Assembly (NCBI GenBank): GCA_029547045.1
Contig: JAKPQL010000032.1
Span: forward strand, 1 to 64,000
Direction: 5' to 3'
Source of the DNA: Deltaproteobacteria bacterium
GTDB lineage: Bacteria; Desulfobacterota; Desulfomonilia; UBA1062
Length of the DNA stretch: 64,000 nt
Part shown: piece by piece, positions 1 through 64,000 of the stretch
How the letters are laid out: every line of letters starts with the position of its first letter
Position numbering within the stretch: the stretch's first letter is position 1
The notes under the pieces: model-generated
The model's input: only the letters and a program-made list of their open reading frames with translations
The model's database searches: none
Told to the model about the DNA's origin: nothing
Translations under genes and position numbers: made by a program

Positions 1-623
1 CCGAAGAGCTCGCTCTCCATGAGGTTGTGCACGAGCGACGAGCAGTCCACCGGGACGAAGGGCCTGGCGGCGCGCCTGCTCATGTTGTGAATGGTGCGCG
101 CCACCAGCTCCTTCCCCGTGCCGCTCTCTCCGGTGATGAGAACCGAGGTGTCGGTCTGGGCGATGCGGCGGATGGTCTCCTTGAGCTCCTTCATGTAGTC
201 GCTGGAGCCGATGAGCACGGCCAGCGAGTCGTGCTTCTGCTCGTGGACGGCAGAGTCCAGGCATTCATGGACAGCACCCCTGAGTTCCGAGGCCGAGAAG
301 GGCTTGGTGAGAAAGTTGGTGGCGCCCAGGCGCATGGCCTCCACGGCAAGCGGTATGGTGCCGTAGCCCGTGATGATGACGACCCGGGCAGGGATGTTCT
401 GCTCCTTCTTGAGGATGCGCAGGATCTCCAGGCCCTCGATCTTGGGCAGCCGCACGTCCAGGAGGATGAGGTCGTACCGGTTGTTCATGGCGAGTTTCAG
501 GCCGTGCTCGGCGTCGCCGGTGCTCGTCACGTCGTGGCCCATGCGGGTTAAGATCTGCTGGCATCCGTCGCGGATGGACTCTTCGTCGTCGATGATCAGG
601 GTGCGGCGGGTGAGTTTAGCCAA
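1..623 (-). CDS. Sigma-54-dependent response regulator (NtrC/AtoC family), truncated by the window edge
   Basis: Minus-strand translation reads [32 protein letters not shown]...[15 protein letters not shown]...TKPFSA...[48 protein letters not shown]: receiver domain plus AAA+ Walker A. TTG start at 623 preceded by AGGAGG. Frame not listed correctly in the ORF track. Confidence 0.9.
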   Translation of the reverse strand, partial: [207 protein letters not shown]

Positions 624-2589
624 TGCTGCATTCCTCCTGCGGTTTGCCCGTACCCTCCGACTCCGGGCCGTTCGCCCTTGGCAGGGTGATGGTGAAGGTG
701 GTTCCGGCGCCTGGTTCGCTCGCCACGTCGATGAACCCCCCGTGCTTCTGGATGATGCCGTAGGTGATGGACAGGCCCAGACCGGTGCCCTGGCCCGGGT
801 CCTTGGTGGTGAAGAAGGGCTCGAAGATGTGGGGCAGGTAGGCCTTATCAATGCCCTTGCCCGTGTCGCTGATGGCGATCTTCACCATGCCCGTGCCGGA
901 GAGCCTGCTGACGATGGTGAGCGTGCCCCTGCCGCTCATGGCGTCCGTGGCGTTGATGAACAGGTTCAGGAAGACCTCCTCCAGCCGCGACAGGTCACCC
1001 ATGACCGGGGGGAGGTTGTCCGCGAGCTCGGTCCTCACCTCGATGCCGTGGAAGATGGACTGGTCCTTCACCAGGTTCAGCGAGGTGAGGATGACGTGGT
1101 TCACGTCGAGCCTGCTCATGTCGCCGGACGGCGTGCGTGCAAAGTCGAGCAGGCTCTGCACGATCTTCTTGCAGCGCTCGGTCTGGTAGATGATCTTCTC
1201 CATGTTCTGGCGGGACGGGTCCGCGGGGTCCATTTCCTCGAGAACGAGGTTGCTGAACAGGAGGATGCCGCCCAGGGGGTTGTTGATCTCGTGGGCCACG
1301 CCCGCGGCCATCTGGCCCAGCGAGGCCAGGCGCTCCGTGACGGTGATGCGCTGGAATGCCTTCTGAAGGCGCTCGTCACGGTCCTTCAGGGACCGGGCCA
1401 TGTTGTTGAAGGCATTGTCCAGCATGTCGAAGCCCGACGAGCGGCCGGGCGGGAGCTGATAGCCCAGGTCGCCCGACGCGATGGCCTCGGTGGCCTGGTG
1501 CAGGATCCTGATCCGGCGTATGATGCTCTGACCGAGGCGGAAGGACACGAAGAACGCGATGACCATGCCCACGGCGGTCACGCCCACGAAGATGAACACT
1601 GTCCTCAGGCGCATGTCCCGGTACTTTGCCTCCAGTATGCCCGTGTAGAGCATGCCGATGATGGTGTTGTCGATGTCCCAGATGGGCGTATAGGCGCTGA
1701 TGTACCAGTCGTTCACCACGAAGGCCCTGCCCACCCAGTCCTTCCCGCGGCCTATGACTTGGTCGTAGACCTCCTTGGAGCAGATGGTGCCTACGGCCCG
1801 TTCGTTGCGGTCGGTCATGACGTTGGTGGAGATGCGGACCCCGCCGAGGAAGATGGTGGAGAAGCCCATGTCCCGGCCGTGGTAGCGCTCGTCGAGGTAC
1901 ACGGTCTGTTTGATGGTGTCCACGATGTCGTAGTCACGGTTCAGGAGAACCCCGCCCACCAGTGCGCCCAGGAGCCTGCCGTTCCTGTCCAGTATGGGGT
2001 AGGCGGCCCTGAGCACCATGCCGTCGGTGAGGACCTTTTCTTTGATCTCCACGGACTTCTCCGTCTTGAGGATGGGGATCTTCACCCTTTCGGAAAGGTT
2101 CGGGTTCTGGGCCACGATGACGTCGTAGGACATGACGATGGCGGACGACTTGGGCTTGCGCTCATTCAGGCAGTTCCTCACCACCGAGTCCCAGAGGATG
2201 ACGTCGCCCTTGGCGTGCGGGTTCGCGGCCCGGTAGATCACCCTGCCGCTCGTGTCCACCAGGGTGAGCATGTCCAGGGCCATGTGCCCCGGCGCCAGGG
2301 CGGTGCCGCTGCGGATGATCACCCGAAGGTCTTCCAGGGTGGAGAGGTTGCCGCTGGTGATGGCCTCGTGGATGGGGGAGCGCAGCGCGATGAACTGGAG
2401 CTGGTACTCCAGGCGCTCCAGGTTGTGCCGGTACACGAGCTTGGCCGTGTTGATGTCCTGCTGGACCTTGCGCTGCACCTCTTCCAGGGTGGACTTGTTG
2501 ATCATGGTGATCCCCACCACCGAGGCCACGGCTGCTGTGATACACGTGGCGATGAGGAACCCGATGACAAGGCGGCTCTGCAATTTCAT
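616..2589 (-). CDS. Sensor histidine kinase with Cache-type extracellular domain, HAMP, HisKA and HATPase_c
   Basis: ORF 616..2643; start MKLQSRLVIGFLIA at 2589. H-box ASLGQMAAGVAHEINNPLGGILLFSNL; ATP-binding ISDTGKGIDKAYLPHIFEPFFTTKDPGQGTGLGLSI. Confidence 0.93.
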   Translation of the reverse strand: MKLQSRLVIGFLIATCITAAVASVVGITMINKSTLEEVQRKVQQDINTAKLVYRHNLERLEYQLQFIALRSPIHEAITSGNLSTLEDLRVIIRSGTALAPGHMALDMLTLVDTSGRVIYRAANPHAKGDVILWDSVVRNCLNERKPKSSAIVMSYDVIVAQNPNLSERVKIPILKTEKSVEIKEKVLTDGMVLRAAYPILDRNGRLLGALVGGVLLNRDYDIVDTIKQTVYLDERYHGRDMGFSTIFLGGVRISTNVMTDRNERAVGTICSKEVYDQVIGRGKDWVGRAFVVNDWYISAYTPIWDIDNTIIGMLYTGILEAKYRDMRLRTVFIFVGVTAVGMVIAFFVSFRLGQSIIRRIRILHQATEAIASGDLGYQLPPGRSSGFDMLDNAFNNMARSLKDRDERLQKAFQRITVTERLASLGQMAAGVAHEINNPLGGILLFSNLVLEEMDPADPSRQNMEKIIYQTERCKKIVQSLLDFARTPSGDMSRLDVNHVILTSLNLVKDQSIFHGIEVRTELADNLPPVMGDLSRLEEVFLNLFINATDAMSGRGTLTIVSRLSGTGMVKIAISDTGKGIDKAYLPHIFEPFFTTKDPGQGTGLGLSITYGIIQKHGGFIDVASEPGAGTTFTITLPRANGPESEGTGKPQEECSIG

Positions 2590-2733
2590 GGCATCCGCAT
2601 TCCCATGCCCGCGATGTGCGCTGGAGCATGCTCCTTCACGCACACTATACCACCCCGGAAACTCGCGATCAACGGAACATGCCGGAAAGATACGCGGCTG
2701 TCAGGAAGGAATCAGGGTTTTTCACGGACCCTT

Positions 2734-2779
2734 CATGAAGAAGGATTCCCCGTCTTCTCGGGGGGAATCCTTCTTCATG
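2734..2779. repeat. 18-bp perfect inverted repeat (hairpin), 10-nt loop, intergenic
   Basis: CATGAAGAAGGATTCCCC (2734-2751) / GGGGAATCCTTCTTCATG (2762-2779). Confidence 0.85.
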
Positions 2780-2843
2780 CACGGAACAGACGCCCAAGCC
2801 AACCACTATACCCCAATCGGTCAATCCAGTAGCGGCTCAATCT

Positions 2844-3236
2844 TCAGTTCAACAGCCTGTTCACCCTGGCCAGCAGCTCGGTGACGGGCACCGGTTTGGA
2901 GATGTAGTCGTCCGCCTGGAGGTAGTCCCCGTCCGTGGCCGGCGAAAACTTGAACCCGGTCTTCTCGGTCACCGCGGTGACCATGATGATGGGAATAAGC
3001 CGGCAGGCTTCGTCGTTCTTCAGGTCCGCACACAGGTCGAAGCCGTCGGTGTGCTTCTCCATCATGACGTCCAGGATGATGAGGTCCGGCGGGTCACCCT
3101 CGATGGCGCTCCTGCCGTCCTTTACGTTCAGGGCATGCCGCACCTGGTAGCCGTTGTTCTCCAGCACGATCTTCAGGGCCTCACCGTAGTCCCTGTCGTC
3201 GTCGATGATGAGGATCTTCTTTTTCGCATCCGTCAT
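2844..3236 (-). CDS. Single-domain response regulator (CheY-like receiver)
   Basis: MTDAKKKILIIDDDRDYGEALKIVLENNGYQV...LIILDVMM...ISKPVPVTELLARVNRLL. Confidence 0.9.
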   Translation of the reverse strand: MTDAKKKILIIDDDRDYGEALKIVLENNGYQVRHALNVKDGRSAIEGDPPDLIILDVMMEKHTDGFDLCADLKNDEACRLIPIIMVTAVTEKTGFKFSPATDGDYLQADDYISKPVPVTELLARVNRLLN

Positions 3237-3255
3237 GGTACAAACCTCCCCCTCG

Positions 3256-4278
3256 TCAGTATATGTGGTCCGCAATGGCCTTGACCACCTCGATGGTGCC
3301 GATGTGCACCGGGCAGTAATCCGAGCACCTGCCGCACCCCACGCACCCGCACAGGGCGTCCTGGTTGTCGGTCTCGTTGTAGTAGAGGAGCTTGTGCTCG
3401 TGTCTCCGCTTCAGGCGCAGCGCCTGGCTGGCCCGGGGATTATGGCCCGAGGCCTCCCGGGTGAACCCGGCGTAGAGGCAGGTGTCCCAGGCGCGGACCC
3501 GCTCGCCGTTGCCCTCGGAGGTGACGCGATCGTACACGGTGAAGCAGGTGCAGGTGGGACAGACGTACACGCACCCGCCGCAGGTGATGCACTTGCGTCC
3601 CAGGTGCTCCCAAACGGTCTCGTTGGCGCCGCCGGCCCTGAGGATCTCCATGGCGTCCGTCACTTCGGACACGATGGGGATGGAGTTCAACGCCATGTGC
3701 TTGACCCGGTTGAGGCGCTCCGAAGCGTCATCCACGTCGAACGCCCGGAAGGGCGCATCCGCGATGAGCTCCCTGCCGGTGTCCGAGCCCGCCTCCACGA
3801 GGAAGTCGGTGCCCATGTCGAAGAGCTGGATGTCGAAGCCCTCCTTCGCGTAGGGACCGCTGTGCACCGTGGTGCAGAAGCAGGTCTCATTCTGGGGCCA
3901 GCTGCAGGCGTGCACCACGATGAGGGTGTCCTCGGCGTGGCACCGGTGGTACACGTCGTCCATGTCCCTGCTGTAGAAGCTCCTGGCCTGGCGGATCCCG
4001 GTGTGATCGCAGGCCCTGATGCCGAAGAGCATGGTCTTCTCGTGGCGCGCCGAATGGATGAACCCGCCGTCCTTGACCTGGAAGATGGCCTCGCTCTGGG
4101 GCAGGTAGGTCGACTTGGGCGGCATGGACGGCTTGCGGTACTCCAGGGTGAAGGTCGCCCTGTCGAAGGTGTCGAAGATGCACTCGCCGTTTCGCTGAAG
4201 GGACGGAGCGAGCACGGCATAGGTCTTCGACCACTGGTCCACCACGGCCGGAACGTCTTTTTTCGCAATGAGCTTCAT
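3256..4278 (-). CDS. 4Fe-4S ferredoxin-type protein, hydrogenase/sulfite reductase beta/A-subunit-like
   Basis: ORF 3256..4284. C-terminal ferredoxin motifs CITCGGCVYVCPTC and CVGCGRCSDYCPVHIG; GIRACDHTGIRQ as in AsrA/HydB-like proteins. Confidence 0.85.
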   Translation of the reverse strand: MKLIAKKDVPAVVDQWSKTYAVLAPSLQRNGECIFDTFDRATFTLEYRKPSMPPKSTYLPQSEAIFQVKDGGFIHSARHEKTMLFGIRACDHTGIRQARSFYSRDMDDVYHRCHAEDTLIVVHACSWPQNETCFCTTVHSGPYAKEGFDIQLFDMGTDFLVEAGSDTGRELIADAPFRAFDVDDASERLNRVKHMALNSIPIVSEVTDAMEILRAGGANETVWEHLGRKCITCGGCVYVCPTCTCFTVYDRVTSEGNGERVRAWDTCLYAGFTREASGHNPRASQALRLKRRHEHKLLYYNETDNQDALCGCVGCGRCSDYCPVHIGTIEVVKAIADHIY

Positions 4279-6311
4279 GAGCACCTCCTGATCTTCACCG
4301 AGCAGCCCTTGAGCTCGGGGATCTCCGCCACCGGGTCGCAGGCGGAGTTGGTGAGCCGGTTCACCTGGGATTCCTTGAAGTGGAAGGTCGTGAAGAGCAC
4401 CCGTTTGGGCACGCGGGTGGTCACCTCGGCCTTGATCCGCATGGAACCCCTGCGCGACTCCACCTCCACAACGTCGTTGCTCCTGATGCCGAGCTTTTTG
4501 GCGTCTTCGGGGTTGATCTCCAGGAGCGGCTCCGGGGCCTCGCGCTCGAGCAGGTCCACGCGGCGGCTCATGGTCCCGGTGTGGTACTGGTAGTAGATGC
4601 GGCCCGTGGTGAGGGTGAAGTCGTACTCGTCGTCCGGGATCTCGGCGGCCGGCTTGAACTCGCAGGGCAGGAAGCTCCCCTTGCCCTTGGTGAACTGGTC
4701 CCGGTGAAGGAAGACCGTGCCCGGGTGCGTGTCATTGGGGCAGGGCCACTGGAGGCCGTATCCGCTCGAGAGGCGTTCGTAGGTGATGCCGCCATAGGAC
4801 GGGGTAAGGGCGTTGATCTCGCGCATGATGTCTTCGGTGCATGCATAGTCGCACTTCATGCCGAGTCTTCTGCACAGGGCCGTGATAATCTCCCAGTCGG
4901 CCTTGGCCTGGCCCGGGGGGGATACGGCGCACTGGGCAAGCTGCACGCGCCGCTCCGTGTTGGAGTAGGTCCCCTGTTTCTCGGCAAAGGCGGCTGCGGG
5001 CAGGACCACGTCGGCGAGCGCCGCCGTCTCGGTGAGGAAGATGTCCTGCACCACCAGGAAATCCAGGTTGGAGAGCGCGTGCTCCACGTGGGTGAGGTCC
5101 GGGTCGCTCATGAGCGGGTTTTCTCCCATGATGTACAGCCCTTTCAGGGTTCCCTGGTGAGCCGCGTTCATCATGCCCGTGATGGTGAGTCCGGGTTTGG
5201 GGTTTAGCCCGCTCACGCCCCATGCATCCTCGAACTTCTTCACCGTGGCCGGGTCGTTCACCCGCTGGTAGCCGGTGAAGACGCCGGGCAGCCCTCCCAT
5301 GTCGCAGGCACCCTGTACGTTGTTCTGGCCTCTGAGCGGGTTCACACCGGTGGACGGCCTGCCCACGTGTCCCGTGAGCATGGCCAGGTTGGCAAGGGTC
5401 TTCACATTGTCCGTGCCCGTGACGTGCTGGGTGATCCCCATGGCATACACGATCATGGCCTTGTCCGCCTGGGCGTACATGACCGCGGCCCGGTACAGTT
5501 CGGAGGAGCGGATGCCCGTGATTTGCTCCACCACCTTGGGGGTGTAGCGGGCCACCATGGTCTTGAGCTCTTCGAAGCCCTCGGTGCGGGCCTGTACATA
5601 GGGCTTGTCGTAGAGGTCTTCCTGGATGATGATGTTCATGATCCCATTGACAAGAGCCACGTCCGTGCCGAAGGTCTGCTTCAGGTGCAGGGTAGCGAAC
5701 TGGGCCAGGGGTATCTCCCGGGGGTCGAAGAGAATAAGCTTGGCGCCCCGCTCCACGGCATTGATGATGCGCGACCCGATCAGCGGGTGCTGGGCCGTGG
5801 TGTTGGACCCGATGACGAAGAAGAGATCGGCCTCGTCGAACTCGTTGATGGAGTTCGTCATGGCGCCCGATCCGAAGGTTGCGGCCAGACCGGCCACGGT
5901 GGAGCTGTGTCAGAGCCGGGCGCAGTGGTCCACGTTGTTGCTTTTGAAGGCTGCCCGGGCCATCTTCATGAACAGGTAGTTCTCCTCGTTGCTCACCTTG
6001 GCCGAACAGAGAAATCCCAGGGATTCGGGGCCCGAGGCATCCCGGATCCCGGTGAGCCGGGATACCACGAGGTCGAGGGCCTCGTCCCATGATGCCTCGG
6101 CGAACTCGCCGTTCTTCCTGATGAGCGGGGTGGTGAGTCTTTCGGGAGACTGGATGAACTCATAGGAGTTCCAGCCTTTGGCGCAGAGCATGCCCTTGTT
6201 CACCGGGTTGTCCGGGCTGGGTTCCACACCGGTGACGCGACCGTCCTTGACGATGAGATAGAAGGAACACCCGCATCCGCAGAATGGACATATGGTCGGT
6301 ATCCGTGCCAT
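4275..6311 (-). CDS. fdhA: Formate dehydrogenase alpha subunit (molybdopterin oxidoreductase), selenocysteine-containing
   Basis: ORFs 5910..6311 (MARIPTICPFCGCGCSFYL...NNVDHCARL) and 4275..5897 (AGLAATFGSGAMTNSINEFDEADLFFVIGSNTT...) are in the same frame, separated only by TGA at 5912-5910: NNVDHCARL-U-HSSTVAGLA, matching the FDH Sec motif. A bSECIS hairpin follows. Confidence 0.93.
5881..5897 (-). promoter_or_regulatory. bacterial SECIS element (bSECIS)
   Basis: Starts 13 nt after the TGA: GUGGCC-GGUCU-GGCCGC, a 6-bp stem with the GGUCU apical loop known from E. coli fdhF. Confidence 0.85.
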
Positions 6312-6313
6312 GG

Positions 6314-7156
6314 CTATATGGCCTCCTTTATGTGCTCAATCTCGTCCAGGGAAAAGACCGGGCCGTCGGTGCAGCAGTACTTGTTGCCGATGGCGCAGTG
6401 CCCGCACTTGCCCACGCCGCACTTCATCATGCGTTCAAGGGACATGTAGATGTGGTCCTTGGCAAACCCGAGCTTGAGAAGCCTCTCCACCACGAAGCGG
6501 TACATGACGGGCGGCCCGCACAAGACCGCATAGGTGTCGGACGGCGACAGGGTGGTGCGGTCGAACAGCCCGGTGACCACGCCCACGTACTGCTTCCAGA
6601 TGCCGTCGTCGTCGCGGTCCACGCTGTAGAGGTACTTGATATCGTCCCGGTCGAAGAAGCTCAGGAGCTCGTACTTGAACAGGACATTGTCCGGGTTGTT
6701 GGTGCCGTACATGAGGATGAGGTCGTCGAAATCCTTCCTCCGGTCCAGGACATACAGCAGCAGCGAGCGCAGCGGCGCAAGACCAAGACCCCCGGCCACG
6801 AGGAGGAGCTTGTGGCCCTTGAGCCTGTCCACCGGGAACCCCCTGCCGTAGGGCCCCCTGATGTGGAGCCTGGAGCCCTTGCCCATCTCGAAGAGCGCGT
6901 TCGTCAGCTTTCCGGCGCGGCGCACGCAGATCTCAAGGCTGTCGCAGCGGGTGGGAGGCGACGAGATGCTGATGGGGGCCTCTCCCTTGCCGAACACCGA
7001 CACCTCGATGAACTGGCCCGGCTGGTGTCCGAACTCCTCCCAGGTGCATCCGCCGTCCAGCTTGAGCTGGAACAGGCGGTGGTCGGCGATCTGGGGCAGG
7101 GTACGCGTTATCGTGACAGGGCGCAGCTCATAGATATTCTGCGCATGTTCACACAT
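6314..7156 (-). CDS. FAD/NAD(P)-binding oxidoreductase, hydrogenase/sulfite reductase gamma/B-subunit-like
   Basis: MCEHAQNIYELRPVTITRTLPQIADHRLFQLKL...GPYGRGFPVD...LLLVAGGLGLAPLRSLL...CGPPVMYRFVVERL; C-terminal MKCGVGKCGHCAIGNKYCCTDGPVF [2Fe-2S] motif. Confidence 0.88.
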   Translation of the reverse strand: MCEHAQNIYELRPVTITRTLPQIADHRLFQLKLDGGCTWEEFGHQPGQFIEVSVFGKGEAPISISSPPTRCDSLEICVRRAGKLTNALFEMGKGSRLHIRGPYGRGFPVDRLKGHKLLLVAGGLGLAPLRSLLLYVLDRRKDFDDLILMYGTNNPDNVLFKYELLSFFDRDDIKYLYSVDRDDDGIWKQYVGVVTGLFDRTTLSPSDTYAVLCGPPVMYRFVVERLLKLGFAKDHIYMSLERMMKCGVGKCGHCAIGNKYCCTDGPVFSLDEIEHIKEAI

Positions 7157-7516
7157 AAGGACCTCCTCCATGTCTGGAATGCACTGGCAAGTGCCAGCTG
7201 GAGGCACAGACGCAATTTCAATACCATGGTTGTAACATGCGGTAATTAAGGCATATACTCTCGTGCCAACCGGGATCATGGCGCCCTTTTGGGGTGATGT
7301 TCCCCATGGATGGGGAGGAATTACCCGGCCCGGAGGGAAATCATCCAAAACGCCTCTTCCATGCGGACCATGCCCAATTGATTAATATGATGACAATTTC
7401 ATATGAATATTCTATAGAAATACCATTGACTGAACCGCAATCAATATCACGCTCGAGAGTTATTTCTCTCTAGGAGGGCATTATGATCGCAGGTTTGGCA
7501 TGCAAGAGCATGAGAT

Positions 7517-8539
7517 ATGACGAAGACTGACCTTATCGAAGTTGTCGCCCGCAAGAAGAAGCTTTCCAAATCAGACGCAACAGACGCGGTAAACGCCTTC
7601 CTGGATGCGATCACCAGTGCCCTGACGGCCGGCGAGAAGGTAATCCTGAAGGACTTCATGACGTTCGACCCTGCTGAAATGGCTGATGAGCCGGTGGCTC
7701 CCACCAGACCAGATCAGAAGATCAAAGACCGGGATATAACTCGGGCAGGGAAGGTCACGTCATCCAGGGGCGTGAAAGGAAAGGCGGCCGTGAAGGAGAA
7801 GGGACAGGAACCCGCCAGGGCCGCGAAGACAGAGAAGCCAAAGGTTCCCACGCAGGAGAAAGTCAGAACCCCCGGTGCGAAAGCGGCACCGGACGCATCC
7901 CGGGGCGTGAAGATCAGGACGGCCGGGCAGAAGACTGCGGCCAAGGCCTCCAGGGAGGCGAAGGTCGAGGATGCCGGCAAGGAAAAGGCACAGAAGGCAT
8001 CCAAGGCGGCCCCTGTCAAGGCCCCTGCCACGACAAAGGGGCCGCAGGCGGCCAGGGCCGTGAAGATCGAGGCCGCCAAGGAGGAACCCGACGTCGAGAC
8101 CGCCCGGACCGAGAACCTCCACGCGGTGACCCGGGAAAAGGCGGAAAAACCATCCAGGGCTCCGGAATCAGGAGCGGTCCACGGGGATAAGGAAGAGGCA
8201 CCCAGGGCCAAGGCGAGGAAACAGCCCGTAAAGGTGGAATATGCCGTTGTCACCCTGGGTACCCGATTCAAGTGCTACAAGTGCGGGACGAAGTTCTATG
8301 ATCTGGGCAAGCCGCAGCCCATCTGTCCGTCATGCGAGGCCAACCAGCACAGCGAGGAGGCTCGGGAGACGTCCAAGCGGAAGAGGAGACGCCGCCCACA
8401 CCTCATGGCCAAGGCAGAGCCCACCATCACAGCGCCGGAAGAAGAACAGGACCTCATCGAAGTGGTGGACGAGGTCGATGCCGAATACGTCCTGGATGTG
8501 GATGACATCGTGCTGGAAGAGGGACCCGACGAGACATGA
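7517..8539 (+). CDS. Fusion: HU-like N-terminus, Lys/Ala-rich linker, FYDL(N)-type zinc ribbon, acidic tail
   Basis: N-terminus MTKTDLIEVVARKKKLSKSDATDAVNAFLDAITSALTAGEKVILKDFMTF resembles bacterial HU/IHF; middle is K/A/P-rich; C-terminus LGTRFKCYKCGTKFYDLGKPQPICPSCEANQ zinc ribbon, then RKRRRR and acidic DVDDIVLEEGPDET. Confidence 0.85.
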   Translation: MTKTDLIEVVARKKKLSKSDATDAVNAFLDAITSALTAGEKVILKDFMTFDPAEMADEPVAPTRPDQKIKDRDITRAGKVTSSRGVKGKAAVKEKGQEPARAAKTEKPKVPTQEKVRTPGAKAAPDASRGVKIRTAGQKTAAKASREAKVEDAGKEKAQKASKAAPVKAPATTKGPQAARAVKIEAAKEEPDVETARTENLHAVTREKAEKPSRAPESGAVHGDKEEAPRAKARKQPVKVEYAVVTLGTRFKCYKCGTKFYDLGKPQPICPSCEANQHSEEARETSKRKRRRRPHLMAKAEPTITAPEEEQDLIEVVDEVDAEYVLDVDDIVLEEGPDET

Positions 8540-8586
8540 TCGGGCTGTCCGGCACGATCAGGACATATACGGTCTGAGCCCTCCCC

Positions 8587-9846
8587 ATGTCCTCTCGAAC
8601 AATGCCGAGTCTCGTCTTTGCCGACCACAGGGGGAACATCATGGACTTCCCCGACCTCGCCATGGTGGGCCGCAGCGGCGACTACCTCATGCCCATACCC
8701 TCTTCTGAGACCATGCCCCTGCCAAAGGGCGCCCAGCTCTACGTGCTGCCAGGCAGGCAGCCCCTGGGCATGGACCCGTCCACGGGGGAGATCGGGTGCC
8801 TGACCGAAAACCCCTATGACGGCACGGGTCCCGTCTTCGCCGTGGCTGCCTTTCTCCCCGCCGCGCACACCCAGACGTACCTGGCGGCGTGGGAGAAGAC
8901 GCGAGGCGCCGCCGAGCTGCCGCTGTTCGCCTATACCGCTGTGGGATACGACGACGGGTTCGTCACCACCGCGGTGCGCACCGACCCCTCCAACCGGCAG
9001 GACCCGGACCGGTTCGACCAGGAACGGATCCGGCTCGGCATCAGCCAGTGGAGGCGGGACCTGCGCGGGAACCGCCTCGTCGAGCACCTGGTGCACTGTG
9101 CCGAGTGCTACGGCTGCCCTGCAGCGCTCAACCTGTTCCAGGAACGGGAGGAGGGGCCCCTGCCCACCTCGCCGTCGTGCAACGCCAGCTGCATCGGGTG
9201 CATCTCGAAGCAGCCCGGCGGACGACCGCCCTCTCCCCAGGAACGCATCGCCTTCGTGCCAAGCCCCGAGGAGATCGCCGAGGTGGCCCTCAGGCACATA
9301 CATGCCGCCAGGAACCCGGTGGTGAGCTTCGGCCAGGGGTGCGAGGGAGAGCCCCTCATGGCGAGCGACACCATCAGGGAGGCCATCCGGCTCATCCGGA
9401 GAAGCACCTCGGAGGGCACCATCAACCTGAACACCAACGCGAGCCTGCCCCGCAAGGTGGCGGAGCTCGCCGATGCCGGGCTGGACAGCATGCGTATCAG
9501 CATGAATTCGGCGCGGCAGCAGACGTACATGGCCTACTTCAGGCCATCGTACCCCTTCGAGGCCCTGGCCGAGAGCGCCCGGGAGATGAAGGCAAGGGGC
9601 AGGTTCGTGTCGCTGAACCTCTTCGTGTTCCCCGGGGTCACCGACGCACCCAGGGAAGCAGAGGCCCTGAAGAGGTTCGTCCATGACACGTGCGTGGACA
9701 TGATCCAGTGGCGCAACCTCAACCTCGACCCGGATGCCTACCTGGAGATGCTGGGCCAGACGCTGCCTGCGGGCATGGGAATCAGCAGGCTCATCGAGGA
9801 GATCCCCGTGAGGAGGGGGTACTTCAATCCGTATCTGAAGGGGTGA
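8587..9846 (+). CDS. Radical SAM protein
   Basis: CNASCIGC (CxxxCxxC cluster motif); FGQGCEGEPLM; INLNTNASLPRKVAELADAGLDSMRISMNSA. Confidence 0.88.
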   Translation: MSSRTMPSLVFADHRGNIMDFPDLAMVGRSGDYLMPIPSSETMPLPKGAQLYVLPGRQPLGMDPSTGEIGCLTENPYDGTGPVFAVAAFLPAAHTQTYLAAWEKTRGAAELPLFAYTAVGYDDGFVTTAVRTDPSNRQDPDRFDQERIRLGISQWRRDLRGNRLVEHLVHCAECYGCPAALNLFQEREEGPLPTSPSCNASCIGCISKQPGGRPPSPQERIAFVPSPEEIAEVALRHIHAARNPVVSFGQGCEGEPLMASDTIREAIRLIRRSTSEGTINLNTNASLPRKVAELADAGLDSMRISMNSARQQTYMAYFRPSYPFEALAESAREMKARGRFVSLNLFVFPGVTDAPREAEALKRFVHDTCVDMIQWRNLNLDPDAYLEMLGQTLPAGMGISRLIEEIPVRRGYFNPYLKG

Positions 9847-12012
9847 TCAGAACTCCACGAATCCGCCCGAGCCGTCGTCCCCGGCAGTCTCCTCGCCCGG
9901 GGGCACCTCCTCCCAGAACTCCAGGAGCATGACGGTGAAGTCGTCCTCGAGGGCCTCCTTGCAGTTGAAGGACCTCACGTCCGCCTCGATGGCCTCGATG
10001 ACGTCATTGCCCCGCAGGACGCCCACCGCGTTCCGGAAACACTCGATGAGACGGTCCTTGCCGTACTGGGCGCCCGAGGCGTCCTCGGTCTCGATGATGC
10101 AGTCGGTGTACATGAGCAGGGCATCGCCCATCTCGATGTTCGCCTCGGTCTTCTCCTCGTACCCGCCGTCCTCGAAGGAGCCCAGGAAGAAGCCGTCCGT
10201 GTCGAGTTGTTTGATCTCGCCGGTGGCGCGCTTGTAGAGCAGGGGGGTAGGGTGGCCGGCGTTCGTGTAGGTGATGCTCTTGCCGTGCCGGTCCGTGAGC
10301 ACGAAGAACGCGGTGATGTAGTCCTCATCGAGTACGGGCTTGAGCTCTCGGTTGAGCATGTGCATGAGGATCGTGGGGCTCGCAACGGTGGCGGCAAGGG
10401 CATGGAAGCTCATCTTGAACATGGAGGAGATGAGCGCTGCCGCGACGCCGTGGCCGGATACGTCAGCGATGATGAAGCCGGTCTGCCCTCCCCCCAGGTC
10501 CACCACGTCGTACAGGTCTCCCCCGATGTGGATGGACGGGATGTACTTGCAGGTGAAGCTCACGCCGTTGCGGTTCTCGAAGGTGTCGGGGAGCAGGCTC
10601 TTCTGGAGCCTGGCCGCCATTTCCAGTTCGCCGATCATGCGCTGGTTCTGTGCGCGGATGATCTCGTTCTTCTCCTCCATCTCGGCGAGCGTGATGGCGA
10701 GCTGCGCCGCCTGCTCCTCCATGAGATCCCTGGTTTCGGCGCTCTCCATGAGCAGGCGCTCCATGGCCTCCTTCCGGCGGGTGGCCTCGGTCACGTCGGC
10801 GAAGAGAACCGCCGTGTACCTGCCGCCGCTCTTCGGCTCCACGGAATGCACGGTCTTCTCGATGACGCGCTGGTCGAAGTCTCCCGTATCCAGTGGGATC
10901 TGGCGGTTCCTGCCCGCCAGGAGGTCCCTGATGATCCCCGGCACCTCTGCCACGGTTTTGCCCAGCACCTCCCTCGACCTGACGCCGGTGATCTCCTCAG
11001 CCTTCCTGTTCCACAGGAGGATGCGGGAGGCGTCCGACACGAGGAGCAGTCCCGAGGGGAACGATCTGGTGAGCTGGACTATGAAATCGTCCCGCAGGGC
11101 AGGCACCGAGGGGAACGACTTCTTCGGCTGGGTTCCCTCCCTGTGGTAGACGAGGCGAACGTGGTTGCCCTTGCCCTCGTAGACCACCTCGTGGAAGAAG
11201 TTCCGGGCGATCTGCACCCCGAGACCGCTCCCGATGTGCTTCTGCGGGTCTGGGTCGAACTCCTTTTCATAGTCGAACCCCTGGCCCTCGTCGATGACGG
11301 TGTATTCGAGGAGATCCGGATCCATGTGGACCTGCAGGGTAACGGTCCGGTTCCCCAGGGCCGGGTTCTTTCTCCTGAGCCTGATGAGTTCATCGAGGGC
11401 GTTCTTCCTGACGGCCTTTGCCTTCTCCTCCATGGTGATGTTGAGGTTGCCGTGCTCCACCGCGTTGAGCAGTATTTCGCCCAGTGCCATCTTGAGCATG
11501 TCCGTGTTCGGGCACACCGCAGCCGTGTTCAGTACCGCCTGGTTGATGATGAAGGGAATCCGCTCCACGTCGCTGCCGAACAGCAGGGTCTTGTCTTCCC
11601 TGACCACGCACGCGATGTCCGGCGTTCCGCCGATGCACAGGGAGCTACGGCGGTCCAGGATCCTCTCCAGGGATTCCATGAATGCGTCCACGGTAACGGG
11701 CTTGATGAGATAGTCCATGGCGCCCCTGCGCAGGCATTCAAGGGCGAGGTAACCGTCAACTTTCTCCGCTACGGCCACCATGAGCACCTGGGGGCATGAG
11801 CTGCTCAGCTCCTGCATGGCCATCAACCCCGAGTCATCCTCGGGGCCGACCGAGACGAGGACGAGGTCGGGCTTGGCATCCGCGAGACCGGCGAGGCCGT
11901 CGCGCGGGGTCAGGGCCCTGCTCACGGAGAAGCCCTTGCGGGACAGCTTTCGTGCAAGATCCAGCGACGACCTGTGGCCGTCGATGATGAGGATGTTCTT
12001 GACGGACTTCAT
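9847..12012 (-). CDS. Receiver-HATPase (RsbW-like)-PAS-PP2C (SpoIIE) partner-switching kinase/phosphatase
   Basis: ORF 9847..12030; receiver (MKSVKNILIIDGHRSSL...DYLIKPVTVDAF), RsbW-like HATPase (MALGEILLNAVEHGNLNI...VIDEGQGFDYEKEF...GSGLGVQIARNF), PAS, SpoIIE (GGDLYDVVDLGGGQTGFIIADVSGHGVAAALISSMFK). Confidence 0.9.
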   Translation of the reverse strand: MKSVKNILIIDGHRSSLDLARKLSRKGFSVSRALTPRDGLAGLADAKPDLVLVSVGPEDDSGLMAMQELSSSCPQVLMVAVAEKVDGYLALECLRRGAMDYLIKPVTVDAFMESLERILDRRSSLCIGGTPDIACVVREDKTLLFGSDVERIPFIINQAVLNTAAVCPNTDMLKMALGEILLNAVEHGNLNITMEEKAKAVRKNALDELIRLRRKNPALGNRTVTLQVHMDPDLLEYTVIDEGQGFDYEKEFDPDPQKHIGSGLGVQIARNFFHEVVYEGKGNHVRLVYHREGTQPKKSFPSVPALRDDFIVQLTRSFPSGLLLVSDASRILLWNRKAEEITGVRSREVLGKTVAEVPGIIRDLLAGRNRQIPLDTGDFDQRVIEKTVHSVEPKSGGRYTAVLFADVTEATRRKEAMERLLMESAETRDLMEEQAAQLAITLAEMEEKNEIIRAQNQRMIGELEMAARLQKSLLPDTFENRNGVSFTCKYIPSIHIGGDLYDVVDLGGGQTGFIIADVSGHGVAAALISSMFKMSFHALAATVASPTILMHMLNRELKPVLDEDYITAFFVLTDRHGKSITYTNAGHPTPLLYKRATGEIKQLDTDGFFLGSFEDGGYEEKTEANIEMGDALLMYTDCIIETEDASGAQYGKDRLIECFRNAVGVLRGNDVIEAIEADVRSFNCKEALEDDFTVMLLEFWEEVPPGEETAGDDGSGGFVEF

Positions 12013-12061
12013 GGGCGTTCGGGCCTGCACGTGGGATTGTCCGATGGTTCGACCCGGGCCC

Positions 12062-13144
12062 TCACGAGCCCTTTTCGCCCTTGATCGCGCCCATGACGAA
12101 CCCCGCGATGGAGTTCAGGGGCATGACCCTGCATACGCCGCCCATCTCGATGGCCACCTTGGGCATGCCGAAGACCACGCAGCTCTCCTCGTCCTGGGCG
12201 ATGGTGAAGGCACCGGCGTTCTTCATCTCCTTCATACCCCTGGCGCCGTCGTCTCCCATGCCCGTGAGGATGACGCCCAGGGCGTTGGGACCCAGGACAT
12301 TGGCCGCCGAACGGAACAGCACGTCCACCGAGGGGATGTGGCGGTTCACCGGGGGGCCTTCCTTGACCTTGACGAAATACCCCTTGGGCCCCTTGCTGAC
12401 TATCATGTGCCTGCCTCCGGGAGCGATGAGCGCCTGCCCCTGGCGCAGCTCGTCGTTGTCCCGGGCCTCCACCACGTTCATGGCCGAAAGGCCGTTCACC
12501 CGCTTGGCAAAGGAGTTGGTGAAGACCGGCGGCATGTGCTGTACGATGAGGGTCGGCGGCGCGTCCGCCGGGAGCTTGTTGAGGATCTGCTCCAGGGCCA
12601 CGGTCCCCCCGGTGGATGCCCCGATGACGAGGATCTTGGCTCCTTCCTTGATGGGGACGGACCGCTCCGACTTGAGGATGGCGTCCATGCCCAGCTTGGG
12701 CGGCACCTCGAGGTTCGGCGGAGAGACGGCCTTCTTCAGCTTGGCAGAGGATGCGGCCCGGACCTTTGAGCACAGCTCGATGCGCAGGTCTTCCATGCCC
12801 TCGCTGAGTTTGACCTTGGGCTTGGTGAGGAAGTCGATGGCGCCCAGAGACAGGGCCTTCACCGTGGCGTCCGCCCCCTGCTCGGTGAGCGAGGAGAACA
12901 TGACCACGGGCATGGGCGATGACCTCATGAGCCGGGACAGGAAGGTAAGGCCGTCCATCTTGGGCATCTCGATGTCCAGGGTCAGCACATCGGGCTTGAG
13001 GTCCTTGATCTTGCGGATGGCGATGAGTGGATCGGGGGCGGTGCCCACCACGTCGATGCCGGGGTCTGAGTCGAGTATGTCCTTCAGGAGCTTCCGCACC
13101 AGTGCAGAGTCGTCCACGATCAATACCTTGATTCTGTTCATCAC
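12062..13144 (-). CDS. cheB: Chemotaxis response regulator protein-glutamate methylesterase CheB
   Basis: Receiver plus CheB methylesterase: VIGASTGGTVALEQIL...VQHMPPVFTNSFAKRVN...LTGMGDDGARGM. Confidence 0.95.
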   Translation of the reverse strand: MMNRIKVLIVDDSALVRKLLKDILDSDPGIDVVGTAPDPLIAIRKIKDLKPDVLTLDIEMPKMDGLTFLSRLMRSSPMPVVMFSSLTEQGADATVKALSLGAIDFLTKPKVKLSEGMEDLRIELCSKVRAASSAKLKKAVSPPNLEVPPKLGMDAILKSERSVPIKEGAKILVIGASTGGTVALEQILNKLPADAPPTLIVQHMPPVFTNSFAKRVNGLSAMNVVEARDNDELRQGQALIAPGGRHMIVSKGPKGYFVKVKEGPPVNRHIPSVDVLFRSAANVLGPNALGVILTGMGDDGARGMKEMKNAGAFTIAQDEESCVVFGMPKVAIEMGGVCRVMPLNSIAGFVMGAIKGEKGS

Positions 13145-13148
13145 CGCC

Positions 13149-13745
13149 TCACTCGAACAGGGTCAACTCACCGCCCTCGGCCTGGAGCTTCTCCTTGTCA
13201 TGGAAGAGCTTTGTCTTATACGCCTGCTCGGCCTCGATGATCCGGGAGTCCACCGTTGACTTGAGGCGCTTGAGCAGGACTTTGCCGGTGTCCGGGAAGT
13301 AGAGGATCTTCCTCCCCGCATATCCTCCCACATCCTCCTTGACGATCTCGATCTGCTCCATCTTGAGGAAGGCGCGCACGAAGTCTATGTTGGACTCGGG
13401 GACGTTGCCGTCGGTCTTGCGGAAGTTCAGTACATGCCCGCCGCCGAACACCTTGGCCTGGAAATGCTTCTGGGAGCCGCCCTTCTTGATGATGGCGCTG
13501 ATGAGCTGCTCCATGGCGAACATGCCGTATTTGGCGGACTCGGAGAGAAACATCTCCTCGGACCGCACATCCCCCGGGAGCATGAAGTGGTTCATGCCGC
13601 CGAGCCCGGTCTTGGAGTCCTTGATGCAGACGGAAATGCACGAACCCAGCACCGTGGCGATGATGTCCGTGGGGCTCACGTGGAACTCCCCGGGGTATAT
13701 GATCACCATGGTCCTGTTGAATCTCGTGCTGTGCCGTTTGTACAT
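13149..13745 (-). CDS. cheD: Chemoreceptor glutamine deamidase CheD
   Basis: VLGSCISVCIKDSKTGLGGMNHFMLPGD; KVFGGGHVL. Confidence 0.93.
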   Translation of the reverse strand: MYKRHSTRFNRTMVIIYPGEFHVSPTDIIATVLGSCISVCIKDSKTGLGGMNHFMLPGDVRSEEMFLSESAKYGMFAMEQLISAIIKKGGSQKHFQAKVFGGGHVLNFRKTDGNVPESNIDFVRAFLKMEQIEIVKEDVGGYAGRKILYFPDTGKVLLKRLKSTVDSRIIEAEQAYKTKLFHDKEKLQAEGGELTLFE

Positions 13746-13746
13746 G

Positions 13747-14592
13747 CTACACCTTCTGATACACCGTATGTTTCAGAAACCTGAAGAGGTGCTTCATGGT
13801 CATGAGCGATTCCGAGTGGCCCACGAACATGTAGCCTCCGTCCTTGAGGTGGTGGTGATACTTCTTCGCCAGTTCCTGCTTGGTTTCCTCGTTGAAGTAT
13901 ATCATGACGTTCCTGCAGAAGATAATGTCGAAAGGCTTCTTCATGGGGAACGTCTGGTCCATGAGGTTGAGCTTCCTGAAGGCGATCATGCCCTTGATCT
14001 GGGGGCCTGCCTCGTATCCCTCGGAACAGCGGACCATATACTTCGAAAGGTAGGGCAGGGGAACCGGAGCGACCTGCTGGCTGGCGTACACGCCGCGGCT
14101 CGCCTTGGTGAGGATCTCGGTGTCCAGGTCGGTGGCGAGGATCTTCAGGTCCCATCCGCGCTCGTCCTTGAAGGCTTCGCACACGGTCATGGCGATGCTG
14201 TAGGGCTCCTCGCCCGATGAGCAGCCCGCGGACCAGATCCTGAGTCTGCGCTCGCGGCCTTTCCTCGAGGCCTCGATGATGGACGGAAAGATCTCGTTCA
14301 TGAGGTGATCGAAATGGTGCTTCTCCCGGAAGAAGTCCGTCTTGTTCGTGGTGACCCGGTTGATGAGGTTGATGATCTCGTCTCCGGCATGCGGGCTCTC
14401 GCTGAGGTAATGGTAGTATTCGGAGAAGCTGCCGAGGCCCAGCGCCCGGAGCCTCTTCGAAAGTCTGGCAACGATGAGGTTCCGTTTCTTCTCCGACATG
14501 GAGATCCCGGTCTCCCGGAAGATGATGTCCCGGAAGAGCTGGAACTCCTTGTCAGACAGCGTGTAAGAAAGGGCGCTCAGCGGCGATGTCAT
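13747..14592 (-). CDS. cheR: Protein-glutamate O-methyltransferase CheR
   Basis: LRIWSAGCSSGEEPYSIAMTVCEA...FCRNVMIYFNEETKQEL...VGHSESL. Confidence 0.95.
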   Translation of the reverse strand: MTSPLSALSYTLSDKEFQLFRDIIFRETGISMSEKKRNLIVARLSKRLRALGLGSFSEYYHYLSESPHAGDEIINLINRVTTNKTDFFREKHHFDHLMNEIFPSIIEASRKGRERRLRIWSAGCSSGEEPYSIAMTVCEAFKDERGWDLKILATDLDTEILTKASRGVYASQQVAPVPLPYLSKYMVRCSEGYEAGPQIKGMIAFRKLNLMDQTFPMKKPFDIIFCRNVMIYFNEETKQELAKKYHHHLKDGGYMFVGHSESLMTMKHLFRFLKHTVYQKV

Positions 14593-15080
14593 ACCCCGTC
14601 GACCATATTCAGCTCCTCGTCCGAAAGCAGCTTGTCCACATCGAGGAGGATGATGAACTTGTTGTCTTTGATGCCCATGCCATAGATGAACTCGGTACTG
14701 ATTCCGGTGGAGAAGTGTGGCCGCGGCTTGATGTCGTCCTTGTTCAGTGCGATGACGTCGCTCACTGCATCGACCACGAGCCCCATGATCCTTCCTGCCA
14801 CGTCGAGGATCATGATGACCGTGAACTGGTCGTATTCCTTGAGCTCCATGCCGAAGCGGTCGCGCAGGTCGATCACCGGGACCACGATCCCGCGGAGGTT
14901 GAGCACTCCCTTGATGAAATTGGGCACATTGGGGATCGTGGTGCAGCTCTGGTACGCAATGATCTCGTTGAGCTTGAGGATGGAGATGCCATAGGTCTCA
15001 CCGCCCAGCTGGAACGTGACGAACTGGTTGGAAAGTGCCTTTGCCGTGTCGTTGGGCTGTGCCATGGGTGTGCCCCCCAT
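14589..15080 (-). CDS. cheW: Chemotaxis coupling protein CheW
   Basis: FQLGGETYGISILKLNEIIAYQSCTTIPNVPNFIKGVLNLRGIVVPVIDLRDRFG. Confidence 0.95.
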   Translation of the reverse strand: MGGTPMAQPNDTAKALSNQFVTFQLGGETYGISILKLNEIIAYQSCTTIPNVPNFIKGVLNLRGIVVPVIDLRDRFGMELKEYDQFTVIMILDVAGRIMGLVVDAVSDVIALNKDDIKPRPHFSTGISTEFIYGMGIKDNKFIILLDVDKLLSDEELNMVDGV

Positions 15081-16735
15081 CAGAATTCCTCGAAATCGTC
15101 TTCGAACTCGGATGCCGCAGGAGCTGCCGGGGCCTTGCCCGGCTCGGCCTTGGCCCGTGCCTGGGGCTTGCCCCGGGCGGGTGCCTTTCTCGCGGTGCGT
15201 GCGGTCTCGGTCATGGTGGACACCTTGAAGCGGGCCACAGTCTCGGCCAGGTCCTTGGCCTCGTTGCTCAGGTTGTCAGAGGTGCTGGCGAGCTCCTCCA
15301 CGGTGGAGGCGTTCTGCTGGGTGGTGGTGTCGATCTGGGCGATGGCGCGGTTCAGCTCGTCCACCCCGCTTGCCTGCTCGCTGGACGCGGCCGCGATCTC
15401 CTCCATGACCTGGGAGAGGTCCTGGATGTGCCGGATGATCTGTTCCAGGGACTCCCCGGACTTCTTCACCATGGTGTCGCCCGCGGCGATCTTGTTCACC
15501 GTGTCCTCGATGAGGGCCTTGATCTGCCGGGATGCCTCTGCGGAGCGCTGGGCCAGGGCCCGGACCTCCTCGGCCACCACGGCGAAGCCCTTGCCGTGCT
15601 CGCCCGCGCGGGCCGCCTCCACGGCGGCGTTCAGGGCCAGGAGGTTCGTCTGGAAGGCCACCTCGTTCACCGTGACGATGATGTCGCCGATCTTCTTGGA
15701 CGCATCCGAGATCTCGCTCATGCCCCTGACCAGCTCCTGGGCGGCCTCACCGCTGGCACCGGCCATGCGGACCATCTCCGTGGCCTTCTGGCGGCCGTCG
15801 GAGGCGTTCTCGGCGTTGTGCTTGATGGAGGAGGTCATCTCCTCGATGGTGGCCGCCACCTCCTCGATGGCGGAGGCCTGCTCCTGGGTGGCCTGGGACA
15901 GGCCCTGGGCGCCCGCGGCGACCTCCTGGGTGGCGGTGTCCACGTGCAGCGATGCATGCTTGACCCTGGTGATCACCTCTTCCAGGTTTGCCACGAAGGT
16001 GTTGAACCACGAGGCGATCTCGCCCACCTCGTCGGTGGAGAGCACGGGCAGCCGCTTGGAGAGGTCGGCCTCACCCTGGGCGATGTCCATCATGCCCGCC
16101 GAGATGTCGCGCGCCCTCCGGGCGATCCTTCCCGCGAACACCATGCCCACCACCGCCACGATGATGGCCGTGATGATGGCGAAGATGAGCATCTCCAGCT
16201 GGAGAGACCGCACCGAGGCCAGTGCCTCGGATTGGGGGACCGCGGCCCAGATGACCCAGTCCAGGGGCTTGATGTAGGCGAGATACCCGATCTTTGTCAC
16301 GCCCTCAAAGGTGTAGGCGTAATTGCCCTGTTTCTGATCCAAGGCCTTCTTCACCCAGGCGTGGGTGTTGTACAGGGTCTTGTTGTTCCGGAACTCGGCC
16401 TTGGGATGGTAGACGCAGACGCCGTCGGGCTGGAAGATGGCCAGGTACCCGGATTCGAAGTACTTCTCCTTCCCTGCCTCGGTGATGAGGTCGCTCTTGA
16501 GCGACTTCATGAGCTGCTCCTTGATGATGTCCAGGTTGCCCTCGATGGAGGCGCTGCGCACCTCCGCCATGCGGGAGAAGGCATCGACCTTCACCTTGAG
16601 ATAGTTCGTGGCCTGGGCCTTGAGGTGCCCGCTGATGCTGAACCCCACGTACACGATGACGAAGATCAGGGGTATCAGCCCTGCGCCGAGGATCAGTGCG
16701 GTCAGTCGTTCACGAAGTCTCCACTTCAGTGCCAT
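15080..16735 (-). CDS. Methyl-accepting chemotaxis protein (Cache, HAMP, MCP signal)
   Basis: Conserved MCP hairpin: VNEVAFQTNLLALNAAVEAARAGEHGKGFAVVAEEVRALAQRSAEA; ends EFEDDFEEF. Confidence 0.96.
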   Translation of the reverse strand: MALKWRLRERLTALILGAGLIPLIFVIVYVGFSISGHLKAQATNYLKVKVDAFSRMAEVRSASIEGNLDIIKEQLMKSLKSDLITEAGKEKYFESGYLAIFQPDGVCVYHPKAEFRNNKTLYNTHAWVKKALDQKQGNYAYTFEGVTKIGYLAYIKPLDWVIWAAVPQSEALASVRSLQLEMLIFAIITAIIVAVVGMVFAGRIARRARDISAGMMDIAQGEADLSKRLPVLSTDEVGEIASWFNTFVANLEEVITRVKHASLHVDTATQEVAAGAQGLSQATQEQASAIEEVAATIEEMTSSIKHNAENASDGRQKATEMVRMAGASGEAAQELVRGMSEISDASKKIGDIIVTVNEVAFQTNLLALNAAVEAARAGEHGKGFAVVAEEVRALAQRSAEASRQIKALIEDTVNKIAAGDTMVKKSGESLEQIIRHIQDLSQVMEEIAAASSEQASGVDELNRAIAQIDTTTQQNASTVEELASTSDNLSNEAKDLAETVARFKVSTMTETARTARKAPARGKPQARAKAEPGKAPAAPAASEFEDDFEEF

Positions 16736-16830
16736 AGTATGTTCTCCTCCGTGTCTGGTTTCGTATCTCTACTCACCCAAGGCCTTCAAAAGGCCCGGAA
16801 GAGCCTGTTCCCTCTTGCCTCCATCCCTGA

Positions 16831-18927
16831 TCATGCCTCCAGGAACGCCATGCGCTCGATGCTGTGCACGTCAAGGATGAGGGAAACCCTGCCGTTGCCC
16901 AGGATCGTTGCGCCCGAGGTGCCCTCTATCTTCTTGAAGTTCTTGTCGATGCTCTTGATCACCGCCTGGGTCTGTCCGAGCACGTCGTCCACCAGGATGC
17001 CGAACCTGCTGGCCTCGCCGTGGAGGACCACCACCAGCGCCTCGGTGGGATCGGTCTTGTCGGAGGGCAGGTGGAAGAGGTCGTACAGGCGGACCAGGGG
17101 AAGGTAGTCTCCCCTGATGTCCACGAGCTCACCCTTGCCCTCCACGGTCTTGACCTCGGTCCTGGATGGGCGTACCGACTTGTCGATGACGGAAAGGGGG
17201 ATGGTGAGCACCTCGTCGCCGACCTTGACCATCATGCCGTCAATGATGGCGAGCGTGAGCGGCAGCTTCACGCGGAACGTTGAGCCTTTGCCATCCTCCG
17301 ACATGATCTCCACGCTCCCCCTGAGCTCCTCGATGTTGCGCTTCACCACGTCCATTCCCACGCCCCGGCCGGAGAGCTCGCTCACCTTCTCGGCCGTGGA
17401 CAGGCCCGGCGCGAAGAGCATGTCGAAGATCTCCTTGTCCGAGTATGATCGCCCGGGCTCCGCCTGGCCCTTCTCGATGGCCTTGGCCAGGACCTTTTTC
17501 TTGTCGATGCCCTTGCCGTCGTCGGAGATTTCGATGAAGATGTTGCCTTCGCGCTGGAAGGCCTTGAGCCAGATGGTCCCCACCTCGGGCTTGCCCAGGC
17601 GCCGACGCTCTTCGGGGGATTCGATACCGTGGTCGATGGAGTTCCTTATCATGTGCTTCAGGGGGTCGCTGATCTGCTCGATCACGTTCTTGTCCAGCTC
17701 CGTCTCGGTACCGCTCATCTTGATCTCGATCTTCTTGCCCAGTTCGAAGGAGAGGTCCCTCACCACCCTGCGGAAGCGGTTGAACGTCCCCTCCACGGGC
17801 ACCATGCGGACCCGCATGACCTGCTCCTGGAGGTCCCGGGAGATGCGCTCCAGGGCAGAGGTGGCTCCCTGCAGAGAGCGGGACAGGGTGGACTCGGTGA
17901 TCTCGCTGGCGCACTGGGACATGCGCGCCACGGATATGACCATCTCCCCCACCAGGTTCACCAGCTTGTCGAGCTTGTCCGTGTCCACCCTGATGGTGGC
18001 GGCCTTGGTGATCTTCCGGCTCTGGGATTGGGCCAGGGCCATCTTCTCCATGGTCTCCCGGGACACCTTGCCCTTTTCCACCAGGGCCTGGCCCGTGGTC
18101 TTGTGCTCCTTGAGGGCCTCCAGCACGTCGTCTTCCCGGACCAGCCCCTTTTCCACCAGGATCTCTCCGATAGGCTTCTCGGCAAGGGAGAGATCCACGC
18201 CCTCCTTGTACTGGGAGGATATGTCGACAATGGCGATCTCGTTCTCGTCCACGACGAAGATGAACACGTTGTTCACGTCCGTCAGCGACCGGGTGGTGCG
18301 CAGGATGATTTCCCAGGTGGTGTAGCAGGTGGTGGGGACGATGTTGTAGAAGTCGGGGATGGCGTTCGTGTACGCCCTGGACTCGAGTATCTCGCCCAGG
18401 TCTTTCAGCTCCTGGATGAGCATGATGGGGTCCTGGCCGGTGGCCAGGATGTCGGGGCGGAATTTCATGGATATGGACAGCACCTTCTCTCCGGTCTTGT
18501 CCCCGTTCTTCGGCTTCGCCCCCGGCGCCTCGCCTGCGCCCTGCGCGATACCGGTGAACCGCTTGAGGGTCTGGACGGATTCCTCCACCTCGGCGATGTC
18601 GATGTCCTCGCCCTCGCTCTGCGCCGCGATCATCCGCTTGAGGAAATCCACCGAGGTCAGCAGCGTGGAGATGAGCTTCTTGGTTATGCTCAGTTCCTTT
18701 TTCCTGATCCTGTCCAGGATGTTTTCGATGGAGTGGGTGTAGTTGCTCACCGCCTCGAAGCCCACGAGGCCGGCGGAACCCTTTATGGTGTGGGCGGCCC
18801 GGAAGACCCTGTTGATAGTGTCTTCGTCCTCGCGGTCCTCTTCCAGGCGGATGAGGCCGCTTTCGAGCTCTCGGATCTCATCCTCGCTTTCCTCCATGAA
18901 TACCTTGACGAGTTCATCCATAGCCAT
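16831..18927 (-). CDS. cheA: Chemotaxis histidine kinase CheA with extra IGEILVEKG-type repeat segment
   Basis: Hpt FRAAHTIKGSAGLVGF; HATPase DPLKHMIRNSIDHGIE...GRGVGMDVVKRNIEEL; CheW-like C-terminus; insert KPIGEILVEKGLVREDDVLEALKEHKTTGQALVEKGKVS. Confidence 0.95.
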   Translation of the reverse strand: MAMDELVKVFMEESEDEIRELESGLIRLEEDREDEDTINRVFRAAHTIKGSAGLVGFEAVSNYTHSIENILDRIRKKELSITKKLISTLLTSVDFLKRMIAAQSEGEDIDIAEVEESVQTLKRFTGIAQGAGEAPGAKPKNGDKTGEKVLSISMKFRPDILATGQDPIMLIQELKDLGEILESRAYTNAIPDFYNIVPTTCYTTWEIILRTTRSLTDVNNVFIFVVDENEIAIVDISSQYKEGVDLSLAEKPIGEILVEKGLVREDDVLEALKEHKTTGQALVEKGKVSRETMEKMALAQSQSRKITKAATIRVDTDKLDKLVNLVGEMVISVARMSQCASEITESTLSRSLQGATSALERISRDLQEQVMRVRMVPVEGTFNRFRRVVRDLSFELGKKIEIKMSGTETELDKNVIEQISDPLKHMIRNSIDHGIESPEERRRLGKPEVGTIWLKAFQREGNIFIEISDDGKGIDKKKVLAKAIEKGQAEPGRSYSDKEIFDMLFAPGLSTAEKVSELSGRGVGMDVVKRNIEELRGSVEIMSEDGKGSTFRVKLPLTLAIIDGMMVKVGDEVLTIPLSVIDKSVRPSRTEVKTVEGKGELVDIRGDYLPLVRLYDLFHLPSDKTDPTEALVVVLHGEASRFGILVDDVLGQTQAVIKSIDKNFKKIEGTSGATILGNGRVSLILDVHSIERMAFLEA

Positions 18928-18930
18928 GGG

Positions 18931-19311
18931 TTACCTCATGAATTTTTTTGTGACATAGACCAGCTGCTCGGGTTTGAACGGCTTCACGAGCCAGCCGGAA
19001 GCGCCCGCCTGCTTGCCTTTGAGCTTCATCTCCTCCTGCGACTCCGTGGTGAGCACCAGGATGGGGAGGAACCGGAAGGGGGTCTTCTTCACCTCCTTGA
19101 TGAAGGTGATGCCGTCCATGACGGGCATGTTGATGTCGCTGATGATCATGCCGATGACGTCGCCGTGCTTGTGGGCGTCGGTGAGCTTTTCCAGCCCGTC
19201 GGCGCCGTTCACCGCGTTGACGGTCTCGAAGCCGGCCGCCCTGAGCGTGTAGTTCACCGACGCGCGGAGCGTGGCAGAGTCGTCCACCACGAGGATCTTC
19301 TTCTTGATCAT
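18931..19311 (-). CDS. CheY-like response regulator
   Basis: MIKKKILVVDDSATLRASVNYTLRAAGFETV...MIISDINMPVMDGITFI...LVKPFKPEQL. Confidence 0.94.
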   Translation of the reverse strand: MIKKKILVVDDSATLRASVNYTLRAAGFETVNAVNGADGLEKLTDAHKHGDVIGMIISDINMPVMDGITFIKEVKKTPFRFLPILVLTTESQEEMKLKGKQAGASGWLVKPFKPEQLVYVTKKFMR

Positions 19312-19604
19312 GACAACGCCTCCTTCAGGGCTAGCGAGAACCCGGAAAGGTCCAGGATCTCCTGGATCGCCGGGTTGACGGCCCTGATGCGCAGGGAACC
19401 CTCAGCCTCCACGGTCCTCTTGAGCGAGTACAGGAGCTGCAGGCCCGAGATGTCCATCTCCTCGACCCTGCTCAGGTCGATGTTGATATCCTGGGAGGCG
19501 TCCTCCATGAGCAGCTCCAGGGAGGAATGGATCGTCTCGATGTTCGATACGGTCAGGTTGCCCTTGAATACGATAACCCCTTTGCTGTCGATGTCTATCT
19601 CCAT
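19308..19604 (-). CDS. STAS-domain anti-sigma-factor-antagonist-like protein
   Basis: INIDLSRVEEMDISGLQLLYSLKRTV: STAS fold with the DxSGLQ phosphorylatable-serine motif. Confidence 0.87.
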   Translation of the reverse strand: MEIDIDSKGVIVFKGNLTVSNIETIHSSLELLMEDASQDINIDLSRVEEMDISGLQLLYSLKRTVEAEGSLRIRAVNPAIQEILDLSGFSLALKEALS

Positions 19605-19608
19605 CGCC

Positions 19609-19917
19609 TCACCTCATGGATATGGGAAAGAGTTTGTCCAGCTTGACCGCCTTGAAGATATTGAAGAGGTTCTCATGGATGCCCTTGATCTCGAAGGATG
19701 CCTTTGCGCTGTCCAGGCTCTTGAAGAACATGAGAATCTTGCCGATGCCGGATGAGCCCATGGTGGGCACCAGGGCGAGATCCATCACGACCTTCTTCGG
19801 TTTCTGCATGGTGATCTTGTTGAGCTCTGATCGGAGAATCTCCGCCGCCGGGGTGTCCACGGCGCCGGACACCTTCACGAACAGGGTATCGCCCGCTGTC
19901 TTGGTCGTAACATCCAT
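19609..19917 (-). CDS. STAS-domain anti-sigma-factor-antagonist-like protein
   Basis: MDVTTKTAGDTLFVKVSGAVDTPAAEILRSEL...VVMDLALVPTMGSSGIGKILMF. Confidence 0.85.
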   Translation of the reverse strand: MDVTTKTAGDTLFVKVSGAVDTPAAEILRSELNKITMQKPKKVVMDLALVPTMGSSGIGKILMFFKSLDSAKASFEIKGIHENLFNIFKAVKLDKLFPISMR

Positions 19918-20187
19918 GCCCCACCTCCTTTTGTGCCGCTTTGTTCGAAGTTCTCGGGACCTGGCAGGTCTTCACAGTACCCATCGGAAATCCCCGGACC
20001 AATCTTTATGGGAAGTCGACGACCGGGCTGATCGCCAAGAAGGGAAGCGATGGGATGCTCGGTTCTCCCCGTCAGTGAGCCCCATGGGTACCCGCACCAC
20101 GCCGACATATCCGGTTAATAACCATGGGGAGAGAATTATCAAGATGACCGGGTGCTCCAGGTGAACGGCAGCTCTGGAACATGCGCA

Positions 20188-20216
20188 TTGACAGGGACCG
20201 AAATGAGATATATCTA
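20188..20216 (+). promoter_or_regulatory. candidate sigma-70-type promoter upstream of rapZ
   Basis: TTGACA (20188-20193), 17-nt spacer, TATCTA (20211-20216). The TTGCCA...TATACAAT region just downstream may be a second promoter. Confidence 0.45.
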
Positions 20217-20321
20217 GAACCGACGGGCTTGAGGTTGCCAGGGCGTGATATACAATATTATAAATAAATTACAAACACTTGCGCGGTTCCGTGAGAGCTG
20301 TGGGGCCGTGGGGTTGAACCC

Positions 20322-21191
20322 GTGAAGAACGCCTTCATCCTCGTCATCACCGGTCTGTCCGGCTCCGGAAAATCCACGGCACTCAAGGCCATCGAGGACG
20401 AGGGGTTCTTCTGCATGGACAACATGCCCATCGACCTCATCACCAAGTTCCTGGAGCTGTACGACTCGGCGTCCTTCACCATCCACAAGGTCTGCATCTG
20501 CATGGACATCCGTGCAGGAGCCCCCTTCTTTACCGAGAAGGCGCCCAAGATCATCTCGATGCTGCGCAGCTTCAGCGATGACGTTCGTCTCGTGTTCCTC
20601 GAAGCGGGCAAGGAGAACCTGCTGAACCGCTACAAGGAGACCAGGCGTCGGCACCCCCTGAGTGACACGCATCCCAACCTGCTCGACGCCATCGAGGCGG
20701 AGATCGAGCTGCTCTCGCCGCTGCGCGGGATCGCGAACTTCATCGTGAACACCTCGCAGCTCAATGTCCACGAGCTTTCCGCCCGGATGAAGGAGATCGC
20801 CTCCAAACAGGACAGAACTCGGGACATGTCCATCGAGGTGTGCTCCTTCGGGTTCAAACGGGGCATACCCATGGACTCCGACATCATCATGGACGTCAGG
20901 TACCTTCCCAACCCCTATTTCAAGGACGACCTCAAGGACAAGACCGGTCTTGACGCAGAGGTGCGGGAGTACCTCCTCTCCCATGACACCTATCTGCAGT
21001 TCATGGAGCGGTTCAAGGGACTGATCGCCTTCATCCTTCCCCTGTGCAGGAAGGAAGGGCGGGCATATCTGAACATCGCCATCGGATGCACCGGCGGCAG
21101 GCACAGGTCCGTGGCCGTGGCCGAGGAGATCAGGCAGGCCATACATGATGCCGGGTACCAGACCAGGCTGAGACACCGTGACATCTCATGA
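20322..21191 (+). CDS. rapZ: RNase adapter protein RapZ
   Basis: FILVITGLSGSGKSTALKAIEDEGFFCMDNMP...IAIGCTGGRHRSVAVAEEI. Confidence 0.95.
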   Translation: MKNAFILVITGLSGSGKSTALKAIEDEGFFCMDNMPIDLITKFLELYDSASFTIHKVCICMDIRAGAPFFTEKAPKIISMLRSFSDDVRLVFLEAGKENLLNRYKETRRRHPLSDTHPNLLDAIEAEIELLSPLRGIANFIVNTSQLNVHELSARMKEIASKQDRTRDMSIEVCSFGFKRGIPMDSDIIMDVRYLPNPYFKDDLKDKTGLDAEVREYLLSHDTYLQFMERFKGLIAFILPLCRKEGRAYLNIAIGCTGGRHRSVAVAEEIRQAIHDAGYQTRLRHRDIS

Positions 21192-21205
21192 GGAGGTTCT
21201 GATCG

Positions 21206-21619
21206 ATGGTCGGTATTATCGTCGTGGCGCACGGGGACCTGGCACGCGCCTTTGAGGAAACGGCCCAGATGATCGTGGGGCCCACGGAAGCGTTCAAGGC
21301 GTGTTCGTTCGCCCAGGGTACCGACGTGGATGACCTGAGAAAGCTCCTGAAGACCTCCATCAAGGAGGTGAACAGGGGGGAGGGCGTCATCATCCTCACG
21401 GACATGTTCGGCGGGACCCCGTCGAACATCAGCCTGTCGTTCCTGGAGAACGGCAAGATCGAGGTTATCACCGGAGTGAATCTCCCCATGGTGATCACCG
21501 CGCTCACCAAGAGGAAGGGGAAAGATATCGGAGAGCTGGCGCGGATGCTCAAGGAAGGAGGATCGAAGAACATCCATATCGCTTCCGAGATCCTCGCCAC
21601 CACTGTGGCCGAGAAATGA
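21206..21619 (+). CDS. PTS mannose-family EIIA component
   Basis: MVGIIVVAHGDLARAFEETAQMIVG...VIILTDMFGGTPSNISL. Confidence 0.92.
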   Translation: MVGIIVVAHGDLARAFEETAQMIVGPTEAFKACSFAQGTDVDDLRKLLKTSIKEVNRGEGVIILTDMFGGTPSNISLSFLENGKIEVITGVNLPMVITALTKRKGKDIGELARMLKEGGSKNIHIASEILATTVAEK

Positions 21620-22104
21620 ACGTATTGCTCGTCCGGGTGGATGACAGGTTCATCCACGGGCAGATACTGGAATCCTGGATTCCTCACCTGAAGGCCCAGG
21701 GCGTGGTGGTCGCCAGCGACTGCCTGGCCCAGGACCAGATCCAGAAGGCCATCATGTCCATGGCCATACCCGAGCGGATCCAGCTGAGGATCGTGGGACT
21801 GGAAGACGCAGTGGGCCTCAAGGACGATTGCGCCATGGACGACAAGCGCACCCTGGTCATCGTGTCGAGCATCAAGGACGCGTTCAGGCTCCACGGGGGA
21901 GGGATCCCCTTCACCCGCCTCAATATCGGGAACTGCAAATCCACGACCGGATCCCGCCAGGTTTCCTACTCCGTATGGGTGGACGATGAGGACCTCGCCC
22001 TGGTCCGGCAGCTCATTGACAATGGGGTGGAGGTGACGCTCCAGTCCGTGCCCCGCGAGCGGTGTATTGACATGAGGTCGATTCTTGATATGGTGGACCT
22101 ATGA
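21616..22104 (+). CDS. PTS mannose-family EIIB component
   Basis: MNVLLVRVDDRFIHGQILESWIP...RLNIGNCKS. Confidence 0.92.
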   Translation: MNVLLVRVDDRFIHGQILESWIPHLKAQGVVVASDCLAQDQIQKAIMSMAIPERIQLRIVGLEDAVGLKDDCAMDDKRTLVIVSSIKDAFRLHGGGIPFTRLNIGNCKSTTGSRQVSYSVWVDDEDLALVRQLIDNGVEVTLQSVPRERCIDMRSILDMVDL

Positions 22105-22775
22105 TCACGGCGGGAATGCTCGGAGTGCTCGCAGGGGCTGCCCTGTGGATGGACAGGGTGTTCCTCTTCCAGTTCATGGTGAGCAGGCCCGTCATCATGG
22201 GGCCTCTCATCGGCCTGGTCATGGGGGACCCGAGGGTCGGCATCATGGTGGGTGCGTCCCTGGAGCTGCTGTGGCTGAACTCCCCGCCGGTGGGTGCATA
22301 CCTCCCCCATGACGAGAGCTTCTGCACCGCAGTCGCGGTTCCCGTGGCCATAGCCGCCTGCCGGGGCATGGACCCCGCAGCGGCCTCGGGGTTCGCCATT
22401 CTCCTGAGCCTCCCCACGGCCATGGCAGGCAGGATCCTCGACACGAGACTCAGGACCATGAACGAGGGCCTCATCCCCCCAGGCACTGAAGCGGGGGAGA
22501 GGGACGTGTCCATGGCCCTGGGGAAGGCCGTGCTCAGGGCGTTTCTGCTGGCACTGACGGCGATACTGCTCTGTGTTGCGGTCATCAGCGCGGCTGCGGT
22601 CTTCCTCGGGGCTCTTCTCCCCGATATCGTCGTGAAGGCCCTGAAGCTCATGCCCTTTGCCTGCGTGGTGGTGGGGCTTGCGGCACTCGTGTCCCGCGAA
22701 ATGCCACGGAAGCTCCATGCCGGCCTGTTCGCCGTGGGCATGGTCCTGGTCATCCTGCTCGCATGGATGTGGTGA
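22101..22775 (+). CDS. PTS mannose-family EIIC-like membrane component
   Basis: Hydrophobic; MVSRPVIMGPLIGLVMGDPRVGIMVGASLELLWLNSPPVGAYLPHDESF. Confidence 0.87.
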   Translation: MITAGMLGVLAGAALWMDRVFLFQFMVSRPVIMGPLIGLVMGDPRVGIMVGASLELLWLNSPPVGAYLPHDESFCTAVAVPVAIAACRGMDPAAASGFAILLSLPTAMAGRILDTRLRTMNEGLIPPGTEAGERDVSMALGKAVLRAFLLALTAILLCVAVISAAAVFLGALLPDIVVKALKLMPFACVVVGLAALVSREMPRKLHAGLFAVGMVLVILLAWMW

Positions 22776-23974
22776 CCTTCAGGCGGGCGAGCACCGGGGA
22801 CCTCCATGCGCTGGTGAGCCTCGAACGCCAGGTGTTCCCGTCCCCCTGGGGCGCGGACACCTTCGATGCCACCTTGGAGGACCCCCGGTGCATATCGGCC
22901 CTGGCCGTTGAGGACGGCGGCCTGGCCGGGTACTGCCTGGCGCTGGACCTGAGCTCCACGGTCCATATCCTGAACCTGGCGGTCCATCCGGCCTGGCGCA
23001 GGAGGGGCATTGCCAGGCGGCTCGTGCGGGAGGTCGTGGCACAGGCGGTGGAGAGCGGGAAGACCTGTGCGGTGCTGGAGGTGAGGACATCCAACACCCA
23101 TGCCCGGTCACTCTATGCGTCCATGGGCTTCACGCATGTGAGCACCTGGAGGAGATACTACACCGATACGGATGAGGATGCGGTCATTATGGTGAAGGAT
23201 TTGCGATCCCGCCTGCCCAGGGATGTATGGTGCGAGGTTGTTCAGAACATGGAGGTGGCCCGCTCCACCTTCCACCTGATCCTCGAGGGAGACCTCCCCC
23301 AGGCCTTGCCCGGCCAGTTCGCCATGATCCGGGTGAGCTCGACCAGCGAGCCCTTCCTCAGGAGGCCCCTGGCCGTCCTCGGCCAGAAACAGTACAAAAC
23401 GGAGTTCCTCTTCAAGGTGAGGGGGCCGGGAACGGACATCCTTGCCCGGAAGAGACCCGGCGGCAGGATCAAGGTCCTTGGGCCCCTGGGAAACGGCTTC
23501 GGCCGCACACCTGCGCTCCACGTGATCTACCTGGCCGGAGGCACCGGGATACCGCCGGTCCTGTCCTTGGCAGAGACCATGGGAAGGGGGATCTTCATCC
23601 TGGGCGCCCGGGACGCCGGAGACCTGCCCCTGCTGGACAGGATCCATTCCATCCCGGGCACCCGGACCGTTCTCATGACCGAGGACGGTTCCTGCGGCGT
23701 GAAAGGGCTCGCCACAGACGCCCTTGCGGAGGTCCTGTCCGGCATCGACGAACCGGCGGATGCCATGATCTATGCCTGCGGGCCGGGGGCCATGCTGAAG
23801 GCGGCGGCCAGGATGGCCGCAGACAAGGGCGTCGGTTGCGAGGTTTCCCTGGAGGAACGCATGTCCTGCGGCTTCGGAGCCTGCGCCGGATGCGTCACAA
23901 AGACAAGGAACGGGTCCATGAGGGTGTGCAGGGAAGGGCCGGTCTTTCCCGCACGGGAGCTCGTATGGGACTGA
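22763..23974 (+). CDS. Fusion: RimI-like GNAT acetyltransferase and dihydroorotate dehydrogenase electron-transfer subunit PyrK
   Basis: N-terminus GNAT (VHPAWRRRGIARRLVREVV...VLEVRTSNTHARSLYASMGF); C-terminus PyrK (ALPGQFAMIRVSS...FLRRPLAVLG...YLAGGTGIPPVLSLA...CGFGACAGCVTKT) in a single ORF. Confidence 0.9.
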   Translation: MDVVTFRRASTGDLHALVSLERQVFPSPWGADTFDATLEDPRCISALAVEDGGLAGYCLALDLSSTVHILNLAVHPAWRRRGIARRLVREVVAQAVESGKTCAVLEVRTSNTHARSLYASMGFTHVSTWRRYYTDTDEDAVIMVKDLRSRLPRDVWCEVVQNMEVARSTFHLILEGDLPQALPGQFAMIRVSSTSEPFLRRPLAVLGQKQYKTEFLFKVRGPGTDILARKRPGGRIKVLGPLGNGFGRTPALHVIYLAGGTGIPPVLSLAETMGRGIFILGARDAGDLPLLDRIHSIPGTRTVLMTEDGSCGVKGLATDALAEVLSGIDEPADAMIYACGPGAMLKAAARMAADKGVGCEVSLEERMSCGFGACAGCVTKTRNGSMRVCREGPVFPARELVWD

Positions 23975-24888
23975 ACATCAACACTATTGTGGAGATAGCA
24001 CCGGGTCTTCACCTGAAGAACCCGGTCATGAGCGCGTCAGGCACCTTTGCATACGGCGAGGAGTTCGCCGACTTCTTCGACCTGTCCATTCTGGGCGCGG
24101 TGGTGACCAAAGGCCTGTCCCTTGCGCCCAAGGAGGGCAACCCCACACCCCGCATCGTGGAGACCGCATGCGGCATGATCAATTCCATAGGGCTGGAGAA
24201 CGTGGGGATACCGGCCTTCCTCAGGGACAAGCTGCCATTTCTGCTCAGGTTCGATACCCGGGTCATCGTCAATTTCTTCGGCACCACGGAGGACGAGTAC
24301 GTACGTGCGGCCGAGGCCCTGGACACTGCAGGGGTAAGCGCCCTGGAGATGAACGTGTCCTGCCCGAACGTGAAGAAGGGGGGCATAGAGTTCGGCAGGG
24401 ACCCTGAGGCACTCCATGCCCTGGTGAAGAGGGTCCGTCGTGCCTGCTCGAGGCCGCTCATCGTGAAGCTCTCACCCATGGTCACAGATATCCGTTCCGT
24501 TGCCCTGGCCGTCCAGGAGGCACGTGCGGACGCCCTGACCTGCAGCAACACCCTGCCTGCCATGGCCATTGACGAGAAGACCCGGAGGCCGGTGCTGGGA
24601 AACCTCACGGGGGGGCTCTCCGGGCCCGCCATCAAGCCTGTGGCCCTCAAGATCGTGTGGGAGGTTTCCAGGGCGGTGAACATCCCGGTCATCGCCTCGG
24701 GGGGCATCGTGAGCGCCGCCGATGCCGTGCAATTCCTGCTGGCAGGGGCATGTGCCGTACAGGTGGGCAGCGCGGGCCTGCGCGACCCGATGTGCTACCC
24801 CGTGATCATCGACGGCATCAGGGCCTACCTGGAAGAGCATGGCATGCAGGACGTCTCCTGCCTCGTGGGGGGTCTCGTCACGGACTGA
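23965..24888 (+). CDS. pyrD: Dihydroorotate dehydrogenase catalytic subunit (class 1B)
   Basis: MGLNINTIVEIAPGLHLKNPVMSASGTFAYGEEF...MNVSCPNVKKGG...VIASGGIVSAADAVQFLLAGACAVQVGSA; overlaps the pyrK stop. Confidence 0.95.
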   Translation: MGLNINTIVEIAPGLHLKNPVMSASGTFAYGEEFADFFDLSILGAVVTKGLSLAPKEGNPTPRIVETACGMINSIGLENVGIPAFLRDKLPFLLRFDTRVIVNFFGTTEDEYVRAAEALDTAGVSALEMNVSCPNVKKGGIEFGRDPEALHALVKRVRRACSRPLIVKLSPMVTDIRSVALAVQEARADALTCSNTLPAMAIDEKTRRPVLGNLTGGLSGPAIKPVALKIVWEVSRAVNIPVIASGGIVSAADAVQFLLAGACAVQVGSAGLRDPMCYPVIIDGIRAYLEEHGMQDVSCLVGGLVTD

Positions 24889-24998
24889 ACGGGTGATACG
24901 CGTGCGTCTGGCACCCGGGGCCATGGAATGATCTGTACCTCCTTTGTGTTGTCGCCCGCAGAGGGCGGCACGCGGAATTTTCCGGGGAGGTATCCCTA

Positions 24999-27284
24999 AT
25001 GCTGCGCCACGTGGGACGAGAGCATCCGCTGGTGGTGGTGTTCGCAGGCATGGGTTCGGCCATTTGCCTGAGGCAGGGTGATGCGTACGGGTGCGGGTTC
25101 TGCCTGCTCATGATGGTCCTGCTCCTGTCCAGGGACAGGGCCGCTCACGCCCTGGGAGGACTCGCCCTGGGCGCTCTCGCAGCTCTCATGGCACCCGGCT
25201 GGTCCTCCGTGGCGGACGGAGATCATCACATCTCGGGCAGGGTACAGGAGTCCTTCCATTCCCGGGGCACGTTCCACATGGTCGTGGAGGATGTGCGCCT
25301 GGATCACCTGAGAGTCAGGGGCAGGGGCCTGGTGAGCGTGTACGAACATCCGCCAAGGATCCTTCCCGGCGACACCGTGACATGTATCGTCAGGGTAAAG
25401 ACTCCCCGGGGATTCGGGAACGAGGCTGAGTTCGACTACAAGGGACATCTTCTCAGCCAGGGGATAGTTCTTTCGGGATCGGTGAGAGACGGCCGGACCA
25501 TCGCCGTGTCAGGGTCTGCCGGACGGCAGGGGTTCCGGCAGGACCTCATCGCCTCCCTGGACCGTCGGGCGAGGCCCGAGTCCGAACTTTTCAAGGCCAT
25601 GTTCATGGGGGAACGGTCCGGGATCACCGACTCCCTGCGGGACCGATTCTGCTCTTTGGGCATCGTCCACCTCATTGCCATCTCGGGGCTCCATATCGGA
25701 ACCGTCATGATGGCGGGCTATGTCCTCGCATTCGGCCTGTTCAGGCTCCTTCCCGTGGTTTCGCTGAGGCTGGACACACCCCTTGTGGCACGGTTCGCAG
25801 GCATTGCCGCTGCTGTGGGCTATACAGCCTTCGTGGGACCTGCGATGCCCACCCTGCGGGCATGCATCATGGCGTTGAGCTGCGGGGTGGGGCTCATGTT
25901 CATACGGAAACCCGACGTGCTGGACGAGCTCGCCCTGGCGGGCATTGTGATCTGTACCCTTTGGCCAGGTTCGCTCCATTCAGCGAGCTTTCTCCTCTCC
26001 TTCAGCGCCGTGCTCGGCATCGTGTGCGTGATGGCGAGGACTGCTTCGTCGCCCCCCTGGTTCCGGTTCATAGCGGTTTGTGTGGCTGCAGGTGTCTTTA
26101 CACTTCCCATTGTCGTGTACCTCTTCGGGTTTACATCCCTGCGGGGCTTCATAGCCAATGCCGTGGTCGTACCCTTCTTCAGCCTGGTGGTCATGCCCCT
26201 GTCCCTGGCCGGCATGGCCGCCTTCCCCCTCTGGTCGGGCCTGAGCGATTTCTCCTTCTCCCTGTGCATGGATGCGCTCCATCTCATCGTCCAGGCCTGC
26301 GAGGTGTTCGGTTCCATCCAGCCTGTGAGGCAACCGTGGATCATCTGGGTCTATCTCTGCTACACCGGGTTGATCATCGCGTTCTGGGCCCGGAACTCGC
26401 GGTGGCGCACCTGGGTGCTGGCACTGATCGTGTCGGCCCTGGTGGGCCTCCCCCTGGTCCGGTCCCACCTCATCGGAGTCGGACCGCTGCGGTTCGATTT
26501 CATCAGCGTGGGGCAGGGAGACTGCTCCCTGGTGACCCGTGGACGCCATGCCGTGCTCATCGATGCGGGTCCCGAGTATGCGGGGTTCGATGCTGGCAGG
26601 CAGGTCGTGGTGCCGCACCTGCTGCGCAGGGGGGTGGATGCGTTGGACCTGATGGTCATTACCCACTGGCACCCGGACCATTGCGGGGGCGCCCCCTTCA
26701 TCCTCGAGCGATTCAGGGTGGGCGAGGTCTGGTTGAACAGCGTGCAGGAGAAGAATCCCCATTTCCAGGAGGTGATCCGCATTACAAAAGAGAAATCAAT
26801 CCCGGTGAGCTTCGTGTGCCTGGGTGACTCCTCACGGTATGGTCCCCTGACCGCTGAGGTCCTCAATCCACGCGTGCGGCTGGACTCGTGCGGAGGCAGG
26901 CTGGATCAGAACTTGCAATCAATTGTCCTCAAGCTAGGAGACGGGGACGTGAAAGGCCTGTTCATGGGAGATGCCGACCTGTTCGGGGAGCTCATCCTGG
27001 TGCACCTGTGCAGGGATATCGAGGCCCGGGTCCTGAAGGTTGCCCACCACGGGGGGGCAAAGTCCTGCCTTGTCCCGTTCCTCGATACGGTCAGACCTGA
27101 GCTGGCAATCATCAGCTGCGGCCTTGGGAACAGGTACGGCGATCCGTCGGAGGAGGCCCTTGCGCGGCTCAGAAAGCACGGTGCTGTCGTATACCGGACC
27201 GACCTGCACGGAGAGGTCGCGATCGCCTTCCCCGGGGGCGAACGATATGTTAAGTTCGGGAGGAGAACTGCCGATATTCAATAG
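24999..27284 (+). CDS. comEC: DNA internalization-related competence protein ComEC/Rec2
   Basis: GIVHLIAISGLHIGTVMM competence motif; C-terminal metallo-beta-lactamase FISVGQGDCSLVTRGRHAVLIDAGPE...VITHWHPDHCGG. Confidence 0.93.
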   Translation: MLRHVGREHPLVVVFAGMGSAICLRQGDAYGCGFCLLMMVLLLSRDRAAHALGGLALGALAALMAPGWSSVADGDHHISGRVQESFHSRGTFHMVVEDVRLDHLRVRGRGLVSVYEHPPRILPGDTVTCIVRVKTPRGFGNEAEFDYKGHLLSQGIVLSGSVRDGRTIAVSGSAGRQGFRQDLIASLDRRARPESELFKAMFMGERSGITDSLRDRFCSLGIVHLIAISGLHIGTVMMAGYVLAFGLFRLLPVVSLRLDTPLVARFAGIAAAVGYTAFVGPAMPTLRACIMALSCGVGLMFIRKPDVLDELALAGIVICTLWPGSLHSASFLLSFSAVLGIVCVMARTASSPPWFRFIAVCVAAGVFTLPIVVYLFGFTSLRGFIANAVVVPFFSLVVMPLSLAGMAAFPLWSGLSDFSFSLCMDALHLIVQACEVFGSIQPVRQPWIIWVYLCYTGLIIAFWARNSRWRTWVLALIVSALVGLPLVRSHLIGVGPLRFDFISVGQGDCSLVTRGRHAVLIDAGPEYAGFDAGRQVVVPHLLRRGVDALDLMVITHWHPDHCGGAPFILERFRVGEVWLNSVQEKNPHFQEVIRITKEKSIPVSFVCLGDSSRYGPLTAEVLNPRVRLDSCGGRLDQNLQSIVLKLGDGDVKGLFMGDADLFGELILVHLCRDIEARVLKVAHHGGAKSCLVPFLDTVRPELAIISCGLGNRYGDPSEEALARLRKHGAVVYRTDLHGEVAIAFPGGERYVKFGRRTADIQ

Positions 27285-27287
27285 GAT

Positions 27288-27800
27288 ATGAAAGGGATGG
27301 AGGCTGCATTGCACGTTGACGCAGGTCGGATGCCGGCATTGGAAAACACCCGTGGAATCACACTGATGGAGGTGATGATCGTCGTGGTCATCATCGGCAT
27401 CCTGGCTGCCGTGGCCATACCCGGCATGGACGGATGGATGGGAAAGCGCAGGCTTGACTCCGTTTCCAGGGAGATGTTCTCCAACTTCCAGCGGGCAAGG
27501 AGCGAGGCCGTGACCAGGGGGAGGAACGTGACCATCGCGGTGGACACGGACAATGACTGGTACCGCATCCAGGATGCGGCGGGCAACGTCATCGTCCCCC
27601 AGCGGGACATGCCCGGGGAGATCGATATCACAGGATGCACTTTCCCCCTTGCAGGGGGTACCCACACGACAGTCATCAACGTGCGGGGGTTTGCCTCCAG
27701 CGCAGGCACAGTCACCCTGCGAAGCTCCCGCGCGCCCAGTGCCTCGAGAGAGCGCGTCATTGAACTCGGCCTCGGCGGGGTGGTGAGGATCACGCCATGA
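27288..27800 (+). CDS. GspH/FimT-family type IV minor pilin
   Basis: Prepilin motif ENTRGITLMEVMIVVVIIGILAAVAIPGM. Confidence 0.9.
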   Translation: MKGMEAALHVDAGRMPALENTRGITLMEVMIVVVIIGILAAVAIPGMDGWMGKRRLDSVSREMFSNFQRARSEAVTRGRNVTIAVDTDNDWYRIQDAAGNVIVPQRDMPGEIDITGCTFPLAGGTHTTVINVRGFASSAGTVTLRSSRAPSASRERVIELGLGGVVRITP

Positions 27801-28438
27801 AGAACAGACACTGGAACCGCATCCTCCTCGACAACAGGGGGCTCACCCTGGTGGAGCTGATGATCGTGCTGGTCCTGTCGCTCATGCTCATGGCGGCGGT
27901 GTTCATGACCTTCCAGCTCCAGCATGCCTCAAGCCGCGCCCAGACAGAGGTGGCGGCCACCCAGCAGGACATCCGGGCGGCAATGGACATCATAGCCCTG
28001 GATATCATGCATGCAGGCTTGAGCCAGGACCCCAGCGTGAAGATCCTCGGCATACCGGGAGGAACGAGCGGCACAGACACCCTCCGGCTCGAGAACGACG
28101 GGACCGTGGACGGCGTGACCCGCGTGATCTATCGCTTGAACAACGGGAACCTCGAGCGCGACCTCGACATCGGGGTGACCCAGGTCATTGCGAATAACGT
28201 CACATCGTTAACCTTTGCATACCGCGGCACGACAACGGACGGCGGCTCACAGGACATCGTTCCCGCCATGGGTGGCACGCTGACACAAGACCAGGCACGG
28301 ACGGTCCGGTTCATCAGGGTTGCCATAACGAAGGAATCCGAGCAGGTTGATGCACAGACCGGCCAGCCGGTGCAGCGGACCCTGTCCCGATGGGTCTGCA
28401 GGCGAAACGGTGACATCGATGAAATCAGCGTTCCCTAG
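27797..28438 (+). CDS. pilW: PilW-family minor pilin
   Basis: LLDNRGLTLVELMIVLVLSLMLMAAVFMTF prepilin motif; PilW-like length. Confidence 0.85.
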   Translation: MKNRHWNRILLDNRGLTLVELMIVLVLSLMLMAAVFMTFQLQHASSRAQTEVAATQQDIRAAMDIIALDIMHAGLSQDPSVKILGIPGGTSGTDTLRLENDGTVDGVTRVIYRLNNGNLERDLDIGVTQVIANNVTSLTFAYRGTTTDGGSQDIVPAMGGTLTQDQARTVRFIRVAITKESEQVDAQTGQPVQRTLSRWVCRRNGDIDEISVP

Positions 28439-28451
28439 GAGTACGGAGACC

Positions 28452-28859
28452 ATGGATTCCAAAGCGCCAGAGAAGAACGCCTCGGCGGGATTCACCCTCA
28501 TCGAGCTGGTGATCGCCATCGTCGTCTTTGCCGTGGGTATCGTGGGCGTCCTGAAGATGCACCAGGCATCCGTTCAGGCGAACAACTTCAGCATGCAGCT
28601 CACCGAGGCCGTGAACGCGGCGGAAGACCAGAAGGAGGCCCTGAGAGGACTGCCTTTCGAGCATACCTCCATGACCATCGGGACCCACGGCACCACCGGG
28701 GTCACGCTCAGGAACATCACGTACAACGTCTCGTACCGAGTCGAGCAAACACCCGGCACCTTTTCGCAGGGAAGGACCGTTACCCTCACCGTCACCTGGC
28801 AGGAACGGGGTATCCCCCACCTGTTCACATTGCCGTTCATCATGGATGAGGTGGATTAG
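28452..28859 (+). CDS. pilV: PilV-family minor pilin
   Basis: NASAGFTLIELVIAIVVFAVGIVGVLKMHQASV; GGAG RBS before ATG at 28452. Confidence 0.83.
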   Translation: MDSKAPEKNASAGFTLIELVIAIVVFAVGIVGVLKMHQASVQANNFSMQLTEAVNAAEDQKEALRGLPFEHTSMTIGTHGTTGVTLRNITYNVSYRVEQTPGTFSQGRTVTLTVTWQERGIPHLFTLPFIMDEVD

Positions 28860-28891
28860 GTGGACATCAAGTGCGGCAGGGAGCATCTCAG

Positions 28892-29329
28892 ATGAGGATG
28901 AAGGACATTCTGAAGGACAAACAGGGCGCAGTGCTCGTCCTGGTGCTCATAGTCATGGTGGCTGTCATCATCATGGGCGTCATGATGACCAGGTCGTCTT
29001 CCCTCGAATCGAGGATGGCGGGGAACGAGCGCAGGTACATTGAAGACTTCGCAGCTCTCGAGACGGCATCCAATCTCGTCCTTATACAGAACACCGCGGC
29101 CTTGGCCTCGATTGCCGATTCCACAGGCGCAACCTACACCTATACCGGAGGGAAGCTGCCCGAGGGGGTCAGCGTTTCCGTGGAACTGAAGTTCACCAGG
29201 AAGCCCCCGAGGGGTTCAGGCTACGACCCATCGTTCAGGGCGCGGTATTACGGCTTTGAGGCTACGAACAGCAGCGGGAACCAGAAGCTCGAAATAGGTG
29301 CGTTCAAGGTCTTCCCGCCTTCAAACTGA
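28892..29329 (+). CDS. pilX: PilX-family pilus assembly protein
   Basis: MRMKDILKDKQGAVLVLVLIVMVAVIIMGVMMTRSSSLESRMAGNERRYIEDFAALETA; PilX N-terminal pattern. Confidence 0.8.
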   Translation: MRMKDILKDKQGAVLVLVLIVMVAVIIMGVMMTRSSSLESRMAGNERRYIEDFAALETASNLVLIQNTAALASIADSTGATYTYTGGKLPEGVSVSVELKFTRKPPRGSGYDPSFRARYYGFEATNSSGNQKLEIGAFKVFPPSN

Positions 29330-29353
29330 GGTCTTGCAAGAAGGAGTGGTGCC

Positions 29354-32300
29354 ATGAAGACAAAACCCGTAGCAGCGTTCATTCTATTCCTGACAATGCT
29401 CATGGCAGGCAGTGCCCATGCGGATGACACAGACATCTTCGGCGGCGGCGTCGTCAACGTGCCGCCCAACGTGCTCATCATCTTCGACAACTCAGGCAGC
29501 ATGTCCGAGACCGTCTGGGTCCCGGGGAGCGCGGACCCCTATGACCCGGCATACATCTACAGCGGCACCTACAGGCTCGACCGGGTATACCGGTACCGCA
29601 CAACATACAATGATTGGACTGAATTCGCGAACATAGGCGGCAACTATGTCGTCGATGCGGCCGAGATAGCCTGCGAGAGCGCAAGAAACGACCTCAACAC
29701 CTTGGGGACCTGGACAGGCTACATCAACACTTCGTCGCCCTTTGGCTGCACCCCCACACCTACATCCAGCAGGGTGCTCAGGACGGGCAACTACCTCAAC
29801 TACCTCAGGCTCGCCACCGGCCATAACGAGGCCAAACTCAGCGTGGCAAAGAGGACCATCTCCAACCTCATACGCACCACCAGCGGCGTCCGCTTCGGGA
29901 TCATGATCTTCCGTACGGAGGGGAGCCAGGACCAGGGCGGCAGGATCCTCGCGCCCATCGCAACGCGGGATACCCTTGCCGACAAGCAGACCCTCATCAA
30001 TGCCATCAATACCCTAACAGCAAGTACATGGACCCCGCTGGCCGAGACCTTGGCAGAAGCGGGTCTGTACTTTGCCCGCAAGCAGTCATGGTTCAATTCC
30101 GGCGTGAATTATGACACGGCCTATGCCCCGGCCATCCAGTACCGGTGCCAGAAGAACTTCGTCATCATCATGACCGACGGCGAGTCCACCCAGGACAGGG
30201 ACTCCAGGCTGTGGGACACGAACTACATCAACGACAAGCCCATCGGAGACTATGACAACGACACGAGCCTCAAGACCGAGTACCAGTGGGTGGACAGCTC
30301 CGGGGTCAAGCACAGCTATGGGAGCTACGGCAGCGACTATCTCAACGACGTGGCCAAGTTCCTCCACGATGAGGACCTGCTGGGCGACATCAGCGACCTC
30401 AGCGGCGCATCGTTCAACACGCCGGGCATGCACCAGAAGCAGAACATCAGGACCTACACCATCGGTTTTGCAGTGAACCACGTGCTGCTGAGCGAGACCG
30501 CCGACCAGAACCACGGCAACGGGCACTACTTCACCACGAGCGAAGGACTGAACCTGGAGGACATCTTCGCCACCATTATCGGCGACATCATGGAATCCAA
30601 TGCCCAGTTCATCTCGCCCGTGGTTCCGGTGAACCGCCTGAACAGGACGTATGCCGACAACGGTGTTTACATCGGACTGTTTTCCCCTGATGAATCGACA
30701 CCCGGCCTGTGGAAGGGAAACCTCAAGAAGTTCGGGTTCGACAAGAAAGGGATCATCCGGGACAAGAACGGGGACGAGGCAGCTGACGAAACGACCAACC
30801 AGATAAAGGACTCAGCCTATTCCGCGTGGAGCACCGTACCTGATGGCGTCTCCGAGGGCATGGCAGTGGGGGTCGGCGGTGCAGGAGCCGTTCTGGCATC
30901 AGCAGGCCACCCCACCAGAAATTTCTACACCAACACCGGCACGACCCTGGTGACCCTGAACTCTACCAGTGCGACCACCACCGATCTCGGCCTGAGCACG
31001 GACGCCGAGCGTGACGACCTCCTGGATTTCGTGAAGGGACAGGGTGTATACCATCCGGCGACCGGGGATGATGACAGGAAGAGGGACTGGATCCTCGGTG
31101 ACATCATCCATTCCCAGCCCGCCATATTCTACGACAGGGCAAATAACAAGAATGTCCTTTTCGTAGGCGCAAACGACGGGTTCGTGCACTGCTTCATCGA
31201 TGACGACAAGAACACCAGCACCACCATTGCGGACGATACGGTTCACGAGCAGTGGGCCTTTGTGCCCCGCGACCTGGTGCCGCACCTGAAGTATCTGCCA
31301 TCGGAAGGCATGACGGTGGAGACGGCCCTGGGCAACGTGGAACATGAGTACTACGTTGACGGCACGCCGGTGGTATACACCACGGGGAACAACACGTATC
31401 TGGCCTTCGGCCTCAGGAGAGGCGGCAAGAACCTCGCCAGTGGCGGGGAACTGACCAACCAGTACTTCATCCTGAACATTACCGATTACCAGAACCCTTC
31501 GTTCACGGCGAACATCTCCACCACCGTGCTTGGCACCGCAGCGGACGACGAGAGGCTCGGCCAGTCCTGGAGCACCCCCCACTTCTGCTCCATCAAGACA
31601 GGTTCGGGCGCCGGCAATAAGGCCGATGTCCTGCTGCTCACCGGCGGATACGACACGAACCAGGACAGCAGCGATCCGGGAACGACCGACAGCAAGGGCA
31701 GGGCCCTTTTTGCAGTGAACGCAGCGAGCGGCACCCGGACAGGCCTGTCCCTGAACTTCAACCACAAGAATTTCGCCAAGATGCGCTACTCCATGGTGGA
31801 CCTGAGGACCTATGACAACGACGACGACGGCTGCGACGACGTCATCTATGCGCCCTCGGTGGGCGGAGACCTGTTCGCGTTCGACGATGCCTCTGATGTG
31901 ACGGGCACCAAGAACGACGGCACGTGGACCAGCAGGCTCCTGTTCTCTGCCCAGAACATGGGGGGGACTGACAAGCTCAGGAAGTTCTTCTATGCCCCGG
32001 GCATCGCCCAGGAGTCCTGGGGCGACATGGTGTACCTCGCCAGCGGCGACCGCGAGCACCCCATGGCCACGTACGGGACAGCCTACAACAGGTTCTACGC
32101 CATCAGGTACACGTTCCCGGCCACATGGAACAATGACAGTCCGCTCACCGACTCCAGCCTCACCGACGTCACGAGCAGCTACAATCCTGCCACGGTTTCC
32201 GCGAACGGCTGGTATTTCGACCTGAACAACCCCGGGGAGAAGGCCGTTTCCACCCCTTTGATCTTCGACAAGGTGGCCTACTTCACGACCTTCACCCCCC

Positions 32301-32590
32301 AGACCACGGCGGCCTCGGACCCCTGCGGCCTTACGGGCGCAGGTGTGGCACGGCTCTATGCGGTGAACTACGTCACCGGAGAAGCGGTCTTCGATTTCGA
32401 TAGCGACGGCACCTTGGAGGGAGGCACGCCCGACAGGTCAAAGACTATAGGCTCGGGTATTCCCTCCGAACCCACCCTGGTCATCACCGAGCAGGGGATC
32501 TTCGTCGTGGTGGGAACCCAGGAGGGACCGTTCGTGTTCGACACCAAGTCAGGGCGAAGCATCCACAGGTATTACTGGCACAAGCAATAG
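29354..32590 (+). CDS. pilY1: PilY1-type pilus-tip-associated protein
   Basis: Signal peptide, VWA-like PPNVLIIFDNSGSM, PilY1 beta-propeller segment DWILGDIIHSQPAIFYD...VLFVGANDGFVHCF. Confidence 0.93.
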   Translation: MKTKPVAAFILFLTMLMAGSAHADDTDIFGGGVVNVPPNVLIIFDNSGSMSETVWVPGSADPYDPAYIYSGTYRLDRVYRYRTTYNDWTEFANIGGNYVVDAAEIACESARNDLNTLGTWTGYINTSSPFGCTPTPTSSRVLRTGNYLNYLRLATGHNEAKLSVAKRTISNLIRTTSGVRFGIMIFRTEGSQDQGGRILAPIATRDTLADKQTLINAINTLTASTWTPLAETLAEAGLYFARKQSWFNSGVNYDTAYAPAIQYRCQKNFVIIMTDGESTQDRDSRLWDTNYINDKPIGDYDNDTSLKTEYQWVDSSGVKHSYGSYGSDYLNDVAKFLHDEDLLGDISDLSGASFNTPGMHQKQNIRTYTIGFAVNHVLLSETADQNHGNGHYFTTSEGLNLEDIFATIIGDIMESNAQFISPVVPVNRLNRTYADNGVYIGLFSPDESTPGLWKGNLKKFGFDKKGIIRDKNGDEAADETTNQIKDSAYSAWSTVPDGVSEGMAVGVGGAGAVLASAGHPTRNFYTNTGTTLVTLNSTSATTTDLGLSTDAERDDLLDFVKGQGVYHPATGDDDRKRDWILGDIIHSQPAIFYDRANNKNVLFVGANDGFVHCFIDDDKNTSTTIADDTVHEQWAFVPRDLVPHLKYLPSEGMTVETALGNVEHEYYVDGTPVVYTTGNNTYLAFGLRRGGKNLASGGELTNQYFILNITDYQNPSFTANISTTVLGTAADDERLGQSWSTPHFCSIKTGSGAGNKADVLLLTGGYDTNQDSSDPGTTDSKGRALFAVNAASGTRTGLSLNFNHKNFAKMRYSMVDLRTYDNDDDGCDDVIYAPSVGGDLFAFDDASDVTGTKNDGTWTSRLLFSAQNMGGTDKLRKFFYAPGIAQESWGDMVYLASGDREHPMATYGTAYNRFYAIRYTFPATWNNDSPLTDSSLTDVTSSYNPATVSANGWYFDLNNPGEKAVSTPLIFDKVAYFTTFTPQTTAASDPCGLTGAGVARLYAVNYVTGEAVFDFDSDGTLEGGTPDRSKTIGSGIPSEPTLVITEQGIFVVVGTQEGPFVFDTKSGRSIHRYYWHKQ

Positions 32591-32603
32591 GCGGAGGTGA
32601 CCC

Positions 32604-33065
32604 ATGAATGCCAGAATCATGACCGAGGTTCGAACCCTTTTCAGCATGATCGCATCGGTGAGCATGGTCCTCATCGCCTGCTCGACCCTTCACGCCGAAG
32701 CCCTGGAGAATGGCCTGAAGAAATGGGACCCGTACCTGATCCAGGGCAGGATCATGCAGGTGGGCGAGGGATACTGCGTGGTTGCCGAGGAATGGATCAT
32801 GGTTCTCGACACGAAACGTGGCGGCAAGGACATCAGGACACGGATCTTCGATGACCGGGGGAACCCGGTTTCCGTAGCCGAGCTCTCCAAAGGGAAGTAT
32901 ATCCTTGCAAAGGGGGGACAGGCCTGGGACGAAAAGCTGAAGACGAGCGTCCTCCTGGCAACGGAAATCTATATCGTGAACAAGCCGGTGGATCTCAACG
33001 ACGAGGGGCAGCGCAGGAGGTTCGGCGGAGAACCACGGCCCTGGGGGGATGCCCGGGAACGATAA
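32604..33065 (+). CDS. Hypothetical exported protein at the end of the pilus operon
   Basis: GGAGGTG RBS; hydrophobic signal-like N-terminus; last ORF before the terminator. Confidence 0.75.
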   Translation: MNARIMTEVRTLFSMIASVSMVLIACSTLHAEALENGLKKWDPYLIQGRIMQVGEGYCVVAEEWIMVLDTKRGGKDIRTRIFDDRGNPVSVAELSKGKYILAKGGQAWDEKLKTSVLLATEIYIVNKPVDLNDEGQRRRFGGEPRPWGDARER

Positions 33066-33072
33066 CGATCGC

Positions 33073-33099
33073 GGCGCCGGGTTTCACCGGCGCCTTTTT
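33073..33099 (+). terminator. Rho-independent terminator after the pilus operon
   Basis: GGCGCCGG-GTTTCA-CCGGCGCC (8-bp perfect stem) then TTTTT. Confidence 0.9.
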
Positions 33100-34202
33100 C
33101 ATTGGTCCAGCAACCGTATGATGGCCGTATCGCCATCCACCACAATATCCGCAGGGGCGATCCTCTTCTGCCTGAGGGCATCCAGCACGTCCTGGAGGGG
33201 GCCCTTGATCTGCATGGTGTGGCAGATGGTGTGGCCCTGGATGCGTGAGACCGCGATCCTGGGAACGGCATCCATGGAGCGGAGCGCATCGATAAGGGCC
33301 TGGTAGGTGTCGTGATCGCTTATGCCCTCGATGCACAGGGTCTTGTCCCGCACCACCGGGCTCACCACCACCACGGTGCGCGCGATCTCCGCCCTGACCC
33401 TGTCCACCACCGCGGCAGCCAGGAGCCTGTGCATGGTCGGCTGGTCCACGGTCCCCTTCAGCGTCAGGCCCATGGAGGACAGTCTCTTCCCAGTGCGCAC
33501 TTCCGTGACCGAGAGATCGAGGCGCGATTCAAGGGTTAGCGCATCAGCGCTCCTGTGAGTGAGCAGGCCCGAAACCACGATGTCGGCACCTGCCGCTGCG
33601 CCGAGGACAAGGGCCCTGTCCTTGCCTGCAGCGACGGCAGGGGGGTGCGGGGGAGGGGGGGGGATGTTTTCTCCCGCATCCTGCAGTGATTTCATGAGGG
33701 TCGTTTCGAAGGGGGAGTAGGCCTTCGTGGCGTCCGGAGACCACCACTCGGCGCGCTCCGTCTGGCCCGGGCCGCGGGTCGTGAAGGCGAGCAGCACCCT
33801 GGGCCTCAGGGCCAGCGGGGTGGTGAGCGCCCGGGTCTGCAGCCAGTCCTTCAGGGGTGTGTCGTTCAACCTGAAATCCATGCTCAGCAACAGTATGTTC
33901 TCCAGCCGGGACCTGGTCGCGATGGAGTACTGGATCACGTCCTGCATCCCCCGGGATGAAACAAAGGCCCTGAGCCCCTGCACAAGATCGGCGCTGGAGC
34001 TTGCCGGAACTGACCTGAGCGCGACCTCCAGGTAGGCCTTGAACAGGGCGTCGTCAAAGGCCGATTTTTCCGCCACGGACACGTCGCTGCCGGTAAGCGC
34101 GCTCATGCCCGTGGTGGTCAGAGAGACTTCGGCGTGTGCAGGAAAAAGGCTGAACAGGACCAGCCAGAGAACCCCGCACGCGAAGAATCGGGAAGGGCTC
34201 AT
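33099..34202 (-). CDS. Hypothetical exported protein
   Basis: Signal peptide MSPSRFFACGVLWLVLFSLFPAHA; no confident family; Pro-rich PPPPPHPP stretch. Confidence 0.75.
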   Translation of the reverse strand: MSPSRFFACGVLWLVLFSLFPAHAEVSLTTTGMSALTGSDVSVAEKSAFDDALFKAYLEVALRSVPASSSADLVQGLRAFVSSRGMQDVIQYSIATRSRLENILLLSMDFRLNDTPLKDWLQTRALTTPLALRPRVLLAFTTRGPGQTERAEWWSPDATKAYSPFETTLMKSLQDAGENIPPPPPHPPAVAAGKDRALVLGAAAGADIVVSGLLTHRSADALTLESRLDLSVTEVRTGKRLSSMGLTLKGTVDQPTMHRLLAAAVVDRVRAEIARTVVVVSPVVRDKTLCIEGISDHDTYQALIDALRSMDAVPRIAVSRIQGHTICHTMQIKGPLQDVLDALRQKRIAPADIVVDGDTAIIRLLDQ

Positions 34203-34435
34203 CCTGCAAGGAAGTCCTTCAGCTTGGAGTTCACCTCTGCTGGTTCGATCCGTCCAACTGCGTGTTTGTAGATGAGGATAGGCTTCTCCGTCTGGATGAG
34301 TATGCAGAAGGGATCGAAGCTTTTCACAAAACCCTCGACCTTGGTGTTGTCCACGAGGGTCACGATGATGGGAACCCGTTCCTTGCGTGCCTGGTTGAGG
34401 AACTGGTCCTGTACATTAAATACAACCTTACCCAT
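34199..34435 (-). CDS. hfq: RNA chaperone Hfq-like protein
   Basis: VQDQFLNQARKERVPIIVTLVDNTKVEGFVKSFDPFCILIQTEKPILIYKHAVGRIEP: Sm1 and YKHA Sm2 motifs. Confidence 0.85.
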   Translation of the reverse strand: MGKVVFNVQDQFLNQARKERVPIIVTLVDNTKVEGFVKSFDPFCILIQTEKPILIYKHAVGRIEPAEVNSKLKDFLAG

Positions 34436-34569
34436 TGCAACCTCCTTGCGGCGAAAGCTCATTTGACTATTCCAATCTTTTTTGTATTGTACAGCATAGC
34501 GCGGAACACCCTTGTGTTCATATGAATATTAATCATAAAGATCTTTTGATCAAGTCTTTTTTGTGTTAA

Positions 34570-36630
<2,061 letters not shown>

Positions 36631-36634
36631 GCCC

Positions 36635-36910
36635 ATGAAGGCTCTTCACCTGATGATACACGGCAGGGTTCAGGGCGTGTGGTTCCGTGCATCAACCCAG
36701 GAGGCCGCGCACACGCTCAAGATCAGGGGGTGGGTGCGCAATGCCCCGGACGGATCCGTGGAGGCCCATATCCAGGGCGATGACCGCGCAGTGGAGGAGA
36801 TGGTCGCCTGGTGCCGCACAGGCCCCCCTGGCGCCCGCGTGGATGCGGTGGACATCCACGAAACAAACCCGGTGGAGGAATACAGGTCCTTCACCATACG
36901 CTATTACTGA
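36635..36910 (+). CDS. acyP: Acylphosphatase
   Basis: ALHLMIHGRVQGVWFRASTQEAAHTLKIRGWVRNAPDGSVEAHIQGD. Confidence 0.95.
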   Translation: MKALHLMIHGRVQGVWFRASTQEAAHTLKIRGWVRNAPDGSVEAHIQGDDRAVEEMVAWCRTGPPGARVDAVDIHETNPVEEYRSFTIRYY

Positions 36911-37015
36911 GGGCGCATCGCCGTCATTTCATACTTGCATCGCGGGCAGCATTCATATAAGAAGGGTTCGCTCCTTGCTCCTCAAAGGGGGGCTACAAAC
37001 CATAAGGAGGGATCC

Positions 37016-37390
37016 ATGAATCTCTACGAGATCATGTTCATCCTCAGCCCGGACATGGGCGAGGAAGAACGGGAAAAGTTCATCTCCCGCCTCAACGGCA
37101 CCATCACCAGGAACAAGGGTGAAGTCATCCGGCTCAACGATCTTGGGATAAAGTCCATGACCTACAAGATCAAGAAGAAGTCGCGGGGCCAGTACGTCCT
37201 CCTGTACCTTGAAGGACCGGGCGCCATGGTGGCCGAGATCGAGCGCATGCTGCGGATCGACGAGAACGTCATCAGGTTCGTGGTGGTGAAGCTCGACAGG
37301 CACGTAACCCGCCAGGACCTCGAGCCCAAGGCAGAGCCGGCCCCGGCCCAGGCGGAACCGACTACCCAGAACGAAGAAGTGGGAGCCTAA
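37016..37390 (+). CDS. rpsF: 30S ribosomal protein S6
   Basis: [30 protein letters not shown]...[26 protein letters not shown]. Confidence 0.95.
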
Positions 37391-37391
37391 C

Positions 37392-37652
37392 ATGCAGGAA
37401 AGATCTCCGAGACCCCAGTCAAACCCCAGGAACAAGCCGTACTTCAAGAGGAAGACATGCAGGTTCTGTGAAGACAAGGCCCTGCCCATAGACTATAAGG
37501 CGCCCCACGTGCTCAAGGACTTCATAACAGAGCGCGGCAAGATCCTCCCCCGGAGGATCACCGGGACCTGTTCCTTCCATCAGAAGAAGCTGGCGGCTGA
37601 AATTAAGCGGGCCAGGATCATGGCTCTGCTCCCCTTCACCGTTCACGACTAG
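37392..37652 (+). CDS. rpsR: 30S ribosomal protein S18
   Basis: [64 protein letters not shown]. Confidence 0.97.
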
Positions 37653-37656
37653 GGAC

Positions 37657-38577
37657 ATGCCCCACGCGAGCGGAGGCGGGATGACCCGGTGGACCGTCAC
37701 AGGGGTCTTCCTGCTCTACTCCATTCTCATCGTGGCAGCGACAGAGGTCCTTATGCCCGCAGCACTGCTGTACCCTGCAGCATACTGGTTCTACGCCCGG
37801 CGGGAAACGTTCCCCCGCAGTGCTCTTCTTGCGTGCCTGCCCCTGGGCCTGGCCGTTGTTCCGGCCTGTGCTGCCGGTGCCGTGCTGTATGGCGTGCTCA
37901 TCGTTCTCGCCCTTTCCATGCGGCTCTTCATCAGCAGAGGGAGTCCCGCCCTTGCCGTGGCGGTACCGGCAGGACTGGTCTTCGTCCTCGTCATGGCGGC
38001 GATCTTCTCTGCTGCGCAGGAACAGGGGGTTGCGGTGACCACGGTCGTGTCGGGGTGGGCCGATAGCGTGGTGAGCGAGTCCACCCGCGCATCCGCCGGG
38101 GTGTTCTCCGGAAAGGAGTTGAGCGATTTCCAGGACATGCTCGCCCTGGTACGGGACCGGATCGTCATGCTCTTCCCGGCCCTGATGCTCACGGGCGCCG
38201 CTTTCGTGCTGTGGCTCAACCTGCTCATCATTGCGGTCAAGGGAAGGGCTGCACGCCTGGGCGAGTGGCGCTCGCCCGAGGTCATGATCGGCCTCTTCAT
38301 CCTGGCGGGCCTGCTCACCATAGTGCCCATGCAAGGCGTTTCCACGGTGGGGGTGAACCTCCTGATCGTGGTGGGCCAGGTATATTTCTTCCAGGGCATC
38401 GCCATCGTTTCGGTCTTCATGGCCGAGCGCGGATGGCCGCTGCTGATCCGGTGGCCCCTTTACATACTGATCGTGATACAGATATATATTATGGTCATAG
38501 TGGCCGGGCTCGGACTCTTCGACGCCTGGTTCGATTTTCGAAAAAGGATACGAACACCAAAAGGAGACATACGATGA
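37657..38577 (+). CDS. DUF2232/YybS-like membrane protein
   Basis: Multiple TM segments; sits between rpsR and rplI, as commonly seen. Confidence 0.8.
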   Translation: MPHASGGGMTRWTVTGVFLLYSILIVAATEVLMPAALLYPAAYWFYARRETFPRSALLACLPLGLAVVPACAAGAVLYGVLIVLALSMRLFISRGSPALAVAVPAGLVFVLVMAAIFSAAQEQGVAVTTVVSGWADSVVSESTRASAGVFSGKELSDFQDMLALVRDRIVMLFPALMLTGAAFVLWLNLLIIAVKGRAARLGEWRSPEVMIGLFILAGLLTIVPMQGVSTVGVNLLIVVGQVYFFQGIAIVSVFMAERGWPLLIRWPLYILIVIQIYIMVIVAGLGLFDAWFDFRKRIRTPKGDIR

Positions 38578-39029
38578 AAGTGGTACTCTTGGAGACGATC
38601 GAAGGCCTGGGCAGCGTGGGCCAGGAGGTGAAGGTGAAAGACGGGTATGCCCGGAACTTCCTGGTACCGAAAGGCCTTGCCCTCCTGGCGACCGACTCGA
38701 ACCTCAAGGCGTTCAAGGACAAGATCCAGGCGCGCATCCGGTCAGAGGCAAAATCACGTGATCACGCCATGAAACTCGCCGAGGAGATCTCGTCCGCCGT
38801 TCTCACCTTCACCGTGAAGACGGGGCAGGAGGGCAAGCTGTTCGGGTCCGTCACCAGCAACGACATCTTCGATGCCCTGGTGGGCAAGGGGTTCGAGGTG
38901 GACAAGAAGAAGATCCACCTCAGCGAGCCCATCCGTCACGTGGGGACCCACGAGGTGGCGGTACGGCTGTTCCCCGAGGTTACGGCGCACGTGAAAGTGG
39001 AGGTGGTTGCAGAACCACAGGGCGAGTAA
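38574..39029 (+). CDS. rplI: 50S ribosomal protein L9
   Basis: MKVVLLETIEGLGSVGQEVKVKDGYARNFLVPKGLAL. Confidence 0.97.
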   Translation: MKVVLLETIEGLGSVGQEVKVKDGYARNFLVPKGLALLATDSNLKAFKDKIQARIRSEAKSRDHAMKLAEEISSAVLTFTVKTGQEGKLFGSVTSNDIFDALVGKGFEVDKKKIHLSEPIRHVGTHEVAVRLFPEVTAHVKVEVVAEPQGE

Positions 39030-39030
39030 G

Positions 39031-40380
39031 ATGGATACACCGCCGCTCTCCCTTCCCCACAACAGGGAAGCAGAAGAATGCATCCTCGGCGGCATTCTCA
39101 TGGAGAACTCATCACTGGATGCCGTAACGGAGATCCTGTCTCCGGACGACTTCTATGCGGAGCGCAACCGCATCCTCTTCGCCGAGATGCTCCGCCTCAT
39201 GGACAAGGGGCTGCCCATAGACCTGATCTCGCTCACCGAGTCGGTGGAGCAGCAGGGGAAGCTCGACAAGGTGGGCGGAGCATCCTACATCTCGCAGCTG
39301 GCTGACAACGTACCCACCTCAGCCAATATAGAGTACTATGCCAGGCTTGTCAGGGACAAGGCGGTGCTGCGCTCCCTCATCACCGGGGCGGGAGACATCA
39401 TCAAGCTCGCCAGGACGCCTTCGGGGGATGTTTCCGACGTGCTGGAGATCTCCGAGCAGATTGTCTATGCCATCAACAAGCAGGTGAAGGACAAGCGGGG
39501 CGGCCTCATGCGCATCGGGGTGCCGCTGAACGACCTCTACCGCAACCTCAGCCGCATGGCCAAGGGCGAGATCGACCAGGGCGTGGTTCCCACCGGGTTC
39601 GGCGATCTGGACAACCAGCTCCTGGGAGGGCTGCACAAGTCTGACCTGGTGATCGTCGCCGGCAGGCCTTCCATGGGGAAGACGTCCTTTGCCATGAACA
39701 TCGCCCAGTACGTGTCCGTGGTGGAGCAACTCCCGGTGGCGGTCTTTTCCCTGGAGATGGGGATCGACCAGCTGGCGCTCCGCATGCTTGCCAGTGAGGC
39801 ATGGATCAACCAGTCGTACGTGCGCTCCGCCGCATCGCTGTCCATGCTCAGGAAAGAGGACTGGAGCAAGCTGCTGGACGCCTCGGGCAAACTCAATGAC
39901 TCACCGCTCTACATCGACGACACGCCGGGCATCTCCCCCATGGAGATCAGGGCGAAGATCCGCAGACTCGTGTCCCAGGTGGACGTGCGCATGCTGGTGG
40001 TGGACTACCTCCAGCTCATGACGCTGAAGACCAGGACCGACTCGCGCGAGCAGGAGATCTCCGAGATATCCCGGACGCTAAAGGCCATTGCAAAGGAGTT
40101 CAACATCCCGGTCATCGCCATCAGCCAGCTGAACCGGAGGGTGGAGGAGCGCGGGGACAAGAGGCCCATGATGTCGGACCTGAGGGAGTCGGGCGCCATC
40201 GAGCAGGATGCCGACGTCATATGCTTCATCTACCGGGACGAGGTCTACAATCCCGACAGCCAGGAGAAGGGCATAGCCGAGATCATCATCGCAAAGCACC
40301 GTAACGGACCCACCGGTACGATCAAACTCGCCTGGCTCCCCGAGTATACCAAATTCTGGGAGCTCGACGCCCGCCGCTGA
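39031..40380 (+). CDS. dnaB: Replicative DNA helicase DnaB
   Basis: PHNREAEECILGGILME...VIVAGRPSMGKTSFAMNIA...RMLVVDYLQLM. Confidence 0.97.
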   Translation: MDTPPLSLPHNREAEECILGGILMENSSLDAVTEILSPDDFYAERNRILFAEMLRLMDKGLPIDLISLTESVEQQGKLDKVGGASYISQLADNVPTSANIEYYARLVRDKAVLRSLITGAGDIIKLARTPSGDVSDVLEISEQIVYAINKQVKDKRGGLMRIGVPLNDLYRNLSRMAKGEIDQGVVPTGFGDLDNQLLGGLHKSDLVIVAGRPSMGKTSFAMNIAQYVSVVEQLPVAVFSLEMGIDQLALRMLASEAWINQSYVRSAASLSMLRKEDWSKLLDASGKLNDSPLYIDDTPGISPMEIRAKIRRLVSQVDVRMLVVDYLQLMTLKTRTDSREQEISEISRTLKAIAKEFNIPVIAISQLNRRVEERGDKRPMMSDLRESGAIEQDADVICFIYRDEVYNPDSQEKGIAEIIIAKHRNGPTGTIKLAWLPEYTKFWELDARR

Positions 40381-40415
40381 GAAGCCTTACTGCCGCCCCT
40401 GGAAGATCCTGCGGA

Positions 40416-41174
40416 CTAGAACCTCTTCCTCCGGATCGGGTACTCGTGCCCGATGTGCAGGTCCTCGGCCAGGATTGAGCGCTGCTTCCCGATGGCATCA
40501 CGTATCCTCTGGAGGGAGCGCATCTCGATCTGCCGCACCCGTTCCCTGGTCACCCCGATCTGCACCGCGATGTCCTTGAGTGTTGCGGGCGGATCGCTGA
40601 AGAAACGCTTCTCGATGATGTACACCTCACGCTTGCTCAGGATGGGGGGATCGCACCGGAGGAGTCCCAGCAGATACGCGTGCCGCTCCTTGTGAGAGTA
40701 GAAGTCGTCCTGGTCGGGCCCTTCGTAGAGCAGGTGGTCCATCAGGCATTCCTCGTGCTCCGATTCGCTCGGAATGGTGCTGTCCAGGGATATCAGCCCC
40801 TTGGCGTGGGTGAGCCTGCCCGTGTGGACCTGGTAGCTCTTATGGATGAAGTTCTTGATGTAGGCCTTGATCCACCATATGGCATAGCAGATGAAGCGCA
40901 CCCCCATGTCCGGATCGAAGCGGGTCAGCGCCTTGACCAGCCCCATGTTGCCCTCCTGCACGATCTCCAGCGGCCCGTAGCCGAGGTGAAAATACGGCTG
41001 GGCGATCTTCACCACGAACCGAAGGTTCGAGGTGATGATCTTCTTGCCCGAGTCGATGTCGCCCTGCTTGTACTTCCGTGCCAGGTCGTGCTCTTCCTCG
41101 GGCGTGAGGAGGGAGTAGTCTTTGATCTTCCGGGTGTAGTTCTCGAAATCCGAAGACGGATATCTGCTCCCCAT
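40416..41174 (-). CDS. rpoH: RNA polymerase sigma-32-type factor
   Basis: YSLLTPEEEHDLARKYKQGD...NLRFVVKIAQPYFHLGYGPLEIVQEGNMGLVKALTRFDPDMGVRFICYAIWWIKAYIKNFI; C-terminal HTH GVTRERVRQIE. Confidence 0.92.
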   Translation of the reverse strand: MGSRYPSSDFENYTRKIKDYSLLTPEEEHDLARKYKQGDIDSGKKIITSNLRFVVKIAQPYFHLGYGPLEIVQEGNMGLVKALTRFDPDMGVRFICYAIWWIKAYIKNFIHKSYQVHTGRLTHAKGLISLDSTIPSESEHEECLMDHLLYEGPDQDDFYSHKERHAYLLGLLRCDPPILSKREVYIIEKRFFSDPPATLKDIAVQIGVTRERVRQIEMRSLQRIRDAIGKQRSILAEDLHIGHEYPIRRKRF

Positions 41175-41335
41175 AGACCCTCCCGAAAATGGGATAGTTC
41201 ACGATACCTCTTATCTTTCACAAAAGTCAACAAAAAATTGCAGAGAATCGGAGATGCTTTCAATAATGTGGAAAAACAAGCGCTTGAACGAGGTTAAGAA
41301 TGCATTATAAAATATAAATTACACACAATGAGTGC

Positions 41336-41974
41336 TCATTCATTTTTCTCCCCTGTCTGCACCACGCTGTTCAGGGCCAGCTTCTTCCTGTGTTGTCGGA
41401 TATAGATGAAAAATACAACCGTCATCACCGCGAGCACGCCGATGAGGGCGTGCCGGGAATACCGCATCACCAGTTCCATGTTGTCGCCCACGAACTTCCC
41501 GATGTATGCCAGGATGGTCACCCAGATGGCGGATCCCAGCGCGGTGTACCCGCAGAAGTGCCAGAGGTTCATGCGGGCGAGCCCGGCGGGGAAGGAGATG
41601 AAGTGGCGTAGTCCCGGTATGAGCCTGCCGGTAAAGGTGCTGATCTCCCCGTGGGTGATGAAAAAGGCGTTCACCTTTTCGAACCGGTGCGGGGGAAAGA
41701 GTATGTACTTGCCGTACCGCATGAGCAGCGGCCTGCCGAGCCACAGCGCGAGCACGTAGTTGAAGAGCGCGCCCAGGATGCTCCCCGCCACGCCGCACAG
41801 GATCACCGCGAGCATGTTCATGTCGCCCCTGGAAACCAGATACCCGGCCGGGGGGATGACCACCTCGCTGGGGATGGGGACAAAGGTGCTCTCCAGAAAC
41901 ATGAGCACCGCAATGCCGGGGTATCCCAGCTGACCTATCTTTTCCACGAGCCACAGGATGATCTCTTCCATCAT
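41336..41974 (-). CDS. DedA-family membrane protein
   Basis: FLESTFVPIPSEVVIPPAGYL...FTGRLIPGLRHFISFPAGLARM. Confidence 0.92.
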   Translation of the reverse strand: MMEEIILWLVEKIGQLGYPGIAVLMFLESTFVPIPSEVVIPPAGYLVSRGDMNMLAVILCGVAGSILGALFNYVLALWLGRPLLMRYGKYILFPPHRFEKVNAFFITHGEISTFTGRLIPGLRHFISFPAGLARMNLWHFCGYTALGSAIWVTILAYIGKFVGDNMELVMRYSRHALIGVLAVMTVVFFIYIRQHRKKLALNSVVQTGEKNE

Positions 41975-42074
41975 CCCATCATATAGCACCGGGGAAGTCA
42001 TTGCAATAAATCACCCTGGAGGGTAAAGGACCCTTGTTCGGGAGAGGCTTGAAAGACAACTGAGGCCGGAGTGC

Positions 42075-43367
42075 ATGTCGAACTGGGCAGGTGAGCTGAA
42101 GATCGATTCCATGGCGTATGGCGGGAGGGGCGTCGGCAGGAGGGCTGACGGCAAGGTTGTCTTCGTCCCGCTGGTCATCCCGGGGGAATTCGTGCGGGTG
42201 AGCACGGTCCGTGAGCACCGGGGGTACGTGGATGCACGCCTGGATGAGGTCATCGAGGCATCCCCCGGGAGGGTCCAGCCGGGATGCCGCCACTTCCCCG
42301 CATGCGGAGGGTGTGACTGGCAGCACATGGCGTACGACCTCCAGGTCATGGCCAAGGACGCCATCCTGCAGGAACAGATCGAGGCGAAAGGGATCGTGCC
42401 GGCCAGGCTGGAGGAACCCGTTGCTTCACCCAGGGCCATGGGCTACCGGTGCCATGCGACGTTGCGATGCGCTCGGTCGGGCGCTTTCCAGGCAGGCTTC
42501 TTTTCCAAGCTGTCCCATACCCTTGTGCCCGTCGAGCAATGCCCGGTGCTGAACGACACCTGCAACGAAACACTCCACCAGTTGAGGGTGTTCTTCACGA
42601 GACATCCCTGGGCCGGGATAGTCGATCTCGAGATCCATGCGCCCGGGGAGGGCGCCCTGCTCCGCCTCGGTTTCCGCCGGCCGTCTGTGAAGACCGACCG
42701 TGAACGACTGCATGCCCTGCACCAGGGCCTGGGCCTGCAGGGGCTTTCCGCGGTATTCTCCGGCGGGAGGCACTCCGAGTATGTCCTGGGCGGGGAGTAC
42801 TGCTGCTACGAGGTGCTTGCCTCGGGAAAAATCCTGCAGCTGAGAAGCGGGTTCGGCGCCTTCATCCAGGCGAACATGGCAGTGAACCAGTCCCTGGTGG
42901 CGCACGTGTGTGACGCCCTGTCAGGGTCGGAAGACATTCTCGATCTCTACAGCGGCTCAGGCAACTTCGGCATCCCCCTGTCGCTGTGCGCCGGAAGAGT
43001 CTTGGCCGTGGAGCACGACGACCTGCTGGTGGAAGCCGGCAGGGCCGCTGCCCGGGACAACGGCAGAGACAACCTTCGCTTCCTGAGAGAAGGCGTTTCC
43101 AAAACGGTGCAGCGCCTCGAGAAGCAGGGAAGGCGCTTCCATGCGGTGGTGCTGGACCCTCCGCGGGAAGGGGTGAGGGGGATCCTGCCCGGCATCGTGC
43201 GCCTGCAGCCCCAAAAGATAGCCTACATCTCCTGCAACCCCAGCACCCTCGCAAGAGACCTGGCTCAGCTTGCGGCAGGGGGATACAGGGTGGTATCGCT
43301 GAGGCTCTTCGACATGTTCCCCCAGACCTTCCACATCGAGTCCGTGGCGGTGCTGGAAAGGGTCTAG
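42075..43367 (+). CDS. 23S rRNA (uracil-5-)-methyltransferase (RumA/RlmD family)
   Basis: TRAM domain; Fe-S cysteines CRHFPACGGCDWQHM; DLYSGSGNFGIPLS; DPPREGVRG; ISCNPSTLARDL. Confidence 0.93.
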   Translation: MSNWAGELKIDSMAYGGRGVGRRADGKVVFVPLVIPGEFVRVSTVREHRGYVDARLDEVIEASPGRVQPGCRHFPACGGCDWQHMAYDLQVMAKDAILQEQIEAKGIVPARLEEPVASPRAMGYRCHATLRCARSGAFQAGFFSKLSHTLVPVEQCPVLNDTCNETLHQLRVFFTRHPWAGIVDLEIHAPGEGALLRLGFRRPSVKTDRERLHALHQGLGLQGLSAVFSGGRHSEYVLGGEYCCYEVLASGKILQLRSGFGAFIQANMAVNQSLVAHVCDALSGSEDILDLYSGSGNFGIPLSLCAGRVLAVEHDDLLVEAGRAAARDNGRDNLRFLREGVSKTVQRLEKQGRRFHAVVLDPPREGVRGILPGIVRLQPQKIAYISCNPSTLARDLAQLAAGGYRVVSLRLFDMFPQTFHIESVAVLERV

Positions 43368-43442
43368 AAACAGATCACCGCCCCTGACCCGGGAGGTTTT
43401 TCATCTGGACAAAGGACGAAACCGGCCTGTATATGGTGCATG

Positions 43443-44291
43443 ATGAATGTTGGGCTCGTTTGCAAAGAGGGCAATTCCGAGGCCCTTGCACTGTCCGCTC
43501 GGGTGTTCCAGTGGATGCGGGACAATGCGGTGCCCTGCCTCATGGAGGACCACCTCTCAGCCCATCTCAGTGAGGGAAGGACTCTCGATGTCTGGAGGAA
43601 TGCGGACATCCTGGTGGTGGTGGGCGGAGACGGCACCATCCTGCGGGCCGTCCGGATGTCCATTCCCCGCAGGATTCCCATCCTGGGGATCCACATGGGG
43701 TATCTCGGCTTCCTCAGCGAGGTGACGGAAAACGAGTTCGTCAAGGCCCTCGAGGACATGAAGGCTGGCAGATACACCCTGGACGAGCGCACCATGCTGG
43801 AGGTGAGCCTCCACCGGGGGGACACCGTGGTGGCTTCCCAGTCCGTGCTGAACGACCTGGTCATCAACAAGGGTGCCCTGGCTCGGATCATCGACATAGA
43901 GGTCTGGACCGACAACGCCTTCATCACCGCGTACCGGGCGGACGGCCTCATCGTGTCCACCCCCACCGGTTCCACCGCCTACAACCTGGCCGCCGGGGGG
44001 CCCATCGTGCATCCCCACGTGGGCGCCCTCATCCTGAACCCCATCTGCCCCCACGTGCTTTCCAACAGGAGCATCGTGCTGCCGGATTCCCAGGAGGTGA
44101 TCGTGGTGGTGAAGTCGGGCAGGGAATCCGACCGCATCTATCTCACCCTGGATGGCCAGATGGGGTATCCGCTCCTTGCTGACGACCGGATCCGGGTGAG
44201 ACGGGGAGCCATGAGGGCCGTCATGGTGCGATTCCCCCAGAGGACCTACTTCGAGATCCTCCGCAGCAAGCTGAAGTGGCAGGAGCGATGA
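43443..44291 (+). CDS. nadK: NAD kinase
   Basis: VVVGGDGTILRAVR...TPTGSTAYNLAAGGPIVHP. Confidence 0.95.
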   Translation: MNVGLVCKEGNSEALALSARVFQWMRDNAVPCLMEDHLSAHLSEGRTLDVWRNADILVVVGGDGTILRAVRMSIPRRIPILGIHMGYLGFLSEVTENEFVKALEDMKAGRYTLDERTMLEVSLHRGDTVVASQSVLNDLVINKGALARIIDIEVWTDNAFITAYRADGLIVSTPTGSTAYNLAAGGPIVHPHVGALILNPICPHVLSNRSIVLPDSQEVIVVVKSGRESDRIYLTLDGQMGYPLLADDRIRVRRGAMRAVMVRFPQRTYFEILRSKLKWQER

Positions 44292-45949
44292 TCGAGTTTC
44301 TCAGGATCTCTTCCATGGCGATCTTCGACGAGATCGAGGTGGAGTTTGCCCGCGGTCTCAACTGCATTACAGGAGAGACCGGAGCGGGGAAGTCCCTCAT
44401 CCTCGACGCCCTGACCCTGCTCATGGGGGCACGGGCGGGCCGCGAACTGGTGCGGCCCGGAAGCGAAAAGACCACCATAGAGGCCCTGGTGAGCGTATCC
44501 GGCCGTGAGACGGTGCTCAGGCGCGAGATCTTTGCCACCGGGGGCAACCGCTGCTACGTGGACAACAGGCTCACCACCGCAGCCGGCCTGGCCGAGGTGT
44601 CCTCCGGGATCATCCACATCTACGGCCAGCACGAGTACCAGGACCTCCTGAACCCGAGGCAGCACATGAAGATCCTGGAGGACTATGCCGGCATCAGCCG
44701 GGACCGGGTGGAGCGGTGCCATGACGACTACACCCGGGCCCGGGAGCGGCTCGAGACCCTCCAGGCGCAGATAAGGGCCGCAGCAGACGAGCGTGAGTAT
44801 CTCGAACACTGCATGGAGGAGCTCGATGCCATGCCCCTGGAGGAGGGGCTGGAAGACCGTCTCAGCGCCGAGCTGCAGACGGTCCGCAGGGCCGCGGAGC
44901 TCAGGGATTCGGCCCTGGCGCTGGTGGATATGATCTACTCCGGCACCCCGTCCATGAACGACCTGGGCGGACAGGCGCGCCAGCTGCTCTCCCGCATCGC
45001 CCATTACGACCACGAACTCGAACCGCTCGTACAGGGCATGGAAGGCATCATGGCCCAGCTCGGAGAGATCGATGCCGGGCTCAGGCGCAGGATGGACGCC
45101 TATGAGATCGACCCCGGGCACGCCCAACAGCTTGAGGAGCGGCTCCATGCCCTGCGCGACCTGAAGCGGAAGCACCGCACAGACGAGGCGGGCCTGATCC
45201 GGCTCGGGACGGAGATCGGCCAGAAACTCGCCATGCTGGACGCATCCGAGCAGAGCACCATCTCCGCCAGGGCCCTGGTGGACGAGACCCTGAAACGATA
45301 CCGGGAGGCGCTCAGGACGTTCCTGGAGGCGCGGGCCCGTGCGGCGACGAAACTGTGCAGGGCCATCACCAAAGACCTTGCCGAGCTCGGCATGCCGGGC
45401 ACCGACTTCCGGGTGGAGCAGCCCGGGCCCAAGGACCTCGACGGGATATCCCTCGAGCAGGACGCGCGGGCTGCGGCGCCCGGCGCGCTGCTCAAGGGCG
45501 AGTTCCTCGTCTCCACCAATGTGGGACAGAACGTGCTCCCCCTTGCCAGGATCGCCTCGGGCGGCGAACTGAGCCGGATCATGCTGGCCATAAAGGCCAG
45601 GCAGAACACCTCCACCGAGGCCACCCTCATCTTCGACGAGGTGGATGCGGGCATCAGCGGGCAGACCGCCATCGCCATCGCGGCGAAGCTGAAGGACCTG
45701 TCCCTGAACGCCCAGGCCATCGTGGTGACACATCTGCACCAGGTGGCCTCCGTTGCAGACGCACACTTCGTCATCACCAAGACCGTCCGGGGCAGGACCA
45801 CCTCGTCCACCCTGGGACGCCTCACCGGGTCGGACCGGGTCATGGAACTCGCCCGGATGATGGGGGGCGATTCGCCGAGCCTCACCGTGATCGAACATGC
45901 CCGCGAATTGGTGGGCGCCCATGAGGCCGGACGCCCCAGGGAACACTAG
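44288..45949 (+). CDS. recN: DNA repair protein RecN
   Basis: MIEFLRISSMAIFDEIEVEFARGLNCITGETGAGKSLILDAL...IASGGELSRIMLAIK...LIFDEVDAGISG. Confidence 0.97.
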   Translation: MIEFLRISSMAIFDEIEVEFARGLNCITGETGAGKSLILDALTLLMGARAGRELVRPGSEKTTIEALVSVSGRETVLRREIFATGGNRCYVDNRLTTAAGLAEVSSGIIHIYGQHEYQDLLNPRQHMKILEDYAGISRDRVERCHDDYTRARERLETLQAQIRAAADEREYLEHCMEELDAMPLEEGLEDRLSAELQTVRRAAELRDSALALVDMIYSGTPSMNDLGGQARQLLSRIAHYDHELEPLVQGMEGIMAQLGEIDAGLRRRMDAYEIDPGHAQQLEERLHALRDLKRKHRTDEAGLIRLGTEIGQKLAMLDASEQSTISARALVDETLKRYREALRTFLEARARAATKLCRAITKDLAELGMPGTDFRVEQPGPKDLDGISLEQDARAAAPGALLKGEFLVSTNVGQNVLPLARIASGGELSRIMLAIKARQNTSTEATLIFDEVDAGISGQTAIAIAAKLKDLSLNAQAIVVTHLHQVASVADAHFVITKTVRGRTTSSTLGRLTGSDRVMELARMMGGDSPSLTVIEHARELVGAHEAGRPREH

Positions 45950-46023
45950 GGGATCATTTATATTTGACTTTTCAGGGTTTCAATGGTCTATGGAGGGAAA
46001 CCAGCAGGGACAGCAAGGGAGCC

Positions 46024-46482
46024 ATGATACGAAAACCTTCCATTGCCGAGGCGGAGCAGATAAAGGGCCTCATCGACCCCTTCGTGAAGGAGGGACTGCT
46101 CCTCCCGAGATCACTCCATTCCCTGTATACCACCATCAGGGACTTCTGGGTGGATTGCTCCGATGAAGGGAACGAAGAACTCACCGGATGCGGCGCCCTG
46201 CACATCTCCTGGGCCGATCTGGCGGAGATACGCACCCTTGCCGTGAGGAAGGACCTCCAGGGCAGGGGGAACGGGAGGGCCCTGGTACAGGCATGCCTCG
46301 ATGAGGCCAGGAGACTCGGCGTGCACAGGGTGTTCACCCTCACCTTCGCGCCGGAGTTCTTCAGGAAGGTCGGGTTCATCGAGGTGGACAAGGCCACGCT
46401 GCCCAACAAGATCTGGGCCGACTGCATCCACTGCCAGTATTTTCCCGACTGCCGTGAGATCGCACTGATCCGCGACCTGTAG
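46024..46482 (+). CDS. N-acetyltransferase (ArgA-like, N-acetylglutamate synthase family)
   Basis: IRKPSIAEAEQIKGLI...LAEIRTLAVRKDLQGRGNGRALVQACLDEARRLGVHRVFTLTFAPEFFRKVGF. Confidence 0.88.
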   Translation: MIRKPSIAEAEQIKGLIDPFVKEGLLLPRSLHSLYTTIRDFWVDCSDEGNEELTGCGALHISWADLAEIRTLAVRKDLQGRGNGRALVQACLDEARRLGVHRVFTLTFAPEFFRKVGFIEVDKATLPNKIWADCIHCQYFPDCREIALIRDL

Positions 46483-46490
46483 AGGTATCC

Positions 46491-47816
46491 ATGCACGTGT
46501 CCGAGACCATGGAAAAGGCATCCGCGCTCTTGATCAGGAGGTCCATCAGCGACTTCGAGGTGTACGGGATCGCCTCGGACACCATCCGGGCCGAGTCCAA
46601 GCACGGCATGGCGGATTTCCTCACCCGTTCCCGGGAGACCGGCATCAGCATCCGGGTGCTCGTGGACGGGGCCATGGGGTTTTCCTACGGGAAAGATGCG
46701 GACGATGCCCTCGTCGATGCCGCCCTCACCTCAGCGCGGTACCAGTTCATTGACGGCCACAACCGGTTCCCCGGGGAACCGGGCCTCTATCCCGTGCCAC
46801 CTGAGCCGGACGGCGACATAGAAGCACTGGATGCGGACGGATGCATACGCAGGGCCGTGCAGCTCGAGGCCACGGCGCGGGACGCGGACCCCAGGGTGGA
46901 GCATATCAGGAAGGCCTCCTTCTCCCGCTCGTGCGCAGAGGTCCATGTCCTGAACTCCCACGGCATCCGGTCCGCCCACAGGACCGGGACGGTATCCTGC
47001 TCCCTCATGGTGACCCTGAGGCAGGGTGATGACGTGCAGTCCGGGTATGACTTCGACTTCAGCCACACCCTGGCCGGGTTCGACGTGGACAGGGTCGCCA
47101 GGTCGGCAGTGCAACGCGCGGCCCGCCTCCTCGGGGCTCGCAGGTTCATGACCGCCCGGGTCCCCGTGCTCTTCGACCGGTCGAGCACCGCCGAGATCCT
47201 GGAGTTCATTTCGGACGCCTTTCTCGGCGAGAACGTCCTGAAGGGCAAGTCCGCCCTGGCGGACAGGCTTGGCACACGGTGCTTCTCCGAGACCGTCACC
47301 ATCGCCGACAACCCCCTGCACCCCCTTTCCGCAGATGCCTGCCCCTTTGACGGCGAAGGAGTGGCCTCCCGAAACACGGTCCTGGTGGCCAACGGAACCG
47401 TGCAGGCCTTTCTCTACGACACCTACTGGGCCGGGTGCGCCGGAACCGTCTCCACCGGGAATTCCGTGAGGGGAGGGTACCGGTCGTGGCCGACCCTGGG
47501 CATACGCCATTTCTGTCTGGAACCCTGCAGTGAGCAGATCTCCAGGGTGCTTGAGGATCTGCCCATGGTGCTCAAAGTCACGGACATCATGGGCATGCAC
47601 ACGGCAAACCCCATCACCGGGGAGCTCTCCGTGGGAATCAACGGCATCGTGCTCGAAAAGGGCGTGCAGGCCTATCCGGTGCGCGAGGCGGCGCTGTCGG
47701 GGAACATCTACGAGATGCTGGGCAGGGTCATGGCGGTGGGCGATGAGCCGCGGGCATTCGGGCACGTGCTCTGCCCGTCGATTCTCATCGACCAGGTGGA
47801 CATCAGCTCCCAGTGA
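46491..47816 (+). CDS. pmbA: TldD/PmbA family metallopeptidase homologue
   Basis: Length and motifs ([69 protein letters not shown]). Confidence 0.92.
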
Positions 47817-47856
47817 CATTCACGCACCCACGCTGACGGCCGGGGCAAGATACCGG

Positions 47857-47886
47857 TTGAAAAGGGGGGGGGCGCTGTTCTATGGT
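47857..47886 (+). promoter_or_regulatory. candidate promoter upstream of secA with a G9 homopolymer in the spacer
   Basis: TTGAAA (47857-47862), 18-nt spacer containing G9 (47864-47872), TATGGT (47881-47886). Confidence 0.4.
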
Positions 47887-47931
47887 GCTCCCCGGGAACG
47901 ACCCATCACGAAAAGACAGGGACCAGCGAAG

Positions 47932-50562
47932 ATGATTGGATGGCTGATCAAGATATTCGGATCGAAGAACGAGCGTGAGCTCAAGCGGCTTGCGCCCATG
48001 GTAGACAGGATCAACTCCCTGGAGGATGCCATGCGTGCCAGGAGCGACGCGGAGCTCAAGGCCATGACGCCCGCATTCAGGGACAGGATCGACGCGGGTG
48101 CAAGCCTGGAAGAACTGCTCCCCGAGGCCTTCGCCACGGTGCGCGAGGTGTCCCGCCGCACGCTGGGCATGCGGCCCTTCGACGTGCAGCTCCTGGGCGG
48201 CATGGTGCTCCACGAGGGCAAGATCGCCGAGATGAAGACCGGCGAGGGCAAGACCCTGGTGGCCACCATGCCCGTGTACCTGAACGCGCTTGCGGGCAGG
48301 GGGGTGCACGTGGTCACGGTGAACGACTACCTGGCCCGCAGGGACGCGGAGTGGATGGGCGCGATCTACAAGTTCCTGGGCCTGGAGGTGGGGGTCATCG
48401 TGCACGGTCTGGACGATGTGCAGCGCAAGAAGAACTACCGGGCCGACATCACCTACGGTACCAACAACGAGTTCGGCTTCGACTTCCTGCGGGACAACAT
48501 GAAGTTCTCCCTGCAGGACTACGTGCAGAGGGATTTCTACTACGCCATCGTGGACGAGGTGGACTCCATCCTCATCGACGAGGCGCGCACCCCGCTCATC
48601 ATCTCGGGTCCTGCCGAGGAGTCCACGTCCAAGTACTACGACGCCAACAACGCGGTTATCGACCTCCTGCGACGGGCCAACGCGGAAGACATGTACACCA
48701 AGGACGAGAAGGCCAACAGCGTCATGCTCACCGAGGAGGGCATCGAGTTCCTCCAGAAACGCCTCGGCAAGGCCAATCTCTACGACCCGGGCGAGTTCGA
48801 GACCGTGCACCACCTCAACCAGGCGCTCCGGGCGCACCTGCTCTTCTCCCGGGACATCCACTACGTGGTGAAGGACGCCGAGGTGGTCATCGTGGACGAG
48901 TTCACGGGAAGGCTCATGCCCGGCAGGCGCTATTCCGAGGGCCTGCACCAGGCCCTGGAGGCCAAGGAGGGCGTGAAGGTGGCCAACGAGAACCAGACGC
49001 TCGCCTCCATCACCTTCCAGAACTACTTCCGCATGTACGAGAAGCTCGCGGGCATGACCGGCACCGCTGAGACCGAGGCGCTGGAGTTCAAGAACATCTA
49101 CGGCCTCGAGGTGATGGTGATCCCGCCGAACCTGACCATGATCAGGAAAGACCACCCGGACGTGATCTACAAGACGGAGAAGGAGAAGTACAAGGCCGTT
49201 GTCGAGCAGATCGCGGCGTGCGCGGAAAAGGGCCAGCCTGTCTTGGTGGGAACGAGCTCCATCGAGAACTCGGAAAAGGTTTCTGCACTCCTGAAACGCA
49301 GGGGCATAACCCACAATGTACTGAATGCCAAACACCACGAGCGGGAGGCGGAGATCGTTGCCCAGGCCGGCAGGAAGGGTGCGGTCACCATTGCCACAAA
49401 CATGGCGGGCAGGGGCACGGACATCAAGCTCGGCGGAAATCCCGAATTCCTGGCAAAGCAGCGGATGAGCCCCGAGGACGAGGGGTACGCGGAAATCCTC
49501 AATAAATACATAGCACAGACCGAGATGGAGCACCAGGAGGTGGTGGCCCTCGGGGGGCTGTTCATCCTTGGCACCGAGCGGCACGAGAGCAGGCGCATCG
49601 ACAACCAGCTCCGGGGACGCTCGGGCAGGCAGGGCGACCCGGGCGAGTCGCGGTTCTACCTGAGTTTGGAGGACAACCTCATGCGCATCTTCGGGTCCGA
49701 GCGCATCGCCATGATCATGGACAAGCTCGGTGTGGAGGAGGACGAACCCATCGAGCACAAGCTCATCAGCAAGAGCATCGAGGGTGCGCAGAAGAAGGTG
49801 GAAGGAAGGAACTTCGAGATCCGCAAACACCTCCTGGAATACGACGATGTGATGAACAAACAGCGCGAGGTCATCTATGACCAGCGCAAACGGATCCTGT
49901 CGGAGGAGAACCTCAGGGGTTTCGTGGAGGAGATGCTGGACGAGGTGCTGGACGACGCCATCGAGACCTACATCCCCCGGAAGGGGTCCCTGGAGCAATG
50001 GGACGTGGAGGGGTTCAGGAACTGGCTGAGGAACACCCTGGATATCGGCATGGACATCCAGGCCGGCAAGGGCACGAACCGGGATGAGCTGTACGAGACC
50101 ATCCGTACCACCATCATGGCCCACTACGACAAGCGCGAACAGGAATTCTCCCCCGAGGTGATGCGCATGGTGGAGCGGCATTTCCTGCTGCTCACCCTGG
50201 ACACCCTCTGGAAGGACCACCTCCTGTCCATGGACCACCTCAAGGACGGCATCGGGCTGAGGGGGTACGGCCAGAAGAACCCCCTGCGCGAGTACCAGCG
50301 GGAGGGCTTCGACCTGTTCATGAACACCCTGACCAGGGTCCGAGAGCTTTCCCTGGAACGGCTCTTCAAGGTGCAGATCCAGCGCCAGGAGGACGTGGAG
50401 AAGGTCTCCCAGCAGGAGCGCAGACAGCGGATGCACATGGGACGGGGACCGGGTGAGAAACCGCCCACCGTGAAACGGGACGGCAGGAAGGTGGGCAGGA
50501 ACGACCCGTGCCCCTGCGGATCGGGCAAGAAGTACAAGCAGTGCTGCGGGGCACAGGCGTGA
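47932..50562 (+). CDS. secA: Preprotein translocase subunit SecA
   Basis: [31 protein letters not shown]...[20 protein letters not shown]...C-terminal zinc motif [18 protein letters not shown]. Confidence 0.98.
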
Positions 50563-51707
50563 TACCGAAAGGATTCAGTTTCTCCGCCATCAATGCGGGC
50601 ATCAAGTCCAGGGAGTACAAGGGCCTCGACCTGGGGCTCATCGCCTGTTCCACCGATGCCGTACTCTCCGGGGTCTTCACGAGGAACCTGGTGAAGGCGG
50701 CGCCGGTGATCATCGGCATGGAGCAGGTGAAGAAGGGATCCGCCAGGGCGGTGCTGGCCAATGCCGGCAACGCGAACGCCTGCACCGGGCAGATGGGTAT
50801 CGCGGACGCAAGGTCCATGATGGAGGCCGTGGCCCGGGAACTCAAGGTGAGATCCGAGGAGGTGGTACCCATGTCCACGGGCACCATCGGGGTGAGCATG
50901 CCCACGGAGCGGATCATCCCCGAGATCCCTCGCCTGGTAAAGGGTCTGTGCGCAGACCCGGGATGCTTTGCCAGGGCCATCATGACCACGGACACGGTGC
51001 CCAAGATGGCGGCCAGGCGGGTAGGGGAGGCATGCGTGCTGGGCTTCGCCAAGGGGGCCGGCATGATCGCCCCGAACATGGCCACCACCCTGGCCGTTGT
51101 GCTCACCGACGCCCTCGTTGACAAGCAAGAGCTTGATAATATTATAAAAACATCCATCAGCAGCACCTTCAACGCCATCACCATCGACGGCGACATGTCC
51201 ACCAACGACACGCTCGTCGCCCTGGCATCGGGCCTGGTGGAGGCCGATCCCCTCGAGCTTCGGTATGCAGTGAACAGCGTGATCGAGGAGCTGGCCCTCA
51301 TGATCGTCAAAGACGGCGAAGGGGCCACCAAGTTCGTCACCGTGAAGGTGTCCGGAACGAGCAATGACCGGGACGCCAGGATCGTGGCCATGGCAGTGGC
51401 CAACTCGCTCCTGGTGAAGACAGCGCTCTTCGGCGCCGACCCAAACTGGGGCCGCATCGTGGCCGCGGTGGGTTACTCGGGCATCCCCGTCGAGCCAAGG
51501 GACATCGCGGTGAAGATACAGGGCCTCGACGTGGTGGAGGGAGGCGTGCAATCCAGGTCCTTCACCGAGTCGTCGCTGCACGAGGCACTGAAAGGCAGCA
51601 AGATCACCATCGAGATCGTCGCGGGACCCGGACAGGGACGGTTCACCGTGTGGACCACGGACCTGTCCTACAAGTACGTGGAGATCAATGCCCAGTACCG
51701 AACCTGA
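50559..51707 (+). CDS. argJ: Bifunctional glutamate N-acetyltransferase / amino-acid acetyltransferase ArgJ
   Basis: GTG start overlapping the secA stop; [16 protein letters not shown]...[13 protein letters not shown]...[20 protein letters not shown]. Confidence 0.95.
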
Positions 51708-52141
51708 ACAGGGCGGTCTTGATCCTCTTTCTTTACCCATACTGCGATGAAGAGCTGAAGGCCCATCCACACCAATATGACCGATAATATATGTTATGTT
51801 AAAAAATAGACACAGGTAATCCCGGCCGCCTTCATGCGAAGCGTTCGCGTCTCCTCCCGTTCTCTGCATGCAGAAATCATCGCTCCTGTGACAGAAAGGC
51901 CCACAGTACAGTGGTGAGGGATGATGGAACACCTTGACTGAGTACGAAAAATGCACTGTGGTGCAAATGGTGCGGTTTTGCCTGTAAAACAGCTCCCAGA
52001 GCCGGAATGAAAGGATATGGAGAAAGACATACCAACGTCCGTGGGGGATATGGTACTATCCGCTGAGCAGGGATGCGCAAGACAGGGGAAATTGCCCGTG
52101 CCCCTTCCCCTTTGTTTCATTCAAGGAACCAGGGTGTCGGA

Positions 52142-53338
52142 ATGCATGGAACCCGGATACACGAGTATGATGTCGTCATAGCAGGGTGCGGACCCGCAGG
52201 TGCCACTGCGGGTGCCCTCCTCGCCCGTTCCGGCGTGAAAGTGGCCCTCGTGGACCGGTGCACGTTCCCCAGGCCCAAGCTCTGCGGCGGTCTGCTGTCA
52301 GGAAAGACCATGGCGCTCCTCGGGCATCTGTTCGGTGAAACCCTTGAAACGCTCTCAGCGGGCGGCATCATAGATTTCGTATCCCGGGAGTATTCCATAC
52401 ACTGGAAGAATCGTGCCCTAGTGCGCCAGACCTCGGATGTCCCGTTCATCCTGGTGAAAAGGAACGTCTATGACCGTTTCCTCCTGGAAAAGGCACGATC
52501 CGCCGGGGCCGAGATCATGGAGGGGCATGCTCTCACCCGTGTGGATGCAGATGCCGACGAGGTGTTCACATCTCCGGGCATGAGGCTGAAGGCGCGTTTC
52601 ATCATCGGTGCGGACGGCTGCCACAGCGTGGTGAGGAGATCCTTTCCCATGTATCATGGACGGCATGGGGAATGGTCGGCGAACATGGCCGTGGGCATGG
52701 AGGTTGCCATTCCCAGAAACGCTGCCACGCAGGACATGGATCATCCCTGTGTCCACCTGGGGTATCTGGACTGGGGGTATGCATGGGCCTTTCCCAACGC
52801 CGACTCCGTCATCGTGGGACTCGGCGGGCTTGTTCATAAAAATAAGCGTAATTTCAAAGATATATTGGCCACGTTCCTCTTCGACCGTGGCCTCATATCC
52901 CGTCCTGACGAAGTACTGGGGCTCCATATGCAGGGGCATCCCATACCCTACGGAAATGAGATGCATATTCCAGTGTACAAAGACCTTCTCCTGGTGGGAG
53001 ATGCTGCAGGCCTTGCGGACCCCATTACCGGTGAAGGGATCTACCAAGCCCAGAAGAGCGCCCAGATGGCTGCGCAGAGCATCCTGCAAGCCCTCGGAAC
53101 AGGAACACACCCCCTGGCAACCTACCCGTCCCTGCTCAGGAAGGCCCTCCTGGCTGACCTCAGGTATGCACGGGCGCTCAGGGTCATCGTGTTCAGTGCG
53201 CTGAAGTTCCTGCCGCCCCGCCTGATCGGCTGCCTGGTGGCCGGTGCACACCGGCGGGCTCTGGGGGTCATCCACGGGACCAGGGGGTACCCGTTCACGA
53301 TCAGGTTCCCGCAGACACGCCCGGAGAGAGTTTCATGA
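52142..53338 (+). CDS. FAD-dependent oxidoreductase, geranylgeranyl reductase family
   Basis: YDVVIAGCGPAGATAGALLARSGVKVALVDR...IIGADGCHSVVRR...LLVGDAAGLADPITGEGIYQA. Confidence 0.9.
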   Translation: MHGTRIHEYDVVIAGCGPAGATAGALLARSGVKVALVDRCTFPRPKLCGGLLSGKTMALLGHLFGETLETLSAGGIIDFVSREYSIHWKNRALVRQTSDVPFILVKRNVYDRFLLEKARSAGAEIMEGHALTRVDADADEVFTSPGMRLKARFIIGADGCHSVVRRSFPMYHGRHGEWSANMAVGMEVAIPRNAATQDMDHPCVHLGYLDWGYAWAFPNADSVIVGLGGLVHKNKRNFKDILATFLFDRGLISRPDEVLGLHMQGHPIPYGNEMHIPVYKDLLLVGDAAGLADPITGEGIYQAQKSAQMAAQSILQALGTGTHPLATYPSLLRKALLADLRYARALRVIVFSALKFLPPRLIGCLVAGAHRRALGVIHGTRGYPFTIRFPQTRPERVS

Positions 53339-53371
53339 CCTGCATCCGGGCTTCGTTCAGGAGGTATACTC

Positions 53372-53953
53372 ATGAAGGTTTCACAGCACATGGTCTTTGA
53401 AACACCCGGAGAACACAACACGAATGACTGCATCGAAGCGGTGCGGCAGTACGTGGGCGAAAATGGACTGACCCCCGTGGTAGTGGCCTCCACCACAGGA
53501 CGGTCCGCCATTGCCTTCTGCAGGGCGCTGAGGACCTCTCCGGCCCGCATCGTGGTGGTGACCCACAGCGTGGGCTTCAAGGAGCCGAACAGGGACGAGT
53601 TCGACCGGGAGGCGCGGAGGTTCCTCGCGGCCGAGGGCGTGCCCGTGCACACGGGAACCATCCTGACCCATTCCCTGGAAAAGTCCTTCATGGACGACTT
53701 CCGGGGCGTGTACCCGGGGGCCATCATAGCCGGCGCCCTGCGCAGGTTCGGTGAGGGGGCCAAGGTGGCCGTGGAGATCGTCATGGAGGCCTGCGATGCA
53801 GGCCTGATCCCCGAGGATGCAGAGGTCCTGGCCGTGGGCGGTACCGGCTACGGCGCGGACACGGTCCTGCTCGTCAAGGCAAAGCCTTCCAAGCGTTTCC
53901 TCAAACTGGAGGTCCTGGACATCCTCGCCCTGCCACGGGGCAGGGTGGCATAG
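53372..53953 (+). CDS. Stand-alone pyruvate kinase C-terminal (PK_C)-like protein
   Basis: VVVASTTGRSAIAFCRAL...VVVTHSVGF...EVLAVGGTGYGADTVLLVKA. Confidence 0.8.
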   Translation: MKVSQHMVFETPGEHNTNDCIEAVRQYVGENGLTPVVVASTTGRSAIAFCRALRTSPARIVVVTHSVGFKEPNRDEFDREARRFLAAEGVPVHTGTILTHSLEKSFMDDFRGVYPGAIIAGALRRFGEGAKVAVEIVMEACDAGLIPEDAEVLAVGGTGYGADTVLLVKAKPSKRFLKLEVLDILALPRGRVA

Positions 53954-53968
53954 CACCCGGGTGACCCG

Positions 53969-56284
53969 TCATGGAGGCGGCCTGCCCGGGGCCTCTGCCC
54001 AAGGCTCCGGGCTGGATCCGGCTGGCTGCGGGGGCTCCAAGACGGTCGCGCCTGGAGAAGCGGTGAGGGCAACCTCGGGTTGGCCCGTGACACGGACCGT
54101 CACGCTGTCCATTGCAGCCCCACCCCTGCCCACCACCGTGATGACGTAGGTGGTTGTTTCCTCCGGGGACACCTCCCTGGCCCCCTGCACCGGCACATCA
54201 CCGATCCCGTTGTTCACCGATGCGGTTTCGGCATGCTCCGAGGTCCAGGAGAGCCTGGTCACCCTCCCCTGTACGAGTTCGCACGGCTCTGCCGAGATGG
54301 TCACCGAGGGCCTCGGGTGAACCGTCACGGTCACCGCTTCCGTCGCCCTGCCCAGGGGGCCTGTTGCCGTGATGGTATAGGTGGTGGTGGCATCGGGCTG
54401 CACCACCGTGGATCCACGCGGAGCCACCTCGCCGATGCCATGGTCGATGGTCACCACCTGCGCATGGGACGTGTCCCACTCGAGGAGGGCGGACTGACCC
54501 GGTGCCAGGGAATCAGGTCCGGCACGGATATGGGCCAGGACGCAGGGCAGGACATCCACGGCCACGGACTGCGACACCGTGCCGCCCGGTCCCGTGGCGG
54601 TGACGGTGTAGCGGGTCGACTCTGATGGTGTAATGAACAGTTCGCCCGACGGCATGACATCGCCGATGCCCTGGTCAATGCTCACCGTGTCGGCGTTGCT
54701 GCAAACCCATATGATCGCGGTGGTCTCTCCCGAACGCAGGGTGGCCCGTGCGATGCCCACGTCCACCACGGGCGGCTCATGCACCAGGGCGACGGCCGTT
54801 GCCGTGCTGGTCCCGCCCCGGCCTTGAGCCGTCATGGTGATGGTGGTGGTGGACCGGGGATAGATCATGAGCGTTCCTGACGGGCCCACTTCCCCGATGC
54901 CGTGGTCCACCACGAGGCTCTGGGCACGCTCCGACTTCCATACGAGGGAGCATGCCTCGCCCGGCAGGACGGCCGCCGGATTGACCTGCACCTCCACCGC
55001 AGGTGCCAGGCTCTTCTGCACCACCACCGTGGTGGACGCCGCTGCGATACCCCCGCTGTAGTCCGTCACGGTGAGGGTGAGCCGGTAGGTTCCCTCCCGG
55101 GCATAGGTGTGTGTGGGCAGGACCCCGGTGTCATGGTGGCCGTCTCCGAAATCCCACTCATAGGAGAGCTGAGCGCCGTCAGGGTCATGGGAACGGGAGC
55201 CGTCCAGGACGATGTGCTCACCCTCCTCTGCGGCATAGGGTCCACCGGGGTCTGCCACAGGGTTCTTGTTGGGGTCGACGAGGTCGTTCACCTCCACGAT
55301 GAAGGTCTGGGTGGCTGCATACCCCTTCTTGTCCCTCACCCGCACCGTGACCTCGTAGTCGCCTGCGGACTGTGGCAACCACTGGATGAGGCCGGTGCCC
55401 TGGTTGATGACCATGCCGTCCTGGGGGTAGTCCAGGGAATATGTCAGCGTATCATCCTGCACGTCCACGGCAAGGACATCGTAGGTGTAGGGCACCCCTG
55501 CCTGTGCGGTGGATATGGGGTCTGAGCAGATGACGGGTGCGTGGTTCCACCGGGGGATGACTCCATAGGGACAGGCCGCGCAGATCCTCGAAAAGGACCA
55601 CTGGCCGCCGGAGAGGCCGGCCACGACGTAGAGGTACGAGGTGTTCGCCGGAGGGGTGTCCGAGTAGACCCGGGTTTCGGGCCCGGCCTGGGCGATCTTC
55701 TTCCATGCCGAGGGATTGATTGCCGGCGCGCGATAGATGTCGAAGCGCCGGACATCCGGGACCCGGGGAAGCTCCAGGTCCACCCGGTTCCGCCGGGATT
55801 TCGCCCGCAGGGTCAAGGCCGGCTCCACGCTGACATAGCATGTCAGCGGGGTCGACCGCTGCCTGCCGTCAAAGGTGATCAGGGTCAGGGCATGGGTACC
55901 CTCGGGGATGAGGACGTCCGGGTTCGGGCCAGAAACCGGGGGCATGGGGCCGAACCAGTCATAGGATACCGGCTCCCCTTCGATGGCATCGAACAGGGTG
56001 GTGTCCAGCGGCGTGTCGGATCCCATGGGGAGATTCTTGACAAAGGCGACACGTTCCCCGTCGTCCTGGGGGTGCGCCGATGCGGATGCCATGGATCCCA
56101 GGGAGATCAGCACGGTGCCCATCATGATGAGCACAGAGCAGCAGGCGATCACCCCGGCGAACCCCAAGCAGAACAACACGTACAGCGGTAGCCGTGGAAA
56201 TCCGTGACCCTTGAGTATACCCTCCTCCAAACCGCCCCCGAAGGTGACGGGGGAATGAACAGGATGCTGGCAGAGGTGATGCAA
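53969..56284 (-). CDS. Secreted/surface PKD- and Ig-like-repeat protein
   Basis: PKD: NPVADPGGPYAAEEGEHIVLDGSRSHDPDGAQLSYEWDFGDGHHDTG; four tandem about 75-80-aa Ig-like repeats with a D/N-x-GIG-[ED]-V core; N-terminal hydrophobic segment. Confidence 0.87.
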   Translation of the reverse strand: MHHLCQHPVHSPVTFGGGLEEGILKGHGFPRLPLYVLFCLGFAGVIACCSVLIMMGTVLISLGSMASASAHPQDDGERVAFVKNLPMGSDTPLDTTLFDAIEGEPVSYDWFGPMPPVSGPNPDVLIPEGTHALTLITFDGRQRSTPLTCYVSVEPALTLRAKSRRNRVDLELPRVPDVRRFDIYRAPAINPSAWKKIAQAGPETRVYSDTPPANTSYLYVVAGLSGGQWSFSRICAACPYGVIPRWNHAPVICSDPISTAQAGVPYTYDVLAVDVQDDTLTYSLDYPQDGMVINQGTGLIQWLPQSAGDYEVTVRVRDKKGYAATQTFIVEVNDLVDPNKNPVADPGGPYAAEEGEHIVLDGSRSHDPDGAQLSYEWDFGDGHHDTGVLPTHTYAREGTYRLTLTVTDYSGGIAAASTTVVVQKSLAPAVEVQVNPAAVLPGEACSLVWKSERAQSLVVDHGIGEVGPSGTLMIYPRSTTTITMTAQGRGGTSTATAVALVHEPPVVDVGIARATLRSGETTAIIWVCSNADTVSIDQGIGDVMPSGELFITPSESTRYTVTATGPGGTVSQSVAVDVLPCVLAHIRAGPDSLAPGQSALLEWDTSHAQVVTIDHGIGEVAPRGSTVVQPDATTTYTITATGPLGRATEAVTVTVHPRPSVTISAEPCELVQGRVTRLSWTSEHAETASVNNGIGDVPVQGAREVSPEETTTYVITVVGRGGAAMDSVTVRVTGQPEVALTASPGATVLEPPQPAGSSPEPWAEAPGRPPP

Positions 56285-56738
56285 GAATCATACGAGCATG
56301 CGGCATGCGGCAAATCAAGGGGTTACCTGAGGGGGGCATGGATTGCCCCTGGTTATGGAGGAAAGGAATGTTCACGGGAAGGGAAATCCCGTTCCATTGC
56401 CTCGGGCTCTGCATGAAGCAACTGAAAGAGGGGGGTATGCCAGTAGGACTGGGTCAGCCGGAGCGGTGCATGGTCGTATAATGTCTCACAGGCATGTCAG
56501 ATCCAGGAGACGAAGATCAGGAGGGAATAAACCACGATGCAGACTGCGAATACTGTTCTCATCCGTGCATGCTCCCCGTGGAGGCTCGGTTTTGTTTGGC
56601 GCTCACATATACCCCTTTTTTCGGGTTTGCAAGAATTATTTCGGCACAATGCGGAAAATATCGAGGGGGGAACGAAGAAGAAACCGGTCGCTTCCGCATC
56701 GGTGGCGGAAGGGGTGTTTCGGGGGTGTGCACCCTGCC

Positions 56739-57146
56739 CTAGTTCTTCTTCTTTTCCAAGAGGTCTTTCAGCCTGGCAAAGGGGTTGTGGGTGATGGTAT
56801 CGGTTTTCTCCTCAGGGAGTTCCCGGTAATCACCCGTTTCCTCGTCATACCTCCCATGCTCGGCGTCGTGGCAGTACACGCACAGGTGCTCCCAGTTGCT
56901 GCCGTCAGGGGGGTTGTTGTCGTGGTTGTGGTCCTTGTGGTGCACGGTGAGCAGGTTCAGGTTCTTCAGGGTGAATTGCCTGCCGCAGCGCGCGCACACC
57001 CAGGGGTGGATCCTCAGGGACTGTTCCCGGTAGCCCTGCATGCGCTCGGCATTGAGCTGCCTGGCGCGTTCGAGGAACCGGTTCATCTCTTCCGTGCTCA
57101 GCGTCTGTGTGCCCGTTTTCGGCTGTTTCGTTCCGGAGTCTGCCAT
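56739..57146 (-). CDS. HNH endonuclease-like protein (YajD family)
   Basis: CARCGRQFTLKNLNLLTVHHKDHNHDNNPPDGSNWEHLCVYCHDAEHGRY. Confidence 0.92.
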   Translation of the reverse strand: MADSGTKQPKTGTQTLSTEEMNRFLERARQLNAERMQGYREQSLRIHPWVCARCGRQFTLKNLNLLTVHHKDHNHDNNPPDGSNWEHLCVYCHDAEHGRYDEETGDYRELPEEKTDTITHNPFARLKDLLEKKKN

Positions 57147-57155
57147 GGGGCCCCC

Positions 57156-57467
57156 TTATGGTCGGTCATTCCTGGTGTCGGGAGAGGTGCCCGCCAGGTC
57201 CCTGAGCAGGTACCGTGCCTTTTCGAGATCAGCGGCGCTGACCACGTGGAGGCTCGGGTTGACGAGGTCGTACTGGGTCTCGTGGAAGCGGCGGGTGTTC
57301 TTCAGGTATGTCGCGATCCCCCTGGCTTCCAGGTACACCCTGAACCGTTCGAGCTCTTCCTCGGAACTCGACGAGCATACCATGTCCGGGGCCGGGGCGC
57401 CCCTCGTCAGGTACCATACCAGGGCACCCCCGGCGATAAGCCCACAGAGTATCAGGACCTGTTCCAT
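57156..57467 (-). CDS. DUF2007-like small membrane-anchored protein
   Basis: MEQVLILCGLIAGGALVWYL TM helix then VCSSSSEEELERFRVYLEARGIATYLKNTRR...LHVVSAADLEKARYLLRDL. Confidence 0.7.
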   Translation of the reverse strand: MEQVLILCGLIAGGALVWYLTRGAPAPDMVCSSSSEEELERFRVYLEARGIATYLKNTRRFHETQYDLVNPSLHVVSAADLEKARYLLRDLAGTSPDTRNDRP

Positions 57468-57475
57468 GCCGTACA

Positions 57476-58759
57476 CTACCCTTTCTGTATGAATCGCACT
57501 GCCGCCTCCAGGTACCGTGACCTTACCTGCTCTGTGGCAAGGGCCCGTTTCACCGGGGGCAGCCTGAGCACTGCGCCCAGGACCCCGGCCAGGGCCCGGT
57601 GGCTCCACAGCACCTGGTTGTCGAAGATCAGGTCCTGCAGGGTGCCCCGCTCGATCGCCATGACCACGGTCCGGTGGGCCGTGTTCAGCGGGGTGATGAC
57701 CCGTGCGGGCCTGGGGACGAGGGTGATGGCCTTGGCCGGGCAGTTCTTCACGCACAGGGCGCAGCCCAGGCAGAGGTCCTCCTGGATGACCGCGACGCCA
57801 GTCTCTCCGCCGCCACGAGTGACGACGGGCGCGAGCTTCACCGCGTCCACTGGACAGACTTCACTGCAGCGTCCGCACCCGGTGCAGGCGTCGGCATCCA
57901 CCACGGGGAGGAACGCGGTGGTGTGCACCGGGTGCAGCGATGCGAACCGGCGGGCCGCGATCATGGCCTCGCAGCAGCATCTGCAGCAGTTGCAGATGAA
58001 GTTCACCCGTTCCCGCACGTTTTCGCCGAACTGGACCAGGTCGAGGTCACGGGCCTGCTGGAGGAGGTCGAGGCATTCCGCCTCGTCCACGCTCCGGGCG
58101 ATGCCATGCCTGATGAGACTTGCGGCCGAGGTGTTGAAGGTCATGCAGATTTCCAGCGGGGCATCGCAGGCCCTGTCCAGGTGCTGCATCTTGTGCCGGC
58201 AGTAGCACAGGCTGACGGCCCGGTGAGAGGCGCCCCTGATGACCTCTGAGGCCCTCTCGTAGTCGAGGATGTGCAGGGAGTTCTCCGGCGTCAGGACAGA
58301 CTCGTGGACAAAGGTGCGGCCGAGCTGGGTCTCGCCCCGTACGAACAGGTCGCGTACGAAGTCCTCCTCCACGTTCAGATACTGGTAGAAGAGCTCACTC
58401 AGGGCCTTCTGGTCGATATCCGTGCGTACCCGCATGAGAGAGAACTCGAAGAACCCCGCCATGGGAGGGGGCAGCACGTAATGCGTGGTGTCCTGCTGGC
58501 ACAGGTCCACCAGGAGCCCCCTGTCAGCCAGGCCGATGAGGATGGCGCGCGCTTCGGCAGGGTCCATGCTCCAGGCCCGGGCCGCCTGCTCTTCGGTGAA
58601 GGGCTTGATGGGGAGCCGCGCCACCAGGTCGGCCTCGCGCTCGCTGAAGAGCATGGAGAGTATCCTGAAGAGCAGTTCGGTGGGCGGGGCGCCCTGGGGA
58701 AACCGGTTCAGTCTCTGGGACAGGCGGTCATAGGCATGAGCGTGGATGTGATGGCCCAT
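57476..58759 (-). CDS. 4Fe-4S ferredoxin-type protein with N-terminal winged-helix-like region
   Basis: CTGCGRCSEVCPVDAVKL...CLGCALCVKNCPAKAITL; additional CNCCRCCC. Confidence 0.87.
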   Translation of the reverse strand: MGHHIHAHAYDRLSQRLNRFPQGAPPTELLFRILSMLFSEREADLVARLPIKPFTEEQAARAWSMDPAEARAILIGLADRGLLVDLCQQDTTHYVLPPPMAGFFEFSLMRVRTDIDQKALSELFYQYLNVEEDFVRDLFVRGETQLGRTFVHESVLTPENSLHILDYERASEVIRGASHRAVSLCYCRHKMQHLDRACDAPLEICMTFNTSAASLIRHGIARSVDEAECLDLLQQARDLDLVQFGENVRERVNFICNCCRCCCEAMIAARRFASLHPVHTTAFLPVVDADACTGCGRCSEVCPVDAVKLAPVVTRGGGETGVAVIQEDLCLGCALCVKNCPAKAITLVPRPARVITPLNTAHRTVVMAIERGTLQDLIFDNQVLWSHRALAGVLGAVLRLPPVKRALATEQVRSRYLEAAVRFIQKG

Positions 58760-59007
58760 ACCTTCCCTATACCGTGGGCAGCTGGTAAGCGCAAGCCCTG
58801 GGCCGGGATCTCTTGCTCCCATGACCGGGTCATCCCCCAGCGGCTGGCAGGGACACGGGCAGGGTCTTCGAACCAGGTGAAGCGCTTCGTGGCGCAGTCG
58901 ATGCCCGATTGGACAAGGTCCTGCCTTTTCTTTCCCGTCGTTTCGCGGAGAACGAACTCTATGCCCGTGTGCCGGGGCGCGGTGCGTCTGGTGCGGGCCG
59001 CCTGCAT
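58708..59007 (-). CDS. Possible small hypothetical protein in the AOR operon
   Basis: ORF fills the gap between the ThiF-like stop (59048) and the Fe-S protein start; no recognised family. Confidence 0.35.
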   Translation of the reverse strand: MQAARTRRTAPRHTGIEFVLRETTGKKRQDLVQSGIDCATKRFTWFEDPARVPASRWGMTRSWEQEIPAQGLRLPAAHGIGKVWAITSTLMPMTACPRD

Positions 59008-59047
59008 GGCCCTCGCGAGACCCTCGAACTCGCCGCCATGGCGGGGG

Positions 59048-59872
59048 TCACCCTTCGATGGGGGTCTCCCCCATGTCCATGTCCAGCAGATTGACGCTCA
59101 CCAGCCTCTTCCTGAGCGGCGCGCCCTCGTTCAGGATGATCTTCACCGCCTCGGCGGCCTCCATGCTCGCCACCAGGGCGGCCGTACAGGAGAGGCAGCC
59201 CAGCTCGCGCTCCACTCCCTGTTCTTGGTCGCAGGATGCAAAGGCCGCCTGCAGGGTCTGCTCGCCCGGGAACTGCGTGGTGAGCTGTCCATACCAGCCG
59301 GCGATGCTCCCGTGCACCAGGGGGATTCCCAGCGCCCCGCATGCCTCTGCCAGGACCAGGCGGTCACGGATGCTGTCCAGGCCGTCCACGGCCACCTGCG
59401 CACCGGCCAGGAGTTCTCCGGCGTTCTCCGCGGTGAGGGTGGTCCGGTGGGGTATCACCGTCACTGCGGGATTTATTGCCGAGACCCTGCGCACTGCCGC
59501 GACGACCTTTGGATCGCCCAGGGTTGTCATGTCCGCCAGGATCTGCCTGTTCAGGTTGTGCTCCTCAAAGGTGTCCGGATCAACCGCAACGATGGTGCCG
59601 ACGCCGATACGGGACAGCTCCTCTATGACGTATCCGCCAAGACCCCCGCAGCCTATGACTGCTGCACGGCTTCGCAGGAGTACGAGCTGCATGACCGGGG
59701 TGACGGTCTGGGCATTGCGCACATACCGTTCAGGGACGAGGCCGCTCACCAGGATCTCTTCCTCCACACGGGCTGGGCTCAGGCAAAAGCGCTCTGCCGC
59801 GACCATCTGGGCCTTCAGGGAGACGCGGCCACCTGCGGCATGGGAGGTGAGGAACCGCAGCAGTGCGTCCAT
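59048..59872 (-). CDS. ThiF/MoeB/HesA-family adenylyltransferase (E1-like)
   Basis: AAVIGCGGLGGYVIEELSRIGVGTIVAVDPDTFEEHNLNRQIL. Confidence 0.92.
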   Translation of the reverse strand: MDALLRFLTSHAAGGRVSLKAQMVAAERFCLSPARVEEEILVSGLVPERYVRNAQTVTPVMQLVLLRSRAAVIGCGGLGGYVIEELSRIGVGTIVAVDPDTFEEHNLNRQILADMTTLGDPKVVAAVRRVSAINPAVTVIPHRTTLTAENAGELLAGAQVAVDGLDSIRDRLVLAEACGALGIPLVHGSIAGWYGQLTTQFPGEQTLQAAFASCDQEQGVERELGCLSCTAALVASMEAAEAVKIILNEGAPLRKRLVSVNLLDMDMGETPIEG

Positions 59873-59873
59873 C

Positions 59874-60098
59874 TCAACCTCCTCCCACGGGCGGGAAGAT
59901 GGCCAGGGTGTCACCTTCGCCCAGGGTCGTGGAGAGCCCGGCGTGGCGGCTGTTCAGGAAGATGATGGCCGCATCCTTCTCTTCGATGGCGAGCTGCCGT
60001 ACGATGTCCTGCACCCGGGTCCCGTCGGGGCAGTCCAGGGTATTCACGTCGAAGCGGCCTCTCCGGAGCGTGGCGAAGAGTTTCACCGTGACCTTCAT
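59874..60098 (-). CDS. MoaD/ThiS-family sulfur carrier protein
   Basis: MKVTVKLFATLRRGRFD...IIFLNSRHAGLSTTLGEGDTLAIFPPVGGG; GG C-terminus. Confidence 0.92.
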   Translation of the reverse strand: MKVTVKLFATLRRGRFDVNTLDCPDGTRVQDIVRQLAIEEKDAAIIFLNSRHAGLSTTLGEGDTLAIFPPVGGG

Positions 60099-60184
60099 GT
60101 CTGCATGCTACCCTCTTCTGCGGCGCAGGGGAAGCCCCGGCAGGAAGGAGGGGCCCTGCCGGGGCGGATCGCATCGTTGGTGTG

Positions 60185-61921
60185 CTACCAGTTGAAGACC
60201 TGGTCGAGCTCCGCGTCCGTGACCTGGAAGGCGATGTTGTGGGGCCCCACCTTCTCTGTGGTGAAGAAGCGGGGCAGCCGGTCCTGTTCCCTGGTGAAGC
60301 CCGCACGGGCATTGAAGTCCCGCTCGAGTTTGAGCACCTTCTTGCCCAGGGCGGTCACGTCGTCTGCCGTGAGGTTCCCACCGTAGAAGGCGTTCAACAG
60401 GTCGATGAGGGCCTGGAAGGTCTCGGGCTGGTCGAGGACCGCAAAGGCGATGAACAGGCACATGCCCGTGGAGTCGATGGCCGCGGTGGCGATCTGGAGG
60501 TTGCGGGACAGCTCCACCTGGCCCTCGGTCTTCAGCGGGTCCACGTAGCCGCCGCTCTTGAGAATGTTGGTGGCTATGGCGTAGCCCGCGGTGTGGTCCG
60601 CGCCCATGGGGCTCGTGGCGTACGTCACGCCGATACCCTGGATGGCCCGGGGGTCGTAGGCCGGCAGGGCCTGGTTTTTCACCACCGGCACCTTCTCCAC
60701 GCCGAAGACCTTGCCCGTCACCGCGGCGCCGCTGCCCAGTATCCTGCCGAGGGGCGTACCCTTTCCCACCTCCTCGATGAGCCGGATGGCGGCCTGGGCG
60801 TCGCCGAACTTCGCCAGGCCCGCCTGCATGGCCACGCCGATGGTGGCGCCCATCTCAATGGTATCCAGGCCGAAGGTGTCGTCCAGGAAGTCGATGCGGG
60901 CGATGGCGTCCGGGTCGTCGATGCCGCAGTTGCCGCCATGGGCCCACACGGTCTCGTACTCGGGCTGCTTGGACACGAAGTGGCCGTCCTTGTCCACGAA
61001 TGTTCCGGAGCAGCGTATCACGCACCCCCGGTGGCAGGGGTGGGTGGCGCTGCCGCCGCGCTTTGTCTCGAGGTCGGCGAACGTCTCGCCGCTTATCTTG
61101 GCCGCGCCCGCGAACTGGCCGTCGCGGAAGTTGTAGGTCGGGTATCCGCCCGCCTCGTTGATGATGTTGGTGAGCACGTTGGTGCCGTAGGCAGGCAGGG
61201 CCTGGCCCGTGACCGAGTGCGTGGACAGGCCGTTCACGAACACCTTGTTGGCCGCGCGGAACTTTTCCGCATCCTTGGGCTCGCGGTTCTTGCACCCGGT
61301 GTCGTCCATGACGATGACCTTGACCCCCTTGGCGCCCATGACCGCGCCCACCCCGCCGCGGCCCGCGTGCCGCGAGGGCCGCACCTCGATGTCCGTGATG
61401 GCCACCGACGCTGCGGCGAGCTTCATCTCGCCCGCCGGGCCGATGGAGATGCAGGTGATCTTGTCGCCAAACTTCTTCTTCATGGCGTCCACGAGGTCGT
61501 AGTTGGGGAGCATCTTCAGTGCGTTGTCCTTCTCCACCTTCACCCCGTCCTTGGTGATGAGGACCCGGTAGAGGTCATCGCTTTCGGGCTTGCCCTCCAG
61601 GATGACGGCCGCGTATCCGAGGCGTGCCAGGACCTGGGCACCCTGCCCTCCCGAGTTGGCCTCCTTGATGCCGCCGGTGAGCGGGCTCTTGCACCCCACG
61701 GAAATTCGGCCCGACATGGCCGCGGATGTGCCGCTGAGTAGCCCCGGGGCGATGACCAGCTTGTTCTCCGCGCCCAGGGGGTGGCAGAGCGGCGGGACCT
61801 CCTGGGCTATGACCGTGGAGGTCATGGCCCTGCCACCCAGCCCGGCATAGGCTCCGAGCCCTTCCACCGTTACCTTCGGGCCGCCCTTGGCGCCCATGTC
61901 GATCCTCAGTATCTTGTCCAT
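60185..61921 (-). CDS. aor: Aldehyde:ferredoxin oxidoreductase (tungsten/molybdopterin)
   Basis: GLGGRAMTSTVIAQEVPPLCHPLGAENKLVIAPGLLSGT...GRISVGCKSPLTGGIKEANSGG...HAGRGGVGAVMGAKGVKVIVM. Confidence 0.95.
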   Translation of the reverse strand: MDKILRIDMGAKGGPKVTVEGLGAYAGLGGRAMTSTVIAQEVPPLCHPLGAENKLVIAPGLLSGTSAAMSGRISVGCKSPLTGGIKEANSGGQGAQVLARLGYAAVILEGKPESDDLYRVLITKDGVKVEKDNALKMLPNYDLVDAMKKKFGDKITCISIGPAGEMKLAAASVAITDIEVRPSRHAGRGGVGAVMGAKGVKVIVMDDTGCKNREPKDAEKFRAANKVFVNGLSTHSVTGQALPAYGTNVLTNIINEAGGYPTYNFRDGQFAGAAKISGETFADLETKRGGSATHPCHRGCVIRCSGTFVDKDGHFVSKQPEYETVWAHGGNCGIDDPDAIARIDFLDDTFGLDTIEMGATIGVAMQAGLAKFGDAQAAIRLIEEVGKGTPLGRILGSGAAVTGKVFGVEKVPVVKNQALPAYDPRAIQGIGVTYATSPMGADHTAGYAIATNILKSGGYVDPLKTEGQVELSRNLQIATAAIDSTGMCLFIAFAVLDQPETFQALIDLLNAFYGGNLTADDVTALGKKVLKLERDFNARAGFTREQDRLPRFFTTEKVGPHNIAFQVTDAELDQVFNW

Positions 61922-62089
61922 GTCCCCTCCTTATATACATGCGTTCAAGAATGAATAATAAGGTGCGGGCAGGAAGAGTCAATGGGCGAAGAGAGTATAA
62001 CATGCCGAAAATACTATTAATATGCTTTTGTCAGCCGAATGGCGATGGACCCTGTCGCCATTTCTTTCTTGAGGCCCTGGGGAAAGGGT

Positions 62090-62596
62090 TCAGATCTTCC
62101 GGCTGTCATAGGCCCAGTTCAACAGGGCCTGCCGCTGGCGGGGCCTGCAGGAAAGGTCGCACTGGATGCAGTGCTTCCTGATCTGGGCGATGTGCCGCTT
62201 CATGGCCTTCCATCGTGAGATCTGGCGATCGTCGTCCGGGCAGCGCCTGCCCATGTAGTACCTGCAGTACCACTGGAACCAGCCCCGGGGGTCCTCGTGG
62301 TAGATCCAGCCCTTGGCGCGCCAGACCGAAAGAGGCTGCGATGCGTTGACGTTGAAGAGGTTCAGCTTCGGGTCGTGACGTTCGTGGCAGAGCTTTGCAC
62401 GGGCGAACCAGTCCTCGGGGAACTCGTTTCGGCAGTCGGTCATGTATTTGCCGCCGAACACGCCCAGCTCGAGCATCTGCTTCGGGGTGAGCTTGGGGGT
62501 GAATTCCGGGTGGAAGTGTTCTCCCATGGGCTCGGTGAGGACATAGGTGTAGTTCTGCTGCATGAGGTCGTTTACGGTTATGGTGCGGTGCTTCAT
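62090..62596 (-). CDS. Conserved hypothetical protein
   Basis: Full-length ORF MKHRTITVNDLMQQNYTYVLTEPMGEHFHPEFTPKLTPKQMLELGVFGGKYMTDCRNEFP...DPRGWFQWYCRYYMGRRCPDDDRQISRWKAMKRHIAQI...CRPRQRQALLNWAYDSRKI. Confidence 0.85.
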   Translation of the reverse strand: MKHRTITVNDLMQQNYTYVLTEPMGEHFHPEFTPKLTPKQMLELGVFGGKYMTDCRNEFPEDWFARAKLCHERHDPKLNLFNVNASQPLSVWRAKGWIYHEDPRGWFQWYCRYYMGRRCPDDDRQISRWKAMKRHIAQIRKHCIQCDLSCRPRQRQALLNWAYDSRKI

Positions 62597-62810
62597 AACC
62601 CGGCCCTCCCAGGCCCGATGGAAGACTCAGCCGCGCCCGGGCCTGACGCGCCGCCGGTACCACCGTTTTTCCAGCAATGAGCAGCGTGGATGACTGGAGC
62701 GCCTGCGAGGCGCGCCGTATCATGGACGCAGCCGATGGCACTGCGCACGTTCTGCTTCTTCCATAAAACGCAGTTTAATGCTGCGGCTACGGCCCTTCAT
62801 TACCCTTTCC

Positions 62811-62824
62811 GGTCTTTAAAGACC
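62811..62824. repeat. 14-bp perfect palindrome
   Basis: GGTCTTTAAAGACC. Confidence 0.85.
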
Positions 62825-62848
62825 ATTCAACATGACGAACAGTAGCCT

Positions 62849-62880
62849 TACTGTCCAAAACTATCACGTTTTGAACAGTA
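62849..62880. repeat. 13-bp inverted repeat (one mismatch), 6-nt loop
   Basis: TACTGTCCAAAAC-TATCAC-GTTTTGAACAGTA; the half-site GAACAGTA also occurs at 62837-62844. Confidence 0.8.
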
Positions 62881-62924
62881 TATCCCATTTACTGCTTATG
62901 AAGACTTTTTATCATTCCTCCTTA

Positions 62925-63316
62925 TTGCTTTACTAATTCAACTCGGCGGTTCTTGTGTACGTACTGTCTGGCCATTTCGGATCGTTCTCAAAAGCGGTTC
63001 CACCTATTTTTTGGATAGCGTTCATATAGTTACGGGAGATTTGAAGCCTGGAATACTGATCTCCGATATCTTTCTTCATACCATAATCGATGACATATCG
63101 ATGACCCTCCACCGTTACCTTGCTTTTTGTTTCGGGATCTCTGAAATCTTCGGCATCAAATGCCTTTTCTTCACATCGCGCAATATAGAACCCTTCCATC
63201 CTGGAAAAAAGTGGATGGTCTTTGCACCCCTTCTTATCCTCTTGGGCAAAGGTGACAGTGCTGAGGGTAAGAATGCAGACTACGATCCAACAGATGAATG
63301 TTTTGCAATTTTTCAT
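62925..63316 (-). pseudogene. OmpA-family exported protein relic with internal deletion/frameshift
   Basis: Signal peptide and N-terminal domain (DHPLFSRMEGFYIARCEEKAFDAEDF...RLQISRNYMNAIQKIGG) intact. The OmpA C-terminus KNRRVELVKQ* is found in another frame immediately at the ORF end (minus-strand ...ACAAGAACCGCCGAGTTGAATTAGTAAAGCAATAA). Confidence 0.7.
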
Positions 63317-63340
63317 GATCGATACGTCCTTATAATTATC

Positions 63341-63398
63341 GGCTAACGTGCTGCTCAGCCGCTGGCGAGGCCAGTCGGCTGAAGTGGCTTATTCGAAC
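63341..63398 (-). other. attC-like recombination site (integron cassette), site 2
   Basis: Minus strand: ...AAGCCACTTCAGCCGACTGGCCTCGCCAGCGGCTGAGCAGCACGTTAGCC. Nested inverted repeat CAGCCG-(A)-CTGGC-CTC-GCCAG-CGGCTG with one unpaired base; ends at a GTTAGCC core-like box. Confidence 0.75.
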
Positions 63399-63863
63399 TT
63401 ATTTCTGCAAGCCTTTCATTACACCTGTGAGAATTTCTTTAAACCACTTCTTTTCCTGGGTTGCCGTAAAAAGTATTCGTTCCCAAACCGATATAGGTTC
63501 GGTTATTGATGTCTGGCCTCCCCAAATTAGGCGCCCTTGGGGACTTAAGAAATAGTAGCTGATACGAAGCCAATCAGGCTCATTGTCCCCTTCAAACCTA
63601 ATTAGGTCTACAACATCCCAGTAAGGGTAATTTTCTATGACTACACGGTCTTTCAAGATACCTTTTTTCTCAGCCGGTGCTTTGAAACTTACAACCTCTC
63701 CAACACGTGATTTAATCCATTCAACAACAGGGATTTCCCATCTATGTTGGCAGTTTCGCTTACTGCACTCTAACTTGCGCATATACTCCCCTGATTCAGC
63801 TTTATGAACCAGTCCTGATTTTGGAGACCTCATCTGACATTCTGGACATTGGATTCTGCTCAT
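63399..63863 (-). CDS. Hypothetical zinc-ribbon protein, putative gene-cassette ORF
   Basis: MSRIQCPECQMRSPKSGLVHKAESGEYMRKLECSKRNCQHRWEIPVV; bounded on both sides by attC-like sites. Confidence 0.85.
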   Translation of the reverse strand: MSRIQCPECQMRSPKSGLVHKAESGEYMRKLECSKRNCQHRWEIPVVEWIKSRVGEVVSFKAPAEKKGILKDRVVIENYPYWDVVDLIRFEGDNEPDWLRISYYFLSPQGRLIWGGQTSITEPISVWERILFTATQEKKWFKEILTGVMKGLQK

Positions 63864-63885
63864 TGTGCCTCTAAATATTTTATAG

Positions 63886-63948
63886 GCCGAACGTGCTCAT
63901 CAGCGGCGCGGGCGGCAGCCCGCGTCCGTCTGGATGGGCTGGTTGGGC
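63886..63948 (-). other. attC-like recombination site (integron cassette), site 1
   Basis: Minus strand: GCCCAAC-CAGCCCATCCAGACGGA-CGCGGGC-TGCC-GCCCGCG-CCGCTGATGAGCAC-GTTCGGC. Perfect RYYYAAC box, near-consensus GTTRRRY box, central 7-bp hairpin, and unpaired bases in the flanking arm. Confidence 0.82.
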
Positions 63949-64000
63949 TATGGTGCTCATACATTTCGAACTTAAAAATCACTAAGAAAGCCACATTTTC

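Follow-up and report, generated by a model that had tools for sequence, protein, structure and literature searches.

The described systems closest to the locus analyzed here are sedentary chromosomal integrons (PMC2426708, PMC9024848), which it resembles in attC structure, in its attI leader, in having a low-G+C array within a G+C-rich chromosome, in same-strand cassettes that mostly lack a known function, and in an integron integrase gene (intI) transcribed away from the array. It differs from them in that few cassettes were recovered, that these are split over contigs, and that the array on one contig lies behind an insertion sequence (IS)-like end. In IntegronFinder usage, a cluster of attC sites lacking an integrase is a CALIN, as distinct from a complete integron, and fragmentation into contigs is known to give rise to spurious CALINs (PMC9024848). 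Contig C77, which has four attC sites and no intI, would by itself be given this name. However, an attI leader is retained in its array, and an intI stands beside an identical leader elsewhere in the genome. There is also a likeness to the unusual delta-attI-type cassettes of mobile integrons (PMC12901181), in that extra attI copies occur outside the usual place, whereas here a full 109-bp leader lies by an IS-like end and no short attI piece replaces attC.

The window, meaning the whole 64,000-nt stretch of DNA that was analyzed, corresponds to C77:1-64000 in an assembly of 2.97 Mb and 148 contigs with a contamination of 3.8%. Its right end is almost certainly the distal terminus of a sedentary chromosomal integron array, an ordinary gene-capture array of known type. 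The initial annotation had proposed as much from the sequence of the window, and attC sites, cassettes, and an intI in the same genome bear the proposal out. The features within the window are as follows:

62090-62596, minus strand: first flanking chromosomal gene, 168 aa, with a 75% relative in a same-genus genome
62800-62924, no strand: boundary between the low-G+C array and the 65% G+C chromosome, from the G+C profile
62925-63316, minus strand: OmpA-family gene remnant, recovered by tblastn with a 317-aa relative; includes the 127-aa ORF (62933-63316) of the initial annotation
63341-63397, minus strand: attC site a4, distal-most; stem L''/L' CAGCCG-A-CTGGC/GCCAG-CGGCTG, R' GTTAGCC
63347-63891, minus strand: 545-bp gene cassette bounded by a G|TT junction on either side, G+C 42-45% vs 65% in the flank
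63399-63863, minus strand: cassette ORF, 154 aa, with a putative N-terminal zinc ribbon (CxxC...CxxxxC)
63886-63948, minus strand: attC site a3; R'' GCCCAAC, R' GTTCGGC, 13-bp interrupted stem
63892-64000, minus strand: distal part of the next cassette, which runs on to C77:64954

C77 extends to position 67008, and beyond the window it carries three further minus-strand ORFs of ~320, 209, and 348 aa. The remaining features lie on this part of C77 and on contig C51:

C77:64949-65005: attC site, from covariance-model scans
C77:65634-65690: attC site, from covariance-model scans
C77:66762-66870: attI leader, 109 bp identical to the C51 leader
C51:12549-13532, minus strand: intI, 327 aa, 459 bits against TIGR02249
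C51:13575-13683: attI leader, beside intI
C51:14237-14302: attC site, from covariance-model scans
C51:14821-14877: attC site, from covariance-model scans

In total there are four attC sites on C77 and two on C51. In the C77 array, every cassette is a single ORF on the minus strand with an attC site after it. The expectation that intI and attI would lie to the right of the window held for attI, since two attC sites and the leader occupy C77:64949-66870 in the predicted orientation, but intI is on C51 and not on this contig. The initial annotation had also named grounds for giving up its reading, namely a lack of further attC sites and of intI and poor covariance-model scores for the two window sites; further attC sites and an intI exist, and both sites score. 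Three points stand against this reading: intI and the array are on separate contigs, the site at 63341-63397 has no matching R'', and the last ORF has no attC.

A first consensus pattern for attC sites lacked stringency, with 139 genome-wide matches vs 28 for the reversed pattern. A strict one, which demanded AAC/GTT boxes and tolerated no more than one bulge in the stem, failed to find either window site, owing to two bulges in one and an apparently decayed R'' in the other; covariance models were used instead. Model R1 was built from three attC sites of the same genome, all outside the window, and was limited to these equal-length sites because a MAFFT alignment that included every site placed the longer C51 site incorrectly. 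Model R2 was built from 24 attC sites near integron integrases of other organisms and included no site of this genome. Its structure of 21 pairs had a covariation score of 0.371 vs 0.114 when shuffled, although the former is biased upward because the alignment was fitted to the structure (slid controls gave 0.03-0.06), and two-sided changes were seen in 15 of the 21 pairs. Both models were run without filters over the whole 64-kb window, and both ranked the same two minus-strand sites highest, where the initial annotation had placed them. With R1, 63886-63948 came first (30.9 bits, E 7.8e-7) and 63341-63397 second (19.4 bits, E 0.0046), followed by a third-best match of 12.5 bits (E 0.85). With R2 the corresponding values were 44.5 bits (E 1.2e-8) and 30.4 bits (E 4.6e-5), and the third-best match had 10.6 bits (E 5.4). 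Searches against Rfam gave nothing but sub-threshold chance matches here. Elsewhere in the genome, a lone attC-like site was seen outside the window after a 346-aa ORF (C21:46684-46741, L132 2185-2242; R2 33.7 bits, E 3e-4). Its R' region, GCATTATAT, has no GTT, and the site may therefore be a decayed or a captured single one.

While the two positions were right, the descriptions of the sites had been exchanged in the initial annotation. The GCCCAAC...GTTCGGC boxes with the 7-bp central hairpin belong to 63886-63948, and AGCCGAC-TGGC-CTC-GCCA-GCGGCT with GTTAGCC belongs to 63341-63397. The stop codon of the zinc-ribbon ORF had likewise been said to abut the former site; it lies at 63399-63401 and abuts the latter. 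Site a3 has its G|TT crossover at 63892/63891 and belongs to the cassette with the ~320-aa ORF (C77:63982-64944), which is mostly outside the window. In a4 the R'' is degenerate (TTCGAAT), and without a good R'' box this site appears to be partly decayed. At least two attC sites that have extra-helical bases and the R''/L''/L'/R' organization are expected of an integron, and these are present. The bottom strand of a3 folds at -23.4 vs -19.4 kcal/mol for the top strand, and in six of six attC sites the bottom strand folds as well as or better than the top; known attC sites as a rule recombine through the bottom strand (PMC2727003).

When a cassette is circular, its R'' pairs with the G|TTNNNN with which the inserted cassette will begin. 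In five of the six cassettes, including that of a3, all seven positions of R'' are complementary to the G|TTNNNN at the cassette's own start. When the same five R'' boxes were compared with the R' next in the array, 7, 4, 6, 5, and 6 of 7 positions matched, and in the single case of complete agreement the cassette's own start and the following R' are identical. The sixth, the zinc-ribbon cassette with the site at 63341-63397, matched its own start at 4 of 7 positions. The complete matches are, at the level of sequence, evidence that these units moved as cassettes. Taking a cassette as one ORF and one attC site in the same orientation with an R'' complementary to its own start, five of six thus agree at 7/7.

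The integrase of this genome exceeds the NCBIfam cut-off for TIGR02249 (265 bits) and is the only one in the assembly to do so. It aligns over nearly its full length with the IntI4 structure 2a3v (E 2e-95), through the integron-specific insertion, and, with the motifs GSGLR, HTFRHS, LLGHR, and VYTH in addition to that insertion, intI is intact, with its catalytic motifs present. As is expected of an integron, attI lies near intI, and intI and the C51 array are divergent. We infer recombination by IntI in this genome as for integrons in general: the C51 integrase would bind the folded bottom strand of attC, cut R' at G|TT (AAC/GTT), excise cassettes as circles, and reinsert them at attI, and the newest cassettes would be those closest to attI. 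An intI above the cut-off was present in 19 of the 60 genomes searched, this one included, and was absent from all four genomes of the same genus that were searched; the closest IntI relatives are from MAGs labelled Deltaproteobacteria. The locus adds one more chromosomal integron for an uncultured lineage, in whose family many genomes, not all, have integron integrases.

At the distal end, the G+C content rises from ~40% to 65% around position 62800, while within the array it ranges from 33 to 50%. The initial annotation had described each of the two attC-like sites as lying between same-strand ORFs. The attC sites do lie between such ORFs, but the last ORF (62933-63316) is a deletion remnant with no attC after it. 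This 127-aa ORF matches residues 1-123 of OmpA-like proteins that are 280-317 aa long, whose C-terminal ten residues, KNRRVELVKQ, are encoded at 62925-62954 in a different frame, and tblastn with the 317-aa OmpA-like relative recovers both pieces. Because both termini are encoded at the same place in different frames, 62925-63316 is an OmpA-family gene with an internal deletion, in which codons 1-123 are fused to the final 10 in another frame. An intact gene cassette would have an attC after its ORF, and the covariance-model scans found none downstream of the 127-aa ORF; nor was an attC found near relatives of the OmpA remnant. Just beyond the remnant, 62848-62879 holds a 12-bp inverted repeat with one mismatch, ACTGTCCAAAAC-TATCAC-GTTTTGAACAGT, perhaps its old terminator. 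Considering the apparent decay of R'' at 63341-63397 and the deletion remnant together with the IS-like end upstream of attI, the C77 array probably has an old distal end and may have been separated from intI.

The attI leaders bear on the latter point. The leaders of C77 and C51 are identical over 109 bp and then part, at the G|TT crossover, into different first cassettes; the common segment ends in GTTA, with one base beyond the crossover agreeing by chance. This identity speaks for a recent common origin, and identical leaders with different first cassettes may offer a snapshot of cassette turnover or of an IS separating an array. Upstream of the C77 leader is a repeat that the contig ends C77:66868-67008 and C49:1-141 have in common along exactly 141 bases. 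As similar repeats (75-86% alike) occur mostly at contig ends in same-family relatives, we take it to be the end of an insertion sequence. The transposase and body of the IS were not recovered, since most copies in the relatives are at contig ends and the exception, L180, has no transposase within reach. C77 thus stops, a short way upstream of attI, within an IS-like end, and the linkage of intI to an array is seen on C51.

Why there are two leaders can be read in several ways. We give an even chance to the two contigs being strain alleles of one integron locus, binned together from a mixed population, with intI-attI-array Y in one strain and IS-attI-array X in the other. The 109-bp leaders are identical, cassettes adjoining attI are expected to turn over fastest, and the presence of just one intI in a fragmented assembly of 148 contigs with 3.8% contamination agrees with such alleles. 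An IS between intI and attI should, however, branch the assembly graph on the intI side, and C51 is unbroken from intI to attI, which weighs mildly against them. Tentatively, one chromosome could instead hold two arrays, a complete integron on C51 and, on C77, an array with its own attI behind an IS, which IntI could serve only in trans. C51 is continuous from intI to its array and C77 from the IS end through attI to its array, and both could assemble in one genome since a repeat of 109 bp falls below the 141-base word length deduced from the contig overlap, although the assembly method is itself deduced solely from C77 and C49 overlapping by exactly 141 bp, and the sequence of C77 stops at the IS end. 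The flanks of C51 and C77 were sought as neighbors in integron-free relatives; counterparts of both were present within the genus, but the contigs carrying them do not connect the two. It is unlikely, in our estimation, that the organism has two attI platforms with different arrays and a single intI, the second platform being isolated by the IS and fed by IntI in trans; if true, it would keep one active and one archived array. Finally, that the two window sites are chance hairpins, REP-like elements, or intergenic terminators is extremely improbable and we consider it refuted: short intergenic palindromes are common and 63341-63397 lacks a paired R'' box, but these sites lead the R2 scan with the next match in 64 kb at E 5.4, four more such sites lie between same-strand ORFs of the same genome, which also has intI and attI, and R'' follows the cassette-junction rule.

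The cassettes of this integron supply proteins without assigned function, as is usual for such arrays. For the 154-aa zinc-ribbon protein the only Pfam match was weak and sub-threshold (zf-DNA_Pol, E 0.012), and a search of 396 genomes from the phylum gave no relative. No known function was found for the cassette proteins apart from two sub-threshold matches, one of the 209-aa protein (C77:65000-65629, L038 5001-5630) to HEPN (E 0.001) and one of a 175-aa protein (L039 14299-14826) to a PD-(D/E)XK nuclease (E 5e-5). Judged from these similarities, the HEPN-like and PD-(D/E)XK-like cassette proteins are possibly defence-related.
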